Shown here piece by piece: positions 1 to 64,000 of a DNA stretch of 64,000 nucleotides. A program made the position numbers and the translations under genes. This DNA is from Flavipsychrobacter sp. (GTDB taxonomy: Bacteria > Bacteroidota > Bacteroidia > Chitinophagales > Chitinophagaceae). The notes under the pieces are model-generated. The model worked only from the letters and a program-made list of their open reading frames with translations. It made no database searches and was not told where the DNA came from. The first letter of the stretch is position 1. Each line of letters begins with the position of its first letter. The stretch covers positions 248,001 to 312,000 of the forward strand of contig JAFIGV010000019.1 of the NCBI GenBank assembly GCA_017849575.1, written 5' to 3'.

Positions 1-443
1 AGAAAGCTGCCGGATATTTTGAGGGTGAAGAAAATTTTGTAGTGATCAATGTGGATGTGCTCACCAATCTCGATCTGGGCAAGATGATAGCAACGCATGA
101 GCAAAGCGGCTCGCTTGCAACATTGGCGGTGATGAACAGAGCTACATCGCGGTATCTGCTTTTTAACGATGAGATGGAGCTTTGCGGCTGGACCAATGAC
201 AAAACCGGAGAGGTGAAAATGGCGCGGGCGGCGCAACATCCGAAGCCGTTTGCGTTTAGTGGCGTGCAGGTGCTTTCAAAAAATATTCTGAATATGCCCT
301 TCTCCGGCAAATTCTCCATGATAGACGTCTTTTTGCATTTCGCGAGGACGGAGATCATCAAAGGATTTGATCATAGCGGCAATGTATTTATAGATGTGGG
401 TAAGCCCGAAAGCCTGGAAAAAGCGGGCTATTTGTTTGAGTAG
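1..443 (+). CDS. Sugar nucleotidyltransferase, C-terminal part (partial)
   Basis: This is the 3' end of a nucleotidyltransferase-fold protein of the NDP-sugar pyrophosphorylase type. The reading frame is open from the window edge, so the true start lies outside. The visible segment has a hydrophobic strand followed by NVDVLTNLDL, which resembles the metal-binding N-x-D strand of these enzymes (usually reading as N-x-D followed by a hydrophobic stretch), and ends with a GNVFIDVGKPESLEKA segment like the family's C-terminal DVGTPE-type motif. The product would transfer a nucleotide to a sugar or sugar-alcohol phosphate for cell-envelope or glycan synthesis, but the substrate cannot be read from this fragment. 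It precedes rpmI, which has its own promoter, so it is not part of the ribosomal-protein unit. Confidence 0.75.
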   Translation, partial: KAAGYFEGEENFVVINVDVLTNLDLGKMIATHEQSGSLATLAVMNRATSRYLLFNDEMELCGWTNDKTGEVKMARAAQHPKPFAFSGVQVLSKNILNMPFSGKFSMIDVFLHFARTEIIKGFDHSGNVFIDVGKPESLEKAGYLFE

Positions 444-498
444 CCGGAAGAGATGAAAAATCTTTTCCTAATAATCTTTTTCTTTTAGAATATTCCCT

Positions 499-506
499 TA
501 CTTTTG
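499..506 (+). promoter_or_regulatory. Bacteroidota -7 box for rpmI-rplT
   Basis: TACTTTTG matches the Bacteroidota primary-sigma -7 consensus TAnnTTTG and ends 19 nt before the rpmI ATG. It is followed by GCCATCCCAAAATT, which is nearly identical to the sequence just after the rpsF -7 box at about 38586. No clear TTG was seen at -33. Confidence 0.7.
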
Positions 507-525
507 CCATCCCAAAATTGAGACC

Positions 526-723
526 ATGCCAAAGGTGAAGACTCATAGCCGTGCCAAAAAGACTTTTAAAGTTACCGGCACAGGTAAGATCCGCAGGTTC
601 AAAGCGTTTAAAAGCCACCTGCTGACCAAAAAATCGAAGACACGTAAGCGCCATCTGCGCCAGTCTGCCTACGTTCATCCTGCTAACGAAGCACTGGTGA
701 AGCGTATGCTGGGCATGCGTTAA
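526..723 (+). CDS. rpmI: 50S ribosomal protein L35
   Basis: A 65-residue, strongly basic protein beginning [18 protein letters not shown], the diagnostic start of L35, with the family motif KSHLLTKKS and a C-terminal VKRMLG. Full length for the family. It is a structural protein of the large ribosomal subunit. It lies 69 nt upstream of rplT and both are read from the promoter at 499. In most bacteria infC precedes this pair, sometimes with an L20-binding leader. Here the upstream gene is a nucleotidyltransferase, so infC is not adjacent. The identification rests on whole-length similarity to the family pattern. Confidence 0.97.
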
Positions 724-792
724 TCGTTCAGGTTCCCCGGCACGAATAGTCCCCGGGCATTTAAGTAATTTGAAAAAAGTAAAAAGTAAAAC

Positions 793-1137
793 ATGCCACG
801 TTCGGTAAATGCGGTCGCTTCCCGCGCAAGAAGAAAGAAAATTTTAAAGCAAGCCAAAGGCTTCTACGGTAAACGTAAAAACGTCTATACCGTTGCGAAA
901 AACGTACTCGAAAAAGGTCTTGGCTACAAGTATGTAGGTCGTAAGATCAAGAAACGCGATTACCGCTCATTGTGGATCGCTCGTATCAACGCCGGTTGCC
1001 GCGAAGAAGGTATCAGCTATTCTCAGTTTATGGGTAAGCTCTCTGCTAAAGGCATCGACCTCAACCGCAAGGTACTGGCAGACCTTGCCATGAACGAGCC
1101 TGCTTCTTTTAAAGCATTGATCGCTCAGGTAAAGTAA
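793..1137 (+). CDS. rplT: 50S ribosomal protein L20
   Basis: A 114-residue basic protein starting [26 protein letters not shown], with [18 protein letters not shown] and the [12 protein letters not shown] segment typical of L20. L20 is needed early in 50S assembly and in many bacteria represses its own operon by binding the leader. It follows rpmI, and the 69-nt gap contains an A-rich stretch just before the ATG, the usual Bacteroidota translation-initiation context in place of a Shine-Dalgarno. A strong hairpin terminator follows at 1171. Confidence 0.97.
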
Positions 1138-1170
1138 AAAGCTAACTCCCGAAAGGGTGAAATGATACAG

Positions 1171-1198
1171 ACCGCATTCAAAAGAGTGCGGTTTTTTT
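1171..1198 (+). terminator. Rho-independent terminator after rplT
   Basis: ACCGCATTC and GAGTGCGGT form a 9-bp stem (one G-T pair) around an AAAA loop, followed by seven T residues. It sits between rplT and the convergent GNAT gene, whose last codons it touches. Confidence 0.85.
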
Positions 1199-1748
1199 AT
1201 GGCGTCCAATCTTCCTTTACCAAACCATACAGCACATCATCCACAAGCTCGCCCGACGCAAGGCAAAAGTCTTTGCGCAACGTTCCTTCATGCCGAAATC
1301 CGCATTTTTCCGCCAGGCGCCTGCTTGCCAGGTTGTCTTCCATCGCCACGAGATATAACCGGTTAAATCCAAGTTCGCTGAAGCAATGGCTTATCAGGAG
1401 CCGGAAGGCATGAGTCATGATTCCCTTTCCTTCAAGATCCTTATCAATAAAGTAGGCGAATTCAGCTTTAGGAACCCGCCAGTTGATATTTTTCAAAAAG
1501 AATAGTCCTTGCAAATCACTGGCTTCGTCCACAATTACAAAGCAAAACCATGCTCTATTAGTCCTTTCTGCTAACTGCCGTTCAAAATATTGCCGGCAAC
1601 TTTCCTCCGAAGTAATCGCCGAAACAGTTACGGGAAAGTAGTCCTGTAAACGATTGCGATTCCGGTCGATCATGTCAAAAAAGCTACCGACATCGGTCGG
1701 AGCCAGTTCGCGCAAAAAAAGTGAAGGTTCAATGGGTAGTGGTTTCAT
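1197..1748 (-). CDS. GNAT family N-acetyltransferase (RimJ/RimL-like)
   Basis: A 183-residue single-domain acetyltransferase. The order of strands, the segment around IDKDLEGKGIMTHAFRLL (acetyl-CoA pyrophosphate-binding loop, here G-K-G-I) and the later LVAMEDNLASRRLAEKCGFRHEG (the N-x-x-S/A-R-x-x-x-E-x-x-G-F-x-x-E-G signature) place it with the RimJ/RimL/ribosomal-protein-serine group. The likely reaction is transfer of an acetyl group from acetyl-CoA to an amine, but the target is not determined. Its start ATG overlaps the ispE stop by 4 nt, so the two genes are translationally coupled, with ispE first. Confidence 0.85.
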   Translation of the reverse strand: MKPLPIEPSLFLRELAPTDVGSFFDMIDRNRNRLQDYFPVTVSAITSEESCRQYFERQLAERTNRAWFCFVIVDEASDLQGLFFLKNINWRVPKAEFAYFIDKDLEGKGIMTHAFRLLISHCFSELGFNRLYLVAMEDNLASRRLAEKCGFRHEGTLRKDFCLASGELVDDVLYGLVKEDWTP

Positions 1749-2551
1749 AGCAAATAGTGGGAGTTGATCTTCTCAATAACTGCCTTTCGCCCTTTAGGAA
1801 AAATACCATAGAGCGCCGACCCGCTTCCGCTCATGGAGGCATAAAGCGCGCCTTGCTTATACAATTCTTCTTTTATCTCTTTCAACTGTGGATGTGCCTG
1901 AAAAACCGGCACCTCAAAATCATTACTGATGGCATCTTTCCAGTCCTCAACGCGGAGCGCCGCGATTTCTTTTAGATTAAACCCTGCCTCTTTGGGTTGC
2001 AACATCTGAAAAGCCTGGGCTGTCGAAACATGCACATCAGGGCATATCAACTGAATAGAATAGTCTGCCAAATCAAGCGCAATGTCTTCCATTTTTTCGC
2101 CCCTGCCGCGCGCAAACTGTGCTGTGTTGTAAATGAAAAACGGACAATCGCTGCCGAGCAGTAAGGCGTAATTTGACAGTTGTTCTTTTGTTAGATTGAG
2201 TTTTCCAAAGTCATTGATGAGTTGCAACATGAAAGCGCCGTCTGCCGACCCTCCGCCAAGTCCCGCGCCCATGGGTATTAGTTTGTGCAGGTAAATTTCA
2301 ATCTCGGGCAGCAAACCGGGAAATTCCTGTTTCATGAGTTGCCAGGCTTTCCAGACCAGATTGTTTTGTTCGTTGCACTGAATGCTCTTTCCTGTGAGGG
2401 TAAGCGTGCTTTCCGCCTTTGCCGGTACAATTTCCAGTACATCTTTTAGCCCTACCGGATAAAAAATCGTTTCCAGATCGTGGTAGCCGTCGCTGCGGCG
2501 ATTGGTGACGTATAATCCGATGTTGATTTTACAATTGGGGAAGCAGATCAT
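1745..2551 (-). CDS. ispE: 4-diphosphocytidyl-2-C-methyl-D-erythritol kinase
   Basis: A GHMP-fold kinase of 268 residues that phosphorylates CDP-methylerythritol in the MEP isoprenoid pathway. The glycine-rich ATP-binding loop [14 protein letters not shown] lies at about residues 93-106, and the N-terminus [19 protein letters not shown] is the standard IspE start. The frame opens 24 codons further upstream, but those residues are not homologous, so the ATG at 2551 is chosen. A near-consensus -7 box (TACTTTTA) lies upstream on the minus strand. The C-terminal [11 protein letters not shown] is the second conserved glycine-rich motif. The MEP product feeds all isoprenoids, including the prenyl donor for the GGGP synthase near 59 kb. 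Confidence 0.95.
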
Positions 2552-2694
2552 AGCATGCAATGCGGCGTAAAAGTAAGTGAAATCAGAAATCAGAAGCCGC
2601 AAAAACTGCTTCCGTTGCGGCATCCGGCGCGTTCAAGGCATGATGAGGCATGTCCTCAAACAGGTCCGAAAGCGCATAATCCGAAATACGACCG

Positions 2695-2702
2695 TATTTT
2701 TG
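2695..2702 (+). promoter_or_regulatory. Bacteroidota -7 box for the ABC ATPase gene
   Basis: TATTTTTG fits TAnnTTTG and ends 17 nt before the ATG at 2720. This supports that start rather than the in-frame opening at 2555, which would place the promoter inside the coding sequence. Confidence 0.65.
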
Positions 2703-2719
2703 AAATCAGCACAACAGTT

Positions 2720-3445
2720 ATGGAGGCAGTCATCAGTTTAACGGATATTCGGAAGAGCTATTTTTTGGGGAAGCAGGAGTTGCCGGTTCTTAAAGGCATT
2801 GACCTGAAGATAGCCCGCAATGAATACGTTGCCCTGATGGGTCCCTCCGGCTCGGGCAAATCCACGCTTATGAATATTTTGGGTTGCCTCGATACGCCCA
2901 CCAAAGGTCAATACATTCTCAATGGCAAGGACGTGAGCAGAATGGAAGATGATGAGCTGGCAGACGTGCGCAACACAGAAATCGGTTTTGTCTTTCAGCA
3001 GTTCAATTTATTACCCAGGCTCACCGCCTGGGAAAATGTAGCCCTGCCGCTGATCTATGCAGGAGCCGGCAAGGCTGAACGCGAAGAGCGTGCAAAAGCG
3101 ATGTTGGAAAAAGTAGGACTCGCCGATCGTTCGCACCACAAACCCAATGAACTTTCGGGTGGTCAGAGCCAACGTGTGGCAATAGCCCGTGCCTTGATCA
3201 ACAATCCTTCGCTGCTGCTTGCCGACGAACCCACCGGAAACCTCGATACCAAGACTTCTGTGGAGATTATGGATCTCTTCAGTAAAATTCATGATCAGGG
3301 GAATACAGTAGTGCTGGTAACCCACGAGGAAGATATTGCCAACTTTACCAGGCGCATTGTGCGCATTCGCGATGGTGTGGTGGAAAGTGATCTGCTTACC
3401 AGCCAGCAACCCGCTATAAAAGAAAAATCATCCCATGGCATTTAA
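2720..3445 (+). CDS. ABC transporter ATP-binding protein (LolD/MacB type)
   Basis: A 241-residue ATPase with Walker [10 protein letters not shown] at 41-49, a Q-loop at VFQQFNL, signature LSGGQ at 145-149, Walker B LLLADE at 165-170 with following PTGNLD, and switch His202. The sequence is of the LolD/MacB/FtsE type, whose members power lipoprotein release or peptide/antibiotic export and use a separate MacB-like permease. No permease is adjacent, so its partner is encoded elsewhere. The 3' end overlaps the next gene by 11 nt, suggesting co-translation with the cobalamin adenosyltransferase, an association with no obvious functional reason. Confidence 0.9.
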
Positions 3446-3995
3446 GATATACACAAAGACCGGTGATAAAGGACTGACAAGCCTTATCGGAGGTGTGCGC
3501 GTTCCCAAAAATCATATCCGCATAGAGAGCTATGGAACAGTAGATGAGCTCAACTCCCAGTTGGGTATGGTAACCGACCTGGCGCAAAATGAACAGATAA
3601 GCGAATGGCTGCGAGAAGTTCAGGACCGGCTTTTTACCATTGGTTCAGTATTGGCAACGAGCCCGGAAAAAGAAGTGAAGATGAAGTTGCCGGATCTGCA
3701 TACAGAAGATGTACAATGGCTGGAGCAACATATTGACAAGATGAATGAAGCGCTGCCCGAAATGAGGTCGTTCATTCTTCCAGGCGGACATGTAGCTGCG
3801 TCTTCGGCTCATGTGGCGCGCTGCATCTGTCGTCGTGCCGAGCGTATTTGCGTAGCGATGCAGGAGCAGGATGAAGAAGTGCCGGAGCTCATATTACAAT
3901 ACCTCAACCGCCTTTCTGATTTTTTGTTTGTTCTTGCCCGTTACATCGTCATCATAAACGGCGGAGAAGATATTCCCTGGAGAGCAAGGGTGTGA
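3435..3995 (+). CDS. Cob(I)alamin adenosyltransferase, PduO type
   Basis: This 186-residue protein would transfer the adenosyl group of ATP to cob(I)alamin to give adenosylcobalamin. The N-terminal ATP-binding motif [11 protein letters not shown] (residues 7-17), the [11 protein letters not shown] segment and the C-terminal [10 protein letters not shown] helix followed by [14 protein letters not shown] are hallmarks of the PduO/MMAB family. Length is normal for a single-domain member. The start overlaps the upstream ABC ATPase gene by 11 nt. Adenosylcobalamin is required by methylmalonyl-CoA mutase, and a stand-alone B12-binding mutase subunit lies at 44583, so the two could serve one pathway (inference). 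Confidence 0.93.
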
Positions 3996-4050
3996 AAGCG
4001 ATCAAAAGCATTACTGTTACCCGGCTTTGTTCGACATGGTAGTGAAGCGG

Positions 4051-4113
4051 TAGCGGATTTCAAATCCGCTTCATCCTTTCGTTCAGGATGCCCTTCGGAA
4101 CATCCTGAACAAC
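4051..4113 (+). repeat. Double-palindrome intergenic repeat, copy 1
   Basis: The copy contains two inverted repeats in series: AGCGGATTT-C-AAATCCGCT (perfect 9-bp arms) and GTTCAGGATG / CATCCTGAAC (perfect 10-bp arms) around a 10-nt loop that includes a CTTCGG core. A second copy lies at 4772. The pair brackets yefM-yoeB in the same orientation. It looks like a REP-type element. Confidence 0.85.
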
Positions 4114-4143
4114 TCGGAAATCATTGACATCCCATTTGAAAAA

Positions 4144-4164
4144 AGTACGTAATTTAGTACGTAA
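4144..4164 (+). promoter_or_regulatory. Candidate operator/promoter of yefM-yoeB
   Basis: AGTACGTAA occurs twice (4144-4152 and 4156-4164), 12 bp apart, ending 12 nt before the yefM ATG. Each unit contains the palindrome TACGTA. The stretch TAATTTAG across the repeats resembles a -7 box. YefM antitoxins are known to bind short palindromes overlapping their promoter, so these may be the autoregulatory sites. Confidence 0.5.
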
Positions 4165-4176
4165 AAGGAATGCTTT

Positions 4177-4431
4177 ATGAGGGTGGTGAACTATTCTGAG
4201 TTTCGCAACAAACTTGCCGAAAACCTGAACGCAGTGAATGACGATAGGGAAATAGTAGTGGTATCGAGGGCGAAAGGGAAAAACGTTGTGATCATAGACC
4301 TCGATGAGTATAATGCATTACAGGAAACCATCCATCTTACGGGCTCCAAAGCCAATCGTCAACGACTTGATGAAGCTGTGGCTGAAATGAAAGCAGGAAA
4401 ATTTTCGAAGCACAAGCTTATCGAAAAGTAG
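4177..4431 (+). CDS. yefM: Antitoxin of YefM/Phd family
   Basis: An 84-residue Phd/YefM antitoxin. The N-terminus MRVVNYSEFRNKLAENLNAV and the following VVVSRAKGKNVVIIDLDEYNALQET are the DNA-binding fold of the family, including the conserved V-x-I-D-L-x-E-Y-x-x-L-x-E-T stretch. The charged C-terminal tail (after residue 55) would wrap and neutralise the toxin. It is separated from the toxin gene by 2 nt, the usual tight coupling. The family represses its own operon, and paired nonamers just upstream are candidate binding sites. Confidence 0.93.
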   Translation: MRVVNYSEFRNKLAENLNAVNDDREIVVVSRAKGKNVVIIDLDEYNALQETIHLTGSKANRQRLDEAVAEMKAGKFSKHKLIEK

Positions 4432-4433
4432 TC

Positions 4434-4691
4434 ATGGAACTTGTGTGGCAAACCCGTGCCTGGGAGGATTATCTCTACTGGCAAGATCACGACACAAAAG
4501 TATTACAGCGTATTAACGCACTTATTAAAGACACTTTACGATCGCCCTTCAAAGGCATTGGCAAACCTGAGCCTCTAAAAGGAGACTATTCGGGTTTCTG
4601 GAGCCGACGGATTACGGATGAGCATCGTTTGGTTTATGCTGTGAAAGACGCCCGGCTGCATATACTCCAATGTAGGTTTCATTATTTGTAG
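4434..4691 (+). CDS. yoeB: mRNA interferase toxin YoeB
   Basis: An 85-residue RelE-superfamily toxin that cleaves mRNA on the ribosome. The residues known to be catalytic in E. coli YoeB are all present at the same numbers: Glu46, Arg65, His83 and Tyr84, within KPEPLKGDYSGFWSRRITDEHRLVY and the C-terminal RFHY. One extra Leu follows the terminal His-Tyr. The protein appears intact, so the module is probably functional. It is preceded by yefM and followed by the second repeat copy at 4772. Confidence 0.94.
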   Translation: MELVWQTRAWEDYLYWQDHDTKVLQRINALIKDTLRSPFKGIGKPEPLKGDYSGFWSRRITDEHRLVYAVKDARLHILQCRFHYL

Positions 4692-4771
4692 AACGGCGAC
4701 TTTTGTTTGTTTTCCTATGTTGGCGAAGCGCATGTCGAACAAAAGGATGAAAAGGATTTTTACATAAGCCA

Positions 4772-4835
4772 TAGCGGATTTCAAACCCGCTTCATCCCTT
4801 TCGTTCAGGATGCCCTTCGGAACATCCTGAACAAC
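4772..4835 (+). repeat. Double-palindrome intergenic repeat, copy 2
   Basis: Same element as at 4051, in the same orientation, with a single-base insertion and a mismatch in the first palindrome (AAACCCGCT arm). The second palindrome (GTTCAGGATG / CATCCTGAAC) and its 10-nt loop are identical. It sits between yoeB and the Lgt-like gene. Confidence 0.85.
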
Positions 4836-4888
4836 CCGCAACCCGCCAACTTTCCGCATTCAAAGAAAGAAGCTAACTTAAACCTGAA

Positions 4889-5662
4889 ATGCATTTTCCG
4901 GTTACCATATCCGTTGCAGGCACACCCGTCTTGTTGCACGGCATTTGCGAATTTCTGGGCATCTTTCTGGCATTCAGGTACTATCTGTGGCTCAAAAAGA
5001 AAACGGGCGACTTCATTGCTCCTGCGCACAGAATCACCATCGTTATAGCGGCAACGTTTGGAGCGGTATTGGGTGCAAGGTTGCTGGGCACAGCCGAAAA
5101 TATTCCCGCGTGGATGCATGCTTCAAGCCAATGGAACTATTTCTACGGCAATAAAACATTGGTCGGCGGTTTGTTGGGCGGACTTGCTGGTGTGGAGCTG
5201 GTGAAGCGAATGATGGGTGAGCGCCGGAGTAGTGGCGACTTATTTGTCTTTCCACTTTTGTTGGGAATGATTGTGGGCAGGATCGGTTGTTTCTCTGCCG
5301 GTGTTTATGAAGAGGTATATGGCTATCCATCTTCAATGCCCTGGGCAATAGATTTGGGTGATGGCATCCCGCGGCATCCGGCTACGCTTTATGAAATAGT
5401 ATTTTTGTTGCTTTTATGGATATTCCTTTTTCAATTGGATAAGAAAAAGACACTTGCCGAAGGTGCTTTGTTCAAACTGTTTCTGATCTCGTATCTGATC
5501 TTTCGCCTGTTGCTCGATTTCATTAAGCCGCATGTTGTCTATGTCGGTCCGTTTGGCGCTATACAATTAGCCTGCATGGGTGGTTTGCTTTACTATTTCA
5601 GATATTTCGTTCGCCCAAGGTTATTATTCAACCCAAAAAGATTTCCGCATTATGCCGGTTAG
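4889..5662 (+). CDS. Lgt-like integral membrane protein with altered active site
   Basis: A 257-residue multi-pass membrane protein of the prolipoprotein diacylglyceryl transferase fold. Recognisable landmarks are LVGGLLGG (91-98), GRIGCF (130-135) and PRHPATLYE (161-169), matching HGGL, GRxGNF and PRHPxQLYE of Lgt. Two residues important in E. coli Lgt are changed: the His of HGG (His103) is Val92, and the Asn of GNF (Asn146) is Cys134, while the Arg (Arg143 equivalent, Arg131) is kept. Classical transfer of diacylglycerol to lipobox cysteines is therefore doubtful. The gene overlaps the radical SAM gene by 11 nt, so they probably form one functional unit. A housekeeping lgt is expected elsewhere. 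A plain divergent Lgt remains possible. Confidence 0.8.
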   Translation: MHFPVTISVAGTPVLLHGICEFLGIFLAFRYYLWLKKKTGDFIAPAHRITIVIAATFGAVLGARLLGTAENIPAWMHASSQWNYFYGNKTLVGGLLGGLAGVELVKRMMGERRSSGDLFVFPLLLGMIVGRIGCFSAGVYEEVYGYPSSMPWAIDLGDGIPRHPATLYEIVFLLLLWIFLFQLDKKKTLAEGALFKLFLISYLIFRLLLDFIKPHVVYVGPFGAIQLACMGGLLYYFRYFVRPRLLFNPKRFPHYAG

Positions 5663-7055
5663 AAAATATACGTACTACGACTACACCCTCAGTCTTTGTC
5701 CCACCTGCCTGCAAAGGATCGAAGCGAAAATAGTTTTTGAAAATGACCGGGTGTATATGCTCAAAACCTGCCGCGATCATGGCTTTTTTAAGGTGCTGAT
5801 CGCAACGGACATTGAATATTACAAGAACATCCGCAACTACAACAAACCATCCGAAACACCGTTGCGCTTCAATACGAAAACCGAATATGGCTGTCCCTAC
5901 GACTGTGGTCTGTGTACCGATCATGAACAGCACAGTTGTCTTACCCTTGTAGAAATCACCGATCGCTGCAACCTTACCTGCCCTACCTGCTATGCCATGT
6001 CTTCTCCACACTATGGCAGACATCGTACCCTGGAAGAAGTAGAAAGGATGCTGGATATAATTGTGGCGAATGAGGGAGAACCGGATGTGGTGCAGATCAG
6101 CGGCGGTGAGCCGACCCTTCATCCACAGTTTTTTGAGATACTCGATATCGCCAAACGCAAGCCTATCAAGCATTTGATGGTCAACACAAATGGCATTCGC
6201 ATAGCTCAGGACCCGGGTTTTGCGGAGCAGCTTGCCGGCTATATGCCCGACTTTGAGATCTACTTGCAGTTCGATTCTTTCAAGCCTTCGGTGCTTGAGG
6301 TGATGCGCGGAAAGGATTTAACAGAGGTGCGTCAAAAAGCCATCGAAAAGCTCAATGCACTCAACCTTTCCACCACACTTGTGGTCACGCAGCAAAAGGA
6401 TTTGAATGAGGATGAAACCGGAAAAATAATTGAGTATGCCTTACAGCAACGCTGTGTGCGCGGCGTTACTTTTCAGCCGGTGCAGATAGCAGGAAGGTTT
6501 GAACATGATCATTCCTCGAGACGCCTCACACTTACCGATGTCCGGGATAATATTCTTTCACAAACCGGTGTTTTTCAACCCAACGATCTGATCCCTGTGC
6601 CCTGCAATCCTGATGCGCTTGCTATGGGTTATGCCCTCAAGCTGAACGGTCAGGTTTTTCCGCTTACGCGATATATTGATCCGGCACAATTGCTCAGCAG
6701 TAATTCGCGAAACACTATAGTTTACGAACAGGACAAAGGGCTCCATGAGCAGTTGTTCAACATCTTCAGCACGGGAATTTCTGTAGATCGGGTTACTGAA
6801 AATTTAAATCAGCTCTTGTGCTGTCTGCCGCAGGTGTATGCACCGGGACTCTCTTACGACAACCTTTTCCGTATCATCATCATGCGCTTTATTGACGCGT
6901 ATGATTTCGACGTGAGAGCCATCAAAAAATCCTGCGTACACATTGTAAGCAAACACGGCAAGATCATTCCCTTCGAGACCATGAACCTTTTTTATCGTGA
7001 CGAAAAAGAAGCTTATCTTAAAGATCTGAAACTTAATCTGCAACCGATTTATTAA
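5652..7055 (+). CDS. Radical SAM enzyme of class D / tetraether-synthase-like type
   Basis: A 467-residue radical SAM protein. The cluster motif is CNLTCPTC (Cys106, Cys110, Cys113), with GGEPT at 151-155. The N-terminal domain holds extra cysteines: CPTC (16-19), a C-x-x-H at 40-43, and CPYDCGLC (81-88) followed by His91, His94 and Cys96. This N-terminal pattern of two Cys pairs, TCxxHG, then CGLCxxH, is the one seen in MJ0619-type proteins, first described as class D radical SAM methylases and later shown in archaea to join lipid tails (Tes). Substrate cannot be inferred from sequence alone, but the Lgt-like neighbour suggests a lipid or lipoprotein. ATG at 5652 is chosen; the upstream in-frame extension lies inside the Lgt-like gene and lacks homology. 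Confidence 0.85.
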   Translation: MPVRKYTYYDYTLSLCPTCLQRIEAKIVFENDRVYMLKTCRDHGFFKVLIATDIEYYKNIRNYNKPSETPLRFNTKTEYGCPYDCGLCTDHEQHSCLTLVEITDRCNLTCPTCYAMSSPHYGRHRTLEEVERMLDIIVANEGEPDVVQISGGEPTLHPQFFEILDIAKRKPIKHLMVNTNGIRIAQDPGFAEQLAGYMPDFEIYLQFDSFKPSVLEVMRGKDLTEVRQKAIEKLNALNLSTTLVVTQQKDLNEDETGKIIEYALQQRCVRGVTFQPVQIAGRFEHDHSSRRLTLTDVRDNILSQTGVFQPNDLIPVPCNPDALAMGYALKLNGQVFPLTRYIDPAQLLSSNSRNTIVYEQDKGLHEQLFNIFSTGISVDRVTENLNQLLCCLPQVYAPGLSYDNLFRIIIMRFIDAYDFDVRAIKKSCVHIVSKHGKIIPFETMNLFYRDEKEAYLKDLKLNLQPIY

Positions 7056-7058
7056 TCT

Positions 7059-7343
7059 ATGCGCAAGAGCTTCACCAAAATAGTGCTGGTAAATTTGTTG
7101 ATCACGCTAGTGATTGCCGCTTTCGATTATTTTCAGGGGCACCGGATAAAATCTGCAATGTTTTCAGGGGGAGTCACCTTGCTGGTTCTCGCCATTATCA
7201 ATTTTGTGTTGGCTATCATCATTGCCATTGTCAATACTGTTGGTAAAAAAGAGAATGACTATGTAGGTTCCTTTATGCTTTTTGCAGCACTGGCACTATT
7301 GTGCAGTTTTACACTTTGTTCTTCTGGTTTTCAACTCAACTAA
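7059..7343 (+). CDS. Small three-TM membrane protein, unknown function
   Basis: A 94-residue hydrophobic protein with three probable membrane segments (about residues 8-24, 35-61 and 70-86) and a short polar loop GKKENDYVGS before the last. I do not recognise a family. It begins 3 nt after the radical SAM stop codon, so it is almost surely co-transcribed with the Lgt-like and radical SAM genes and may be an accessory subunit. A bidirectional hairpin follows at 7415. Confidence 0.75.
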   Translation: MRKSFTKIVLVNLLITLVIAAFDYFQGHRIKSAMFSGGVTLLVLAIINFVLAIIIAIVNTVGKKENDYVGSFMLFAALALLCSFTLCSSGFQLN

Positions 7344-7414
7344 GCAGCGTTCGTTGTCATTAGTTCATTGCCTGCGAGCAATATTTCAGTGAACATCCTC
7401 GCACTAAAAAAGCA

Positions 7415-7437
7415 AAAGGCAGCACCGGGCTGCCTTT
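7415..7437. terminator. Bidirectional terminator between small membrane gene and rho
   Basis: AAAGGCAGC and GCTGCCTTT form a 9-bp perfect stem around ACCGG. On the minus strand the stem is followed by a T-rich run (complement of the A-rich stretch before it), so it mainly serves rho, and it may also stop the convergent operon. Confidence 0.75.
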
Positions 7438-7458
7438 ACAAATGCTATAGCTTCAATT

Positions 7459-9183
7459 TTATTTGTTCATAGTTGCCAGAAACTCTTCGTTGCTCTTGGT
7501 GCCGCGCATCTGTTGTAGCAGAAACTGCATGGCCTCATCGGTGTTCATGTCGGCAATGTGATTCCGCATGATCCACATTTTGTTGAGAACGTCTTTATCG
7601 TGCAGCAGGTCATCGCGACGAGTAGAAGAAGAGACAATGTCAATAGCAGGGAATACACGCTTGTTGGCCAGACGGCGATCAAGCTGTAGCTCCATATTAC
7701 CCGTTCCTTTGAATTCTTCAAAGATCACTTCATCCATTTTAGACCCTGTGTCAATCAAAGCAGTGGCAAGAATGGTTAACGAACCGCCATTTTCAATTTT
7801 ACGTGCGGCACCAAAAAACTGTTTGGGTTTTTGCATAGCATTGGCTTCCACACCACCCGACAATACCTTGCCCGATGCGGGTGCAACGGTATTGTGTGCG
7901 CGAGCGAGACGGGTGATGCTGTCGAGCAGGATCACTACATCGTGGCCAACTTCCACCAGGCGTTTAGCTTTCTGCAACGCAATTGTAGATACCTTCACGT
8001 GCTTCTCAGCCGGTTCATCGAACGTGGATGCAATGACCTCTGCCCGTACACTACGCTGCATGTCCGTAACCTCCTCCGGTCGCTCATCCACCAGAACGAT
8101 CATCAGATAGCATTCCGGATGGTTTTCTGCGATGGCATTGGCCACTTCCTTCAGAAGCATTGTCTTACCCGTTTTGGGCTGCGCTACGATGAGTCCGCGC
8201 TGGCCCTTCCCGATAGGGGTAAAAAGATCCATGATACGGACACTGTTACTGCTGCCATGACGTGCAAGCGTAAGCTTTTCGAAAGGGAACAATGGTGTAA
8301 GATAATCGAAAGGCACACGGTCGCGAATCTCATCAGGCAGCTTTCCGTTAATGGTTTCTACCTTCAGCAGGGCAAAATATTTTTCCCCTTCTTTTGGGGG
8401 TCTTATGCTACCGCGCACCGTGTCTCCGGTTTTCAGACCGAACAACTTGATCTGTGAGGGTGAAACATAAATATCGTCGGGAGAACTTAAATAGTTGTAG
8501 TCTGAGCTGCGGAGAAAGCCGTATCCGTCGGGCATCATTTCCAAAACCCCTTCGCTCACAACAATACCATCAAACTCAATATTGAAATTACCATATTGAT
8601 TTTCGCGGCGGCGGCCATGCTGCTGATGTTGTTGATGTTGCGGCTTTTCAGCAGCGACAGGTTCCTGCGGTAACTGATGTTCGGTTTCTTCTGTGGCAGG
8701 CATAATAATGCCCGTCTCTTCGCTCACGGCTTCTCCTTCTGTTGCTTCGTTTTCCGCAGTAGAGGTTTCCTCTATCGCTTCCGCCATATTGTTCCATGCT
8801 GCCGGCGCTTCCGTGGCTTCTGCAGGTGTGGGCTCATTGTTGTTTTCTCCGCCACGGGGCTTTCTTGTCCGCTTTCTTTTGCCCTCTGTTTCTTTCTGTT
8901 CTTCTCCGCTATTATCTGCAGCTTGTGCTTCTGGTTCAGCCTTAGCCTCAGGAGTTTCTTCGGTCTTATGTTCCGTCTTCGGTTTACGTGTCCTGCGTTT
9001 TTTCTCTTCAGTAGCACCGTCTTGTTTTGCGGGGCTGCTGTTGTCGAGCGCCTGCTGGTCGAGTATTTTATAGATCAGGGCTTGTTTATCGAGGCTTCGG
9101 GCATTCGTGATTTTCAGGTTTTCGGCTACATCTACCAGCTCGGGAACGAGCATATCGTTTAACTGCAAAATGTCGTAAGGCAT
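7459..9183 (-). CDS. rho: Transcription termination factor Rho
   Basis: A 574-residue hexameric RNA helicase that ends transcription. Domains in order: Rho N-terminal helical domain (1-45), a long low-complexity Glu/Ala/Lys/Arg region with Gln-His repeats (about 48-200), an RNA-binding cold-shock-like domain around [15 protein letters not shown] (210-280), then the ATPase with Walker A AQPKTGKT (334-341), Walker B VVILLDS and the [21 protein letters not shown] loop. The canonical E. coli protein is 419 residues; the extra length is the inserted charged linker, which is common in Bacteroidota and Actinobacteria. It is a monocistronic unit. Confidence 0.97.
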
Positions 9184-9390
9184 GCTTAACTATTTTCTAA
9201 AAGATTTGATTGTCGTCTTTGCTTGTTTCTTTAAACAGATGGAAACATGATCGGTAAAAAGAAATGGGAAAAAAATTGGAAAAATGAAAGGATGGAACTG
9301 CGGGCACTTTATCTGCGTCTTCGCGCATTCCGCAGCAAGATTACAAATGTTTTTGTTAATAAACCAAAAATTATCGTCTGCCCCCGGAGA

Positions 9391-10371
9391 TTATTCTGTC
9401 TGTTGCTGAAAGGCCCGGGCCATGCGGGCTATCGTTTCCTGGACTGGCCGGTAGCGAAAGTCGGGTAACAGCTTGAGCAGTTTTGTGTTGTCGTAGCGCG
9501 CAGCGTTTTGTGCGGTAGAAGCAGTTTCCCGGGTGATGGTGGCTGTATGGCCACTCAGGCTTGATTTAATCATACTCCATCGCCACACAAGCGCCGTCAT
9601 CAATCGGCCGGCGTGTATGTGTGGCGGTTTTTTGTTTAATGCCTCCGCCATTTTGCTAAAAATGTCCTTATAAGCATAGTTGCCGGCACTGACGATAAAA
9701 CGCTCCTGTACGATATCGCTGTTCATGAGCGCGATCATGCTTTCCACCACGTCAAGTACGTCCACCCATCCGTTGATGCCACCGGTATAAAAAGGAAATT
9801 CGTTGCTCACCACTTTCATCAGTCGCGCCGATCCTTCCTCCCAGTTGCCCTCGCCCAGAATGATGGCGGGGTTGATGACTACGGCATTAAGTCCTTCGGC
9901 AGCGGCCCTCCACACTTCTAACTCCGCAAGATGTTTACTCAGTCCGTATCGTGAGTTATACCGGCTTTCTTCCCATTGCTCTTCTTCAGTGATCAGCTTA
10001 TTCCCGTCGCTGCGCCGGCCGAGTGCGGCCACAGAACTAACAAAGACCAACTTGCGTACATCCTGTGCCCGTGCTTCATCAACGATGTTTGCCGTTGCCG
10101 CAACGTTGAAATGGAGCATCTTTTCTTTGTCGTGCGGGTGAAAGGAAACAATAGCGGCACAGTGATATACCTCGTTAATCCCCTGCATCACATCTTCTAC
10201 ATCAAAGACGTCCAAAAGATCGGCTTGCACCCAGCTTACACCCTTCAGCTCACTGAGCTTATTGACCGGAGGATGCTGATGATAAAGCGCACGAACTTCC
10301 AGCCCTTTTTGAGAAAGCGCGCGAACAAGGTGCTGCCCTAAGAAGCCGCTTGCGCCGGTGACCAGGATCAT
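9391..10371 (-). CDS. NAD(P)-dependent epimerase/dehydratase (extended SDR)
   Basis: A 326-residue extended short-chain dehydrogenase. The dinucleotide motif TGASGFLG is at residues 5-12, the DLLD acidic motif near 51, the catalytic Ser at FVSSVAA (112/113), and YxxxK as Tyr142 and Lys146 (RYGLSK). Such proteins reduce or epimerise nucleotide sugars, steroid-like or flavonoid-like carbonyls; sequence suggests the dihydroflavonol reductase-like branch but the substrate is not evident. The C-terminal part carries a substrate-side domain. A -7 promoter box lies 8 nt ahead of the ATG, giving an almost leaderless mRNA. It is convergent with nothing and shares the strand with pheS and rho. Confidence 0.88.
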   Translation of the reverse strand: MILVTGASGFLGQHLVRALSQKGLEVRALYHQHPPVNKLSELKGVSWVQADLLDVFDVEDVMQGINEVYHCAAIVSFHPHDKEKMLHFNVAATANIVDEARAQDVRKLVFVSSVAALGRRSDGNKLITEEEQWEESRYNSRYGLSKHLAELEVWRAAAEGLNAVVINPAIILGEGNWEEGSARLMKVVSNEFPFYTGGINGWVDVLDVVESMIALMNSDIVQERFIVSAGNYAYKDIFSKMAEALNKKPPHIHAGRLMTALVWRWSMIKSSLSGHTATITRETASTAQNAARYDNTKLLKLLPDFRYRPVQETIARMARAFQQQTE

Positions 10372-10378
10372 GAACCGC

Positions 10379-10386
10379 CAAAGCTA
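10379..10386 (-). promoter_or_regulatory. -7 box for the SDR gene
   Basis: On the minus strand this reads TAGCTTTG (TAnnTTTG). Its last base is 7 nt before the ATG at 10371, so the transcript would have an extremely short leader. No clear TTG at -33. Confidence 0.6.
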
Positions 10387-10428
10387 CTCTGCAAAAAAAT
10401 AAAAGCCATTTCCGCGGGATACTTTTGT

Positions 10429-11454
10429 CTAAAGACTTTCAAACTGACGCAGGAAGCGTATGTCGTTTTGTGAGTAAAGCCGAAGGTCATTCACCTGAAA
10501 CTTTACCTGTGTAATTCTTTCAACGCCCATGCCGAAGGCGAAGCCAGTGTACACGTCCGGGTCGATATTGAAATTTCTGAGCACATTCGGATGCACCATT
10601 CCGCAGCCCAATATTTCTACCCATCCGGTATGTTTACAAAGGCTGCATCCCGAGCCCCCGCATACGGTGCAGGAGATATCCATTTCGGCACTGGGCTCCG
10701 TAAATGGAAAGTAGGATGGGCGGAAGCGCACGCGGGTATTGGCTCCAAACATCTCGGTAACGAAATAATAAAGCGTTTGCTTTAGGTCTGCAAAAGATAC
10801 GTTTTTGTCAATGTACAGGCCCTCACACTGATGGAAAAAGCAATGGGCTCGCGCAGAAATGGTTTCATTGCGGTACACACGTCCCGGACAAATAACACGT
10901 ATCGGCGGCTTTTCCGATTCCATCACCCTTGCCTGTATGGAAGAACTGTGTGTGCGCAGCAACCAGTCGGGATTTTTAGAAATGTAAAACGTATCCTGCA
11001 TGTCGCGCGCCGGGTGATGCTCCGGAAGGTTCATACTTCCGAAATTGTGCCAGTCGTCTTCGATCTCCGGGCCGCTGGCAACACTAAATCCCAGCTTTTC
11101 GAAAAGGGAAACAATCTGATTTTCTACCACACGCAGGGGGTGTCTGCCTCCTCTCGGCACGGGCGTGCCGGGCAGAGTGAGGTCCTGCGTTGTATCCTTG
11201 CTTTTGGTACTTTTTTGAAGATGAAGGAAGGACGCATGTCTGGCTTCTGCAAGCTGTTTAAATGCATTGAGCCTCTGACCGGCCTCCTTTTTTTGGTCGG
11301 CGGGTACATCCTTCATCGCACCAAATATTTGCTTCACAATGCCCTTCGTTCCCAGGAATCTGATCCTGAAGGCTTCGAGCTCGTTGGCGTCGTTTGGCTG
11401 AAAACTGTTGATCTCTTCCTCGTAAGATCTGATCTGCTGGTCTAACTGATCCAT
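10429..11454 (-). CDS. pheS: Phenylalanyl-tRNA synthetase alpha subunit
   Basis: A class II aminoacyl-tRNA synthetase subunit of 341 residues that charges tRNA-Phe together with PheT. Recognisable parts are the N-terminal coiled-coil, the LPGTPVPRGGRHPLRVVEN segment, motif 2-type RVYRNETISARAHCFFHQCEG, and motif 3-type GFAFGMGVERI. A Cys-rich insert (CTVCGGSGCSLCKHTGW) could bind zinc and is common in Bacteroidota PheS. The ATG at 11454 is chosen: the in-frame TTG seven codons upstream lies before the -7 box at 11460. pheT is not in the window, so the genes are split. Confidence 0.96.
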   Translation of the reverse strand: MDQLDQQIRSYEEEINSFQPNDANELEAFRIRFLGTKGIVKQIFGAMKDVPADQKKEAGQRLNAFKQLAEARHASFLHLQKSTKSKDTTQDLTLPGTPVPRGGRHPLRVVENQIVSLFEKLGFSVASGPEIEDDWHNFGSMNLPEHHPARDMQDTFYISKNPDWLLRTHSSSIQARVMESEKPPIRVICPGRVYRNETISARAHCFFHQCEGLYIDKNVSFADLKQTLYYFVTEMFGANTRVRFRPSYFPFTEPSAEMDISCTVCGGSGCSLCKHTGWVEILGCGMVHPNVLRNFNIDPDVYTGFAFGMGVERITQVKFQVNDLRLYSQNDIRFLRQFESL

Positions 11455-11459
11455 GCCGG

Positions 11460-11467
11460 CAAAGATA
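11460..11467 (-). promoter_or_regulatory. -7 box for pheS
   Basis: TATCTTTG on the minus strand, 5 nt from the pheS ATG, predicts a near-leaderless transcript. A TTG lies 16 nt upstream of the box (about 11484-11486). Confidence 0.7.
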
Positions 11468-11618
11468 AATTTCAAAGTTGTTGCAACCGAAGAATTGTGA
11501 ACGGCTAAAAAATTAAGTATGCAACTAAACGAAATTTCAGTTTTTGACGTCTATATTTATCGGATAGAGAAATCTATTTGTAAATTTATTTATTTGTCCC
11601 CATTACAACCATTCGCCG

Positions 11619-14600
11619 ATGAAGGTATTTTTACGCGCTGCGATCATTTTTCTATTTAGTTTCAGCGGTCAGTTATCAGCACAGACGCCTGTTGCCAACT
11701 TTACTGCAACACCACTTTCTGGATGTGCCCCACTAATCGTACAATTCACCTCAACTTCTACCGGCAATCCCACCTCCTACCAATGGACCCTGGGCAATGG
11801 TGTAAACACCGTACAACAAAATCCTTCCACCGCCTATACTACGCCGGGCACCTACACCGTCACCCTTACCGTTACCAATGCCAACGGTAGCGACACAAAG
11901 ACGGTAACCAACTACATCACCGTTGTGCCGGCACCTACCATTTCCTTTTCTGCACTCGATACGGACAACTGTCCGCCCTTTCAGGTGCAGTTTGTAAACT
12001 CCACCACCTTCAATTCTACGGGTGCGGGTGTTTATAACTGGAGTTTTGGCGACGGAAATACTTCCGCACTGACCAGCCCGCAAAACATATACTATACACC
12101 CGGGCAATACACGGTTACACTAGTAGCTACCAATGGCGCCGGGTGCACTTCCTCACTTACCAAGCCCGGTTTTATAAAGGTATTTTCGCCGCCTGTAGGT
12201 AACATCACTGCAAATCCTACCAGTTACTGCGGCACTCCGGCAAATATTAATTTTACCGCATCTGCTACCGGTACGGGTCCTTACACGTACAACTGGGATT
12301 ATGGTGATGGAGGAACAGGTGTGGGTGTGGCCACGTCGCATGTGTATAACCTGCCGGGTATTTACACCATTACGCTGTACGTGACGGATGGAAATGGGTG
12401 TATGGACACGGTAGTGAAGCCCAACTATGTAGCTATCGGAACTCTGGGGGCGAACTTTACAACAGCGCCTGTCACGGGTTGCGCCAATGTGCCGGTTCAG
12501 TTCAACAACACTTCTGCCGGCGGTACCAGCTATTTCTGGAATTTCGGCGATGGGAATACGAGCACATTAGCCAATCCTACCCATACTTATGCTGCCGGGG
12601 GCACTTACAATGTGAAGCTGGCTATCTATGATGGGCCCTGCGGCGATTCTGTGACCCTGCCGGTGACTATCAATCCTGCACCGAATGTAAATTTCAGCTT
12701 TACCCCCAATCAACCCTGCCCCGCTCCGACTCAGGTGCAGTTTAATAATCTAAGCAATGGGGCTACCTCCTATTATTGGAACTTTGGTGATGGGAATATC
12801 TCAAATTTGGCCAGCCCCAGCCATACCTATGCGACAAATAATTATTTCCCGGTAGGTATGACCGCTACAAATGCTTTCGGATGTAGCTCTACAAAGTGGG
12901 ATACGATAAAGATCCATTCCCTCGGTGTATATGTGACTCCGGCAAATCCCAAAGGTTGCGTACCCTTTAACGTGGGTTTTGGCGAAATGATTTATGCTGT
13001 TGACCCGATAACTCAAGGGTGGTACACTTATCCATATTCTATTTCCAGTTATTCCTGGAATTTCGGTGATGGCGGCACCTCAAACAGTCAGTCACCCAGT
13101 CACACCTACGTCAATCCCAACAATGTATATAATGCAGCACTCACCGTTACAACGAGCAATGGTTGTACCGCTACCGGTATTACTTTGGTAAGTGTAGGTG
13201 ATAAGCCAACTGCATCTTTTATTGGATTTCCGGACACTCTTTGTGTCAATACCAAAGTTCATTTTGTGAACACCACTACCGACACGGTGCTGACCACCAG
13301 CTATACCTGGCAGATGGGCGATGGAAACGTGTACCTCGGAAAGACACCTGACTACGCCTACACGCACTCAGGTATCTACAATGTATCGCTTATTGCCAGC
13401 AACTTTGGTTGTACGGACACGTTTACGGTGGATTCAGCGGCTGTTATTCTCGCGCCAACGGCTATCTGGTCAGAAAAATATAGTTGTGACACGCCACTTT
13501 TTGTACAGTTTTACGATACCCTTAGTGTAGAGCCCACTTCGCATATCTGGTATTTTGGAGATGGCAATACGGATACCTCAAAGAATCCCGGCCACCTTTA
13601 CGCCAGTTTGGGCACGTACACCGTTTCTCTGGTCACTTTCAACAATATTTATGGTTGTTCTGATACCGAAACCCGAACGATTGAGCTGATAGATCCGGCC
13701 CTGGATTTCGTTACCCCGGATACCGCTATTTGTCAGGGCGACTCCATTCTGTTCACCCCGAGCTACAGCCACACACCGTCGGGCTATACCTGGTTGATCA
13801 ATGGAAGCCTTCCGATATGGCCCTATGGACCCGCATCCAATCCTAATCCTTCTTCGGGGGCGTGGGGGTACCGGTTTAATCAAAAAGGTATATACGATGT
13901 ATCAGTTTACACAACCGATATACACGGTTGCAACGATACCACCACACGGCCACACTATGTGCTGGTGGCCAAACCACAAGTGCTGTTTTCGGCTACGCCC
14001 ACGGTAGGTTGTGTACCCATGAGCGTACTCTTTGAAGATACCAGTGTACACCTGCCGGGCGTGTACAGCGTAACACGAAACTGGAATTTTGGAAACGGAA
14101 CAGCTACCACAACAAATGACACCATTTCAAACCTTTATCCGGTAGCCGGCATTTACAACGTAACCCTTACAGTTACAGACAATGTAGGTTGTACCGATGT
14201 GCTGAGCCGGATCGGGTATATTGATGTAAGAAAACCTGTTGCCGCCTTTTCGGTAGATGACTCTACAGCATGTATCGGACAGCAGCTCACCTTCACAAAC
14301 GCTTCCAGCGGAGTGAATCCCGGTTATCTCTGGGATTTTGGCGACGGCACCACTTCTACCAATGCAGCACCGGTGAAGTCTTATTCCCAAACCGGGCTTT
14401 ACGATGTGAAGTTGATCGTAACTGACGCCAGCGGATGTCAGGACAGTTTGATCAAAACCGCATGGATCAGTGTCACCAAGCCCGATGCCCAGTTTGCTTC
14501 CAGCGATACACAGGCGCTATGCCCACCCTTGTCTGTAGTGTTTAATAATCTTTCGGTCGGTGGTACATCCTACGCATGGGATTTTGGAAATGGAAGTCTG

Positions 14601-16202
14601 TCTGCCCTTCAGAACCCCACTACTATTTATGCTACCCCCAACTTGTATCAGGTAAGTCTTGTAGTGACAAATGCTGATGGTTGTACGGATACGGCGTACG
14701 GGCATGTCAATGTATTGGGTTATGCCGGCGGACTCAGTTACACACCGGTGACGGGTTGTTCGCCGCTTACCGTAGAGTTCCAGTCGAATATTTATGGTGT
14801 AGCTACGATGATCTGGGATTTTAATGATGGGGTCACGGCGCCACTGAATGGAAAGGACACCATATCGCACACCTTCATAACGCCGGGTAAATACCTTCCA
14901 CAGTTGATCCTCAGCGACAATGCAGGTTGCACTACGGCAAGTTCCGGACTGGATACGATATATGTAGATAGTGTGTGGGTCGGTTTTGTGGCGGCACCGC
15001 CCTGCGTCAACACGCCAGTCGTGTTTACAGACACTTCCTATACACTATTTGCGCCGATATCGGGCTGGGTTTGGAAGACAATTAATGGCCAGACGAGCAC
15101 TGCAGCTTCACCCTCTTTTGTATTTCCCAACACCGGTAGTTTCCCTGTTACTTTAATAGCCAAGAGTGCATGGGGATGTACCGATAGCGTTACCCGTTCC
15201 ATTACGATCTATGACCTACCAGTAGTCACCGCAGCTTTTGATACACTTATTTGCAAGGGCGATGCCACTACGATATCGGCTGCGGGAGCCAATACCTATA
15301 GCTGGTTGCCCTCCACGGGCCTGGCCTGCGCTACCTGCCAAAGCACTTCAGCAGCTCCGGTAACAACTACCCCATATGTTGTGACCGGCACCGACCAACG
15401 CGGGTGTAAGAATAAAGATACCGTGGTCATCTCCGTAAAATATGTAACCACCAGCTTTGCCGCACCCGGCGGGGGAATTTGCGCAGACAGCATCTTTCAG
15501 TTGAAAGCCTGGGGCGCCGATCGCTTTGAGTGGTCGCCCTCCCAAACGCTCGATGACTATACGAAACCGGATCCTATCGCGAGTCCGGACCGGACTACCA
15601 CCTATGTAGTAACTGCCTGGGAGGCAAGCTGTCTTCCCGATACACATCAGGTGAAGGTGATCGTTTATCCAAGGCCGGACGTGGACGCAGGTAAGGATGA
15701 TACAATTATGGCAGGAACAAGTGTAGTGCTGATTGCCACAAGCAGTGATTTTGTGAGTTTCCTGTGGTCACCGGAGACTACCCTGAGCTGTACTTCGTGT
15801 ACGGCACCATCAGCCAGCCCGCGTGTTACCACTACCTATAAGGTAATTGCTACCTCAGATAAAGGATGCCGCGCTTATGATTCGGTGACGATACATCTGA
15901 TGTGTGACAATAGCCAGGTGTTTATCCCCAACACATTTACGCCGAATAACGATGGCCAGAATGATGTATTCTACCCACGAGGGGAAGGCATGAAGAGCAT
16001 CACCTCCTTCCGTATTTACAACCGATGGGGTGAGCTTGTTTTTGAACGTCGTGGTTTTCAACTTAACGATGCCTCATCAGGTTGGGACGGAACATCGAAA
16101 GGTGCAACGCTCGGATCCGACATCTTTATCTACAGCATAGAAGGAATTTGTGACAGTGGTGAAACTTTAATCTGGAAAGGAGATGTTACCCTCCTTCGAT
16201 AA
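11619..16202 (+). CDS. Giant PKD-repeat surface protein with T9SS type-B sorting domain (paralogue 1)
   Basis: A 1527-residue secreted protein. It has a signal peptide (MKVFLRAAIIFLFSFSGQLSAQ) followed by about 14 PKD-like repeats, each with a YxWxFGDG-type core and a Y-x-V-x-L-x-V strand, then three Ig-like repeats with S-P-T-T-x-Y type strands, and a C-terminal domain beginning around CDNSQVFIPNTFTPNNDGQNDVF. This last domain is the gliding-motility-associated (CHU_C, type B) sorting signal of T9SS. Most repeats start and end near a cysteine. Cell-surface adhesion or gliding is the likely role, but no specific ligand is evident. The PorP/SprF gene follows after 12 nt. Confidence 0.92.
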   Translation: MKVFLRAAIIFLFSFSGQLSAQTPVANFTATPLSGCAPLIVQFTSTSTGNPTSYQWTLGNGVNTVQQNPSTAYTTPGTYTVTLTVTNANGSDTKTVTNYITVVPAPTISFSALDTDNCPPFQVQFVNSTTFNSTGAGVYNWSFGDGNTSALTSPQNIYYTPGQYTVTLVATNGAGCTSSLTKPGFIKVFSPPVGNITANPTSYCGTPANINFTASATGTGPYTYNWDYGDGGTGVGVATSHVYNLPGIYTITLYVTDGNGCMDTVVKPNYVAIGTLGANFTTAPVTGCANVPVQFNNTSAGGTSYFWNFGDGNTSTLANPTHTYAAGGTYNVKLAIYDGPCGDSVTLPVTINPAPNVNFSFTPNQPCPAPTQVQFNNLSNGATSYYWNFGDGNISNLASPSHTYATNNYFPVGMTATNAFGCSSTKWDTIKIHSLGVYVTPANPKGCVPFNVGFGEMIYAVDPITQGWYTYPYSISSYSWNFGDGGTSNSQSPSHTYVNPNNVYNAALTVTTSNGCTATGITLVSVGDKPTASFIGFPDTLCVNTKVHFVNTTTDTVLTTSYTWQMGDGNVYLGKTPDYAYTHSGIYNVSLIASNFGCTDTFTVDSAAVILAPTAIWSEKYSCDTPLFVQFYDTLSVEPTSHIWYFGDGNTDTSKNPGHLYASLGTYTVSLVTFNNIYGCSDTETRTIELIDPALDFVTPDTAICQGDSILFTPSYSHTPSGYTWLINGSLPIWPYGPASNPNPSSGAWGYRFNQKGIYDVSVYTTDIHGCNDTTTRPHYVLVAKPQVLFSATPTVGCVPMSVLFEDTSVHLPGVYSVTRNWNFGNGTATTTNDTISNLYPVAGIYNVTLTVTDNVGCTDVLSRIGYIDVRKPVAAFSVDDSTACIGQQLTFTNASSGVNPGYLWDFGDGTTSTNAAPVKSYSQTGLYDVKLIVTDASGCQDSLIKTAWISVTKPDAQFASSDTQALCPPLSVVFNNLSVGGTSYAWDFGNGSLSALQNPTTIYATPNLYQVSLVVTNADGCTDTAYGHVNVLGYAGGLSYTPVTGCSPLTVEFQSNIYGVATMIWDFNDGVTAPLNGKDTISHTFITPGKYLPQLILSDNAGCTTASSGLDTIYVDSVWVGFVAAPPCVNTPVVFTDTSYTLFAPISGWVWKTINGQTSTAASPSFVFPNTGSFPVTLIAKSAWGCTDSVTRSITIYDLPVVTAAFDTLICKGDATTISAAGANTYSWLPSTGLACATCQSTSAAPVTTTPYVVTGTDQRGCKNKDTVVISVKYVTTSFAAPGGGICADSIFQLKAWGADRFEWSPSQTLDDYTKPDPIASPDRTTTYVVTAWEASCLPDTHQVKVIVYPRPDVDAGKDDTIMAGTSVVLIATSSDFVSFLWSPETTLSCTSCTAPSASPRVTTTYKVIATSDKGCRAYDSVTIHLMCDNSQVFIPNTFTPNNDGQNDVFYPRGEGMKSITSFRIYNRWGELVFERRGFQLNDASSGWDGTSKGATLGSDIFIYSIEGICDSGETLIWKGDVTLLR

Positions 16203-16214
16203 AAAAATTGACTT

Positions 16215-17258
16215 ATGAAGAACCTTACAAAAGCAGCTATCGTACTTGCAGGAATTTTTTCTTTCGGTGCAGCATCGGGTCAGGACGTGCATTTTTCGCA
16301 GTTCTATGAAAGCACCATTTTGAGAAACCCTGCGCTGACAGCAATATTTGCGGATGACTACAAAGTGAGTCTTCAATACCGGACACAATGGAGCAGCATC
16401 AGCAAACCCTTCGTGACCGGACAGGTGTCTTTTGAAACCAAGATACCCGTGAATGCAGAAGGCAGTGATTTTTTCAGTGCAGGCCTTCTGGCTTATTATG
16501 ATAAGGCGGGTAGTATTGATATGAAGACCTTGTCGGTGTACCCTTCCGTCAGCTTTAATAAAAGCCTGGGCGACAAAAACAACTCTGTGTTGTCGGTGGG
16601 TTTTACCGGAGGTTATTTGCAAAGAAGTTTCGATCCTTCGAAAATGACCGTTAATAATCAATATCAGAACGGTAGTTTCGATCCCTATGCTTCCACCAAT
16701 GAAAACATCACTACGAGCAAGGTGAACTACTGGGATGTGGGTGCCGGTGTGTCCTTTAGCAGCGGTGCCGGTGAATACAGCCAGGCCTCCTATTTCTTAG
16801 GTGTATCCGGATATCATTTTTCCAGACCGCAAACCAGTTTTTACAACAATGACCTTATCAGGCTGGAGATGCGCTGGAACGGAACCGCAGGGCTTACCTA
16901 CCGGATGAATGAGAAATGGGGTTTTCTGATGCAGGGAAACTATACGGTTCAGGGAAGCTATTCGGAGATTATTGCCGGTGGATTGCTGAATTACAAAAAG
17001 CCAAATGAACGTCAGAGTGACCCGCTGTTTATTTTTTATGTCGGTGCATTCTATCGTGTAAATGATGCGGTGATACCTGTGATCAAGATGGACTATATGC
17101 GTTACTCTTTTGGATTGAGCTATGATCTAAACGTCTCTCCGTTGAAAGCTGCAACGAATATGCGGGGCGGATATGAGCTTTCCATTGTGAAAACCGGATT
17201 ATTCAATGATCCGAAATGGGAGAAAAGCAGAACGATCTGTCCGCATTTTCAGTGGTAG
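16215..17258 (+). CDS. PorP/SprF family type IX secretion outer-membrane protein
   Basis: A 347-residue beta-barrel protein with a signal peptide (MKNLTKAAIVLAGIFSFGAASGQ) and the family opening DVHFSQFYESTILRNPALTA, in which F-S-Q-F-Y and N-P-A-x-x are conserved. In Flavobacterium, SprF proteins are needed to secrete or attach their neighbouring type-B CTD cargo (SprB). The gene sits between two adhesin paralogues, 12 nt after the first and 42 nt before the second, and may serve all three. It spans the outer membrane and probably interacts with the cargo's C-terminal domain. Its C-terminus ends Cys-Pro-His-Phe. Confidence 0.93.
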   Translation: MKNLTKAAIVLAGIFSFGAASGQDVHFSQFYESTILRNPALTAIFADDYKVSLQYRTQWSSISKPFVTGQVSFETKIPVNAEGSDFFSAGLLAYYDKAGSIDMKTLSVYPSVSFNKSLGDKNNSVLSVGFTGGYLQRSFDPSKMTVNNQYQNGSFDPYASTNENITTSKVNYWDVGAGVSFSSGAGEYSQASYFLGVSGYHFSRPQTSFYNNDLIRLEMRWNGTAGLTYRMNEKWGFLMQGNYTVQGSYSEIIAGGLLNYKKPNERQSDPLFIFYVGAFYRVNDAVIPVIKMDYMRYSFGLSYDLNVSPLKAATNMRGGYELSIVKTGLFNDPKWEKSRTICPHFQW

Positions 17259-17300
17259 GCTGTAGCAAACTGTATTGAGTTAATTGTAAATACCATACCT

Positions 17301-20300
17301 ATGAGATTCGCTCTGCGATCCGCCTTATTGGTGCTGATCCTTTTGCGGGCAGACATGAGTTTTGCCCAGGCTCCCGTAGCCAATTTTGTAGCTAATTTGG
17401 TGACAGGCTGCAATCCTTTATGCGTTACCTTCACGAGCACCTCAACCGGCAGCAACCTTTCTTATAACTGGAACCTCGGAAACGGGACGCTTTCTTCTCA
17501 GGTAAACCCTCAGGTATGTTATACGCAACCGGGAACCTACACGGTTTCGCTAACGGTCACAAATTCGAATGGTTCAAACACCAAAACGATCAACAATTAC
17601 ATCACTGTGCTTCCGGGGCCTACGGTTGCTTTTTCACTCAGCCCTACGGCAGGCTGTCCGCCCCTTGCGGTCAATTTTACCAATAGCAGCACCTCTACGA
17701 TACCCGGCGGATTAACCTATCAGTGGATATTTGGCGATGGTACTCCTCCCGTGTCTCAACAAAATCCGACACACACTTATAATTTTCCCCAGCTTTTTCC
17801 TGCCACGCTGTATGTCACAGACGCACAGGGCTGTCAGAACAACCTTACCCACTATGTGGACGTGTACACCCCGCCGTCCATTAGTTTTAGTGCGCCTGCA
17901 AGCCCATGCGATGTGCCGGCCGTTGTAAACTTTTCTTCCAACATTGGGGGGACACCGCCCTACAGTTATCAGTGGGATTTTGGCGATGGTGGAGCCGCCA
18001 CGACTGCAAACCCTACCCATACTTATATTGCCACGGGTGCCTATACCGTAAGGCTTATCGTCACCGACGGCCATGGATGTAAGGATACACTTACCAAAAA
18101 CAATTACATAAACGTAGGTAGTCTGAATCCAAACTTTGCCGTTAACACGGGTTGTGAAGGTACGCCGCTTCACTTTGTCAATACCTCCAACCTATCAGAC
18201 TCTGTGCTCTGGAAATTTGGCGATGGCGGCAAAGACACCTCAGGAAATCCCGATCATATCTACCAATCGTCCGGTACCTTCAACGTAACACTGATCGTTC
18301 ATTACTCTTCCTGCGTTGACTCTATTATAAAACCGGTAACGATCAACCCCAAGCCCAATGCAGCTTACACGTTCAGCCCCCTGCATCCGTGCCCGCCTCC
18401 TTCTACCATTCAGTTTATCAATCAGACAACGGGAGCTACAAGCTATAAGTGGTACTTTGACGACGGCGACTCTTCGCTGCTCAGTAACCCCACCCATACC
18501 TATCTGAACGATACGGCTTTTTTTCCTAAGCTCATAGCCATAAGTAATCAGGGCTGTGCAGATACAAGCTGGCTCGACGATACCGTGGCTATATACCCCA
18601 TGATTTTTCACGCCTGGTGCCTTAATCCATTTGAGTGCATCGGCGATACGGCTTCATTCAATTACTCCACAGGCAGCTTCAATATATTTGCCTCTCCCAA
18701 TACAACCAGAACCTATCCTTACCCAGTGACCAGTTTCTACTGGGATTTTGGTGACGGAGGTACGGCTACCATCAGCAATCCTAAACATTACTATTCTACC
18801 CGTGGCAATCACCGGGCTTCACTTACCATCACTACGGCAAACGGATGTACGTTTACAGACACGGTATTGGTTCAGGTAGGGTTAAAACCGACTGCCAGCT
18901 TCACTTTTTCGCCCGACACGGTTTGCAACCACGGTACCGTAACTTGCGTAAATACCAGCACCAATGCTTCCTGGTATCTCTGGGACTTTGGTAACGGCGG
19001 GAATTACACCGACACTACCGGAGGAATTTACACCTACACCTACGAACAAAGCGGTATTGACACCATCGTTCTTTTTGCCATGGACTATGGCTGCTCTGAT
19101 ACGTTTACTGCCAACCGGCCAATTGTTGTTCATCCGCCTACTGCATTGTTCCAATATCTCCCAAGATGTTCCGATCCTACCTATGTTGATTTTTATGACA
19201 CTGTAAGTATTGAGCCCACTTCGCATTGGTGGAGTTTTGGAGACGGCGATACTACCTCGGCAACCAATCCGGTTCATCATTACCCATCGCTGGGTACCTA
19301 CACCGTGAGCCTCTATACTTACAACAGTATTTATGGATGTACGGACACTATGACCAAAGTAATTACTCTTGTTGATCCCGTACTCACCGTCACCACGCCG
19401 GATACGGCAATATGCGAGGGCGACTCTATTGTGTTTACACCCTCCTACATCGGTTCGCAGCTCCATGATTATTACTGGCGCCACGATAGTTTCTCGCTGT
19501 TTTATCCCTTCCCTCCTTATCCTGATCGAAATAAGTCCACGGGTCCCTGGGGTTATCGTTTTAATCAAAAAGGCATCTACGTAATTAATGTGGTGGCGGC
19601 AGACGAATTGAAATGTGTTGATACGGCCTGGATTACCGTCCTTGTGGCCAAGCCAGATGCGGGCTTCACCGCCACGCCGCAAATAGGATGTGTACCCTCT
19701 AATGTTACTTTTTTAGACACCAGTACTAATGTGCCCGGAGCCTATGATGTCGTCCGAAAATGGGACTTCGGAAATGGCACGGGAACAGCGCTCGCGGCCA
19801 GTACGAACCATTTGTATCCGGTGAAGGGCTGGTATAATGTGCAATTGATTGTGACGGACAATGTTGGCTGTATGGATACCGTTGACCGTCCGAACTACAT
19901 TGAGGTGCGGCAGCCGTCTGCGGCCTTTGTGGTGAACGATAGTAATGCCTGCCGATGGCAGACCCTGAGTTTCACCAATTTGTCCCAGGGTACGCATCTT
20001 ACCAGTCAATGGTTTTTTGGTGATGGAGCTACGGACACCGCCACGCATCCCTCGCACGCTTATACCCAAACGGGCTCTTACACCGTGAAGCTCGTAGTGA
20101 CCGACGACGCAGGCTGCAAAGACAGTTTTACCCATGTTGCTTATATCAGCATCACCAGTGCAACGGCATCTTTTACCGTCAGCGATTCGCTGGCTATTTG
20201 TCCGCCTCTTTCATTGCAGGCTATAAATTCATCGGTCAATGCTATTGCTTATTTGTGGGATCTGGGTAATGGTGCCAGTTCTTCTTTCCAAAACCCTACG

Positions 20301-21884
20301 GCATCTTATTTTACACCGGGCGTATATACGCTTCGTCTGATTGCCGCGAATATGGAAGGTTGTAAGGATACAGCCTACCGACAGGTGCAGGTGCTCGGTT
20401 ATTCCGGGGCATTGCATTATTCGCCTCTTAGTGGTTGCGCGCCGCTTACTGTGGGCTTTAAGTCGCAATTGTTCAATATACCCTCAGTGATCTGGGATTT
20501 CAGTGACGGAGTAACACAACCGGCCAACGGAGTAGATACCGCAACGCATACCTATACCAGCCCCGGAGCCTATGTGCCCCGGTTGATCCTGAGCGACAAT
20601 ACAGGCTGCCAGACATCGAGCGTGGGCACCGACACGATAAAGGTAGATGGCGTTTACGCAGGGTTTGTTACCAGCCCAGCCTGTATCAACACATTGATCA
20701 CCTTTACCGATACCTCCTTCAGCTTTTTTTCTCCACTCCTCTCACGGAAGTGGAATATCAATAATGGTCAGGTCATCAGCACTTCTGCTACAGCGGCAAC
20801 ACTGTTTCCCGGCGCGGGCGTGTATCCTGTGACTATTGTGGCTACCAATGCAAATGGTTGTAAAGACTCAATTACCCGAAATCTAACCGTCTGGGATTTG
20901 CCCAATATCGAAGCCGTGTCAGATACATCCATTTGTAAAGGCGATGCAGCCTTGCTTTCGGTAAAAGGAGGCAGCGTATATGTGTGGAGTCCGGCAACGG
21001 GCCTTAGCTGTACGAATTGCCCCAACCCGGTAGCCACGCCCACGTCTTCTGCCGTGTATAGGGTAAACGGCACCGACGTGCATGGCTGCGAAAACAAAGA
21101 CACCGTGAAAGTAACCGTGCAGACGATCACCACGAGCATAGCAGCTAACGGCGGACAGATATGTCAGGATAGCTCCATACAGTTGAGTGCATCCGGAGCG
21201 CAGGCCTATGCCTGGACACCCGGCGCAACGCTAAACGATAGCAGCCTGAGTAATCCTGTGGCTCGCCCGCGGGTCACTACCGACTACAGGGTTATTGCCC
21301 GGGAGGGTAGTTGTCTTCCTGACACGCATGTGGTGCGGGTTGTTGTATTTCCGCTGCCAACAGTAGATGCCGGACAGGACGTGAAAATTGTAGCAGGTAG
21401 CAGCACCATGCTTACTGCAAAGGGTAGCAATATTGAAACCTACCAATGGACACCCGCCCATACGTTGAGTTGCGGCGGATGTCAGAACCCTACGGCTACA
21501 CCGCCTGCTACAACGTTGTATAAGGTGGTGGTGATGAGCGAGTATGGTTGTCGTAGCTATGACAGTGTGCTGGTGAGCGTGCTTTGCGACCAAAGCCAGT
21601 TGTTCATACCGAATACCTTTTCGCCCAACGGTGATGGACAAAATGATATTTTTTATCCGCGGGGAGTGGGCCTGAGGAATATTCGTTCTTTCAGGATTTA
21701 CAACCGCTGGGGAGAAAAGGTGTTTGAGCGCAGCCAGATACAGCTTAATGATGTGTCGCAGGGCTGGGATGGTACCTATAAGGGCAAGGAGCTAAGCCCC
21801 GATGTATATGTGTACATTATAGAAGGAGAGTGTGAGGGAGGAGAGCAACTGAACTGGAAGGGAGACGTGACGATGATGCGATAG
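17301..21884 (+). CDS. Giant PKD-repeat surface protein with T9SS type-B sorting domain (paralogue 2)
   Basis: A 1527-residue protein with the same architecture as the first paralogue: signal peptide ending SFAQ, about 14 PKD-like repeats, three Ig-like repeats and a type-B sorting domain starting around CDQSQLFIPNTFSPNGDGQND. It is much more similar to paralogue 3 than to paralogue 1 (for instance the DFSDGVTQPANG block and the IKVDGVYAGFVT block are shared), which indicates a second, later duplication. It starts 42 nt after the PorP/SprF stop, and no terminator hairpin was seen in that gap, so an operon of about 15 kb with its neighbours is likely. Confidence 0.92.
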   Translation: MRFALRSALLVLILLRADMSFAQAPVANFVANLVTGCNPLCVTFTSTSTGSNLSYNWNLGNGTLSSQVNPQVCYTQPGTYTVSLTVTNSNGSNTKTINNYITVLPGPTVAFSLSPTAGCPPLAVNFTNSSTSTIPGGLTYQWIFGDGTPPVSQQNPTHTYNFPQLFPATLYVTDAQGCQNNLTHYVDVYTPPSISFSAPASPCDVPAVVNFSSNIGGTPPYSYQWDFGDGGAATTANPTHTYIATGAYTVRLIVTDGHGCKDTLTKNNYINVGSLNPNFAVNTGCEGTPLHFVNTSNLSDSVLWKFGDGGKDTSGNPDHIYQSSGTFNVTLIVHYSSCVDSIIKPVTINPKPNAAYTFSPLHPCPPPSTIQFINQTTGATSYKWYFDDGDSSLLSNPTHTYLNDTAFFPKLIAISNQGCADTSWLDDTVAIYPMIFHAWCLNPFECIGDTASFNYSTGSFNIFASPNTTRTYPYPVTSFYWDFGDGGTATISNPKHYYSTRGNHRASLTITTANGCTFTDTVLVQVGLKPTASFTFSPDTVCNHGTVTCVNTSTNASWYLWDFGNGGNYTDTTGGIYTYTYEQSGIDTIVLFAMDYGCSDTFTANRPIVVHPPTALFQYLPRCSDPTYVDFYDTVSIEPTSHWWSFGDGDTTSATNPVHHYPSLGTYTVSLYTYNSIYGCTDTMTKVITLVDPVLTVTTPDTAICEGDSIVFTPSYIGSQLHDYYWRHDSFSLFYPFPPYPDRNKSTGPWGYRFNQKGIYVINVVAADELKCVDTAWITVLVAKPDAGFTATPQIGCVPSNVTFLDTSTNVPGAYDVVRKWDFGNGTGTALAASTNHLYPVKGWYNVQLIVTDNVGCMDTVDRPNYIEVRQPSAAFVVNDSNACRWQTLSFTNLSQGTHLTSQWFFGDGATDTATHPSHAYTQTGSYTVKLVVTDDAGCKDSFTHVAYISITSATASFTVSDSLAICPPLSLQAINSSVNAIAYLWDLGNGASSSFQNPTASYFTPGVYTLRLIAANMEGCKDTAYRQVQVLGYSGALHYSPLSGCAPLTVGFKSQLFNIPSVIWDFSDGVTQPANGVDTATHTYTSPGAYVPRLILSDNTGCQTSSVGTDTIKVDGVYAGFVTSPACINTLITFTDTSFSFFSPLLSRKWNINNGQVISTSATAATLFPGAGVYPVTIVATNANGCKDSITRNLTVWDLPNIEAVSDTSICKGDAALLSVKGGSVYVWSPATGLSCTNCPNPVATPTSSAVYRVNGTDVHGCENKDTVKVTVQTITTSIAANGGQICQDSSIQLSASGAQAYAWTPGATLNDSSLSNPVARPRVTTDYRVIAREGSCLPDTHVVRVVVFPLPTVDAGQDVKIVAGSSTMLTAKGSNIETYQWTPAHTLSCGGCQNPTATPPATTLYKVVVMSEYGCRSYDSVLVSVLCDQSQLFIPNTFSPNGDGQNDIFYPRGVGLRNIRSFRIYNRWGEKVFERSQIQLNDVSQGWDGTYKGKELSPDVYVYIIEGECEGGEQLNWKGDVTMMR

Positions 21885-21931
21885 ATAGCCGAACTTTTCT
21901 TATTTTTATTTGTCACTATATATGGAATATA

Positions 21932-24900
21932 ATGAAGGATTACCTGAAACTCATCGTGCTGCTCCTGGCGTTTTTACCCGCCACCCGCTCTCAGGCGCAG
22001 CTGCCTACAGCCAACTTTACCGCCACACCGGTAACCGGTTGTAACCCTTTGGTCGTTCAGTTTACAAGCACCTCCACGGGCAACCCTACCAGTTATAGCT
22101 GGAATTTTGGCAACGGTGCGTCCAGTAGTGTTTTGCCCAATCCTTCTGTCACGTACACTGCTCCGGGAACCTATACCGTTTCGCTCACGGTATCTAATGC
22201 CAATGGCAGTAATACCAAAACGGTTAACGGTTTTATCACAGTGCTCCCGCCACCCAATGTGGTTTTTACGGCAAGCCCCACGTCAGGCTGCCCGCCGCTC
22301 ACGGTGACTTTTACCAATACAAGCACCTCCACCGTGCCTGGTCCGCTTAGTTATCAGTGGGTTTTTGGTGATGGGACGCCAATCATTAATAGCCAGAATC
22401 CTGTGCATACCTACACCGGCTCACAGTTGTATCCGGTAGTGTTGCAGGTCATTGACGGACAATCCTGTACCCAGTCGGCTACTCAGTACATCAATGTTTT
22501 TCCGAAGCCTGTTATCAATTTTACTGCAAACAACATCCAATGCGGTGCCCCGGCCGTAGTCAATTTCACATCGTCCATTACCGGAACACCGCCTTACAAC
22601 TACCAGTGGTCTTTTGGTGATGGGGGTCTTTCGGGTCAGGCAAATCCATCGCATACCTACGCTAGTCCGGGACAGTTTACAGTGCGACTGATCGTGACGG
22701 ATGCCAATGGGTGTAAAGACACGTTGACCCGGGTAAATTATGTTCAGATTGGTAGCCTTCAACCCGATTTTTCCGGAAACGGATGCATGGGCTCAGTCAC
22801 CCACTTCACTAATCTGACCCCCTTTGCCGACTCTGTGTTCTGGAACTTCGGCGATGGAGGTACGGATACGACCCACGACCCGGACCATCAGTTCAATACA
22901 CCCGGACCTTTTCAGGTGAAGCTGATTGTTTACTTCGGAAACTGCAAAGATTCGATAACCAAAACGATCAGTCCGTACCCTAAGCCTGTAGCCGCGTTTA
23001 CTTTCAATCCTCAGCAGCCTTGCCCGCCACCGGCCACCATACAGTTTGTGAACCAATCTTCCGGAGCAACGAGTTATACCTGGCTATTTGGCGATGGCGG
23101 CACTTCCTCCGCTGCAAATCCGACGCATACTTATTATAGCGACAGTACTTATCACCCGCGTCTTGTGGTAACCAATAGTTTCGGGTGTTCGGATACATCA
23201 GCTCAGGATACGCTTCAGGCATTCAATCTTCTTTTGACAATGGATTCATTTCAGAAGAATCTCTGTCTCGGAGATACTGCTTTCCCGGTGGGCATTGCAC
23301 TCAGCAGTTTTTTTCAGGGAGGTATTTTATGGAAGTATCCCTATGCTATATCAACCTGGCTGTGGGACTTTGGTGATGGCGGCGTTTCGAACGTGCAATA
23401 TCCGGCACACCTCTATACCGCCCGGGGGCAATACGTGGTTCGTCTCGCAATAACTACGTCGAACGGTTGTACGATCACCGATTCAACATACGTACTCGTC
23501 GGCGTCCGTCCCACCGCAGGTTTTCATTTTTATCCGGATTCAGTTTGTGTTCACGATTCGGTCTTTTTCATAAATACCAGTACGGGCGGCCAATGGTGTG
23601 AATGGTTTATTGGAAATCAACGGATCGTCACTAACGGAATGAACGACTTGAAATTTCCTTATTTCAGAAGCGGCCTGGACACCGTGATGCTTGTTGTATG
23701 GGACTATGGATGCAGTGATACTTTCAGGGCCACCCAGCCAATTTTTGTAAAGCCGCCAACAGCAAATATTTATTACCGAATCAATTGCAGTTTCCCCAGA
23801 CAGGTTCAATTTTACGACACGCTGAGCACTAATCCTACGTCCCATGTCTGGCTTTTTGGAGATGGTACGACCTCCACCGCTACCAATCCTGTCCATACCT
23901 TTCCTGCTCTGGGGATGTATTCTGTATCCTTAGCTACGTACAACAGTTACTACGGCTGCAGAGATACGTTGACCGACACCGTGTACCTCGTCAATCCGGC
24001 ATTGACCGTGTCTGCCCCGGATACTGCCATATGTCAGGGCGATAGCCTGGTATTCACTCCGGCCTATGGCAGCTATGGGGTCAGCAATTTCACATGGTCC
24101 TACGACAATTTTGTTCCTTTTTATCCTTTTGGTACTCCACCGCCTTATTCCAATCAATCGTCCGGGCCATGGGGTTATCGTTTCAACAAAAAAGGCCTTT
24201 ATCGGGTGAATGTCGTTGCCGGCGATATAAATGGATGTATGGATACTGCCTACCAAAACATTATCGTTGCCAAGCCTGCCGCGGGTTTTTTTGCCAGCCC
24301 CAAAGTAGCCTGCACCCCGGCAAATATCAGCTTTACCGACACCAGCAGCAACGTGCCTGGTGCTTATAGCTTAATACGGGAATGGACCTTTGGAAACGGC
24401 AGCGACACGGTGCTTACTGCCACAACAAATCGTATCTATCCCCTCCGCGGCCTGTATAACGTTCGCCTGATCGTTACCGACAACATAGGTTGTAAAGACA
24501 CACTCGAAAAGAAAAACTACATTGATGTGCGGCAGCCCACAGCGGCCTTCACGGTCAACGACAGCAATGCGTGCATAGGTCAGTTGCTGGTGTTCAACAA
24601 TAATTCCACCGGCACCGGAAATAAATATTTCTGGAGCTTTGGAGACGGGGCTACAGACACGGCCAAAATCCCTTTTCACCGGTATGGGCAAATCGGTGCC
24701 TATACTGTGAAACTGATCGTCACCGACAACAACGGTTGCAAAGACAGCCTCGTGAAGACGTCTTATATCCAACTCTCGAAGCCGAGTGCTTCTTTTACTG
24801 TAAGTGATTCCCTGGCTATTTGTCCGCCGCTGTCTTTGATAGCTATCAATACTTCAGTCAGTTCGGTTTCCTACGCATGGGCCATGGGCAACGGATCTAC

Positions 24901-26506
24901 ATCCTCTCTTCAAAATCCTACAGCATCTTATTTGTCACCCGGCATTTATAGCATTCGTTTGATTGCATACAACATCGAGGGATGCCCGGATACCGCCTAC
25001 GGACAAGTACGGGTTCTGGGTTATTCCGGTGCATTGAGCTATGCGCCGTTGAATGGTTGTGCGCCTCTGCTGGTAAAGTTTAAGTCGCAGTTGTACAACA
25101 TCCCTTCTATCATCTGGGATTTCAGTGATGGTGTTACGCAGCCGGCCAACGGTATCGACAGCACCACGCATATTTACAATACTCCCGGAGCTTACGTTCC
25201 CAAACTGATCCTGAGCGACAACACCGGCTGTCAGAATTCGAGCCAGGGTATTGATACTATAAAAGTGGACGGCGTCTATGCAGGTTTCGTTACGACGCCG
25301 GCCTGCATCCGCACGCCTGTTAGCTTTACAGATACCTCATTTAGTTTTTTCACACCCCTTACGGGTCGGCGGTGGAATATCAACAACGGGCAGGCAATAT
25401 CCACTTCGCAAACCGTAACAACAGTTTTCCCGTCTGCCGGTGTTTTTCCGGTAACGATCGTTGCCACCAACGCACAGGGCTGTAGCGACTCGATTACCAA
25501 AAACATCAGCATTTATGGCCTTCCGCTTATAAGCGCCGGCTCCGATACTTCTATCTGTCAGGGCGACTGGGCACAACTATCTGCCAGCGGAGGACAAAGC
25601 TATGTGTGGACACCGCCAACCGGGCTTAGTTGCGACAGTTGCCCAAATCCTAAAGCTGCCCCTACCGCTGCCGCCGTGTACATTGTGACCGGAACCGATG
25701 CGAACGGATGCGTCAATAAAGACACCGTAACGGTAAAACTTCAAACGGTGACTACAAGTGTTGTTGGCAACGGAGGGGAAATCTGTCAGGATAGTGTTTT
25801 GCAGTTGATGGCCAGTGGCGCTCAGCGATATGAGTGGACGCCATCCGAATCACTGAACAACTCTCGGATTCCCAATCCTCTGGCGAGTCCGGCAGTTACA
25901 ACATTATACACGGTGATAGCCTGGGAAGGTAGCTGCCAGCCAGATACACATACCGTAAAGGTGGTGGTGTACCCCACGCCGACGGTCAATGCCGGACCTG
26001 ATGTAACCATTGTAGCAGGCAGCAGCACTTTGCTCAATGCTACGGGTACGAACATCGAAAATTATTTATGGTCTCCATCTGCCTCACTAAGCTGTGACCG
26101 GTGCGGCAGCCCTGAGGCTTCGCCGCGTGTCACCACACAATACAAGGTAATCGTTACCAGCGAATACGGCTGCCGGGCTTCCGACACCGTACTTGTGACC
26201 GTGCGTTGCGACCAGAGCCAGGTATTTATACCCAACACTTTTTCGCCCAACGGAGACGGGCAAAATGACGTGTTCTATCCGCGCGGTACCGGGCTCAAAA
26301 GCATCCGCCTGATCAGTATTTACAACCGGTGGGGAGAAAAGGTGTTTGAACGCAGTCAGGTAGCACTCAACGATGCCGCACAAGGTTGGGACGGTACTTA
26401 CAAGGGCGTTGTGCTCAGTCCGGATGTGTATGTGTACATCCTGGAGGGGTATTGCGAAGACGGCGCAGTCCTGAAGTGGAAGGGTGATATTACCTTGATC
26501 CGCTAA
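21932..26506 (+). CDS. Giant PKD-repeat surface protein with T9SS type-B sorting domain (paralogue 3)
   Basis: A 1524-residue third paralogue, again with signal peptide (residues 1 to about 22, ending QAQ), about 14 PKD-like repeats, three Ig-like repeats and the type-B domain (CDQSQVFIPNTFSPNGDGQND). Sequence is close to paralogue 2 in both repeats and C-terminus, and the distinctive WGYRFNKKG block near residue 755 is shared by all three. It begins 47 nt after paralogue 2. The frame is intact over 4.5 kb, so selection has maintained it. The triplication may provide redundant or ligand-diversified adhesins; no lectin or enzyme domain is visible. Confidence 0.92.
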   Translation: MKDYLKLIVLLLAFLPATRSQAQLPTANFTATPVTGCNPLVVQFTSTSTGNPTSYSWNFGNGASSSVLPNPSVTYTAPGTYTVSLTVSNANGSNTKTVNGFITVLPPPNVVFTASPTSGCPPLTVTFTNTSTSTVPGPLSYQWVFGDGTPIINSQNPVHTYTGSQLYPVVLQVIDGQSCTQSATQYINVFPKPVINFTANNIQCGAPAVVNFTSSITGTPPYNYQWSFGDGGLSGQANPSHTYASPGQFTVRLIVTDANGCKDTLTRVNYVQIGSLQPDFSGNGCMGSVTHFTNLTPFADSVFWNFGDGGTDTTHDPDHQFNTPGPFQVKLIVYFGNCKDSITKTISPYPKPVAAFTFNPQQPCPPPATIQFVNQSSGATSYTWLFGDGGTSSAANPTHTYYSDSTYHPRLVVTNSFGCSDTSAQDTLQAFNLLLTMDSFQKNLCLGDTAFPVGIALSSFFQGGILWKYPYAISTWLWDFGDGGVSNVQYPAHLYTARGQYVVRLAITTSNGCTITDSTYVLVGVRPTAGFHFYPDSVCVHDSVFFINTSTGGQWCEWFIGNQRIVTNGMNDLKFPYFRSGLDTVMLVVWDYGCSDTFRATQPIFVKPPTANIYYRINCSFPRQVQFYDTLSTNPTSHVWLFGDGTTSTATNPVHTFPALGMYSVSLATYNSYYGCRDTLTDTVYLVNPALTVSAPDTAICQGDSLVFTPAYGSYGVSNFTWSYDNFVPFYPFGTPPPYSNQSSGPWGYRFNKKGLYRVNVVAGDINGCMDTAYQNIIVAKPAAGFFASPKVACTPANISFTDTSSNVPGAYSLIREWTFGNGSDTVLTATTNRIYPLRGLYNVRLIVTDNIGCKDTLEKKNYIDVRQPTAAFTVNDSNACIGQLLVFNNNSTGTGNKYFWSFGDGATDTAKIPFHRYGQIGAYTVKLIVTDNNGCKDSLVKTSYIQLSKPSASFTVSDSLAICPPLSLIAINTSVSSVSYAWAMGNGSTSSLQNPTASYLSPGIYSIRLIAYNIEGCPDTAYGQVRVLGYSGALSYAPLNGCAPLLVKFKSQLYNIPSIIWDFSDGVTQPANGIDSTTHIYNTPGAYVPKLILSDNTGCQNSSQGIDTIKVDGVYAGFVTTPACIRTPVSFTDTSFSFFTPLTGRRWNINNGQAISTSQTVTTVFPSAGVFPVTIVATNAQGCSDSITKNISIYGLPLISAGSDTSICQGDWAQLSASGGQSYVWTPPTGLSCDSCPNPKAAPTAAAVYIVTGTDANGCVNKDTVTVKLQTVTTSVVGNGGEICQDSVLQLMASGAQRYEWTPSESLNNSRIPNPLASPAVTTLYTVIAWEGSCQPDTHTVKVVVYPTPTVNAGPDVTIVAGSSTLLNATGTNIENYLWSPSASLSCDRCGSPEASPRVTTQYKVIVTSEYGCRASDTVLVTVRCDQSQVFIPNTFSPNGDGQNDVFYPRGTGLKSIRLISIYNRWGEKVFERSQVALNDAAQGWDGTYKGVVLSPDVYVYILEGYCEDGAVLKWKGDITLIR

Positions 26507-26595
26507 GCCCTTTTATGGAAATGCGCGGAAGAACGAGTCTTTTGGTGTAAGGTGCCGGCAGGAAGTCGCCATTCGGGTAAAACATTTTAAAGGGC

Positions 26596-26603
26596 TAAGT
26601 TTG
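26596..26603 (+). promoter_or_regulatory. -7 box upstream of small membrane gene
   Basis: TAAGTTTG matches TAnnTTTG and ends 19 nt before the ATG at 26623. Confidence 0.55.
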
Positions 26604-26622
26604 CAGTCGCTAAAAAACAATC

Positions 26623-26859
26623 ATGAGTCTTGATACCAATAGCCGCAATGGCATGCAACGTTTTCAAACCATCATGCACCTCGGTATGGGGTGCTTCTAT
26701 CTGGTGGTAGGTATGCTGGTATTGTTTGTAAAATACTTTGGCACAATGGAGTTGTCATCGGGCCTTGCCTACACCCTTGGCACCTTGATGATTATCTATG
26801 GTCTGTTTCGCGTCTGGCGGGGGATAGCAGCGTTGAAATCCGGAAGGAGAGCGCGCTAA
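26623..26859 (+). CDS. Small two-TM membrane protein, unknown function
   Basis: A 78-residue protein with two predicted membrane helices (about residues 18-37 and 45-66) and a basic C-terminal tail (LKSGRRAR). I recognise no family. It has its own -7 box and lies between the adhesin operon and a PstS-like lipoprotein gene, transcribed in the same direction. The good promoter, short spacing and hydrophobic pattern support a real gene. Confidence 0.65.
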   Translation: MSLDTNSRNGMQRFQTIMHLGMGCFYLVVGMLVLFVKYFGTMELSSGLAYTLGTLMIIYGLFRVWRGIAALKSGRRAR

Positions 26860-26944
26860 CAGATTTTTTATTTCGCTGTTAAATTACTGTTACAAGAGAT
26901 TTTCATTCCCCCGTTTATTGAAATATTACATAAACTTGCGGCTC

Positions 26945-27847
26945 ATGCAAAAAATCAGCATTTTCATAGTGACGGCGTTTTCGCTTTTTCTCATAGCTTC
27001 CTGTTCTGAGGAGAAGAAGGGACCCGGTGACACACTCACTTCCGGATCGGTAAACATATCGGTTGATGAGACCTACAGACCCGTGATCGAAGACGAATTG
27101 CGGGTGTTCGACAGCAGTTATCCCGACGCACACATTTCGGCCCGCTATAAATCGGAAGCAGAATGTATTAAGGATTTTCTGAACGACAGTGCGCGATTGA
27201 TATTGGTGACGCGCGACCTTTTGCCTGAGGAAAAGAAGTTTTTGGAAAACAAGAAAGTGGTGGCTACCTCGTTGGCGGTTGCCAAAGATGCAGTCGCCGT
27301 TGTGCTGCATCCCGCAGCTAAGGATAGTTTGTTTTCTGTAGATCAGCTCAAGAGCATACTCACCGGAAATTTTTCAAAGAATTATACTGTGGTGTTCGAC
27401 AATCAGGGGTCGAGTACGTTGCGCTATATGCAGGATTCACTGCTGCAGGGCCAGCCATTAGGAAGCAATGTTTTTGCAGCAAAAAGTAACGACTCCGTGA
27501 TAGAATATGTAGCCAACAATCCGGAGGCTATCGGTTTTGTAGGGGTTAGCTATGTTTCAGATTTTTCTGATCCTGAAGGTTTGGCGTTCACATCAAAAGT
27601 TAAAGTAGCAGAGGTGTACAATACTGCAAAAGGCAGAGCGTTTGCTCCTTATCAGGCGTACATTGCTCCGAATTGGTATCCGCTTACCCGCAAGCTTTAT
27701 TATATCCATCGCGAAACCTATCCCGGACTTGGCACAGGCTTTGCAAACTTTCTGGCAAAAGACAGAGGACAACTGATTTTCAAACAATCAAGACTGTTTC
27801 CTTTAAGGTCGGAGGTGATATTCCGCGAAGCGAATGTGAGCCCCTAA
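26945..27847 (+). CDS. PstS-like substrate-binding lipoprotein
   Basis: A 300-residue lipoprotein (lipobox LIASC, Cys20) of the phosphate-binding PstS family fold. The motif DNQGSSTLRYMQDSLL and the later IGFVGVSYVSDFSDPEG resemble the ligand-contacting loops of these proteins, and the final PLTRKLYYIHRE segment is typical. No pstC, pstA or pstB gene is near. In Bacteroidota such stand-alone PstS-like lipoproteins often sit beside TonB/ExbB-type or TPR genes, as here. Phosphate binding is plausible but unproven. ATG at 26945 is used, because the alternative upstream start adds only residues before the signal peptide. Confidence 0.82.
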   Translation: MQKISIFIVTAFSLFLIASCSEEKKGPGDTLTSGSVNISVDETYRPVIEDELRVFDSSYPDAHISARYKSEAECIKDFLNDSARLILVTRDLLPEEKKFLENKKVVATSLAVAKDAVAVVLHPAAKDSLFSVDQLKSILTGNFSKNYTVVFDNQGSSTLRYMQDSLLQGQPLGSNVFAAKSNDSVIEYVANNPEAIGFVGVSYVSDFSDPEGLAFTSKVKVAEVYNTAKGRAFAPYQAYIAPNWYPLTRKLYYIHRETYPGLGTGFANFLAKDRGQLIFKQSRLFPLRSEVIFREANVSP

Positions 27848-27878
27848 ACGAAAAATATAGACACAGCAATACGTTAAC

Positions 27879-29474
27879 ATGACGGTAATAAAAATGAAAA
27901 TGAAACAAACGATCGTAATTATGGCTGCCCTGTTGCTTAGCTTCAGTGTACGGGCGCAGTCGCTGGAAGAAGGGAAAAAGATGTATCAATATGAGCGTTA
28001 CGAATCTGCTAAGAAAATGCTCGCACCGCTGGCCGAAACCAACCCCATGGCCAACTATTACCTCGGTCTTTCGGAGCTTGCCTTAGACCATCCGGATCAG
28101 GCCGGCGCCATTTTCTCAAAGTATCCTGAAGACAATGCAAATATGGCGGGCCTTGCACGCGTAGCCTTTACCAAAGGGAATATTGCAGAGGGAACCCGAC
28201 TTGCTAATATCGTAGCCAGCAAGGCTAAAAAGAAAGAAGTGGCTCCGTTGGAACTCGCTGCTGATGCCATAAACTATACTAAGGGCGGAAATTATCAACA
28301 AGCTATAGACTGGTATGAGGAAGCGCTGAAAAAAGACGGAGACAATATGGAACTCCGCATAGCTTTGGGCGATGCCTATCAGCATCTGCAAACCGGTGGC
28401 GGAAAGGCTGCCAGCAACTACGAAGCGGTGACCGAGCGCGATCCAAAAAATTCGCTTGCCTTTTCTCGCGTAGGTGCACTTTGGTATGCCGCAAAAAACT
28501 ACAATCTTGCACTCGAAAATTACAGCAAGGCTAAAGAAGCAGATTCTTCAAACCCACTACCGTACCGCGATCTTGCAAATGCTTATTTCTGGACCGGTAA
28601 GTATGATCTCGCCAAGCAAAACATTGAGAAATACCTCCAGCTATCGGACAAGAGTACCGATGATCTCATCAACTACGCGAATATTCTTTATCTGAGTAAA
28701 GACTACGAGCGTGCCACACAGGTAACCCAAGACCTGATCAACAAAGGAGTAGCCAAACCCGGGCTGTATGGTATTCTTGGTTTTAGTCAGTTTGAAAGCA
28801 AAGACTACGCAAATGCACTCACCAACGTGCGCCGTTACCTCGATACACAAGATCCGGCAAAGGTTACCTCATATGATCTGATTCAATACGCCAAGATACT
28901 GGCAGCCAATAATCAGACAGACTCTGCAAACGTCTATTTCAATCTGGCAGTGAGCAAGGATACATCCAGCGACAAATCTGATATCTACCGCCAGATCGCT
29001 GAAGGGTTTAAAACAGCAAAAGACTATGGCAAGTCGGCCGAATGGTACAACAAGCTCATTACGGCCTACCCCGATGCAGCACCCATTGATTACTTCTGGG
29101 CAGGAGCTATGTTTTATTATTCTAAAAACTACCCCTCTGCAGCAAAGGCATTTGAGCAAATGGAAAATAGATATCCTGATCAGCCTTCAGCCATATATTG
29201 GAGAGGAAGGGTAGCGGCCGCTCAGGATGAAGAGGCAAAAACCTGCGAAGCTTCGCCTTACTACAAGCGGTGGCTGGATACGGTGGGAGCTAACTACGAC
29301 AAGACCAGCGACCTGATGTATGCTTATCAGTATCTTGCCCTTTGTGCCTTCAATAAGGGCGACAACCCCACTACAAAATTGTACATGGACAAGATCGAGG
29401 CGATTGACCCGAACAACTCCTTCCTGAAGCAACTGAAGGATGCGATGGCAAAGCCAGCGGGAAAAGGAAAATAG
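27879..29474 (+). CDS. Secreted TPR-repeat protein
   Basis: A 531-residue protein with an N-terminal signal peptide (the start could also be an ATG 15 or 21 nt downstream; cleavage after RAQ) and tandem tetratricopeptide repeats (e.g. AIDWYEEALKKDGDNMELRIALGDAY, ALENYSKAKEADSSNPLPYRDLANAYFW, and SAKWYNKL-like helices). TPRs mediate protein-protein contacts, so an envelope scaffold or chaperone is expected. It follows the PstS-like gene by 31 nt, probably in one operon. The C-terminus ends with a Lys-rich tail. Confidence 0.85.
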   Translation: MTVIKMKMKQTIVIMAALLLSFSVRAQSLEEGKKMYQYERYESAKKMLAPLAETNPMANYYLGLSELALDHPDQAGAIFSKYPEDNANMAGLARVAFTKGNIAEGTRLANIVASKAKKKEVAPLELAADAINYTKGGNYQQAIDWYEEALKKDGDNMELRIALGDAYQHLQTGGGKAASNYEAVTERDPKNSLAFSRVGALWYAAKNYNLALENYSKAKEADSSNPLPYRDLANAYFWTGKYDLAKQNIEKYLQLSDKSTDDLINYANILYLSKDYERATQVTQDLINKGVAKPGLYGILGFSQFESKDYANALTNVRRYLDTQDPAKVTSYDLIQYAKILAANNQTDSANVYFNLAVSKDTSSDKSDIYRQIAEGFKTAKDYGKSAEWYNKLITAYPDAAPIDYFWAGAMFYYSKNYPSAAKAFEQMENRYPDQPSAIYWRGRVAAAQDEEAKTCEASPYYKRWLDTVGANYDKTSDLMYAYQYLALCAFNKGDNPTTKLYMDKIEAIDPNNSFLKQLKDAMAKPAGKGK

Positions 29475-29493
29475 AATGATACAATAATGATTG

Positions 29494-29521
29494 AAGGGCC
29501 GCCCCAAAAGCGGCCTTTTTT
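29494..29521 (+). terminator. Terminator after the TPR gene
   Basis: GGCCGC and GCGGCC pair around a 7-nt loop, with AAG/CTT extending the stem across a bulged G, followed by a run of T. Confidence 0.75.
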
Positions 29522-29664
29522 ACGTTCCCGGGCTATTGCAAATTCTGACTGTCAGCACGAAGCGTTTTCCAGAAATAATTATTTTTACTCGTTCGTTGGT
29601 GGCAGCTACCAGATTAGCAATGAATTATTACCATTCGTTTTGCATCACAAATCCAAGCCGCTAT

Positions 29665-30776
29665 ATGCGTATCCTTGCTGCCCTCAGTCTGCTATCCGTT
29701 ACGATGCTGGCTTCCTGCAAATTTTTTCAGTTAATACAAGACAGTTACAGGCCGGACGTAACCGGAAGACCGGGCAACGGATGTATTTCACCGATTCTTT
29801 GAAGACGCGCGTGAAAATGAATGTCAGCGGCCATGAAACCGAATTCTTTTTTGATTTGGCTTCCGACAAGGTGATATTAAATCATTTTCCTGCCAATTAT
29901 TCCAGGAGAAAATCAGTCACAACCCATCAAAGAAGCCGCGGGCAGCGCCGTAAATTGGCAGTCCTTTTCCCGGTCGCAGATTTATCGTCGGGCATGTTTA
30001 TCGCTAAGCGTCATTTTTGTGTGGTTGATACTCAAAGCATCATTCCCGGTTTTTCGGGAAGACGGCCGAATGTTTTCGGAAATCTTTTGTTATCTGTAGA
30101 TCTGCCGCTTTTGCTTGATTATGATAAAGGCTACCTTGAGTATCTGAACCCGTCTTACGACCTAAGCGGATTCTATCCTGTGAAAGTGAGGTTCGGCAGG
30201 CGACATGCCATTTATATTTCCTTGCTTCTTTTCGGTAAAGAGACGGAGTTTCTTTTTGATCCTTGGAATACTGGTGTTAACCTAATCAAGTCAGTTGACA
30301 GGAAATCGTGGGGTCAACCTCAATTTGAATACTGTTCCACTATTTGGGAGGCTCCTTTAAAAGCAGTAAGCTTTCCGGTAAACGCGTATTTCAATAAACC
30401 GGTTGCCCTCTCGAAAAAACTGGAAGCGCTCATCAATGTCAGCGAGCAAAAGGATTTAGAAAATAATATGGGGCAGGCGTTCATAAAAAAATTCAACTGG
30501 ATCATAGATGCCAGGATGAAGAAGATGTATTGCAAGGTCATCGACAGCACCATTTTTGAAAAGCAACAGCTTCCGGTTATTAGTCAAATGGCAGGATTCA
30601 TGTATAAAGGCAGGCTATCCGTGCAATACGTTGTGACTGGAAAATCGAAATACCATTGTGGACAGGAGATTGTCAGCATCAATAAGGTGAAGATTGATAG
30701 TCTTAACGTGAGCTATTATTTGAATGTGCTGAATACTACCGCCGACTGGAATGACCTGTCTGTAGAAGTGCGATAA
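29665..30776 (+). pseudogene. Frameshifted retropepsin-like (pseudo-protease) lipoprotein with PDZ-like tail
   Basis: The ATG at 29665 opens a clean lipoprotein signal peptide (MRILAALSLLSVTMLASC, Cys18), but this frame stops near 29802. The body continues in the frame one base earlier, from about MYFTDSL (29781) to 30776. One missing base between 29770 and 29785 would join signal peptide and body. The body has two retropepsin-like halves with FFFDLAS (near 29845) and FLFDPWNTG (near 30250) where active aspartyl proteases have D-T/S-G, so catalysis is doubtful. An IKKFNWIIDARMKKMYCK segment resembles the end of this fold, and a PDZ-like region follows. The gene may be a pseudogene, a sequencing error, or use recoding. 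Confidence 0.6.
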
Positions 30777-30835
30777 CGGCTCATCTCCTTGGGTATCAAT
30801 GCAGGTTGGTGTGTGGAGCAATCTAAATAAAAAAC

Positions 30836-30862
30836 GAGCTGCCCGGAGCAGCTCATTTTTTT
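30836..30862. terminator. Bidirectional terminator
   Basis: GAGCTGC-CCGGA-GCAGCTC forms a 7-bp perfect stem with T-run to the right and A-run to the left, between the frameshifted gene and the convergent lipoprotein gene. Confidence 0.85.
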
Positions 30863-30881
30863 ACGTTTTCCCAAAAAGAGT

Positions 30882-31193
30882 TTAATCAATATCTCTCTTA
30901 ATATCGTCAATCGCTACCTGCTCGAAGAAATCGTAGGGCGGGGTTGAGCGGCAGGTATCCAAAACACCGGTGCTGTGAAACTTTACCTTCACTTTCAGAT
31001 TATTGTGTAGAAAGTTGCCGGGAACATACTCTGGCTTTTCGAGCTTGCCATCCTCCAACCGCAATAGCCATCCACATCCATCTGCTGTAATATCTCCGCT
31101 GTCTATCACCGTAGCACGGGTATAGTCCTTATCTTTTTTGCACGAAACAGCGAGTAAAGTAAGCGTTACTGCGCCGAGTAAAAATTTACGCAT
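30882..31193 (-). CDS. Small hypothetical lipoprotein
   Basis: A 103-residue protein with lipoprotein signal peptide (MRKFLLGAVTLTLLAVSC, lipobox LAVSC, Cys18) and a +2/+3 Lys-Lys. The mature part has two more Cys (positions near 40 and 81) and is otherwise polar. No family recognised. It lies alone between the terminator at 30836 and the response-regulator gene, in the same orientation as the latter. Confidence 0.7.
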   Translation of the reverse strand: MRKFLLGAVTLTLLAVSCKKDKDYTRATVIDSGDITADGCGWLLRLEDGKLEKPEYVPGNFLHNNLKVKVKFHSTGVLDTCRSTPPYDFFEQVAIDDIKRDID

Positions 31194-31261
31194 GTTCTTC
31201 AGTCAATTCAAGGGTTAAAATACAAAAATCCTTTTATGCAGCAAGAAATGACCGATAATTT

Positions 31262-31975
31262 TTAGTTCGCAGTAAACTTATAACCAATCCCTCTTACAGA
31301 ATGAAAATGCCTCGGGTTGCGGCTATCCTTCTCAAAATACTTCCGGAAGTTGAGGATGAAATTATCAATAGTTCTCGTAGTCGGATATACATTATACCCC
31401 CACACCACCTGTAGGATGTGTTCGCGGCTCACTACCTGCCCCTCGTGCTCTACCAATAGCTTGAGTAGTGCAGCTTCCTTTTTGCTGAGTTCCTGCGGCT
31501 GCCCGTCTTTGTCGAGCGCCTCATGAGCGGCAAAGTCTATCTTACATCCCTGAAATTCATAGGCATCGGGCACACTTTGCGGCGCCTTGATTTTTTTATT
31601 TTTCAGAATGAGTTTGTCCACACGCAGCAGCAGTTCCTCCAGGTTAAAGGGCTTGGTAAGGTAGTCGTCGCCACCCTTGCGCAGGCCTTCCACACGGTCG
31701 TTGCCGCTGTTTCTTGCAGATAGAAAAAGAATCGGAACATCGTTGTGCTGCATCCTGATCGTTTCGCATACGGTAATGCCATCCATATCGGGCAGCATAA
31801 TGTCGAGAATGATCAGGTCGAAATATTCGTTTTTGACCATCTTCAATACAGCGGGCCCATTATCTACTGTAGTCACTTCGTAACCTTCCATTTCGAGGTT
31901 CAGCTTAAGCGCTTCGCGCAGGCTTTCTTCGTCTTCTACAACGAGGATAGATGCCTTGGTTTCTCTGTGTGTCAT
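31262..31975 (-). CDS. OmpR/PhoB-family response regulator (orphan)
   Basis: A 237-residue two-domain regulator. The receiver domain (9-125) has acidic residues E14-D15, phospho-acceptor Asp58 (LIILDIMLPD), Ser86 and Lys108 (TKPF). The C-terminal winged helix (145-235) has the typical ELSKKEAALLKLL and TIDNFILNFRKYFE segments, so it binds DNA. The start MTHRETK at 31975 is preferred; the in-frame extension adds only a non-homologous leader. No histidine kinase gene is adjacent, so the partner lies elsewhere. Regulated genes cannot be told from the sequence. Confidence 0.92.
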   Translation of the reverse strand: MTHRETKASILVVEDEESLREALKLNLEMEGYEVTTVDNGPAVLKMVKNEYFDLIILDIMLPDMDGITVCETIRMQHNDVPILFLSARNSGNDRVEGLRKGGDDYLTKPFNLEELLLRVDKLILKNKKIKAPQSVPDAYEFQGCKIDFAAHEALDKDGQPQELSKKEAALLKLLVEHEGQVVSREHILQVVWGYNVYPTTRTIDNFILNFRKYFEKDSRNPRHFHSVRGIGYKFTAN

Positions 31976-32173
31976 AAAGGGATAGTTTTTGTTGAGATAA
32001 AAATAATGACAATTCATGCCGGCAGTCAAGCGCTGAAAACGAGATATGAAAATGCCATGACGAACTCAGGTTATTCTATAAATTTTATGACAATTGTAAG
32101 GAAAGGTTTTCATGCCTGCAGCAAGGCGGGCTGGTAATATTTCGCTATTTCTTTTACCTAAAAAATGCACACT

Positions 32174-32203
32174 TGTCTGGTTGGGAAATTTATCTACCTT
32201 TGC
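32174..32203 (+). promoter_or_regulatory. Promoter of tRNA-Leu
   Basis: TTG at about 32174, then 19 bp, then TACCTTTG (ending near 32203). This is a textbook Bacteroidota promoter about 10 nt before the mature tRNA. Positions carry an uncertainty of one base. Confidence 0.75.
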
Positions 32204-32213
32204 GGCTCCTTAC

Positions 32214-32298
32214 GCGGGCGTGGTGAAATTGGTAGACACGCTAGACTTAGGATCTAGTGCTTCGCGGCTTGGGGGTTCGAGTCCCTCCGCCCGCACCA
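32214..32298 (+). tRNA. tRNA-Leu (anticodon UAG)
   Basis: An 85-nt type II tRNA. The acceptor arms GCGGGCG and CGCCCGC pair perfectly; the D-arm (TGGTGAAATTGGTAGACACG), the anticodon stem CTAGA/TCTAG around CTTAGGA, a variable arm and the T-loop GGTTCGAGTCC are all present. The anticodon TAG (32248-32250) reads CUN leucine codons. CCA is encoded. It has its own promoter and lies just ahead of tig. Confidence 0.95.
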
Positions 32299-32371
32299 AA
32301 ACAAGGATCAGATTTAATCAGTCCCGTGTCAAAGCGGGACTGTTTTATAACATCAAAAATCATTAAAAGCT

Positions 32372-33748
32372 ATGGCTACGGTTACGCGCGAAAATATCGG
32401 TACGCTGCACGACAAGATCACCGTAAAACTTACGAAGGAAGATTACTGGCCATCCTTCGAAAAGTCTTTGAAACAATATGCAAAGCAGGCCAATGTGCCG
32501 GGCTTTCGTAAGGGTATGGTGCCGGCTGCAATGGTGCGTAAAATGTATGGCCCCTCTATTTTTGGCGATGAAGTATTTCGCACAGCCGGACGCCAGTTGG
32601 AAGACTATCTCCAAAACGAAAAACTGGCCATTTTTGCCCAGCCCATGATTCTGCCCGATGGCAACCTTAAGATGGACATGAACAATCCTGCTGAGGTAGA
32701 TTTTAGTTTTGAAATCGGTCTGAAACCCGACTTTGAAATACCTGCGCTGAACAACGGTACAAGCCTCACCAAATACAAAGTGAATGTGAGCGACAAAATG
32801 CTGGATGATGAAGTAGAGCGTATCCGTCGTCGATATGGTAAAGTAGAAGATCAGGAAGCGGTTTCAACAGAAGATGATATTATCTACGCTACCTACGAAG
32901 CCTGCGATGCAGAAGGTAATGTAGCGGAAGATGCTCAGAAAATTGAAGACACCGTGCTGCTCGAAAAGCTGCCGGCAAAAATGCAGGAAATGGTGATGGG
33001 AAAGAAAGCCGGCGATACGCTGGTGATCGTACCCGCACAGGTGGCAGAAGGCGATGAGCTGAGCGCTTTCCTCAAAGACCCGCTGAAGGCACCGACAAGC
33101 GATCCTTCACAGAGCTACAAACTAAGCATTACCAAAGTAGGGCTGCTGGTGCCGCGCGATCTGGATACCGAGCTGTACATGCAGGTGTTTCAGAATGATA
33201 TGATCACCACGGAAGAAGCCTTCCGCGACCGTATCCGCGAAGAGCTCAATAAAGAATATGCGCGTATTACTCATGAACGTTTGCAAAATGAGATTTACGA
33301 GTTGCTGGTACACAACACACCGCTGCAACTGCCGGTAGATTTTCTGAAACGTTGGCTGAAAGAAGGTCAGGAAAAGCCAAAGACCGAAGCAGAGGTGGAG
33401 AAAGAATTTCCAGGCTTCGATCATCAGCTACGCTGGACCCTGATCTCTGATAAACTTATCTTGGATAACGGCATTCAGGTGACGGCAGAAGAAGTGAAAG
33501 AAGATATCAAAGCCCGTGTGCTTTCTTACTTTGGAATGGACACCGACGAAGATGCGCCCTGGATGGAAAGCTATATGCAAAAGGTAGTGAAGGACAATAA
33601 GACGATGGACGAAACTTATCGCCGGCTGTTGTTCGATCGCCTCTTTCAGACTTTGTCGGAGAAATTTCAGGTCGAAGAAAAGGAAGTAACCGAAGAGGAA
33701 TTCTTTAAGCTGGCCGATCCGCATGCAGCACATCACCATCATCATTAA
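32372..33748 (+). CDS. tig: Trigger factor (ribosome-associated chaperone)
   Basis: A 458-residue ribosome-bound chaperone that shields nascent chains. The ribosome-binding loop is NVPGFRKGMVP (about 47-57), equivalent to the GFRxGKxP signature. A divergent FKBP-like domain (about 155-245) and a helical substrate-binding C-terminal domain follow. The protein ends HAAHHHHH, a natural His-rich tail, as seen in some trigger factors, and not a cloning tag because there is no vector sequence around it. It has a terminator at 33773 and follows tRNA-Leu, sharing no obvious promoter of its own. Confidence 0.93.
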   Translation: MATVTRENIGTLHDKITVKLTKEDYWPSFEKSLKQYAKQANVPGFRKGMVPAAMVRKMYGPSIFGDEVFRTAGRQLEDYLQNEKLAIFAQPMILPDGNLKMDMNNPAEVDFSFEIGLKPDFEIPALNNGTSLTKYKVNVSDKMLDDEVERIRRRYGKVEDQEAVSTEDDIIYATYEACDAEGNVAEDAQKIEDTVLLEKLPAKMQEMVMGKKAGDTLVIVPAQVAEGDELSAFLKDPLKAPTSDPSQSYKLSITKVGLLVPRDLDTELYMQVFQNDMITTEEAFRDRIREELNKEYARITHERLQNEIYELLVHNTPLQLPVDFLKRWLKEGQEKPKTEAEVEKEFPGFDHQLRWTLISDKLILDNGIQVTAEEVKEDIKARVLSYFGMDTDEDAPWMESYMQKVVKDNKTMDETYRRLLFDRLFQTLSEKFQVEEKEVTEEEFFKLADPHAAHHHHH

Positions 33749-33772
33749 TTTTAAGGATACACTCAATAAAAA

Positions 33773-33798
33773 AACGCTCCTCGAAAGGGGCGTTTTTT
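33773..33798 (+). terminator. Terminator after tig
   Basis: AACGCTCC and GGGGCGTT pair (one G-T) around TCGAAA, then a T-run. The A-rich left flank may also let it act toward the convergent tex gene. Confidence 0.85.
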
Positions 33799-33807
33799 GT
33801 TGGTGAC

Positions 33808-33854
33808 CTCGACTCCGCTCAGCCACCGAAATTCTTCGACTCTTCTCAGCTACC
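33808..33854 (+). repeat. REP-like 20-mer, two degenerate copies
   Basis: CTCGACTCCGCTCAGCCACC (33808-33827) is followed 7 bp later by a copy matching at 16 of 20 positions (33835-33854). The core ACTCCGCTCAG is typical of short extragenic repeats in Bacteroidota, so this may be a dispersed element. Confidence 0.5.
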
Positions 33855-33873
33855 CATTTCTTTTGAAGCGGGG

Positions 33874-36108
33874 TTACTTCCCAAATTTCTTCTTCAACAG
33901 GCTCAGCGCATCATTCATCGAAACTTCCTTCGCGGGTTCGGGGCGGGTTTCTCTTCCAGTTTTTTGCGGTTTGGGTCGGGATGAAGATGTTTCCTGTGTC
34001 TGCTTGATGGACAACGCAATTCTTTTTCTCGCCGCATCCACTTCCAGCACTTTTACCTGCACTTTATCATTCAGCTTCAGTGCTTCGGAGGGATCGGAAA
34101 TATATCGGTTAGCAATCTCCGATACATGTACCAGTCCGTCTTGCTTTACACCTATATCCACAAACGCACCAAACCGTGTAAGGTTGGTGACCACGCCGGG
34201 CACAATCATGCCGGGATAAACGTCTTCGATGCTGTAAATATTCGCAAATTCAAATGCCTGCGCTTCTGCCCGTGGGTCGAGGCCGGGCTTTTTCAGTTCT
34301 TTCAGTATGTCTTGTACCGTATGGGCGCCGGTTTGCCCGGTTACATATTTCCGTGCTTCAATTTTATTGATGAGGTCTGTATTGCCGATAAGCTGTGCGA
34401 CCTCTACAGAAAGGTCTTTGGCCATTTGCTGCACCACAGCGTAGGCTTCCGGGTGCACGCCGCTTCCATCGAGCGGGTTTTCTCCGTCTTTTACCCGCAA
34501 AAAGCCGGCACATTGTTCGAAGGCTTTGTTGCCCAGTCGTGGTACCTGCATGAGTTGTTTACGGTTACCAAATCGCCCGATCTCGTTCCTGTATTTTACA
34601 ATATTATCGGCAATGGATGGACCGATGCCGGATACATAGCTCAGCAGATGTTTGCTGGCAGTGTTCAGGTTTACACCCACTGCATTTACACAGCTTTCTA
34701 CCGTTTGGTCCAGCCTTTCCTTTAGCCGTACCTGATTTACATCATGCTGATATTGCCCTACACCAATACTTTTCGGATCTATTTTCACCAGTTCGGCCAG
34801 CGGGTCCATCAGCCTGCGGCCAATGCTCACGGCTCCGCGTACCGTAATGTCCTGTTCCGGAAATTCTTCCCGTGCTGTTTCGGAAGCAGAATAGACCGAA
34901 GCACCGTCTTCGTTAACAAGAAAGACAGGAAGTCCCAGATTAAGTTTCTTTAGGAATTGTTCTGTTTCCCGTCCGGCGGTGCCATCGCCAACGGCTATAG
35001 TTTGTATGCCGTAGTCCTGTACAAGTTTTCTTAGTTTCTGTTCGGCATCAACGAGTTTGTGATTTTGCTCATGAATGAAAATAAGGTCAGTTTTTTTGAG
35101 CTCTCCTTTTTCATCGAGACATACCACTTTGCAGCCGGTGCGGTAACCCGGGTCTATGGCCAGAATGCGCTTGCTGCCCAGTGGCGACGATAGCAGAAGT
35201 TGCCGCAGATTTTCTGCAAACACGTTGATCGCTTCCTCGTCGGCTTTGTTCTTTAGCGCCATACGAAATTCGCTTTCCAGACTGGGTTGCAACAGCCTGC
35301 GGTAGGCATCTCTCACGGCCTTTTTCACTTGTTGCCCGCATTCATTCTCCGTTCTCACATATTGCGCACCCACCAGGGAAAGAGCCTCGTCTTCTGCCGG
35401 AGCAATGACCATGCGCAGCACCCCTTCCATAAAACCTCTCATCACCGCCAGCATTCTGTGGGAAGGAATTTTTGAAACAGGTTCTGAGAAGTCAAAATAG
35501 TCTTTGTACTTGTTCCCTTTTTCTTCCATGCCGGCAAGCACGGTGGCCTGCACGGTGGCCTTCTGTTCAAAGAATGCTCTCAGTTCGGACCGCACGGTCG
35601 CATCTTCATTCACCATTTCCGCAATAATGTCGCGCGCACCTTGCAGCGCATCTTCCGGAGTGGCTACCTCGTCCTTAACGAAGGCGGCAGCTTCCGCAAG
35701 TACAGTCGCGGACCTTTGTTCGAGCAGGAGCAGCGCCAGCGGTTCCAGTCCGCGTTCGCGGGCTGTTTGGGCTTTTGTTTTCCTTTTGGGCTTGTAGGGC
35801 AGATAGATGTCCTCAAGTTCATGGAGTGTAGTGGCCGCGTTGATTTTCTGCTGCAGCGACTCCGTCATTTTTCCTTGTTCGGTTATTGTTTTTTCAATGA
35901 AGTTCTTCCGCTCTGAAAATTCTTTCTGAAATTTTGCCTCATCCTGAATGTGCTGTATCTGCACTTCATCCAGCGCGCCGGTTTTGTCTTTGCGATATCG
36001 TGCAATGAAGGGTAGGGTGGCGCCTTCGTTCAGCAGTTCCAACACAGCCAAAACGTTTTTTTCGGCGATACTGAGTTTGGCGGCTACGCCGGAAGCAAAT
36101 TCTGTCAT
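33874..36108 (-). CDS. tex: Tex-family RNA-binding protein (S1 domain)
   Basis: A 744-residue protein of the Tex/YhgF family, thought to act in transcription or RNA metabolism. Domains in order are the helical N-terminal region, a YqgF-like RNase H-fold (around KRILAIDPGYRTGCKVVCL), helix-hairpin-helix repeats (YVSGIGPSIADNIV), and an S1 RNA-binding domain (VTNLTRFGAFVDIGVKQDGLVH). The C-terminal tail is Lys/Arg/Pro-rich and ends LKKKFGK. A near-consensus -7 box, TACTTTCG, sits 20 nt upstream of the ATG at 36108 on the minus strand. It converges with tig. Confidence 0.95.
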   Translation of the reverse strand: MTEFASGVAAKLSIAEKNVLAVLELLNEGATLPFIARYRKDKTGALDEVQIQHIQDEAKFQKEFSERKNFIEKTITEQGKMTESLQQKINAATTLHELEDIYLPYKPKRKTKAQTARERGLEPLALLLLEQRSATVLAEAAAFVKDEVATPEDALQGARDIIAEMVNEDATVRSELRAFFEQKATVQATVLAGMEEKGNKYKDYFDFSEPVSKIPSHRMLAVMRGFMEGVLRMVIAPAEDEALSLVGAQYVRTENECGQQVKKAVRDAYRRLLQPSLESEFRMALKNKADEEAINVFAENLRQLLLSSPLGSKRILAIDPGYRTGCKVVCLDEKGELKKTDLIFIHEQNHKLVDAEQKLRKLVQDYGIQTIAVGDGTAGRETEQFLKKLNLGLPVFLVNEDGASVYSASETAREEFPEQDITVRGAVSIGRRLMDPLAELVKIDPKSIGVGQYQHDVNQVRLKERLDQTVESCVNAVGVNLNTASKHLLSYVSGIGPSIADNIVKYRNEIGRFGNRKQLMQVPRLGNKAFEQCAGFLRVKDGENPLDGSGVHPEAYAVVQQMAKDLSVEVAQLIGNTDLINKIEARKYVTGQTGAHTVQDILKELKKPGLDPRAEAQAFEFANIYSIEDVYPGMIVPGVVTNLTRFGAFVDIGVKQDGLVHVSEIANRYISDPSEALKLNDKVQVKVLEVDAARKRIALSIKQTQETSSSRPKPQKTGRETRPEPAKEVSMNDALSLLKKKFGK

Positions 36109-36278
36109 GAAATACCTTTTAGGGTCCGCGAAAGTAAAAGCGGCAGCGGATTTGCAGAAAAATATTCTTTAACAATGTATGCCTGCTTTCATGGTTTGCG
36201 GCTTGTCGTTACTATGGCTGGCATCATTTCTTTGGGGTCTGTGCTTTCATCCCGATCACGTCGCCCGAACCACACCAC

Positions 36279-36452
36279 ATGAAATACGTAGTATCCCTTT
36301 CCTTCCTATCTGTAATGGCTTGCTATGTAGTGGCAGTGCTGTATTGGCTATGCAAAGCCGCCCTGCGATTTATACTGCGCCGCCTCCATAAAAAGCGGGA
36401 AGCACGAACAATTACTGTTGAAACATATCCCCAAACACTGAGTAAGAACTAG
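36279..36452 (+). CDS. Single-pass microprotein, paralogue A (upstream of fhs)
   Basis: A 57-residue open frame, MKYVVSLSFLSVMACYVVAV followed by LYWLCKAALRFILRRLHKK and a polar tail ending TLSKN. One hydrophobic helix (about 4-25) is followed by a basic region, so it is probably a single-pass membrane protein with the positive end in the cytoplasm. It aligns without gaps with the 36-residue product at 38344: 12 of the first 25 residues are identical, including M-x-Y, L-S, M and the Y-V-V-A segment. No known family recognised. It starts 86 nt before fhs and is co-oriented. Confidence 0.6.
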   Translation: MKYVVSLSFLSVMACYVVAVLYWLCKAALRFILRRLHKKREARTITVETYPQTLSKN

Positions 36453-36538
36453 AGGAAATTTGCTGCCTTAGTATGGTAGGTTGCTCATGACTTAATTTCT
36501 ATCTTATTGATTAAGTTAGAGGTAAAATAAGTTATCCC

Positions 36539-38206
36539 ATGCTTTCTGATATCGAAATAGCTCAGTCGGCTCCGATCCTGCACATCAAAGACATCGCAGC
36601 CCAACTCAACATCAGCAACGACGATCTTGAGTACTACGGCAAGCATAAAGCAAAGCTGCCGCTGAAGCTTATCAGCCAGGAGCGATTGGAACTGAGTAAC
36701 CTTGTTCTGGTCACTGCTATTACGCCTACACCGGCCGGCGAGGGCAAGACCACCACAACGGTGGGGCTTAACGACGGGCTTAATGCCATCGGCAAAAAGA
36801 GCATTGCCGTACTTCGGGAGCCATCGCTCGGACCCGTGTTTGGCATGAAGGGGGGCGCCGCGGGTGGCGGATATGCGCAGGTAATTCCCATGGAAGACAT
36901 TAACCTGCATTTTACCGGCGATTTTGCAGCCATTGAACGGGCAAATAATCTGCTGGCCGCGCTTATTGATAATAATCTGCAGAACAAAAAATATTCGCTG
37001 GATATAGAGCCCAAAAGCATCGTATGGAAAAGGGTGATGGACATGAACGACCGCGCCCTGCGCAGCATCATCATTGGGGTGGGTGGCACTGCAAATGGTA
37101 CGTTGCGCGAGGATGGGTTCAATATTACTCCCGCTTCAGAGATTATGGCCATTCTGTGCATGAGCAACGATTTTGAAGATCTGAAACAGAAACTGGGCAA
37201 CATCTTTATCGGAATGACAAGAGACGGGAAGCCGGTATATGCCAAAGACCTGAAGGCCGTAGGCGCACTGGCTATATTGCTCAAAGATGCGATAAAGCCG
37301 AACCTGGTACAAAGCCTGGAGGGTAACCCAGCCATACTGCATGGTGGTCCTTTTGCGAGCATTGCACAAGGCACCAATACGATCATTGCAACCAAAATGG
37401 GACTTTCACTTTGCGACTATGTGGTGACCGAAGCTGGTTTTGGAGCAGACCTCGGAGCAGAAAAGTTTTTTGATATCAAATGTGCGCACGCCGGGCTAAA
37501 GCCTAAGGTTGCTGTACTTGTGGCCACCATCCGGGCGTTGCGTCACCATGGGGGTGCAAAAGCAGAAGAGTATAATACTCCAAGCCTGGAACGTGTGAAA
37601 ACTGGTTGTGCTAATCTGGGTAAGCACCTTGAAAACCTTCTGCTGTTTGGTGTGAACCGGGTGGTGGCGATCAACCATTTCCCAACAGATAGTGATGAGG
37701 AAATAGAATTTGTAAAGGACTACTGCCGGAAGATGGGTGTAAAGGCTATAGTGGCTAAAGGATTTGCCGAAGGCGGTAAAGGAATGACAGCGCTGGCAGA
37801 AGAAGTGGTGCAGCTTTGTGCCGGTGAAAGTAATTTCCATCCCCTCTATGACAACCATCTGAGCATTGAGCAAAAAATAGAAGTCATTTGCAAACAGATT
37901 TATGGAGCGGCCAATGTAGAATATTCACTGAAAGCACGAAATCAGTTGAAACAGATCATAAAACTTGGCTACGACCATCTGCCTGTGTGTATGGCCAAAA
38001 CACAGAAAAGCTTTAGCGATGATGAGAAAAAGGTAAATCGTCCCGAAGGGTTTACGATCAATATCCGAGAGTTTGAGTTTGCGGCCGGAGCTGGCTTTAT
38101 TATCCCGATTCTTGGTGATATGATGCGGATGCCGGGGCTGCCCAATATACCGGCGGCTGAGTTTATGGATATAGATGCCGACGGAAAGATTGTTGGACTA
38201 AGCTAA
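36539..38206 (+). CDS. fhs: Formate--tetrahydrofolate ligase
   Basis: A 555-residue enzyme that makes 10-formyl-tetrahydrofolate from formate, THF and ATP, feeding one-carbon metabolism. The ATP-binding loop TPTPAGEGKTTTTVGLNDG lies at 62-80, and the VLREPSLGPVFGMKGGAAGGGYAQVIPMEDINLHFTGDF block and the C-terminal GAGFIIPILGDMMRMPGLP segment are canonical. Length is normal. It lies between the two related microprotein genes, in the same direction. No TAnnTTTG box was identified immediately before its ATG. Confidence 0.97.
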   Translation: MLSDIEIAQSAPILHIKDIAAQLNISNDDLEYYGKHKAKLPLKLISQERLELSNLVLVTAITPTPAGEGKTTTTVGLNDGLNAIGKKSIAVLREPSLGPVFGMKGGAAGGGYAQVIPMEDINLHFTGDFAAIERANNLLAALIDNNLQNKKYSLDIEPKSIVWKRVMDMNDRALRSIIIGVGGTANGTLREDGFNITPASEIMAILCMSNDFEDLKQKLGNIFIGMTRDGKPVYAKDLKAVGALAILLKDAIKPNLVQSLEGNPAILHGGPFASIAQGTNTIIATKMGLSLCDYVVTEAGFGADLGAEKFFDIKCAHAGLKPKVAVLVATIRALRHHGGAKAEEYNTPSLERVKTGCANLGKHLENLLLFGVNRVVAINHFPTDSDEEIEFVKDYCRKMGVKAIVAKGFAEGGKGMTALAEEVVQLCAGESNFHPLYDNHLSIEQKIEVICKQIYGAANVEYSLKARNQLKQIIKLGYDHLPVCMAKTQKSFSDDEKKVNRPEGFTINIREFEFAAGAGFIIPILGDMMRMPGLPNIPAAEFMDIDADGKIVGLS

Positions 38207-38343
38207 CGACGTAAGGTTCATTTTCTTGGGCTTTGGGCAAGGGGATAAAGGACTGTGCTCTGGCCGTGGAGATTGAACCTTTATTATTCGTTTTTTACCT
38301 TCACCCTTTGTACCTGTTATAACTCAATCTATCTACCGAACCT

Positions 38344-38454
38344 ATGCAATATCTACTGGCCCTGTTGGTCCTGTCGTTTATGACAGGATACGTAGTAGCT
38401 ACCCTATTTTTCCTTATGCGTGAGCTTATTCGGAAAAGAAGAGGTAAGTCCTGA
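38344..38454 (+). CDS. Single-pass microprotein, paralogue B (downstream of fhs)
   Basis: A 36-residue open frame, MQYLLALLVLSFMTGYVVAT then LFFLMRELIRKRRGKS. It has a hydrophobic helix (about 3-25) and a basic C-terminal tail. The N-terminal 25 residues align gap-free with the microprotein at 36279, sharing M-x-Y, S, M and the Y-V-V-A segment, so the pair is presumably a duplication. No known family. It sits 137 nt after fhs and 217 nt before rpsF. Confidence 0.5.
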   Translation: MQYLLALLVLSFMTGYVVATLFFLMRELIRKRRGKS

Positions 38455-38557
38455 TAGTCCGGCGACCTTTTGGGGTTTGGTTCTGCGTCTGTTTTTTTTA
38501 CTCGTGCGGGTCAGGAGTCAAAAAAACGCAGGGCGTACATAGCTCTGAAATAATTTT

Positions 38558-38585
38558 TTTGAATAAAATATATAGCCTACCTTTG
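38558..38585 (+). promoter_or_regulatory. Promoter of rpsF-rpsR-rplI
   Basis: TTTG at 38558-38561, a 16-bp gap, then TACCTTTG at 38578-38585. The next bases, GCCGTCCCAAAATT, match those after the rpmI box. The 5' leader to the rpsF ATG is about 80 nt. Confidence 0.75.
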
Positions 38586-38599
38586 CCGTCCCAAAATTT

Positions 38600-38660
38600 G
38601 TCCGGCTATTCCTCCGGGAGTATCCAAAGTTGCGCCGGGCATGAGGGAATCATTTCTAAT
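38600..38660 (+). promoter_or_regulatory. Structured leader of rpsF operon (possible S6:S18 regulatory element)
   Basis: GTCCGGC (38600) and GCCGGGC (38654) can pair over 7 bp (one G-U), enclosing a smaller CTCC/GGGAG hairpin. Leaders of rpsF operons in several phyla bind the S6:S18 complex. Whether this fold is that motif is inference. Confidence 0.35.
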
Positions 38661-38671
38661 TAAAAAATTTT

Positions 38672-39037
38672 ATGGCAACAAACAACCTTCAAAGCTACGA
38701 GCTGATGGTAATCTTTACGCCGGTATTGGCTGAAGATGATTATAAGACAGCTCAGAAGAAGTTTTCAGACTTCATCACAGACAATGGCGGAAACATCACC
38801 AACTCCAATCCCTGGGGTTTGCGTTCCCTGGCTTATCCGATCGACAAAAAGACTACCGGTCTTTATTGGGTGTTGGAATATGACGCTCCGAGCGATCTGA
38901 ATCACAAGCTGGAAATCCAGATGAACCGCGATGAGAATGTAATGCGTCACATGGTTACCCGTCTGGATAAGTATGCAGTGCAGTACAACACCAGAAAGCG
39001 CAACAAAAGCGCAGAAACAGAAGCTGTTAACTCCTAA
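38672..39037 (+). CDS. rpsF: 30S ribosomal protein S6
   Basis: A 121-residue protein with the S6 pattern [16 protein letters not shown]..., [27 protein letters not shown] and the [13 protein letters not shown] end. It binds 16S rRNA with S18 in the platform of the small subunit. It is the first gene of the rpsF-rpsR-rplI operon, 14 nt before rpsR. The ssb gene often found between rpsF and rpsR in other phyla is absent here, as is normal for Bacteroidota. Confidence 0.97.
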
Positions 39038-39051
39038 AAAAACTGAACACA

Positions 39052-39318
39052 ATGGCTAAGCAAAACGATATAAAGTTTCTTACTTCTACCCGCGTAGAAA
39101 AACGTCAGAAAAAATACTGCCGTTTCAAGAAAATGGGAATTAAGTACATCGACTATAAAGATGCTGAGTTCCTGAAAAAGTTTGTGAATGAACAAGGTAA
39201 AATGCTTCCTCGCCGCATTACCGGCAACTCGCTGAAATATCAGCGTAAAGTGGCTCAGGCGGTGAAGAAAGCACGCCAGATGGCATTGTTGCCTTATGTA
39301 ACCGACCTTTTAAAATAG
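39052..39318 (+). CDS. rpsR: 30S ribosomal protein S18
   Basis: An 88-residue basic protein with [65 protein letters not shown], the diagnostic S18 pattern. It partners S6 on the 30S platform. It sits between rpsF and rplI at short distances (14 and 34 nt). Full length for the family. Confidence 0.97.
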
Positions 39319-39352
39319 AAGGTGATTGTTCACACTGTAAAAGCAAAAAGTC

Positions 39353-39799
39353 ATGCAAGTAATCTTAATTAAAGACGTAGATAATTTAGGTGCTGCCAAC
39401 GAGCTGGTAACTGTTCGTCCGGGTTATGCACGCAACTACCTTATACCTCAGAAATACGCTATCGAGGCCAGCCAGGGAAATCGCAAGGTTCTTGAAGAGC
39501 GCCAGAAGCAACTGAAAAAGCGTGAAGAACAACTGATGGCTGAGATCAATAAAGTGCGCGAAGTACTGGCAGCATCCCCTGTAAAAGTGGGTGCAAAAAC
39601 AGGTACCAGCGGCAAAATATTTGGTTCGGTTACCGCTATCCAGCTGGCGCGTGCTATCCGCGAGCAAAAGGGATATGAAATAGATCGTCGTCGCATCTCC
39701 ATAGTAGATGAGGTGAAAGAAGTAGGTACTTACAAAGCTCAGATAGACTTTGGTAAGGAAAACATCGTAGAAATGGAATTTGAAGTAGCAGGCGAATAA
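39353..39799 (+). CDS. rplI: 50S ribosomal protein L9
   Basis: A 148-residue L9 with the N-terminal rRNA-binding domain MQVILIKDVDNLGAANELVTVRPGYARNYLIPQ, a long connecting helix (KQLKKREEQLMAEINK), and the C-terminal domain containing GKIFGSVT and the final IDFGKENIVEMEFEV. Last gene of the operon, with a probable terminator after it. Confidence 0.97.
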   Translation: MQVILIKDVDNLGAANELVTVRPGYARNYLIPQKYAIEASQGNRKVLEERQKQLKKREEQLMAEINKVREVLAASPVKVGAKTGTSGKIFGSVTAIQLARAIREQKGYEIDRRRISIVDEVKEVGTYKAQIDFGKENIVEMEFEVAGE

Positions 39800-39824
39800 T
39801 CTGCGCTGATCATACTGTTTTGAG

Positions 39825-39858
39825 AAGGGGGTTGCACTACTGCAATCCCTTACTTTTT
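39825..39858 (+). terminator. Probable terminator after rplI
   Basis: AGGGGGTTGCA and TGCAATCCCT pair (with a wobble and one unpaired G) around CTAC, followed by a T-run. Confidence 0.65.
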
Positions 39859-39876
39859 TGTTACTAACTTCACCCT

Positions 39877-40332
39877 ATGCACCGCTTACTCCTTGTGCTT
39901 TTTTTGTTTTCCTGCCAGCAGCAGGCCGAAACCTCAATGGCTACACTGCAATGGCTGCCAGGCGTGTGGAAAATGCCAACACCCGATGGTGTGCTGGTAG
40001 AACGCTGGTGGCGGGTCAATGCCGATACCCTGCGAGGACAGGGCTATGTACTTCAGGGCCGCGATTCGCTGCTTATAGAAGACTTTGAGATCTATAAAAA
40101 CGAAGATGCCCAACTGGTGTATGGCGCTAAGGTAAAAGCGCAGAATGACGGAAAGACCATACGATATGTAGCTGCCGGTCAAAAGGGAGACAGCATTGTT
40201 TTTGAAAACCCCGCTCACGATTTCCCCCAAAAGATCATTTACCGGCGCTTGTCCGACAGTAGCTTTGCCGCTGCAATAGCGGGCATGCAACAGGGTAAAT
40301 ATCGCAGAGTGGATTTTCATTTCAGCAAATAA
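39877..40332 (+). CDS. DUF6265-like lipoprotein
   Basis: A 151-residue lipoprotein (short signal peptide MHRLLLVLFLFSC, Cys13). The mature part has WLPGVWKMP, VERWWRV, GYVLQGRDSLLIEDFEIYKNED and FENPAHDFPQKIIYRR, which recall the DUF6265 group (small W-x-x-G-x-W and F-E-N-P-x-H-D-F-P-x-x-I motifs). Function unknown; the beta-rich pattern suggests a lipocalin-like barrel. It precedes paaY by 9 nt, so both may be co-transcribed. Confidence 0.8.
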   Translation: MHRLLLVLFLFSCQQQAETSMATLQWLPGVWKMPTPDGVLVERWWRVNADTLRGQGYVLQGRDSLLIEDFEIYKNEDAQLVYGAKVKAQNDGKTIRYVAAGQKGDSIVFENPAHDFPQKIIYRRLSDSSFAAAIAGMQQGKYRRVDFHFSK

Positions 40333-40341
40333 TTACGAACT

Positions 40342-40944
40342 ATGTTTTATTCGTTTAAGGGTTTTACCCCTGTCGTGCATCCTTCTTCCTTTGTGCATCC
40401 TCAGGCCGCGGTCACTGGCAATGTGGTCATTGGCAAAAATGTATATATCGGTCCTGGTGCAGCGCTAAGAGGCGACTGGGGCGGCATTGTGATAGAAGAT
40501 GGATGTAATGTGCAGGAAAATTGCACTATTCATATGTTTCCGGGCGTTACCGTGCTGCTGAAAGCCGGAGCCCATATTGGCCACGGGGCCATCATTCATG
40601 GCGGAGAGATTGGCAAAAATGTATTGGTAGGAATGAATGCGGTAGTGATGGATGAAGTGGTGATTGGCGATGAGTGCATTATCGGTGCGCTCAGTTTTAT
40701 CAGCGCAAAGACCATCATACCGGGCCGCTCGCTGGTGGTGGGCAATCCGGGTAAAATTATCCGGGAGGTAAGCGACGATATGATAGACTGGAAAACCAGG
40801 GGAACCCGCCTTTACCAGGCGTTGCCTGAAGACTGTTTCCAGCATTGGCAGGCTTGCGAGCCACTCCGTGAGATGCCTGCAGAACGACCGGTGCAGGAAA
40901 GCCTGTATGCTACCTGGGAGCAGATTAAGGCAGAAAAAAAATAA
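40342..40944 (+). CDS. paaY: PaaY-like gamma-carbonic-anhydrase/thioesterase family protein
   Basis: A 200-residue left-handed beta-helix protein. Hexapeptide repeats run from about residue 12 to 130 (GNVVIGKNVYIGPGAALRGDWGG, then HIGHGAIIHGGEIGKNVLVGMNAVVMDEVVIGDE). Three metal-ligand His are in IHMF, HIGHG and IIHGG. The C-terminal IREVSDDMIDWKTRGT and EPLREM resemble the PaaY tail, which distinguishes it from plain gamma-carbonic anhydrases. PaaY hydrolyses dead-end CoA thioesters in phenylacetate degradation. It is 15 kb from paaABCD, so the pathway genes are split in this genome. Confidence 0.85.
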   Translation: MFYSFKGFTPVVHPSSFVHPQAAVTGNVVIGKNVYIGPGAALRGDWGGIVIEDGCNVQENCTIHMFPGVTVLLKAGAHIGHGAIIHGGEIGKNVLVGMNAVVMDEVVIGDECIIGALSFISAKTIIPGRSLVVGNPGKIIREVSDDMIDWKTRGTRLYQALPEDCFQHWQACEPLREMPAERPVQESLYATWEQIKAEKK

Positions 40945-40979
40945 ATCCCGGCTGTCTGCCGGGATCTATTCCTTTTTTT
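40945..40979. terminator. Bidirectional terminator between paaY and arsR-type gene
   Basis: ATCCCGGC and GCCGGGAT make an 8-bp stem around TGTCT, followed by T-rich sequence on the plus strand and preceded by A-run for the minus strand. Confidence 0.8.
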
Positions 40980-40991
40980 GGCCGTCGGTTA

Positions 40992-41354
40992 TTAAGCCTC
41001 CTCAGAGTTAACCAGATCGTTTACAAATTTTGCAACTGCTGCAATACGTTGGTGATTAAGAGAATAGTGAATGAATTTTCCATCACGTTCCGTAATCACA
41101 ATGTTTGCGCGGCGCAGGATCGCAAGATGCTGCGAAGCTACAGATTGCTCCAGGCGAAGTTTTACATAAATGTCAGTCACATTCATGCGCTTATTTTCTT
41201 CCAGCAGTTTAATGATCTGCTGACGGAGTTTGTGGTTGATGGCTCTTAAAGTCATCGCTGCGCTCTTAACTGCTACGTAATCAAGCTTAATCTGTTCGTT
41301 CGAACCTTCATCTTTGCGAATCACCAGCGTGTTTGCTGACATAGTCGTTTCCAT
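40992..41354 (-). CDS. ArsR-family transcriptional regulator
   Basis: A 120-residue winged-helix repressor. The helix-turn-helix is around NVTDIYVKLRLEQSVASQHLAILRRANIVITERDGKFIHYSLN, a standard ArsR wing with the S-Q-H-L recognition helix. No clear metal-binding cysteine motif is seen (the sequence lacks Cys), so a redox or non-metal role is possible. A -7 box with a nearby palindrome lies upstream at 41409-41444, suggesting autorepression. Start is either Met1 or Met5. Confidence 0.88.
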   Translation of the reverse strand: METTMSANTLVIRKDEGSNEQIKLDYVAVKSAAMTLRAINHKLRQQIIKLLEENKRMNVTDIYVKLRLEQSVASQHLAILRRANIVITERDGKFIHYSLNHQRIAAVAKFVNDLVNSEEA

Positions 41355-41408
41355 TTACTTTAAAAAATTTTACAGAGGTTAATTAATAAAAATTTTATGA
41401 ACCGTAGT

Positions 41409-41444
41409 GTGTGTAAACACACCTGTATAGCGTTTGCAAACATA
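41409..41444 (-). promoter_or_regulatory. Promoter and candidate operator of ArsR-type gene
   Basis: On the minus strand TATGTTTG (41437-41444) matches TAnnTTTG. The inverted repeat GTGTGT-AA-ACACAC (41409-41422) lies 10-25 nt downstream of the expected start point, where an ArsR repressor could block transcription. Confidence 0.45.
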
Positions 41445-41543
41445 CGAAGGACGCAAATATGAAACAACCCATCATTGATAATTTCTGTTAAGTGCCAGTT
41501 AAAAAAAATAATAATGAATTTGTTTCCCTCTGACAGTCTTGCA

Positions 41544-42215
41544 TTATTGAGGCTTATGGGTATATACTTGCTTGAGGTAAAAGGGCTCTGAAGATGCTAA
41601 ATTGACAAAACCATTACAATTATATGATTCGAACGAATATCTACAGTAATATTCCGGGTCAATTTCTGTTTCCTGCCGGAAATTGTAGTCCGCATTTTCG
41701 GTCAGATCAGCTAAAAAATCATTTTCGCCCAATAAAAGGACTTTTTTATTCAGTGAGGTAAAACGCGCGACCACATCAGTCTGAAAAAGATGCGCCGGAG
41801 CCAGCAAGGGATTTTCGTTCCGATCATAGATACACGCAAAATATTCCTGGGTACGCGCCGGAAGTACAGCAGCGTAATAGTCAAATCCCTGCTCTCGGTC
41901 CATAGCAGCACGTACCAGCAATTCGAGTTTATTGGGCATCAGCAGTGGCTTGTCTGTTGCAAAACATATACCTTTTGCCGTAGCCATTCCTATTCGTAAA
42001 CCCGTATATGAGCCCGGCCCGCCTATCACTGAGACGGCCGATAGCTGACGGATAGATAGGCCCGTTTCGCGCTGCATGGCCTCGATCATCAGATTGATCT
42101 CGGCGGTATGATTACGACTGTTCTCTGAGGTGGCGCTATGTAGCAATTGGCCATCGGCAGATAGCAAGACCATAGCTTTTTCGCCCGAAGTGTCTATGTG
42201 TAAAATGTAAACCAT
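41544..42215 (-). CDS. tsaB: tRNA threonylcarbamoyladenosine biosynthesis protein TsaB
   Basis: A 223-residue ASKHA-fold protein that partners TsaD in making t6A37 in tRNA. The N-terminal YILHIDTSG strand and the motif GGPGSYTGLRIG (65-76) are typical of TsaB/YeaZ. The divergent ridA gene starts 38 bp away. The start ATG at 42215 is fixed by an upstream -7 box at 42223-42230. Confidence 0.94.
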   Translation of the reverse strand: MVYILHIDTSGEKAMVLLSADGQLLHSATSENSRNHTAEINLMIEAMQRETGLSIRQLSAVSVIGGPGSYTGLRIGMATAKGICFATDKPLLMPNKLELLVRAAMDREQGFDYYAAVLPARTQEYFACIYDRNENPLLAPAHLFQTDVVARFTSLNKKVLLLGENDFLADLTENADYNFRQETEIDPEYYCRYSFESYNCNGFVNLASSEPFYLKQVYTHKPQ

Positions 42216-42222
42216 AGGCTGG

Positions 42223-42248
42223 CAAATGTAAGATGCGTATTACTTTTG
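42223..42248. promoter_or_regulatory. Divergent tsaB/ridA promoter pair
   Basis: Minus-strand TACATTTG at 42223-42230 (tsaB) and plus-strand TACTTTTG at 42241-42248 (ridA) lie 10 bp apart. Each ends 4-7 nt before its ATG, so both mRNAs would have almost no leader, and each -33 region falls in the 5' end of the opposite gene. Confidence 0.65.
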
Positions 42249-42252
42249 GAGC

Positions 42253-42636
42253 ATGGAAAAGAAGATCATTCGTACAGAGCAGGCACCCGCACCGATTGGC
42301 CCGTACAATCAGGCCGTACAGTTTGGTAACATGCTTTTTATTTCAGGACAAATAGCTTTGGATCCCAAAGATGGCACACTCTATCAGGGTGATATACAGA
42401 TAGAAACCGAAAAAGTGATGCAGAACCTGAAGGGAATACTCGATGCCGTCGGCATGGATTTCAGCCATGTAATTAAAACCTCCATCTTTCTGATGGACAT
42501 GGGAAAATTTGCTGAAGTCAACGAAGTCTATGGCCGTTATTTTGACGAAGCCACAGCACCTGCCAGAGAAACAGTGCAGGTAGCAGGCCTGCCCAAAGGG
42601 GTGCAGGTAGAGATCAGCATGATCGCTGCCCGTTAA
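42253..42636 (+). CDS. ridA: RidA family imine/enamine deaminase
   Basis: A 127-residue Rid protein that hydrolyses reactive 2-aminoacrylate and related enamines made by PLP enzymes. It has APAPIGPYNQAVQFGNMLFISGQIALDP and the catalytic-site Arg in APARETVQVAGLPKGVQVEISMIA. Length is typical of the trimeric family. It is followed by a long hairpin terminator at 42652 shared with the convergent glnS. Confidence 0.95.
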   Translation: MEKKIIRTEQAPAPIGPYNQAVQFGNMLFISGQIALDPKDGTLYQGDIQIETEKVMQNLKGILDAVGMDFSHVIKTSIFLMDMGKFAEVNEVYGRYFDEATAPARETVQVAGLPKGVQVEISMIAAR

Positions 42637-42651
42637 TTTTTTGTGCTAAAA

Positions 42652-42684
42652 AAAGAAGGATTGGTCTGGGACCCATCCTTCTTT
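42652..42684. terminator. Terminator between ridA and glnS
   Basis: AAAGAAGGAT pairs with ATCCTTCTTT, with an inner GGTC/GACC extension. A-run on the left serves glnS (minus strand) as a T-run. Confidence 0.75.
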
Positions 42685-42708
42685 GAGCAGTTCAGTAGAG
42701 CCCGACGA

Positions 42709-44373
42709 TCATCCCTTTTTTTGTTCCTTCGCCCAGGTGTCTTTTAGCGTCACGGTACGATTGAAGATGAGTCGTTCGGCCGTGCTGCTGGTATCGGCAC
42801 AGAAGTACCCTTTTCTTAAAAACTGAAAATGCTCACCTGCCGATGCCGATGCCAATGCAGGCTCAATAAACACGGCGGGTAAAACCTGTAACGATTCTTT
42901 ATTGATGTAGTCCTTAAAGTCGCCGTCCTCATTGCTCGGGTCTTCTACTTTGAACAGGCGGTCGTAGAGCCGCACTTCGGCAGTTTTTGCATGAGCTGCA
43001 CTCACCCAGTGTATGGTTCCTTTTACGTTGATGCCACTGGTATCACTGCCACTACGACTTTCAGGAATGTAGCTACAAATCACCTCTGTAATGTTTCCAT
43101 CTGCATCTGTCCTAAAATCTTCGCATTTCACAATGTAGGCAGCTTTCAGGCGCACCATAAGGCCAGGCCCAAGCCGGAAGAATTTTTTAGGAGGATGCTC
43201 CATAAAATCTTCTCGCTCAATCCAAAGTTCATGGCTGAAAGGGATTTCTCTTTTACCGGCAGCAGGATCTTCGGGATTGTTCTCAAGTTCCAGCATTTCG
43301 GTTTTTCCTTCAGGATAGTTGCTGATCACCAGCTTTATCGGGTCGAGCACAGCCATTACCCGGTTGGCCTTTTTATTCAAATCTTCCCGCACATGAAATT
43401 CAAGAACACTCAGGTCCACCATGTTTTCGCGTTTGGCTATGCCCACTGCATCTGCAAAGTTTTTAATTGCATCCGCAGTATATCCTCTTCGGCGCATCCC
43501 GCTCACGGTGGGCATCCGGGGGTCGTCCCAGCCTTCTACATATTTTTCATTGACCAGTTGCAGCAATTTTCTTTTACTCATGACAGTGTAGGAAAGATTG
43601 CGGCGTGCAAACTCATATTGACGGGAAGGGAAAATGCCCAGCTTTTCAATAAACCAGTCGTAGAGCGGACGATGGTGTATAAACTCCAGCGTACAGATGG
43701 AGTGTGTGATGTGTTCTATGCTGTCGCTTTGGCCGTGCGCAAAATCATACATGGGGTAGATACACCAGGCATCACCGGTGCGGTGGTGATGCTCATGTTT
43801 GATGCGGTACATAATCGGGTCGCGGAGCAGAAGGTTGGGATGCGCCATGTCAATCTTCGCGCGTAATACTTTTTCAGCGTCGGCATATTTCCCTTCTCGC
43901 ATGGCCGAAAAAAGGCGGAGGTTTTCTTCAACACTTCTGTCGCGGAACGGACTGTTCTTTCCCGGTTCCGTAAGGTTTCCCTTACTCGCCGCTATCTGCT
44001 CTGCCGTGCTATCGTCCACATAGGCAAGGCCTTTCTCTATCAGTGAAACGGCAAATCCGTAGAGCGTCTCAAAATAATCGGACGCATAAAATTCATTGTC
44101 CCAGCTATACCCCAGCCAGCGAATGTCGTTTTTGATGTTCTCTACATATTCCGTCTCTTCTGTAGTTGGGTTGGTGTCATCGAAACGGAGATTGCATTTG
44201 CCATTGTACTTCCGGGCAAGTCCGAAGTTGAGGTGGATACTCGACGCATGCCCGATGTGCAGGTAGCCATTCGGCTCTGGCGGAAACCGGGTATGTATCG
44301 AATCGTATTTGCCTGAAGACAGGTCTTTTTCAATTATTTCTTCAAGAAAGTTGAGAGAACGTTCTTCGCTCAT
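42709..44373 (-). CDS. glnS: Glutaminyl-tRNA synthetase
   Basis: A class I aminoacyl-tRNA synthetase of about 554 residues that charges tRNA-Gln. HIGH is at residues 39-42 (GYLHIGHASS) and the KMSKS-type loop is VMSKRKL. The C-terminal anticodon-binding beta-barrels contain IHWVSAAHAKTAEVRLYDRLF. The sequence has the GlnRS-specific FPPEPNGYLHIGHAS start rather than the GluRS one. A TAGCTTTG box lies at 44395-44402 upstream. Met1 at 44379 is an alternative start two codons upstream. Confidence 0.96.
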   Translation of the reverse strand: MSEERSLNFLEEIIEKDLSSGKYDSIHTRFPPEPNGYLHIGHASSIHLNFGLARKYNGKCNLRFDDTNPTTEETEYVENIKNDIRWLGYSWDNEFYASDYFETLYGFAVSLIEKGLAYVDDSTAEQIAASKGNLTEPGKNSPFRDRSVEENLRLFSAMREGKYADAEKVLRAKIDMAHPNLLLRDPIMYRIKHEHHHRTGDAWCIYPMYDFAHGQSDSIEHITHSICTLEFIHHRPLYDWFIEKLGIFPSRQYEFARRNLSYTVMSKRKLLQLVNEKYVEGWDDPRMPTVSGMRRRGYTADAIKNFADAVGIAKRENMVDLSVLEFHVREDLNKKANRVMAVLDPIKLVISNYPEGKTEMLELENNPEDPAAGKREIPFSHELWIEREDFMEHPPKKFFRLGPGLMVRLKAAYIVKCEDFRTDADGNITEVICSYIPESRSGSDTSGINVKGTIHWVSAAHAKTAEVRLYDRLFKVEDPSNEDGDFKDYINKESLQVLPAVFIEPALASASAGEHFQFLRKGYFCADTSSTAERLIFNRTVTLKDTWAKEQKKG

Positions 44374-44394
44374 GAACATTTTTTTTCAGGGTCA

Positions 44395-44402
44395 CAAAGC
44401 TA
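44395..44402 (-). promoter_or_regulatory. -7 box for glnS
   Basis: Reads TAGCTTTG on the minus strand (TAnnTTTG), 15-21 nt from the two possible start codons. Confidence 0.6.
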
Positions 44403-44582
44403 AAAGATCGTCGGCTGACATAAGGAATATTTTCGGGCCGAATGCAGTTTTTCGGTTTTTTGCCACACGGAATAAGCTGGCTCTGCGCAAACTTTTCCTC
44501 CGAGCCGCAGATACAGAAAACGACAGAAACTTGCTACTTACCCCCCGATGGTTAATTTTACGCGCGTTTCTTAAGAAATTAT

Positions 44583-45008
44583 ATGACAAATAAGTTACAA
44601 CGTCCTGTTCGTGTACTCGTTGCCAAGGTGGGGCTCGATGGTCATGACAGGGGAGCGAAAGTAATTGCTACCGCCTTGCGCGATGCCGGAATGGAAGTAA
44701 TTTATACCAGCCTGCGGCAGACACCCGACATGGTGGTAAACGCTGCCCTGCAGGAAGACGTGGATGCCATCGGTATCAGCATACTCAGCGGTGCGCACAA
44801 TACGGTTTTTCCCAAAGTGCTTCAGCTTATGAAGGAAAAAGGACTGGATAATGTACTGCTCACCGGTGGCGGCATTATACCCGAGGAAGATATGGCCTCG
44901 CTGCAAAAGATGGGAGTCGGCAAATTATTTGCCCCCGGAGCGCCCACATCGGAGATAGCAGATTATATTTCAGAATGGGTGGCCGCCCATCGCAGCAATC
45001 TTCTTTAG
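44583..45008 (+). CDS. Stand-alone cobalamin-binding subunit of an acyl-CoA mutase
   Basis: A 141-residue B12-binding domain. The DxHxxG motif is Asp19-Gly-His21-Asp-Arg-Gly24, His21 being the lower cobalt ligand; SILSGAH (66-72) and GGGIIP (95-100) complete the B12 pocket. It corresponds to the C-terminal domain of methylmalonyl-CoA mutase or the small subunit of split isobutyryl/2-hydroxyisobutyryl-CoA mutases. The large catalytic subunit is not in the window. It lies 65 nt before the enoyl-CoA hydratase gene and may cooperate with the adenosyltransferase at 3435. Confidence 0.88.
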   Translation: MTNKLQRPVRVLVAKVGLDGHDRGAKVIATALRDAGMEVIYTSLRQTPDMVVNAALQEDVDAIGISILSGAHNTVFPKVLQLMKEKGLDNVLLTGGGIIPEEDMASLQKMGVGKLFAPGAPTSEIADYISEWVAAHRSNLL

Positions 45009-45073
45009 CCGCTGCATTTTGCCCGAGAAAAATAAACTTCAATATTTTTTTAAACAACAAACTATTAAAAAGA

Positions 45074-45853
45074 ATGTATCAGACTTTATTAACTGACCTG
45101 CAGGATGGCACTCTGGTTGTTACCATCAATCGCCCGGATAAACTTAATGCATTGAACAAAGATGTGATTGAAGAACTAGGACACGTGATCGCCGAAGTAT
45201 ATAGCAATAATGACATCAAAACAGCAATTCTTACCGGTGCGGGCGAAAAAGCTTTCGTAGCCGGGGCTGATATTTCAGAATTCACATCGCTGGATGCTGC
45301 CGGTGGCGAGGCCCTGGCAAAAAAAGGACAGGAAAACGTGTTTGATAAAATAGAAAATTGCCCTAAGCCCGTTATTGCGGCAGTGAATGGATTTGCGTTG
45401 GGCGGAGGCTGCGAGCTGGCCATGAGCTGCCATTTTCGGGTGGCCAGTGAAAATGCAAAATTCGGTCAGCCGGAAGTGAACCTTGGTCTGATTCCGGGTT
45501 ATGGGGGCACACAGCGTCTTACACAGCTTATTGGTAAAGGGAAGGCCATGGAGCTCATGATGACCGCAGACATGATAGGTGCAGAGGATGCAAAAGCATT
45601 GGGTCTGGTCAATCACGTTTTTCCGATGGCTGAGCTGATGGCAGAGACGAAAAAGATAGCGCAAAAAATTCAGACGAAAGCTCCGGTGGCGGTAGCCAAA
45701 GTAATAGCCTGTGTGAATGATGCAGCGCGGGGTGAAGCCCGTGGGTTTCATAATGAGATTACCCGCTTTGGAGAATGCTTTGCTACAGAAGATATGAAGG
45801 AAGGCACCAGCGCATTTTTAGAAAAACGTAAAGCTTCTTTTGCCGGAAAATAA
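45074..45853 (+). CDS. Enoyl-CoA hydratase/isomerase family protein
   Basis: A 259-residue crotonase-fold enzyme. The oxyanion-hole segments are AFVAGADISEF (60-70) and NGFALGGGCELAM (105-117); the two catalytic Glu of hydratases are at 114 and 134 (GGGCE and GQPEVNLGLIPGYGGTQRL), so a genuine hydratase rather than a bare isomerase. It hydrates 2-enoyl-CoA in fatty-acid or amino-acid breakdown. The ATG at 45074 is preferred over an in-frame start 99 nt upstream that overlaps the B12 gene. It is probably in one transcript with the B12-binding subunit. Confidence 0.92.
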   Translation: MYQTLLTDLQDGTLVVTINRPDKLNALNKDVIEELGHVIAEVYSNNDIKTAILTGAGEKAFVAGADISEFTSLDAAGGEALAKKGQENVFDKIENCPKPVIAAVNGFALGGGCELAMSCHFRVASENAKFGQPEVNLGLIPGYGGTQRLTQLIGKGKAMELMMTADMIGAEDAKALGLVNHVFPMAELMAETKKIAQKIQTKAPVAVAKVIACVNDAARGEARGFHNEITRFGECFATEDMKEGTSAFLEKRKASFAGK

Positions 45854-45886
45854 ATTTTTCTATCTTGTAGGCTAAATCCTGATTTC

Positions 45887-46864
45887 ATGCGGAAGACATT
45901 TATCCGAAGCATTTATACCTTGGGTATCACCATGGCTGCACTTAGTTCGGCTAATGCGCAGTTGGGTCATTCCAAAGAATACGTTGAACCGCCGGGTTGG
46001 AGTATCGGATTGAACCTTGGTTTGTCAGACCTGTGGGGAGATGTAGGCACTAAATCTTTACTCGACCATTACGGAAATGATAAGTACTGGCAAAGTCCTC
46101 ACTTTATGGGAGGCCTTTATGTACGCTACTCAGCACACCCCGCCTTTGCCATACGGCTGGGTCAAAGCTATGGAACGCTGTATGCTACGGACAAGTGGAA
46201 CGAGACCAAAGCAAAAAGTGCTACTACTGTAAATAACGATGCTTATCAGCGCTACCTCCGTAATCAGAGTGTGCGTACTATTATCTGGGAAAGCAGTTTG
46301 CTGTTCGAGATCACTCCTCGTCGTTTTAACTACGAAAGCATGGCAGCTCGTAAGCGCTTTCAGCCTTATTTGTTGCTTGGTGTTTCTTACTTCCACTTCA
46401 AGCCCACAGCAAAGTATATCGATCCGAAAGGAAATGATCGCGGATACGTAAACCTTTATGACCTCAATCTCGAAGCTACGGGTTTACCCTCAGAGATCTA
46501 TGGCGATTCTAAACCCAGCTACAAACTCTGGCAGGTGGCAGTTCCCATGGGCCTTGGCGTGCGCTGGGATATCGGAAAGCGCCTGGGCATCGGCTTCGAA
46601 TGGTTATACCGGATGACATTTACTGATCAGCTCGATAACGTGAGCGGAAAATACGTAGATCCTAATCTCTACAACGCTTACCTCACGCCGCAGGAGGCTG
46701 CGCTGGCCGCATCCATGCAGGATAGAAGCTGGGAAGTTGACCCTTCATACAAGCACAAGCCGGGCGAAGATCGCGGCAATGCGTCCAACAAAGATTCCTA
46801 CTCAACATTCGGCATCACGCTTATATTCAAAGTACCCAGCAAAAAGACGCCTTGGTGGTACTGA
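45887..46864 (+). CDS. Outer-membrane beta-barrel protein, unknown function
   Basis: A 325-residue secreted protein with signal peptide (MRKTFIRSIYTLGITMAALSSANAQ). The rest alternates aromatic and hydrophobic residues in short strands, as in beta-barrels (SIGLNLGLSDLWGDVG, FMGGLYVRYSAHPAFAIRLGQSYG, FGITLIFKVP at the end). The GLSDLWGDVG stretch is reminiscent of the GD motif in small T9SS-associated barrels (PorG-like) but the match is weak. It sits between the acyl-CoA genes and ruvA, 33 nt after the hydratase stop. Confidence 0.7.
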   Translation: MRKTFIRSIYTLGITMAALSSANAQLGHSKEYVEPPGWSIGLNLGLSDLWGDVGTKSLLDHYGNDKYWQSPHFMGGLYVRYSAHPAFAIRLGQSYGTLYATDKWNETKAKSATTVNNDAYQRYLRNQSVRTIIWESSLLFEITPRRFNYESMAARKRFQPYLLLGVSYFHFKPTAKYIDPKGNDRGYVNLYDLNLEATGLPSEIYGDSKPSYKLWQVAVPMGLGVRWDIGKRLGIGFEWLYRMTFTDQLDNVSGKYVDPNLYNAYLTPQEAALAASMQDRSWEVDPSYKHKPGEDRGNASNKDSYSTFGITLIFKVPSKKTPWWY

Positions 46865-46894
46865 TATTTGAGTGATATTAACTAATTTACGGGG

Positions 46895-46926
46895 CGGTAT
46901 GCGACATTGCATACCGTTCTTTTTTG
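46895..46926 (+). terminator. Terminator after the outer-membrane protein gene
   Basis: CGGTATGC and GCATACCG form an 8-bp stem around GACATT, followed by TTCTTTTTT. Confidence 0.85.
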
Positions 46927-46979
46927 TGCCGGTTCATTACCGTTTATAGTGTTTTAATTTTACAAGCTAATGCAGCTTT

Positions 46980-47558
46980 ATGTTTGCTTATTTGGAAGGA
47001 GATTTGACGCATAAATCTCCATCGTTGCTGCACCTGTTGGTCAATGGTGTGGGATATGAGATCAACATCACGCTGCAGACCTATGAGAAAGTGCAGCAGA
47101 TGGACCATTGCAGACTGTACACACATCTGCAGATCCGGGAGGATGCCTGGGTGTTATATGGTTTTGCCGACGAACAGGAGCGCACTACCTTCAGACAGTT
47201 GCTCAGCATCAGCGGGGTAGGGGCTGCCACGGCAAGGATCGTGCTTTCATCGCTCACTACGGGCGAGCTGGAGAGAGCCGTAGCACTGGATGATGCCAAA
47301 ACGCTGGAACGTGTGAAAGGCATCGGGGCCAAAACCGCACAGCGCATCGTGCTGGAGCTTAAAGGAAAGCTTACTGCGGGTAAGATCAGCGGGCCCGGCA
47401 GCGTTTCCGGGCACAATACAACAAAGGATGATGCGTTAATAGCTTTGGTGAATCTCGGAATAAACAGAACTGCAGCAGAAAGTGCACTCAGCAAATTAAA
47501 AGATAGTTCCACGCTTACCGTGGAAGAATTGATCAAACAGGCATTGCGTGCCTTATAA
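46980..47558 (+). CDS. ruvA: Holliday junction branch migration protein RuvA
   Basis: A 192-residue junction-binding protein. It has the N-terminal OB-fold (MFAYLEGDLTH...GVGYEI), two helix-hairpin-helix motifs (LLSISGVGAATARIVLSSL and LERVKGIGAKTAQRIVLELKGKL), and a C-terminal UBA-like domain contacting RuvB. The adjacency ruvA-sprA is conserved in many Bacteroidota. Its stop is 12 nt before the TTG start of sprA, so they probably share a transcript. Confidence 0.95.
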   Translation: MFAYLEGDLTHKSPSLLHLLVNGVGYEINITLQTYEKVQQMDHCRLYTHLQIREDAWVLYGFADEQERTTFRQLLSISGVGAATARIVLSSLTTGELERAVALDDAKTLERVKGIGAKTAQRIVLELKGKLTAGKISGPGSVSGHNTTKDDALIALVNLGINRTAAESALSKLKDSSTLTVEELIKQALRAL

Positions 47559-47570
47559 ACCTGGGTTTTA

Positions 47571-50500
47571 TTGAAGCAAAATAATAATTTCGGATACAAG
47601 GTCTTGTTGTGCATCATTGTGGTGGTAGGCATTGCTCATGTGGGTGCCAGAGGCTTTCGTTTTCCGTTTGATTACGATCCGGAACCACAGCCTGATACCC
47701 CGGCCGTGAATACGGACAGCTCGAAGCTTGTTTTTCCCATATACGACCACACCGGCGATCCTGCCGAGCAAACACCCGCCAGCCTCGACCTTAATGATCC
47801 GATCAATCTGAAAAGATCGGTGTTTTATGATCCCGACGACAACCGTTATTACCTCTCCGAAAAAATAGGCGATCAGTACGTGCGGAACCCTACCTACATG
47901 ACCATGCAGGAATACCAGCAGTACAAAGCGCAGCAGGACGAACAGAATTACTGGAAGCGCAGAATGGACGCGGTGACACTATTTAATAAAAAGCCTGCAC
48001 TCCCCACCATGTATAAAGAGGGCATCTTCGACCGGATATTCGGAGGTACGTCCATACAGGTGCGCCCTCAGGGAAATGTGGATGTTACTGTGGGCGGAAA
48101 CTGGCAAAATATCAAGAATCCGACGCTGGTACAACGGGCACAGAAATATGGGGTTTTCGATTTTGACATGCAGATGAATGTGAACCTGCTGGCCATGATC
48201 GGAGACAAAATGAAACTTAATATCTCCAACAATACCAAGGCAACCTTCGACTATCAGAACATGCAGCGGCTGGAATATACCGGCAAAGAAGATGAGATCA
48301 TTAAAAAAATAGAGGCAGGTAATATCAGCTTCCCGCTCAACAGCGGTTTGATTAATGGGGTTCAGTCGCTCTTCGGTATTAAGACACAGCTTCAGTTTGG
48401 TAAACTATGGATTACCGCAGCGCTATCGCAGCAGAAGTCAAAGCGCCAGAGCCTTACCATCCAGGGCGGGTCTCAGACCCAGCAATTTGCTCTAAAGGCG
48501 GATGAGTATGAAGAGAATAAGCACTTTCTTCTGGGTCAATACTTTCACGACAACTACAACGAAGCGCTCAAAAATTTTCCCATTGTTAGCTCGCTCGTCA
48601 CGATCAACCGGATTGAAGTATGGGTAACCAACCGTACCGGCGCCGTAGAAGGAGTGCGCGATGTAGTGGGTCTGATGGATCTCGGTGAAAAAAATCCTTA
48701 CAATCAGGCTTTTGTCGGCTCCAGTGTGGGCGCTACCGTGCCTGCCGACAACCGGGCCAACCAGCTCTACAATACTTTATTGCAGCACACAGAAATACGT
48801 ACCACCCCTCAAAATGTCGTAAACCTTGGCCTTGCACAAGGCGTGGACTTTGAACGGGCAACCGCCAGAAAGCTCAATCCTTCCGAGTATTCCTTCAACC
48901 CACAGTTGGGCTACATCTCTATCAACAACACGCTCAATGCAGATGATATTGTTGCCGTAGCCTACCGTTATAATTTCAATGGAAAAACTTACCAGGTGGG
49001 TGAATTTGCTGAAGACCTTCCACCGGATTCTACACAAACCAAAGCTATTTACCTCAAGTTACTTAAAGGCACTTCGCTAAGGCCGGCTCTTCCGATCTGG
49101 AAGCTGATGATGAAAAACGTATATGCTCTGGGTGGCCTGGGTGTCACCAAGGAAGATTTCCGGCTCAATGTGCTGTATCAGAATCCGGGTGGCGGTGAGA
49201 TCCGCTACCTGCCCGAGGGTCCGAGCAAAGGGGTGCAACTGCTTCGCTTGCTTAACCTCGACCGTCTTAATTTTCAGAACGACCCACAGCCGGATGGTAT
49301 CTTCGATTTTGTGGATGGAATCACGATCAACACTCAGCAGGGAAAGATCATCTTTCCGGTGCTGGAGCCTTTTGGACAAGATCTGCGTTCTGCCTTTGGT
49401 GGTAATCCACAACTCGAAAGAAAATATCTGTACACGATACTGTATGATTCTACAAAAACGATCGCAAGACAGTTTCAGCAAAATAATCGTTACGTCATCA
49501 GGGGTACCTACAAATCGGCTTCTTCATCCGAAATCTTTCTCGGCGGCTTTAATATCCCGCAAGGCTCAGTGTCGGTAACGGCAGGCGGCCAGAAGCTGGT
49601 GGAAGGAGCAGACTATCAGATAGACTACGGACTGGGAAGGTTGAAAATTCTCAACATGGGTATCCTCAATTCCGGCATACCCGTCAACGTGCAGTATGAA
49701 GACAACGCAACCTTTGGTTTTCAGCAGCAAAACTTTATGGGCGCCCGGCTCGACTATTATGTGAACAATAAACTGAACATCGGGGGAACCTTTATGCGCC
49801 TCACAGAAAGGCCCTTTACCCAAAAAACAACCTTTGGTGACGACCCGATAAAAAATACGGTACTCGGTCTTGATGCCAACTATCAGTCGGAATCACCCGG
49901 CCTTACACGTCTGCTCGATAAATTGCCGATATATTCTACTACCGCCTCTTCCTTTATCACAGCATCCGGTGAGGTGGCAGGTTTGTTTCCGGGCCATCCC
50001 AAACAAATCAATGCACTCGATCCTGAAGGCGCGGTATATATTGATGACTTTGAAGGTACGCGCAGCGGCATAGATCTCCGGCTGCCGGCACAGTCGTGGA
50101 CACTTGCCTCTACACCCGCAAATGCCACCGACAAAAACGGATCGGTATTATTTCCTGAGGCTACTTTGTATGACAACCTCGACTATGGTAAAAATCGCGC
50201 GAGGCTTGCCTGGTACACTATTGAGCCCTCACTTATCGATGCTATCGGCGGAGTGCCGGGCTTTGTGAAAGATGACCCCGACCAACACTATGTCCGTCTG
50301 GTACAGCAGCAGGACGTGTTCCCGGCAAAATCGAATCAAACCTTGCAAAACGGACTTACTACTTTCGATCTTGGTTTTTATCCGCGGGAGAAGGGACCCT
50401 ATAATTTTGATGCAGACCTCAATAACGACGGAACGCTGAAAAATCCTTCGAAACGCTGGGGCGGCATTCAGAAAGCGATTGACTACAGCGATTTTGAACA

Positions 50501-53500
50501 GTCGAATGTTGAGTTTATCGAATTCTGGATCATGGATCCTTTCATCAATAAGACGGGCTCGCCGGGTGGTAGTCTTTATATAGACCTCGGTAACGTTTCA
50601 GAAGATGTAATCAAAGACTCCAAGAAATTTTTTGAGAACGGTATCCCTTATCCCAAAAATACCGCGCAGCTACAATCTACCGTGTGGGGCTTCACCCCCG
50701 CCTTGCAGACACAGATCGTAAGGGCTTTTGATAATGATGAAGCGGCTCGAGCGGTTCAGGATGTGGGCTACGATGGTCTCGATGATGATGAAGAAAGTCA
50801 GAAATTTGCAGCCTATCTCAATAGCCTTCCTGCTGGTCTCAATGCCGGCGTTCGCGCTGAAATAGAGGCTGATCCTTCGCACGATGACTACCGTTATTAT
50901 CGCGGTTCGGAATTCGATCAGGCCAATGCCAGCATTTTGCAGCGTTATAAAAAATTCAACAACCCGCACGGCAATTCGCCGGTGGTGAGTGCCAGCCAGA
51001 CGTATTCTAACGCCGCCACCAACCTGCCGGAATCTGAAGACATTAACCGCGATAATACACTCAATGAAGCAGAAGACTACTTTCAGTATCGGGTGGACAT
51101 CAAGCCCACTGCCATGCAGGTTGGCCAAAACTTCATCACGAATTCTGTGGTGAGCAATGTAAAACTTCCAAACGGAAATGTAGAGCGCGAAACCTGGTAT
51201 CAGTTTAAAGTGCCTATAAGAGAGTTTAGCCAACGTGTAGGAAATATCCCTGATTTTCGGTCTATCCGGTTCATCCGTTTATTCCTTACCGGCTTTGAAG
51301 ATAGTGTGCTGCTAAGGTTTGCCCGGCTGGAACTGGGCCGCAATCAATGGCGCCGGTATCAGTTTTCGTTGCAAAACCCCGGCGAGTTCATTCCGGACGA
51401 AGACCAGAAGACCACACCTTTTTCTGTTACCTCCGTAAGTGTTGAAGAAAACAGCAGTAAGTCGCCGGTACCTTATATTATTCCTCCTGGGCTCGACCGT
51501 CAGCAGGCGCAGGTGTCTAACGGTGCCAGTGTACAACTCAATGAGCAGGCATTGTCGCTGCAGGTATGTGGCCTGGCCGATGGCGATGCCCGTGCGGTGT
51601 ACAAGGAAGTGGGCGTCGATATGCGTCAGTTTGATAAACTGCGCATGTTTATTCATGCCGAAACACAGGAGGGACAAGCTCCGCTAAAGGATGGAGATGT
51701 GCATGCAGTCATTCGTTTGGGCAGTGACTTTACCAACAATTATTACGAATATCAGATACCACTGAAGATTACTCCCGCCGGCGCCATCCGGAACGATGCT
51801 GTATGGCCGGTGGAGAACATGCTCGATCTGCCGCTGCAGGATCTGGTTGCCGCAAAAACGGAGCGAAACGTGCAGGGGTTACCGGCCTATATTCCATACA
51901 GTAAAATAGATGGAAAGGGAAATACAATTGTGGTGGTAGGAAGCCCGAATATTGGAGATGCCAAGACAATCATGCTGGGCATTCTTAATCCGAAAAAAAC
52001 CAGCAAAACACCTGCCGATGACGGACTTCCCAAGTGCGCGGAGGTGTGGTTTAACGAGCTGCGGATGACGGGCCTCAATGAAAAGCCAGGGTATGCTGCC
52101 ACTGGTAAGGTAAACGTGCAGATGGCCGACCTGGGTAGCGTAAAGCTGAGCGGAAGTATGCACACGCAGGGCTACGGAAATATTGATCAGAAGCTCAACC
52201 AGAGATTCCGTGATAACTATTATCAGTACGATGCCTCCACCAACCTGAACATGGGCAAGCTGATGCCACGTAGCTGGGGCGTGCAGCTTCCTGTTTTTGT
52301 AGGCTATTCGCAGTCTGTCAGCAATCCTCAATATGATCCTTACGACCTCGACGTAAAATATAATGATGAGTTGAGTGCCGCCCGCGACAAAGCACAGCGC
52401 GACTCCCTCAAGAAAATTGCACAGGATTTTACCTCCATCACCAGCTTCAACCTTTCTAATGTGCGAATTCTGGGTAATCCTGATAAACAGAACTCACCCG
52501 CCAAACCCTGGAGCGCCAAGAACTTCGATCTGAGCTATGCCTATAACCGACAGTTTAAACGAAATCCGTTGATAGAGAGTGATGAACTTACCAACCATAA
52601 ACTGGGCCTCGGCTACAACTATAGTATAAAATCGAAGCCTATCGAACCTTTTAAGAAACTGATCAAATCGCGCTCTAAATGGCTCTCGCTCGTAAAAGAT
52701 TTCAATTTTAATTTGCTTCCGGCCAACTTTACCTTCCGCACCGAGCTTAACAAGATCATGGATGAAACCAAGGTGCGGGCCATCGGTGCAGACGCCATAC
52801 CTATGGATCCCACTTATTACAAGAACTTTACCTGGATGCGGGATTATAACCTGCGTTGGGAACTCACAAGGTCGCTCAGCTTCGACTATCATGCTACCAA
52901 TTTCTCCAGGATTGATGAACCCTATGGCCGAGCCAATACGGCTGAAAAGCGCGACACGCTTTGGGACCGCATCAAAACCTTCGGTCGTAATACGGCATAC
53001 ACCCAAACCTTTTCGGCAAGCTACACGGTGCCCTTGCAAAAGCTCCCGATCACCGACTGGACTACCGTAAGACTTACCTACAATTCTTCGTACAACTACA
53101 CTGCTGCGTCTCAACTGGCCCGCAGCCTGGGCAATACCATCAGCAACACACAGGGCATACAGGCCAACGGCGAACTTGATTTTCGATCATTATACAATAA
53201 GCAGCGCTGGCTCAAAGCCGTAAACCAACCGAAGTCGCGTACTTCCATTAAGAGATCGCGGCAGAAGAAGGAATCAGGCAATGGCCGCGATAGCGGGGGG
53301 GGTGATAGAGACGTAGCTCCCGACAGTCCTGCCGATGTGAAGGAAGTAGAACAATCGCCTGGCGAGGGCCGGCGCGACCGGCGCGATGCAACAGGATCGG
53401 ATGCCAATCCGGATGCGGTGCCCCAAAAGACGGATGAACCCAAAAAGACCGATGACAAAAGCAAAGCCGAAGGCAACAAAAAAGACGACCAGAAGAAACC

Positions 53501-55088
53501 TGTTTTGATTGCCGGCGTCGATATTTCTAACCTTACCGATCATCAGATAGACTCACTGAGAAAAATTCAGAAAGCACAGGACGCAGCAAAGAAGAAGGCC
53601 GAAAAAGAAAAACGCAAAAAGGAGCGTAAAGCAAGACGCAAAGCCAGAAGAAACTCCATGCCTCAGCTCAGTGATGCGGAACGCATAGGTGGCCGATTGC
53701 TCACCATGGTAAAACGCACCACCGTAAGCTATTCCGAACAATCAGGAACGGTGTTGCCTGGCTTTATGGACAGTACCCGCCTCCTGGGCGTCAATACCTT
53801 CCGAAGTGGAGAGCCGGGTTATGGTTTTGCCTTTGGATACCAGCCCGGTCATGAGTGGCTGGAGCAGAAAGGTATTGATGGCGTACTGTCCCGCGATTCT
53901 TTATTCAACGCGCAGTTTCAACAACAATACTCCCAGAATATCAACATACAAACTACGGTAGAACCCATCCCCGACCTACGTATAGACCTTACCTGGCAGC
54001 AAACCTTCAGTAAGGCGCACAGTGAATTGTTTAAGGACACCGGTGCAGGCTTCCGTCACCTCAGCCCCTATGAGAGCGGCGCTTTCAATATCACCACTAT
54101 AGCCCTGAAGACCATGTTCCAGAATTCAGGGCCGGGAGAAGGGCCGTTTCAGCAATTCCTGGATAACCGGCCCATCATCTCCAGAAGGCTGGGCAGCAAC
54201 AATCCCTACACTGCCGGCACCCTCGACCCTAACGATCCAAACTATACCAAGGGATACACCAAATACTCCCAGGATGTACTGGTGCCTGCCTTCATTGCGG
54301 CGTACACTGGCAAGAGTGCGGAAAACGTAGCCCTCGTAGATTATAGTAATACCGACAACATTCGTCATAACCCTTTCCGGTTCTATTTCCCATTGCCCAA
54401 CTGGCGGATTACCTACAATGGTTTGAGTAAAATTCCTATCATTCAGGAGCGCATGAACAACCTTGTGCTGAATCATACCTATGACTCCCGTATGTCTATG
54501 AACAGCTTTTCTTCCTCATTATATTACCTTGATGCCTTCAACCTGGGTTATCCATCATTTATCGATTCTAACTCGGGAAATTATGTGCCTTATTTCCAGG
54601 TGCCCAATCTTACCATCACCGAGCAGTTCAGCCCGCTTATCGGTATTGACGCGGCATTTAAAAACAACCTGACCCTGCGGTTTGAGTATCGTAAGTCGCG
54701 GACAGCCAGCCTGAGCCTTGTAGATTATCAGGTAAGTGAGACCAAGAGCACAGACTATACATTTGGCCTGGGCTATCGCATCAAAGGTCTGGTGTTGCCC
54801 TTCGAAATACTGGGTGTAAAGAAGCTGAAGAATGATCTGAACATGAAGATGGACATAAGTCTGCGCGAAGACCGCACGACCAATACCTATCTGGCACAGA
54901 ATATAGACATTACTTCGCGTGGACAGAAGGTTATTACCATTTCGCCTTCTATAGAATACATCGCCAGCGATCGACTGACCATCAGGCTTTTCTACGACCG
55001 GCGACAAAGTATTCCTTATGTCTCCAGCTCATACCCCATCACTACTACGCGTGCGGGATTGACGCTGCGCTTCATTTTTGCACAATAG
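47571..55088 (+). CDS. sprA: SprA, T9SS outer-membrane translocon
   Basis: A 2505-residue giant beta-barrel (SprA/Sov) that forms the T9SS pore through the outer membrane. Landmarks are the early PTYMTMQEYQQYKAQQDEQNYWKR block, GNVDVTVGGNWQNIKNPTL, the long repeated beta-strand run, INALDPEGAVYIDDFEGTRSGIDLR, and the C-terminal FYDRRQSIPYVSSSYPITTTRAGLTLRFIF, typical of the family. Start is TTG at 47571; the N-terminus then has a short hydrophobic signal segment. Residues about 1885-2035 hold an unusual Lys/Arg/Glu/Asp-rich low-complexity insert. It follows ruvA, the usual arrangement. Confidence 0.96.
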   Translation: MKQNNNFGYKVLLCIIVVVGIAHVGARGFRFPFDYDPEPQPDTPAVNTDSSKLVFPIYDHTGDPAEQTPASLDLNDPINLKRSVFYDPDDNRYYLSEKIGDQYVRNPTYMTMQEYQQYKAQQDEQNYWKRRMDAVTLFNKKPALPTMYKEGIFDRIFGGTSIQVRPQGNVDVTVGGNWQNIKNPTLVQRAQKYGVFDFDMQMNVNLLAMIGDKMKLNISNNTKATFDYQNMQRLEYTGKEDEIIKKIEAGNISFPLNSGLINGVQSLFGIKTQLQFGKLWITAALSQQKSKRQSLTIQGGSQTQQFALKADEYEENKHFLLGQYFHDNYNEALKNFPIVSSLVTINRIEVWVTNRTGAVEGVRDVVGLMDLGEKNPYNQAFVGSSVGATVPADNRANQLYNTLLQHTEIRTTPQNVVNLGLAQGVDFERATARKLNPSEYSFNPQLGYISINNTLNADDIVAVAYRYNFNGKTYQVGEFAEDLPPDSTQTKAIYLKLLKGTSLRPALPIWKLMMKNVYALGGLGVTKEDFRLNVLYQNPGGGEIRYLPEGPSKGVQLLRLLNLDRLNFQNDPQPDGIFDFVDGITINTQQGKIIFPVLEPFGQDLRSAFGGNPQLERKYLYTILYDSTKTIARQFQQNNRYVIRGTYKSASSSEIFLGGFNIPQGSVSVTAGGQKLVEGADYQIDYGLGRLKILNMGILNSGIPVNVQYEDNATFGFQQQNFMGARLDYYVNNKLNIGGTFMRLTERPFTQKTTFGDDPIKNTVLGLDANYQSESPGLTRLLDKLPIYSTTASSFITASGEVAGLFPGHPKQINALDPEGAVYIDDFEGTRSGIDLRLPAQSWTLASTPANATDKNGSVLFPEATLYDNLDYGKNRARLAWYTIEPSLIDAIGGVPGFVKDDPDQHYVRLVQQQDVFPAKSNQTLQNGLTTFDLGFYPREKGPYNFDADLNNDGTLKNPSKRWGGIQKAIDYSDFEQSNVEFIEFWIMDPFINKTGSPGGSLYIDLGNVSEDVIKDSKKFFENGIPYPKNTAQLQSTVWGFTPALQTQIVRAFDNDEAARAVQDVGYDGLDDDEESQKFAAYLNSLPAGLNAGVRAEIEADPSHDDYRYYRGSEFDQANASILQRYKKFNNPHGNSPVVSASQTYSNAATNLPESEDINRDNTLNEAEDYFQYRVDIKPTAMQVGQNFITNSVVSNVKLPNGNVERETWYQFKVPIREFSQRVGNIPDFRSIRFIRLFLTGFEDSVLLRFARLELGRNQWRRYQFSLQNPGEFIPDEDQKTTPFSVTSVSVEENSSKSPVPYIIPPGLDRQQAQVSNGASVQLNEQALSLQVCGLADGDARAVYKEVGVDMRQFDKLRMFIHAETQEGQAPLKDGDVHAVIRLGSDFTNNYYEYQIPLKITPAGAIRNDAVWPVENMLDLPLQDLVAAKTERNVQGLPAYIPYSKIDGKGNTIVVVGSPNIGDAKTIMLGILNPKKTSKTPADDGLPKCAEVWFNELRMTGLNEKPGYAATGKVNVQMADLGSVKLSGSMHTQGYGNIDQKLNQRFRDNYYQYDASTNLNMGKLMPRSWGVQLPVFVGYSQSVSNPQYDPYDLDVKYNDELSAARDKAQRDSLKKIAQDFTSITSFNLSNVRILGNPDKQNSPAKPWSAKNFDLSYAYNRQFKRNPLIESDELTNHKLGLGYNYSIKSKPIEPFKKLIKSRSKWLSLVKDFNFNLLPANFTFRTELNKIMDETKVRAIGADAIPMDPTYYKNFTWMRDYNLRWELTRSLSFDYHATNFSRIDEPYGRANTAEKRDTLWDRIKTFGRNTAYTQTFSASYTVPLQKLPITDWTTVRLTYNSSYNYTAASQLARSLGNTISNTQGIQANGELDFRSLYNKQRWLKAVNQPKSRTSIKRSRQKKESGNGRDSGGGDRDVAPDSPADVKEVEQSPGEGRRDRRDATGSDANPDAVPQKTDEPKKTDDKSKAEGNKKDDQKKPVLIAGVDISNLTDHQIDSLRKIQKAQDAAKKKAEKEKRKKERKARRKARRNSMPQLSDAERIGGRLLTMVKRTTVSYSEQSGTVLPGFMDSTRLLGVNTFRSGEPGYGFAFGYQPGHEWLEQKGIDGVLSRDSLFNAQFQQQYSQNINIQTTVEPIPDLRIDLTWQQTFSKAHSELFKDTGAGFRHLSPYESGAFNITTIALKTMFQNSGPGEGPFQQFLDNRPIISRRLGSNNPYTAGTLDPNDPNYTKGYTKYSQDVLVPAFIAAYTGKSAENVALVDYSNTDNIRHNPFRFYFPLPNWRITYNGLSKIPIIQERMNNLVLNHTYDSRMSMNSFSSSLYYLDAFNLGYPSFIDSNSGNYVPYFQVPNLTITEQFSPLIGIDAAFKNNLTLRFEYRKSRTASLSLVDYQVSETKSTDYTFGLGYRIKGLVLPFEILGVKKLKNDLNMKMDISLREDRTTNTYLAQNIDITSRGQKVITISPSIEYIASDRLTIRLFYDRRQSIPYVSSSYPITTTRAGLTLRFIFAQ

Positions 55089-55193
55089 TTTGGTCCTCAT
55101 TCATCCGGGAACTTTTCAGCTGTAGAAAATTATCAGCGACAAAAAAGTCCCTCAGATCAATTTATGCATCGTTAAACCTGATATAAACCGCTC

Positions 55194-55222
55194 TTGTCCG
55201 CACCTCGAATGCGTTATATTTG
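55194..55222 (+). promoter_or_regulatory. Promoter of paaABCD
   Basis: TTG at 55194-55196, 18 bp, then TATATTTG at 55215-55222, ending 22 nt before the paaA ATG at 55245. This fixes the start at Met18 of the longer open frame. Confidence 0.75.
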
Positions 55223-55244
55223 TAGCCCTAAATGCACTGTATTC

Positions 55245-56213
55245 ATGACTGAGCCATCACTGCAACAGCAATTTGACGAAAAGGTAGCCAGCGAAATTGC
55301 CATAGAGCCACGAGACTGGATGCCGGACGATTACCGCAAAACGCTGATCCGTCAGATATCGCAGCACGCACATAGCGAAATTGTAGGCATGCTGCCGGAA
55401 GGAAACTGGATTACCCGCGCTCCCAGCCTTCGGCGGAAAGCCGTGCTTTTGGCCAAAGTGCAGGATGAAGGTGGCCATGGGCTATACTTATATAGCGCAG
55501 CGGAAACTTTGGGCATCAGTCGCGATGAAATGATCGAACAGCTTCACTCAGGTAAAGCCAAATATTCCTCTATTTTCAATTATCCCACACTTACCTGGGC
55601 CGATATGGGCGCCATAGGCTGGCTGGTAGATGGTGCTGCTATCATGAATCAGGTGCCTTTGTGCCGTACCTCGTACGGGCCCTATGCTAGGGCTATGGTA
55701 AGGGTTTGTAAAGAAGAAAGTTTTCACCAGAGGCAAGGTTTTGAGATCATGATGACCCTGGCCAACGGCACTGCTGTGCAGAAGAAGATGGCGCAGGATG
55801 CATTGAACCGCTGGTGGTGGCCTTCTATCATGATGTTCGGACCTCCTGATGCGGATAGCCCCCACACACAGCAAAGCATGGAATGGAGGATAAAGCGTTT
55901 TACCAACGATGAATTACGTCAGAAGTTTATTGACGTCACCGTGGAACAGGCACGTTTAATAGGTCTTACCGTTCCCGATCCCGACTTAAAGTGGAATGAG
56001 GCTACCGGGCATTACGACTATGGCAAAATTGACTGGGAGGAATTTTGGAACGTGGTGAAAGGCAACGGACCCTGCAACAAGCAGAGACTGGAAACCCGGA
56101 AAAAGGCCTGGGAAAATGGTGCCTGGGTGCGGGAGGCCGCTAGCGCATACGCCGGAAAGCGCCGGCAGCGTCAGCAGGAAAAAAACGCAGCCGCTGAGGC
56201 CGCAGCCGCATAA
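55245..56213 (+). CDS. paaA: 1,2-phenylacetyl-CoA epoxidase, catalytic subunit A
   Basis: A 322-residue ferritin-like diiron subunit of the multicomponent PaaABCE epoxidase. Diiron ligand segments are visible: [19 protein letters not shown] and [45 protein letters not shown] is characteristic. The end has an Ala-rich tail (AAEAAAA). It adds an oxygen across the aromatic ring of phenylacetyl-CoA. The frame opens 17 codons earlier, but the -7 box lies there, so Met18 is taken. Confidence 0.96.
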
Positions 56214-56244
56214 GACTTTCATTTTTATTACAAACAGCACAGCA

Positions 56245-56607
56245 ATGAATCTTTTCAGAGTTTTCAGATATGGCGATTATGGCGACCGCGAGGCGGCGGC
56301 CGCCGGCGAAACAAAGTATGATACCCGTGCGGAATGGCCGCTGTGGGAGGTTTTTATCCGCAGTAAGGCCGGCCTCGACCATAAACACGCCGGCAGTTTG
56401 CATGCAGCAGATGCCGCCATGGCCGTTGAAAATGCCCGTGATGTCTATACGCGACGGATGGAAGGTGTGAGCATATGGGTGGTAGAAAGCAAATACATTC
56501 ATGCTTCAGACCCTGCCGATGCCGAGATGCTTTATGACCCTGCCCACGACAAAATATACCGCCACCCTACCTTCTACAATCTGCCCGACGAGCTCAAACA
56601 CATGTAG
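56245..56607 (+). CDS. paaB: 1,2-phenylacetyl-CoA epoxidase subunit B
   Basis: A 120-residue protein with the PaaB core WPLWEVFIRSKAGLDHKHAGSLHAADAAMAVENARDVYTRRMEGVSIWVVESKYI and C-terminal KIYRHPTFYNLPDELKHM. The N-terminus (MNLFRVFRYGDYGDREAAAAGETKYDTRAE) is about 30 residues longer than in E. coli PaaB (95 residues). Together with PaaA and PaaC it forms the oxygenase. The ATG at 56245 is chosen over an in-frame upstream start lying inside paaA. Spacing to paaA is 31 nt. Confidence 0.95.
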   Translation: MNLFRVFRYGDYGDREAAAAGETKYDTRAEWPLWEVFIRSKAGLDHKHAGSLHAADAAMAVENARDVYTRRMEGVSIWVVESKYIHASDPADAEMLYDPAHDKIYRHPTFYNLPDELKHM

Positions 56608-56652
56608 TACGTCGTTTCGATTTTTTGTGGAGCCACTCATTGCACCAAAATC

Positions 56653-57474
56653 ATGAATCAACAACTTCTTTTTTATACGCTGCAGCTTGCCGATAATGCG
56701 CTGATCAACGGACACCGTCTTAGTGAGTGGTGTGGCCATGGTCCGGTGCTGGAGCAGGATATAGCTATCTCCAATATAGCGCTCGATCATTTGGGCCGCG
56801 CAAGAAGCCTGTATCAATATGCAGCCGAGCTTTTCAACGCATTGCCGCCTGAGGAACGCTCTACAGTTTTCAATTCGCCGGCTTTGCAGGAAAAAGTACA
56901 GATGGGTGCCCTGCTCGATGAAGATGATCTTGCTTATCTCCGCGACGGCTGGGACTTCAGAAACGTATTGTTGGTGGAGCAGCCCAATGAAGACTGGGCA
57001 TTTACCATAGCAAGATCCTTTTATTTTGACGTACACAATTTTTATTTTTTTGAGGCGCTGAAAAGCAGCACTGATAAAATGCTGGCCTCTATTGCTGAAA
57101 AGTCTCTGAAGGAGATTGCCTATCATCTGCGCTGGAGCAGCGAATGGGTGATACGACTCGGCGATGGCACGGATGAGAGCCACCAAAGGATGCAAAATGC
57201 ATTGAACGAGCGCTGGATGTTTACAGGAGAACTGAACACCCCGGCCACGTTTGAACTCAATCTACAGGAAACAGGTGCCCCGGTAGATTTGGGTATTGTA
57301 GCACCGCGCTGGATGCAGAAAGTGACAGAAGTAATTACAGAAGCCACACTAAAGCTGCCCGCCAGCACCTGGATGCAGCAGGGCGGAAAAAATGGTGTAC
57401 ACAGTGAACACCTGGGGTATGTGCTGGCCGAGCTTCAGTTTATGCAGCGCGCCTACCCCGATATGGAGTGGTAA
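56653..57474 (+). CDS. paaC: 1,2-phenylacetyl-CoA epoxidase subunit C
   Basis: A 273-residue ferritin-like structural subunit. DNALINGHRLSEWCGHGPVLEQDIAISNIALDHLGRARSLYQYAAEL and HLRWSSEWVIRLGDGTDESHQRMQNALNERWMFTGEL match PaaC. It holds PaaA in the ABC complex and lacks a working diiron site in the known homologues. Its stop overlaps the start of paaD (TAATG), so the two are coupled. Confidence 0.95.
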   Translation: MNQQLLFYTLQLADNALINGHRLSEWCGHGPVLEQDIAISNIALDHLGRARSLYQYAAELFNALPPEERSTVFNSPALQEKVQMGALLDEDDLAYLRDGWDFRNVLLVEQPNEDWAFTIARSFYFDVHNFYFFEALKSSTDKMLASIAEKSLKEIAYHLRWSSEWVIRLGDGTDESHQRMQNALNERWMFTGELNTPATFELNLQETGAPVDLGIVAPRWMQKVTEVITEATLKLPASTWMQQGGKNGVHSEHLGYVLAELQFMQRAYPDMEW

Positions 57475-57968
57475 TGGAAATCGTTTTTACAGAAAATCAG
57501 ATTCTCGATTGGCTGCGGTCCGTCACAGACCCGGAGGTGCCCATACTGACTATTCTCGACCTCGGCATTGTTCGTGGCGTTACTCTAGCAGGACATGAAG
57601 TGACCGTAGTGATTACACCCACCTATAGCGGATGTCCGGCCATGGACGTAATAGCCATGAATATCAGAATGGCACTGCTGAGCCATGGGGTAAGAAAAGT
57701 GAATATTGAAAACCAGCTCAGCCCGGCGTGGACAACCGACTGGATGTCTGATGAAGGCAAACAGAAACTACAGGAATATGGAATTGCTCCACCCCGGCGA
57801 TCATCGGGCCTTGCGTCGCCAGCTCTTTTTGATGATGAGTTGGTGCCCTGTCCCCGATGCGGATCTGAGCACACCGAACTTACCAGCCAGTTCGGACCTA
57901 CTTCCTGCAAGTCGCTGCATCGTTGCCTTTCCTGTCTTGAACCCTTTGAACATTTTAAATGCCATTAG
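57474..57968 (+). CDS. paaD: PaaD-type DUF59/zinc protein of the epoxidase cluster
   Basis: A 164-residue protein. The N-terminal MIP18/DUF59 domain (DWLRSVTDPEVPILTILDLGIVRGV...YSGCPAMDVI) is likely to help Fe-S or diiron assembly, and the C-terminal part has a Cys4 knuckle (PCPRCGSEHTEL...SCKSLHRCLSCLEPF). PaaD is needed for epoxidase maturation in known pathways. The paaE reductase gene, which normally follows, is not here: next comes yidD on the other strand. Confidence 0.92.
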   Translation: MEIVFTENQILDWLRSVTDPEVPILTILDLGIVRGVTLAGHEVTVVITPTYSGCPAMDVIAMNIRMALLSHGVRKVNIENQLSPAWTTDWMSDEGKQKLQEYGIAPPRRSSGLASPALFDDELVPCPRCGSEHTELTSQFGPTSCKSLHRCLSCLEPFEHFKCH

Positions 57969-58004
57969 CCCGGTAAAGGCCTGGGTAAACTACAAGACAT
58001 CCGT

Positions 58005-58226
58005 TCAGGGCACCGGATCATAGCCACTTTTACCCCAGGGATGGCAGGATAGAAATCTTTTAAAGGCCAACCAGCCGCCTTTCCACGGTCCATATTTTCT
58101 TATCGCTTCCAGACCGTAGGCCGAACAGCTAGGGGTAAACCTACATTTGGCGCCCAACAGCGGAGAGATAAAAGCCTGGTAAAAACGTATGATCCAGACG
58201 AAGAGAACGGAGAACAGTTTATTCAT
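58005..58226 (-). CDS. yidD: Membrane protein insertion efficiency factor YidD
   Basis: A 73-residue small membrane-associated protein: [60 protein letters not shown] is the diagnostic UPF0161/YidD sequence with three conserved Cys. It assists YidC-mediated insertion. It overlaps rnpA by 8 nt, part of the conserved rpmH-rnpA-yidD cluster (yidC itself is not within the window on this side). Confidence 0.95.
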
Positions 58227-58611
58227 GTGGCCCTATTTCATTTACAAGTTTCGAAATAGCCTTTTGCACGGCATTTGAAATCTGACCCAGGTCTTGCGCC
58301 TCGGTGGCGGTAAACACCAGAAACAAATGCAGTTGCTTGCCGTCCGGCACTAAAGGATAAAGATGTGCCTTTTGAATTCTCCATGCTTCGCGCATACGCC
58401 TTTTTATCAGATTGCGGTCTGCAGCCTTCCTGAATTTCTTTTTGGGAATAGAAAACCCGATACGTACCGGAGACGGCTCCCTGACGGCCCGGTCGGCAAG
58501 CAAAAAAATGACCCGTAGCGGAAAAACAGAATACGCTTTCCCTTTACGGAAAAGCGTATCAATATGCTGCTCGCGCTTAAGCCGCTCGTATGCTTTGAAA
58601 GTATTACGAAT
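58219..58611 (-). CDS. rnpA: Ribonuclease P protein component, non-canonical start
   Basis: The protein subunit of RNase P, which with RNase P RNA trims tRNA 5' ends. The body has the RNR motif region [18 protein letters not shown]. The first ATG/GTG/TTG in frame is a TTG at 58503, which would remove about 36 residues containing [16 protein letters not shown] and [15 protein letters not shown], clearly homologous to the normal RnpA N-terminus. The frame is open back to a stop at 58642, with no ATG, GTG or TTG. An ATT at 58611 gives [12 protein letters not shown] (130 residues), the expected length. Another ATT at 58638 overlaps the rpmH stop. The start is thus uncertain; an ATT start, a mutated start or a sequence error are options. 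Confidence 0.85.
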
Positions 58612-58637
58612 GGCGTTGTAGTTTTTGGGTTGAAAAA

Positions 58638-58793
58638 TTACTTAAGGCGACGTTCGTCAGAAACAGTGAGTTTATGACGGCCTTTTGCCCTGCGCGAAGC
58701 CAATACTTTGCGGCCATTAGCCGACTCCATACGTTTGCGAAAACCATGAACGGATTTACGACTGCGGCGGCTTGGTTGGTACGTGCGTTTCAT
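58638..58793 (-). CDS. rpmH: 50S ribosomal protein L34
   Basis: A 51-residue basic protein: [18 protein letters not shown], then [22 protein letters not shown], typical L34. It is the first gene of the rpmH-rnpA-yidD cluster on the minus strand. A near-consensus TACCTTCG box (58849-58856, minus strand) lies 56 nt upstream. dnaA is not adjacent, so there is no evidence here of a replication origin. Confidence 0.96.
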
Positions 58794-58927
58794 AATTGTA
58801 TCTTTTTAAATTCTGTGGTCAACAGAAAGTATTCTTTTTTAAGGAGTGCGAAGGTAAGTGTAAAATTTAAAGTAGCCAACTACCTGCTTACTTTTTTTAT
58901 GGAGGCCAGGCATACAGGGAGATTTCC

Positions 58928-59689
58928 TCAGATGATAGAACTTACGGTAGCCTCTTTGGTAGCCTGCGCCAACTCCTTGATCAACATGGGGTCGCGCTCA
59001 ATGGCGTTACCTACCACGATTATATTGGCCCCCGCTTTGCAATTGGCATATACTTTCTCGGGCGTTTGTATGCCTCCACCCACAAAAAGCGGCAGATCAA
59101 TATGAGAGCTCACCTTATGGATCATTTCTTCAGACACGGGTATTCTGGCACCGCTGCCCGCATCCATATAAATAATGTGTTTGCCCTGCAACTCGCCTGC
59201 CCAGGCTGTGCAGAGCGCTATGTCGGGCTTATTGGCGGGTATGGGCGCAGAATGGCTCATATAAGAAACCGTGGTAGGTACGCCCCCATCAATTACCATA
59301 TATCCTGTTGAAATCACCTCCAGTCCGCTGGCTTTTACCGCCGGCGCCGAAACCACATGCTGGCCGACCAACAGCTCAGGATTGCGACCAGAAATGAGTG
59401 AAAGATAAAGCAATGCGTCAGCATAAGGAGTTACCTGCGCCGGGCTCCCCGGGAAAAGAATGACAGGAATGTCGGACTCAGCTTTGAACCGTTGGATGCA
59501 GGCATTCATCTGATGGTCGACAACAAGGCTACCGCCAAACAATAAAAAATCTACCTGTGCATCATTACAAAGCTGAGCGAGATAAGGCATTTCAGACGGA
59601 GCTACCTTGTCCGGATCTACCAATACAGCAAACCCGCTTTTGCCCGATTGTTTCAGGCTGCATAAATCCCGGTAAATCTTGCCCTTCAT
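58928..59689 (-). CDS. Geranylgeranylglyceryl phosphate synthase, bacterial group II type
   Basis: A 253-residue TIM-barrel prenyltransferase that joins a prenyl diphosphate to sn-glycerol-1-phosphate by an ether bond, the first committed step of archaeal lipid synthesis. Motifs visible: VDPDK (24-28), FGGS (51-54), FPGS (79-82), YLSLISGRNPELLVG (95-109), the STGY region (127-130), GSGA (178-181), GGGI (204-207) and GNAIE (227-231), the last groups binding the glycerol phosphate. Group II enzymes are known in Bacteroidota, where their cellular product is unclear. It lies between mscL and rpmH on the same strand, 52 nt from the mscL stop. Confidence 0.9.
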   Translation of the reverse strand: MKGKIYRDLCSLKQSGKSGFAVLVDPDKVAPSEMPYLAQLCNDAQVDFLLFGGSLVVDHQMNACIQRFKAESDIPVILFPGSPAQVTPYADALLYLSLISGRNPELLVGQHVVSAPAVKASGLEVISTGYMVIDGGVPTTVSYMSHSAPIPANKPDIALCTAWAGELQGKHIIYMDAGSGARIPVSEEMIHKVSSHIDLPLFVGGGIQTPEKVYANCKAGANIIVVGNAIERDPMLIKELAQATKEATVSSII

Positions 59690-59741
59690 AACTACTGTAG
59701 CACAAAAAAAAGGAATTAATTCTGCTTATGCCACAGAAATA

Positions 59742-60197
59742 TCACATTCCTGCATTTTGCTTGCGCAGTTCTTCGCGAATATCCATAAGCAACTGTTCCT
59801 GTGGCGAAGGTGCAGCAGGAGCCGCCGGCGCTTCTTCAGGCTTGCTTTTCAGACGGTTCATCGCTTTTACCATCATGAAGATGATGAAGGCAAGTATGAT
59901 GAAGTTGATAATGACGGTTACAAAATCGCCCCAGGCAAGCACAGCACCTGCCTTTCGGGCTTCTTCGAGGGTAAGGCCCGGATTGGCCGCCACCGCATCG
60001 CGCACCGGTTGAGACAGCGGTACGAACTGATTGGTAAAACCCCGTTCGCCAATAAGCAACGATACCGGCGGCATGATGATGTCTTTTACCAACGCATCTA
60101 CAATAGTGCCGAACGCCCCGCCGATAATGACACCTACCGCCAGGTCCATCACATTACCCTTTAGGGCAAACTCTTTGAATTCTTTTGCAAAGCCCAT
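59742..60197 (-). CDS. mscL: Large-conductance mechanosensitive channel MscL
   Basis: A 151-residue pentameric channel that opens under osmotic down-shock. The N-terminal amphipathic helix and first transmembrane helix are in EFKEFALKGNVMDLAVGVIIGGAFGTIVDALVKDIIMPPVSLLIG, and the second in FVTVIINFIILAFIIFMMVKAMNRL. A Pro/Ala-rich linker precedes a C-terminal helix (QEQLLMDIREELRKQN). It lies directly upstream of the GGGP synthase gene on the same strand, which may link membrane-lipid and channel expression. Confidence 0.96.
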   Translation of the reverse strand: MGFAKEFKEFALKGNVMDLAVGVIIGGAFGTIVDALVKDIIMPPVSLLIGERGFTNQFVPLSQPVRDAVAANPGLTLEEARKAGAVLAWGDFVTVIINFIILAFIIFMMVKAMNRLKSKPEEAPAAPAAPSPQEQLLMDIREELRKQNAGM

Positions 60198-60375
60198 AGA
60201 AATTTTTCTTTTGGTAGGCCGACAAGATAAAATAAACGGAAGAATATAACAACGAAGCGGAAACTGCCGCCATCGAAATCGCTCCCATCATTTTTACTGA
60301 TACAACCGATAGCAATAAAGAATACTTGGGAAACTTTTTTTGTAAAAAGTGTTTCCATAGTTTTGCTGCGCATTT

Positions 60376-61003
60376 ATGGAGCCATTAACTAAAATACTCA
60401 GTGCATCCAGCGAATTGTTTCGACAGTATGGGTTCAAAACAATAACGATGGACGATATAGCGCGACGGGCGGGTATTTCAAAAAAAAACGCTCTATCAGC
60501 ATTTCGCTAATAAAAATGAGGTAGTCAGCGAATCCGTTTCGTGGTACAAATGCCGGATTTCAAGTTTGTGTGATGAAGCCATGAGCGATTCGGAAAATGC
60601 TATTGAAGGAATGGTGCGCACGATGAGCATGTTCGACCAGTTGCACCGGTCCATCAATCCGATGGCAATGCTGGAGCTGGAACGATACTACCCCGAAGGC
60701 TTTGCCACTTTTAAGAAAAGCCTTTTGCAGCAGGATGTTTCGTCGATACGCAGGAATATAGAACAGGGAATTGAAGAAGGGCTCTACCGGCCTGAGATAG
60801 ACCCGGACTTTATGGCGCGTTACCGCCTGGAGCTGTCGCTCATTGTTTTTCATCCCAACCTTCTTGTGGCTGAAAGAGAAGACATGCACCGGGTAGCGCA
60901 GGAGATCAGCGAACTGTTTTTGTACGGAATAATGACCCACAAGGGCGAAAAGCTCTACCAGAAATACAAAGAAAAATACCTAAAGCAAGTTTCAAAAATA
61001 TGA
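60376..61003 (+). pseudogene. TetR-family regulator gene with A-tract frameshift
   Basis: From ATG 60376 the frame reads MEPLTKILSASSELFRQYG, FKTITMDDIARRAGISKK, a classic TetR helix-turn-helix N-terminus, and then ends early after a run of A residues (60480-60488, nine A). One base fewer in the run restores TLYQHFANKNEVVSESVSWYKCR and leads without break into the effector domain that ends at 61003. So the complete gene spans 60376-61003 but is split by +1 at the A-tract. The final stop overlaps the start of the TolC-like gene by 4 nt (ATGA), so the regulator probably controls its own efflux operon. A sequencing error, a real mutation, or slippage-based regulation are all possible. Confidence 0.75.
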
Positions 61004-62340
61004 GACGCCACGTCATTTCTTTTTTACTATTACTAAGCGCACTGTATTCCTTCAAACCCGTTACTGCACAGGAACTTTCAGGACAGCCACTGTCGCTGGC
61101 GGAAGCCCAGGAATTTGCAGTAAAAAATAATATAGCCGTAAAAAATGCCCGATTGGATGTGTTGATTCAGGAGGCGCAGAATGCACAGGTTACGGCGAAT
61201 GCATACCCGAAAGTCAACGCACAAGGGCAGTTTACAGATTATATTGATCCGGTAAAATCTTTCGTTCCGGGATCTTTTTTCAATCAGGAAGGATTTGTTC
61301 CCGTGCAGTTTACGCCAAAATATGCCGCCACTGCAAACATTACCGGTTCTCAGGTATTATTTGATGGTAGTGTGGTAGTAGCGCTACAGGCACGCGAAAC
61401 CATACTTGAGCTGGCCCGGCAGAATGGAAAACTTACGGAACAGAACATACGATACAATGTGCAGAAAGCATACCATCAATTGGTTATTGCCCACAAGCAA
61501 TTCGATATTTTGAAGTCCACCCTTGCCAGTGCGCGGGATATGGCCCAACAGGTTTATGCCTTAAGGAATGCGGGCTTTGCTGAGAAAATTGAAGTAGACC
61601 GGACGGACGTACAGATCAACAATCTGGCGACCGACAGCATGCGAATAGCCAACCTCCTGCAGGTAAGTGAAAACGTTCTTAAATATCAGATGGGAATGGA
61701 TATCCGCCGACCGATATGGCTAACGGATACTTCACTTGACCAACATCTTATGGATGCATCCGCTCTGGTAGCCGAAGTGGCACCTTATGAAAGCCGTACC
61801 CAGTTTAGTCTTCTTCAAACCCAACTCAAACTCAATAACTATAACCTTAAAAGATACCGTTTCGCCGGCCTTCCTTCATTGTCTGCTTTCGGCAGTATGG
61901 GCTATAACTACTCAACCAATTCGTTTAGCGAGATTTTTAAATCGCAATACATCTGGAGTAGTTATGTGGGCCTTCAGCTCAATGTGCCCATATTCAACGG
62001 CCTGTTGCGTACCAACCAGGTGAGAGAAGCGAGATTAAACATTGAGAAGACAAAAAACAACATCGAGAACCTGAAGTTGTCCATAGATTTTCAAACGGAA
62101 ACGGCAAGGACAAATCTTCGGAATGCAGTACTGCAGGCTGAAAGCCAAAAACGAAATGTAGCGCTTGCGTCTGGCGTCCTTGAACTGGCCCGTAGAAAAT
62201 ACGAAGAAGGCGTAGGCAGTAGCCTGGAAGTGAGCCAGGCCCAGACTGATTTTTTACAAGCGCAGGCTAACTACTTCAGCATACTTCAAACCATGACGAA
62301 TGCAGAAGCAGACCTCCAGAACTCCCTTGGACAATTCTAA
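61000..62340 (+). CDS. TolC-family outer-membrane efflux protein
   Basis: A 446-residue outer-membrane channel with signal peptide (cleaved near VTAQ) and the TolC pattern of two long helical coiled repeats: LSLAEAQEFAVKNNIAVKNARLDVLIQEAQ, and later RKYEEGVGSSLEVSQAQTDFLQAQANYFSILQTMTNAEADLQNSLGQF. It exports drugs or other small molecules with the adjacent adaptor and RND pump. It overlaps the TetR gene by 4 nt. Confidence 0.93.
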   Translation: MRRHVISFLLLLSALYSFKPVTAQELSGQPLSLAEAQEFAVKNNIAVKNARLDVLIQEAQNAQVTANAYPKVNAQGQFTDYIDPVKSFVPGSFFNQEGFVPVQFTPKYAATANITGSQVLFDGSVVVALQARETILELARQNGKLTEQNIRYNVQKAYHQLVIAHKQFDILKSTLASARDMAQQVYALRNAGFAEKIEVDRTDVQINNLATDSMRIANLLQVSENVLKYQMGMDIRRPIWLTDTSLDQHLMDASALVAEVAPYESRTQFSLLQTQLKLNNYNLKRYRFAGLPSLSAFGSMGYNYSTNSFSEIFKSQYIWSSYVGLQLNVPIFNGLLRTNQVREARLNIEKTKNNIENLKLSIDFQTETARTNLRNAVLQAESQKRNVALASGVLELARRKYEEGVGSSLEVSQAQTDFLQAQANYFSILQTMTNAEADLQNSLGQF

Positions 62341-62374
62341 TTTCTTTCAACAAAAACCACACGCTACATACTAT

Positions 62375-63484
62375 ATGAAACGCGCCGTTTATCTTGTATT
62401 GACCACTATTATCCTCGCTTCCTGCGGCGAAAAAACGTCCACAGAAAAAAGCGCCGAAAAGCTCGGCAAGCTAAAAAAGGAGCGTGCTGAACTGGACAAA
62501 AAAATTGCAGACCTCGAAAAGCAGGTCAACAAAAACAATCCCGGCAAGGCTACCGCTGTGTCCATAACTACGGTGGCTCAACAGCCCTTTACCGCATACA
62601 TTCAGGTGCAGGCGCAGGTAACCGGCGATGAAAACGTGCTGGCTACACCACAGTCGCCCGGCATTGTAAAGAATATTTTGGTGAAAGTGGGCCAGCGGGT
62701 AAGCAAGGGCCAAACCCTGGCTACACTCGATGCTGCTGCAGTACAACAGCAGATACTGGCCATGGATGCACAACTGGGTCTGGCAAAAACGCTGTATGAG
62801 AAACAACAAAAGTTATGGGCTCAGAACATAGGAACGCAAGTGCAACTGCTGCAATCTAAAGCCAATTACGAAAACCTCCTGAGCCAGAAACATGCGCTGG
62901 TGGCTCAACGCGAAATGTACCTGATTACCGCTCCGATCAGTGGTGTGGTAGATGGTATTGATCTCAAAGAGGGCGATATGGCCACCCCCGGTGGAAATGG
63001 CACGCACGGCATCCGGGTAGTAAGCAAAGACAAGCTGAAGGCTACGGCAAACCTTGGCGAAAACTACCTGGGCAAGGTGCAGAGCGGCGACCCCGTACTG
63101 CTGGTGTTCCCCGATCTTAACGACTCACTAAAGACACATCTTAGCTATGTTTCTCAGGCGGTTGATCCGGTTTCGCGTGCCTTTGGCGTAGAAGTGAGGC
63201 TTGGATCCAATAACAGATTGCACCCAAGCATGAGCTGTAAGATGAAAATAGCCAATTACGAAAATAAAGACGCCATCATTGTTCCCATTTCGGTGGTGCA
63301 AAGAACAGGTAGCGGAGACATAGTGTATGTGGCCGAAGGAAACAAAGCAAGAGCTGTTGTGGTGCAGGTTGGCCGAATCTCGAACGGAAACGCAGAAATC
63401 CTCAGCGGTCTGAAAGCAGGCGATAAAGTCATTACGGCCGGCTACGAAGACCTCGACAATGGAGAACTGATCACTGTTCAATAA
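62375..63484 (+). CDS. RND efflux periplasmic adaptor (MFP) lipoprotein
   Basis: A 369-residue lipoprotein (lipobox LASC, Cys17) with an N-terminal helical segment of Lys/Glu-rich coiled-coil (about 25-58), a lipoyl/barrel-sandwich region with NILVKVGQRVSKGQTLATLD, a long hairpin, ITAPISGVVDGIDLKEGDMATPG, and a membrane-proximal beta domain ending KAGDKVITAGYEDLDNGELI. It bridges the RND pump and TolC-like channel. An upstream in-frame start at 62300 lies inside the TolC gene and is rejected. Confidence 0.93.
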   Translation: MKRAVYLVLTTIILASCGEKTSTEKSAEKLGKLKKERAELDKKIADLEKQVNKNNPGKATAVSITTVAQQPFTAYIQVQAQVTGDENVLATPQSPGIVKNILVKVGQRVSKGQTLATLDAAAVQQQILAMDAQLGLAKTLYEKQQKLWAQNIGTQVQLLQSKANYENLLSQKHALVAQREMYLITAPISGVVDGIDLKEGDMATPGGNGTHGIRVVSKDKLKATANLGENYLGKVQSGDPVLLVFPDLNDSLKTHLSYVSQAVDPVSRAFGVEVRLGSNNRLHPSMSCKMKIANYENKDAIIVPISVVQRTGSGDIVYVAEGNKARAVVVQVGRISNGNAEILSGLKAGDKVITAGYEDLDNGELITVQ

Positions 63485-63512
63485 CCCATTTCTATACGAT
63501 CCACTTCTTTTT

Positions 63513-64000
63513 ATGAAAGATACTGTCAAGAATTTTAAACTATCGAGCTGGGCGATTGATAACCGTACAGCCGTATATATCATCACCATCATCATTACGC
63601 TGGCAGGCCTGATGACCTATAACAGCCTGCCCAAGGAGCAATTTCCGGAAATCAAGTTTCCACAGATTATCGTGCAGACCCTTTACCCGGGCACCTCTCC
63701 TGAAAACATGGAAAACCTCGTTACCAAGCCCATCGAGAAGCAGGTGAAAAACCTGACCGGTGTTAAAAAAGTAACAAGCAATTCCTTTCAGGACTATTCG
63801 GTGATCATTGTGGAGTTTAACACCGATGTAGAAGTGGATAAAGCCAAGCGCGACACCAAAGACGCCGTGGACAAAGCACGCACCGATCTGCCGCAAAACC
63901 TGCCCAATGAACCCGAGGTAAAGGACGTGGACGTTTCCGAATTTCCTATTCTCTACGTGAATATTTCCGGTAACTACGACTTGAAAAGGCTGAAAAAGTA
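63513..64000 (+). CDS. RND efflux permease, N-terminal part (partial)
   Basis: The start (MKDTVKNFKLSSWAIDNRTAVYI) and first transmembrane helix of an AcrB/MexB-type RND pump followed by LAGLMTYNSLPKEQFPEIKFPQIIVQTLYPGTSPENMENLVTKPIEKQVKNLTGVKKVTSNSFQDYSVIIVEFN, the typical porter-domain beginning. The gene runs past the window edge (162 codons visible). Drives proton-coupled export with the adaptor 28 nt upstream and TolC-like channel. Confidence 0.92.
   Translation, partial: MKDTVKNFKLSSWAIDNRTAVYIITIIITLAGLMTYNSLPKEQFPEIKFPQIIVQTLYPGTSPENMENLVTKPIEKQVKNLTGVKKVTSNSFQDYSVIIVEFNTDVEVDKAKRDTKDAVDKARTDLPQNLPNEPEVKDVDVSEFPILYVNISGNYDLKRLKK

Follow-up and report, generated by a model that had tools for sequence, protein, structure and literature searches.

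The window analysed here, a stretch of 64,000 nucleotides from the genome of a Flavipsychrobacter sp. (assembly size 3.61 Mb, 32 contigs), contains three genes that encode an Lgt-like protein, a radical SAM protein, and a small membrane protein (Table 1). The ORFs for the Lgt-like and radical SAM proteins share 11 nucleotides, and the small gene follows the radical SAM gene after a gap of 3 nucleotides; all three genes lie on the forward strand, overlapping or nearly touching as the original prediction had described. That prediction paired the first two genes functionally, took the three as one unit, and saw in them a possible system for radical modification of a membrane lipid or lipoprotein anchor, with a degenerate Lgt and with the small protein as a membrane partner. 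We find that the trio forms a conserved module across Bacteroidota, recurring far above chance; no description of such a module was found in the literature searched.

Table 1. Genes and key codons of the module, with positions in the window.
Feature	Position	Strand	Remarks
Lgt-like gene, 257 aa	4889..5662	+	PF01790 match
Codon of Cys134, Lgt-like protein (E. coli Lgt Asn146 position)	5288..5290	+	Cys in 76/76 module-type rows
Radical SAM gene, Tes/TrsS kind, 467 aa	5652..7055 (ATG start)	+	Rubredoxin-type site, N-terminal [4Fe4S] site, radical SAM core, C-terminal domain
Small three-helix membrane protein gene, 94 aa, proposed substrate	7059..7343	+	
Codon of tail Cys87, small protein (proposed acceptor)	7317..7319	+	Tail Cys in 74/77 + 26/26 Cys-blind picks

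The Lgt-like protein belongs to the Lgt fold family, matching PF01790 with an E value of 1.4e-23 and a score of about 83.6 to 83.9 bits (cut-off, 24.9). The genome contains two PF01790 matches. The other is a 441-residue open frame scoring 107 bits, which, as the sole other match in the genome, is presumably the housekeeping copy. Against the NCBIfam lgt model (cut-off, 118.9 bits), the Lgt-like protein scores 49.8 bits; this shortfall says little, because the genome's other copy, at 58.6 bits, fails too. Alignment confirmed the residues read from the sequence beforehand, namely, the RHPATLYE and GR motifs, with Val92 at the position of E. coli His103 and Cys134 at that of Asn146. R131, E169, Y202, and R206 fall at the positions of E. 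coli R143, E202, Y235, and R239. We then considered 76 module-type rows, consisting of the window and 75 of the best 80 of 556 named loci (match above 200 bits). The positions of Arg143, Glu202, Tyr235, and Arg239 are occupied by Arg, Glu, Tyr, and Arg in all 76 rows of the alignment, and the Asn146 position is Cys in every one; at the His103 position, Val, Met, Leu, Ile, or Ala is found but never His. An apparent exception to the GR motif, given for locus L168 by a motif scan, was rejected, as the alignment shows that the match had fallen elsewhere.

Seven non-module Lgt rows were aligned as well. Five of the seven, the genome's other copy included, have Tyr and Cys at the His103 and Asn146 positions, and two (L024 and L275) have His and Asn; none has Tyr in the Tyr235 column. 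Since the genome's other Lgt has Tyr and Cys at these positions, the absence of His103 and Asn146 does not in itself indicate degeneracy, and the term "degenerate Lgt," which had been drawn from it, is rejected: four further rows share the same pair. Changes of His103 and Asn146 inactivate E. coli Lgt, according to two reports (PMC4728403, PMC8689077). This result is not transferable to the module copies without a test, so that diacylglyceryl transfer by the Lgt-like protein is still possible. A tree of 32 Lgt rows, with long branches at L026, L058, and L060, is divided by one branch into 22 module-type and 10 other rows (support, 96/90; found in 94% of bootstrap trees); the Lgt-like protein lies outside the clade of the second copy in its genome. 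Compared with Lgt itself (phosphatidylglycerol:prolipoprotein diacylglyceryl transferase), it is alike in its match to Pfam LGT and at the R143, E202, Y235, and R239 positions, but it belongs to a separate clade, has Val for His103, and is linked to a proposed target that has no lipobox.

The radical SAM protein carries the core motif CX3CX2C (C106/C110/C113) and, N-terminal of it, at least 10 further Cys or His residues (C16, C19, C40, H43, C81, C85, C88, H91, H94, and C96), in keeping with the six or more noted earlier. In GDGT-MAS/Tes, a rubredoxin site (C9X2C12X20C33X2H36) and an N-terminal [Fe4S4] site (C73, C77, C80, and a His) are described (PMC9433317). The extra Cys and His residues of the window protein map onto these two sites; with the CX3CX2C core, all three Tes features are present. 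Twelve Cys positions are invariant in 22 aligned rows (16, 19, 40, 81, 85, 88, 96, 106, 110, 113, 318, and 428), of which C318 and C428 lie in the C-terminal domain. The His of the rubredoxin site is a Cys in one related row, L058.

The radical SAM protein matches PDB entry 7TOL with an E value of 4.8e-64, and with a seven-row profile the match extends over nearly the whole chain (E value of 3.1e-96). An AlphaFold2 model (pLDDT of 77.1, pTM of 0.83) aligned with 7TOM over 402 residues (Z score of 39.6, rmsd of 2.7), which amounts to the full Tes fold. The best non-Tes match was MoaA (Z score of 19.1); the RiPP maturases SuiB and SkfB matched part of the chain (Z scores of 18.7 and 16.9). No further full-length family stood among the fold matches listed for the model, which does not imply that none exists. 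The AlphaFold models are of middling confidence, with pLDDT values below 50 at residues 84 to 90 and 370 to 399 of the radical SAM model, which is too low for an assessment of the C-terminal cluster site.

Kinship with the MJ0619-type (Tes/TrsS) enzymes, as originally proposed, is thus upheld by sequence and fold, and it is with this type, not with a family of known non-lipid substrate, that the protein groups. Tes (tetraether lipid synthase) couples two saturated lipid tails and so fuses archaeal membrane lipids. The window protein is, however, neither Tes nor TrsS by the NCBIfam models: the Tes model gave 281.1 bits (cut-off, 450), and the TrsS model (NF045646), which gave the best NCBIfam score, 324.1 bits (cut-off, 490). 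None of 395 Bacteroidota genomes passes the TrsS cut-off of 490 bits, and for the function of this radical SAM (seleno)protein the literature searched gave only a table entry, which states none. Tes Met439 and Tyr459 are fully conserved in 1000 archaeal homologues, as reported in PMC9433317. All 16 module-type rows have Met at the position of the labile ligand Met439 (Met411 in the window protein) and Ile at the position of Tyr459 (Ile431), where both Tes-like controls have Tyr; this replacement, together with the score, led us to reject Tes identity. The comparison with GDGT-MAS/Tes (MJ0619; PDB 7TOL and 7TOM) is therefore twofold. The window protein is alike in its full-length fold, its rubredoxin and N-terminal [4Fe4S] sites, its radical SAM core, and the Met at position 439; it differs in its score, in the Ile at Tyr459, in having C96, C318, C390, and C391, which are absent from two aligned Tes-like controls, and in lying beside an Lgt-like gene and a gene for a Cys-tailed protein. 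In the radical SAM tree, the Met439 column of two Tes-like rows is misaligned and was not used, and the L274 branch is very long, with a warning of long-branch joins, so the branching order was not relied on. Two genomes of the phylum, G209 and G438 (loci L272 and L273), encode Tes-type proteins that score 493.8 and 441.9 bits against the Tes model (cut-off, 450) and have Tyr at the 459 position; these genomes have no Lgt-like gene next to the Tes-type gene and none elsewhere at E <= 1e-20. The phylum therefore holds both Tes-type and module-type enzymes.

An HMM survey across Bacteroidota had been suggested as a check on the pairing. In a sample of 395 genomes (radical SAM E <= 1e-60; Lgt-like score of at least 163 bits), the radical SAM gene is present in 31 and the Lgt-like gene in 32, with both in 31. 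Every one of the 31 radical SAM genomes thus has the Lgt-like gene, and 31 of the 32 Lgt-like genomes have the radical SAM gene (Fisher p of 3e-45, kinship ignored). The pairing holds even without close linkage, as in genomes G055, G063, G177, and G410 and in those of loci L141, L156, and L167. The three genes behave as one functional unit, as originally proposed. Left out of the count of 32 were three more genomes with Lgt matches at 75 to 84 bits. In one of these, G238 (locus L274), a small ORF whose product ends in GGMCIFLPQPL separates the Lgt-like gene from the neighbouring radical SAM gene, here a more distant one; the Cys-blind pick described below took an ORF without a tail Cys here, as the Cys-tailed ORF between the genes exceeded the length limit.

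In a family sample of 147 genomes, 20 gave a strong Lgt-like match (L003 to L022, at least 140 bits), and in 17 of them the fetched locus also contains the radical SAM gene. For the remaining three, it lies elsewhere in G063 and G055 and is absent from G031, where the sole match to the small-protein profile is without a tail Cys. Locus L023 (G047) holds an Lgt-like fragment (61.6 bits) in a genome without a radical SAM gene. Among nine genomes reached via named loci, eight have the Lgt-like gene; it was not found in the draft genome of L103, where the radical SAM and small genes are present. Loci L083 to L085, with radical SAM proteins 38 to 40% identical, have the order radical SAM, ICMT-like, DUF4395, Lgt-like, small membrane protein; the ICMT-like (PF04140) and DUF4395 (PF14340) genes were tested by HMM in L085 only and read by eye in L083 and L084. 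The small proteins of these three loci end in FGAC or FGSC followed by 8 to 14 further residues, so the tail Cys is also found beyond the deepest well-sampled split.

The third protein is the best clue to the function of the module. It is a fast-evolving membrane protein of two or three helices that carries a Cys where the last helix ends; the AlphaFold2 model of the window protein (pLDDT of 77.8, pTM of 0.60) has helices at residues 3 to 25, 33 to 62, and 68 to 93. No Pfam family was found for it in a scan of 22 members (the best E value for P0003 was 0.065); the best match of any member, with an E value of 0.00047, was given by one member only and was treated as chance. The median pairwise identity of the small proteins is 21%. 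We scored the tail Cys by picking the nearest small membrane ORF blind to Cys and then asking for a Cys within the last 17 residues. A pick was found in 77 of the 80 named loci, which are the best 80 of 556 and biased to close relatives; 50 of these picks follow the radical SAM gene, and the other 27 sit between the Lgt-like and radical SAM genes. The tail Cys is present in 74 of these 77 picks, against a background of 23/73 (32%) for non-overlapping small membrane ORFs elsewhere in the named loci. In each of the three exceptions (L096, L148, and L153), a further copy does have the Cys; no pick was made in L097, L134 (contig end), and L167. From the phylum sample we examined 30 loci, the window included and three of them among the named 80; a pick was found in 26, all with the Cys. 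As for the four misses, G177 encodes a tail-Cys protein elsewhere, L083 and L084 have one that follows the Lgt-like gene, and the fourth is due to a contig end. The 31st radical SAM genome, G296 (L085), has a Cys-tailed small protein too. G177 has its three genes on three separate contigs, and its small protein nevertheless ends LLTFLTCGGFFTLS. A test that allowed Cys anywhere in the last 31 residues was dropped, as 474 of 809 background ORFs have one.

When 22 members, hand-chosen among those with the Cys, were aligned, only the Met1 and Cys87 columns proved invariant. The invariance of the Cys in such sets (121/121 and 22/22) is circular, the rows having been chosen for a tail Cys (7/129 without one were dropped); the alignments, some ORFs of which may be spurious, thus show only that nothing else but the start Met is invariant, and the blind picks carry the Cys test. 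A Gly four places before the tail Cys is frequent, and other nearby residues vary. The lipobox, [LVI][ASTVI][GAS]C, fits none of 74 tail Cys residues. Lys and Arg make up 0.154 per residue before the last helix and 0.035 after the Cys (122 ORFs). According to the positive-inside rule, which relates positive charge to membrane orientation, this distribution places the tail Cys outside, and it is predicted to lie on the periplasmic side.

At least two tail-Cys small ORFs lie near the two enzyme genes in 19 of the best 80 of 556 loci. Copies without the usual Cys also occur near some loci (L096, L107, L123, L148, and L153), and a fourth copy in L230 has its Cys a few places earlier. The small gene adjoins the radical SAM gene, with the Lgt-like gene elsewhere, in G055, G063, G410, L141, and L156, but not in G177 and L167. 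Across 20 chosen genomes, a profile of the small protein found matches in 9/10 radical SAM genomes and in 0/9 without either gene; leaving out G000, G026, G013, and G034, which gave rows to the profile, 5/6 radical SAM genomes match. A weak extra match in G013 belongs to a longer frame that is unrelated. A single residue kept in a drifting protein, often in several copies and beside two enzymes, one of a Cys-lipidating family, is the pattern of a substrate, and the small protein is likely a substrate rather than a partner. The role of "membrane partner" first assigned to it is probably wrong, in view of its fast divergence around the tail Cys, its tandem copies, and its usual adjacency to the radical SAM gene even where the Lgt-like gene is elsewhere. 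What stands of the original prediction is the module and its Tes kinship; the degenerate Lgt does not, and the membrane partner probably does not.

We consider that the three genes may form a dedicated protein-modification module, in which the Lgt-like protein would lipidate the tail Cys and the radical SAM protein would act on the anchor lipid or the peptide; we put the probability of this reading at roughly 0.4. The small protein of two to three helices would insert so as to bring the end of its last helix to the periplasmic surface of the inner membrane, an orientation suggested by the charge distribution, and would present the Cys within about 16 residues of the C terminus. The Lgt-like enzyme, with its Arg/Glu/Tyr/Arg pocket, would transfer diacylglyceryl from a phospholipid to this Cys. 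The product would be a C-terminal counterpart of the lipoprotein anchor, at a site unexpected for an ordinary Lgt. The Tes-like enzyme would then take hydrogen from an inert carbon, either in the anchor acyl chain or at the end of the hydrophobic helix; to judge by the Tes fold and ligands, this radical step might form a C-C or C-S bond that, for instance, joins the anchor to a second tail. One difficulty is that Tes is soluble and acts on lipids in the cytosol, while the tail Cys is predicted to be periplasmic; the radical SAM protein would have to work ahead of membrane insertion or reach tails inside the bilayer. The genes, their families and fold, their co-occurrence, and the recurrent tail Cys are observed; we infer the roles of substrate and acceptor, the order of steps, and the bond made, and both enzyme steps come from family chemistry. 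The data fit a lipid-tail and a peptide reaction alike. The fullest version, a C-terminal lipoprotein system with a diacylglyceryl thioether on the tail Cys and a Tes-type enzyme that joins the anchor to a lipid or helix by radical C-H chemistry, giving a covalent and possibly membrane-spanning product, is a tentative and less probable extension.

Two known systems invite comparison. With the Lgt/LspA/Lnt lipoprotein pathway, the proposed likeness is a diacylglyceryl group on a Cys where a hydrophobic helix reaches the periplasm; the small protein, however, has its Cys at the C terminus and no lipobox, and a radical SAM enzyme is a third player. C-terminal tags of the MYXO-CTERM kind are alike in that a single invariant Cys near the C terminus marks a processed protein, but there the Cys motif leads the tag and an intramembrane protease acts, whereas here the Cys follows the last helix.

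Several observations stand against lipidation of the tail Cys followed by radical chemistry: Tes Tyr459 is replaced by Ile431, G031 is without a radical SAM gene, no Lgt-like gene was found for L103, some neighbouring copies of the small protein and the blind pick at L274 are without the usual Cys, a tail Cys is present in 32% of background small ORFs, and the invariant Cys could instead serve a disulfide or metal site. A possible though rather doubtful alternative is that the small protein is itself the target of the radical SAM enzyme, which would act in the manner of a RiPP maturase, for example by linking the tail Cys to a nearby carbon as a thioether, with the Lgt-like protein acting afterwards or on another residue. 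In five cases the small gene has kept its place next to the radical SAM gene although the Lgt-like gene is elsewhere, and tandem, fast-evolving copies around one Cys look like precursor peptides; yet the Pfam search gave no RiPP-recognition domain, the residues near the tail Cys vary save for the frequent Gly, and the full-length fold match is a lipid enzyme, with SkfB and SuiB, the RiPP maturases among the more distant fold matches, covering only part of the chain. Somewhat less probable still is that the small protein is a subunit that anchors the radical SAM enzyme at the membrane or gives its Cys to a metal or disulfide site shared with the Lgt-like protein. The neighbourhood is kept in most loci seen and the active-site Cys in all 76 Lgt-like rows, which would suit a subunit, but a binding partner would be expected to keep more than one residue and to come in two or three successive copies only unusually, and the genome's other Lgt has the same Cys with no such partner known.

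The module might also make a free membrane lipid (tetraether-like, a long-chain diacid, or an altered anchor), with the small protein as an accessory. The Tes fold and most Tes ligands are present, and Tes homologues have been proposed for bacterial membrane-spanning lipids (PMC8941075). We regard this possibility as improbable, and no finding here points that way: such a route would call for no Lgt paralogue and no Cys-tailed protein, and the phylum has module-free Tes-type proteins (L272 over the Tes cut-off and L273 just under), whereas the window protein scores far below. That a spare Lgt, which would explain the Lgt fold signature and the retention of most active-site residues, has come to lie by accident next to an unrelated radical SAM gene is hardly credible given the 31/31 co-occurrence, unlinked cases included, and the separation of the Lgt-like clade from the other Lgt rows.

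If lipidation of the small protein with radical chemistry on its anchor or peptide is correct, the module would be a protein modification outside the known lipoprotein route, with radical chemistry near a membrane anchor: an apparently undescribed way to modify a protein, for which the small protein is the likely target. It also touches the question of what Tes relatives do in bacteria without known tetraethers. Among the best 80 of 556 loci, the module occurs in genera with cultured members, including Chitinophaga, Niabella, Chryseobacterium, Sphingobacterium, and Mucilaginibacter. Whatever the chemistry, the recurrent tail Cys makes the role of the bacterial Tes relatives addressable by mass spectrometry of a protein of about 90 residues.

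In the alignment, the presumed housekeeping Lgt of the window's own genome (L001) carries Tyr at the position of E. coli His103 and Cys at that of Asn146, and the same two residues occur in four other Lgt rows of non-module type. Because of this, the catalytic roles accepted for His103 and Asn146 may, to judge by sequence, not hold in part of the Bacteroidota.

One module-type Lgt, on a long branch of the tree, stands alone: neither the radical SAM gene nor a Cys-tailed partner was found in its genome (L022 in G031), and this Lgt is perhaps decaying or serving another role. Two further genes occur in the deep variants of the module, L083 to L085: one is isoprenylcysteine methyltransferase-like (PF04140), and the other encodes a DUF4395 protein with a Cys-rich stretch at its end; of these loci, only L085 was searched with HMMs for the two families.

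Upstream of the module, YoeB scored 123.7 bits against a cut-off of 51.8, and the two copies of a repeat flank the YefM/YoeB pair, as if it were a cassette, inserted or duplicated. Judged by eye, the PKD-like repeat protein is probably a large secreted surface protein.

Features of the window (positions without a handle) and of other loci
Feature	Position	Remark
Repeat, ~75 nt	4045-4119; 4766-4841	two copies
YefM/YoeB toxin-antitoxin pair	4177-4691	just upstream of module
1527-aa protein, many PKD-like repeats	11619-16202	repeats judged by eye
Presumed housekeeping Lgt	L001, G000:C2:383550-384416	
Tes-type radical SAM protein	L272:6864-8321	above Tes cut-off
Tes-type radical SAM protein	L273:7107-8582	slightly below Tes cut-off

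No Lgt-like gene was found in either Bacteroidota genome carrying a Tes-type (tetraether lipid synthase) protein; these two proteins are candidate makers of membrane-spanning lipids in Bacteroidota.
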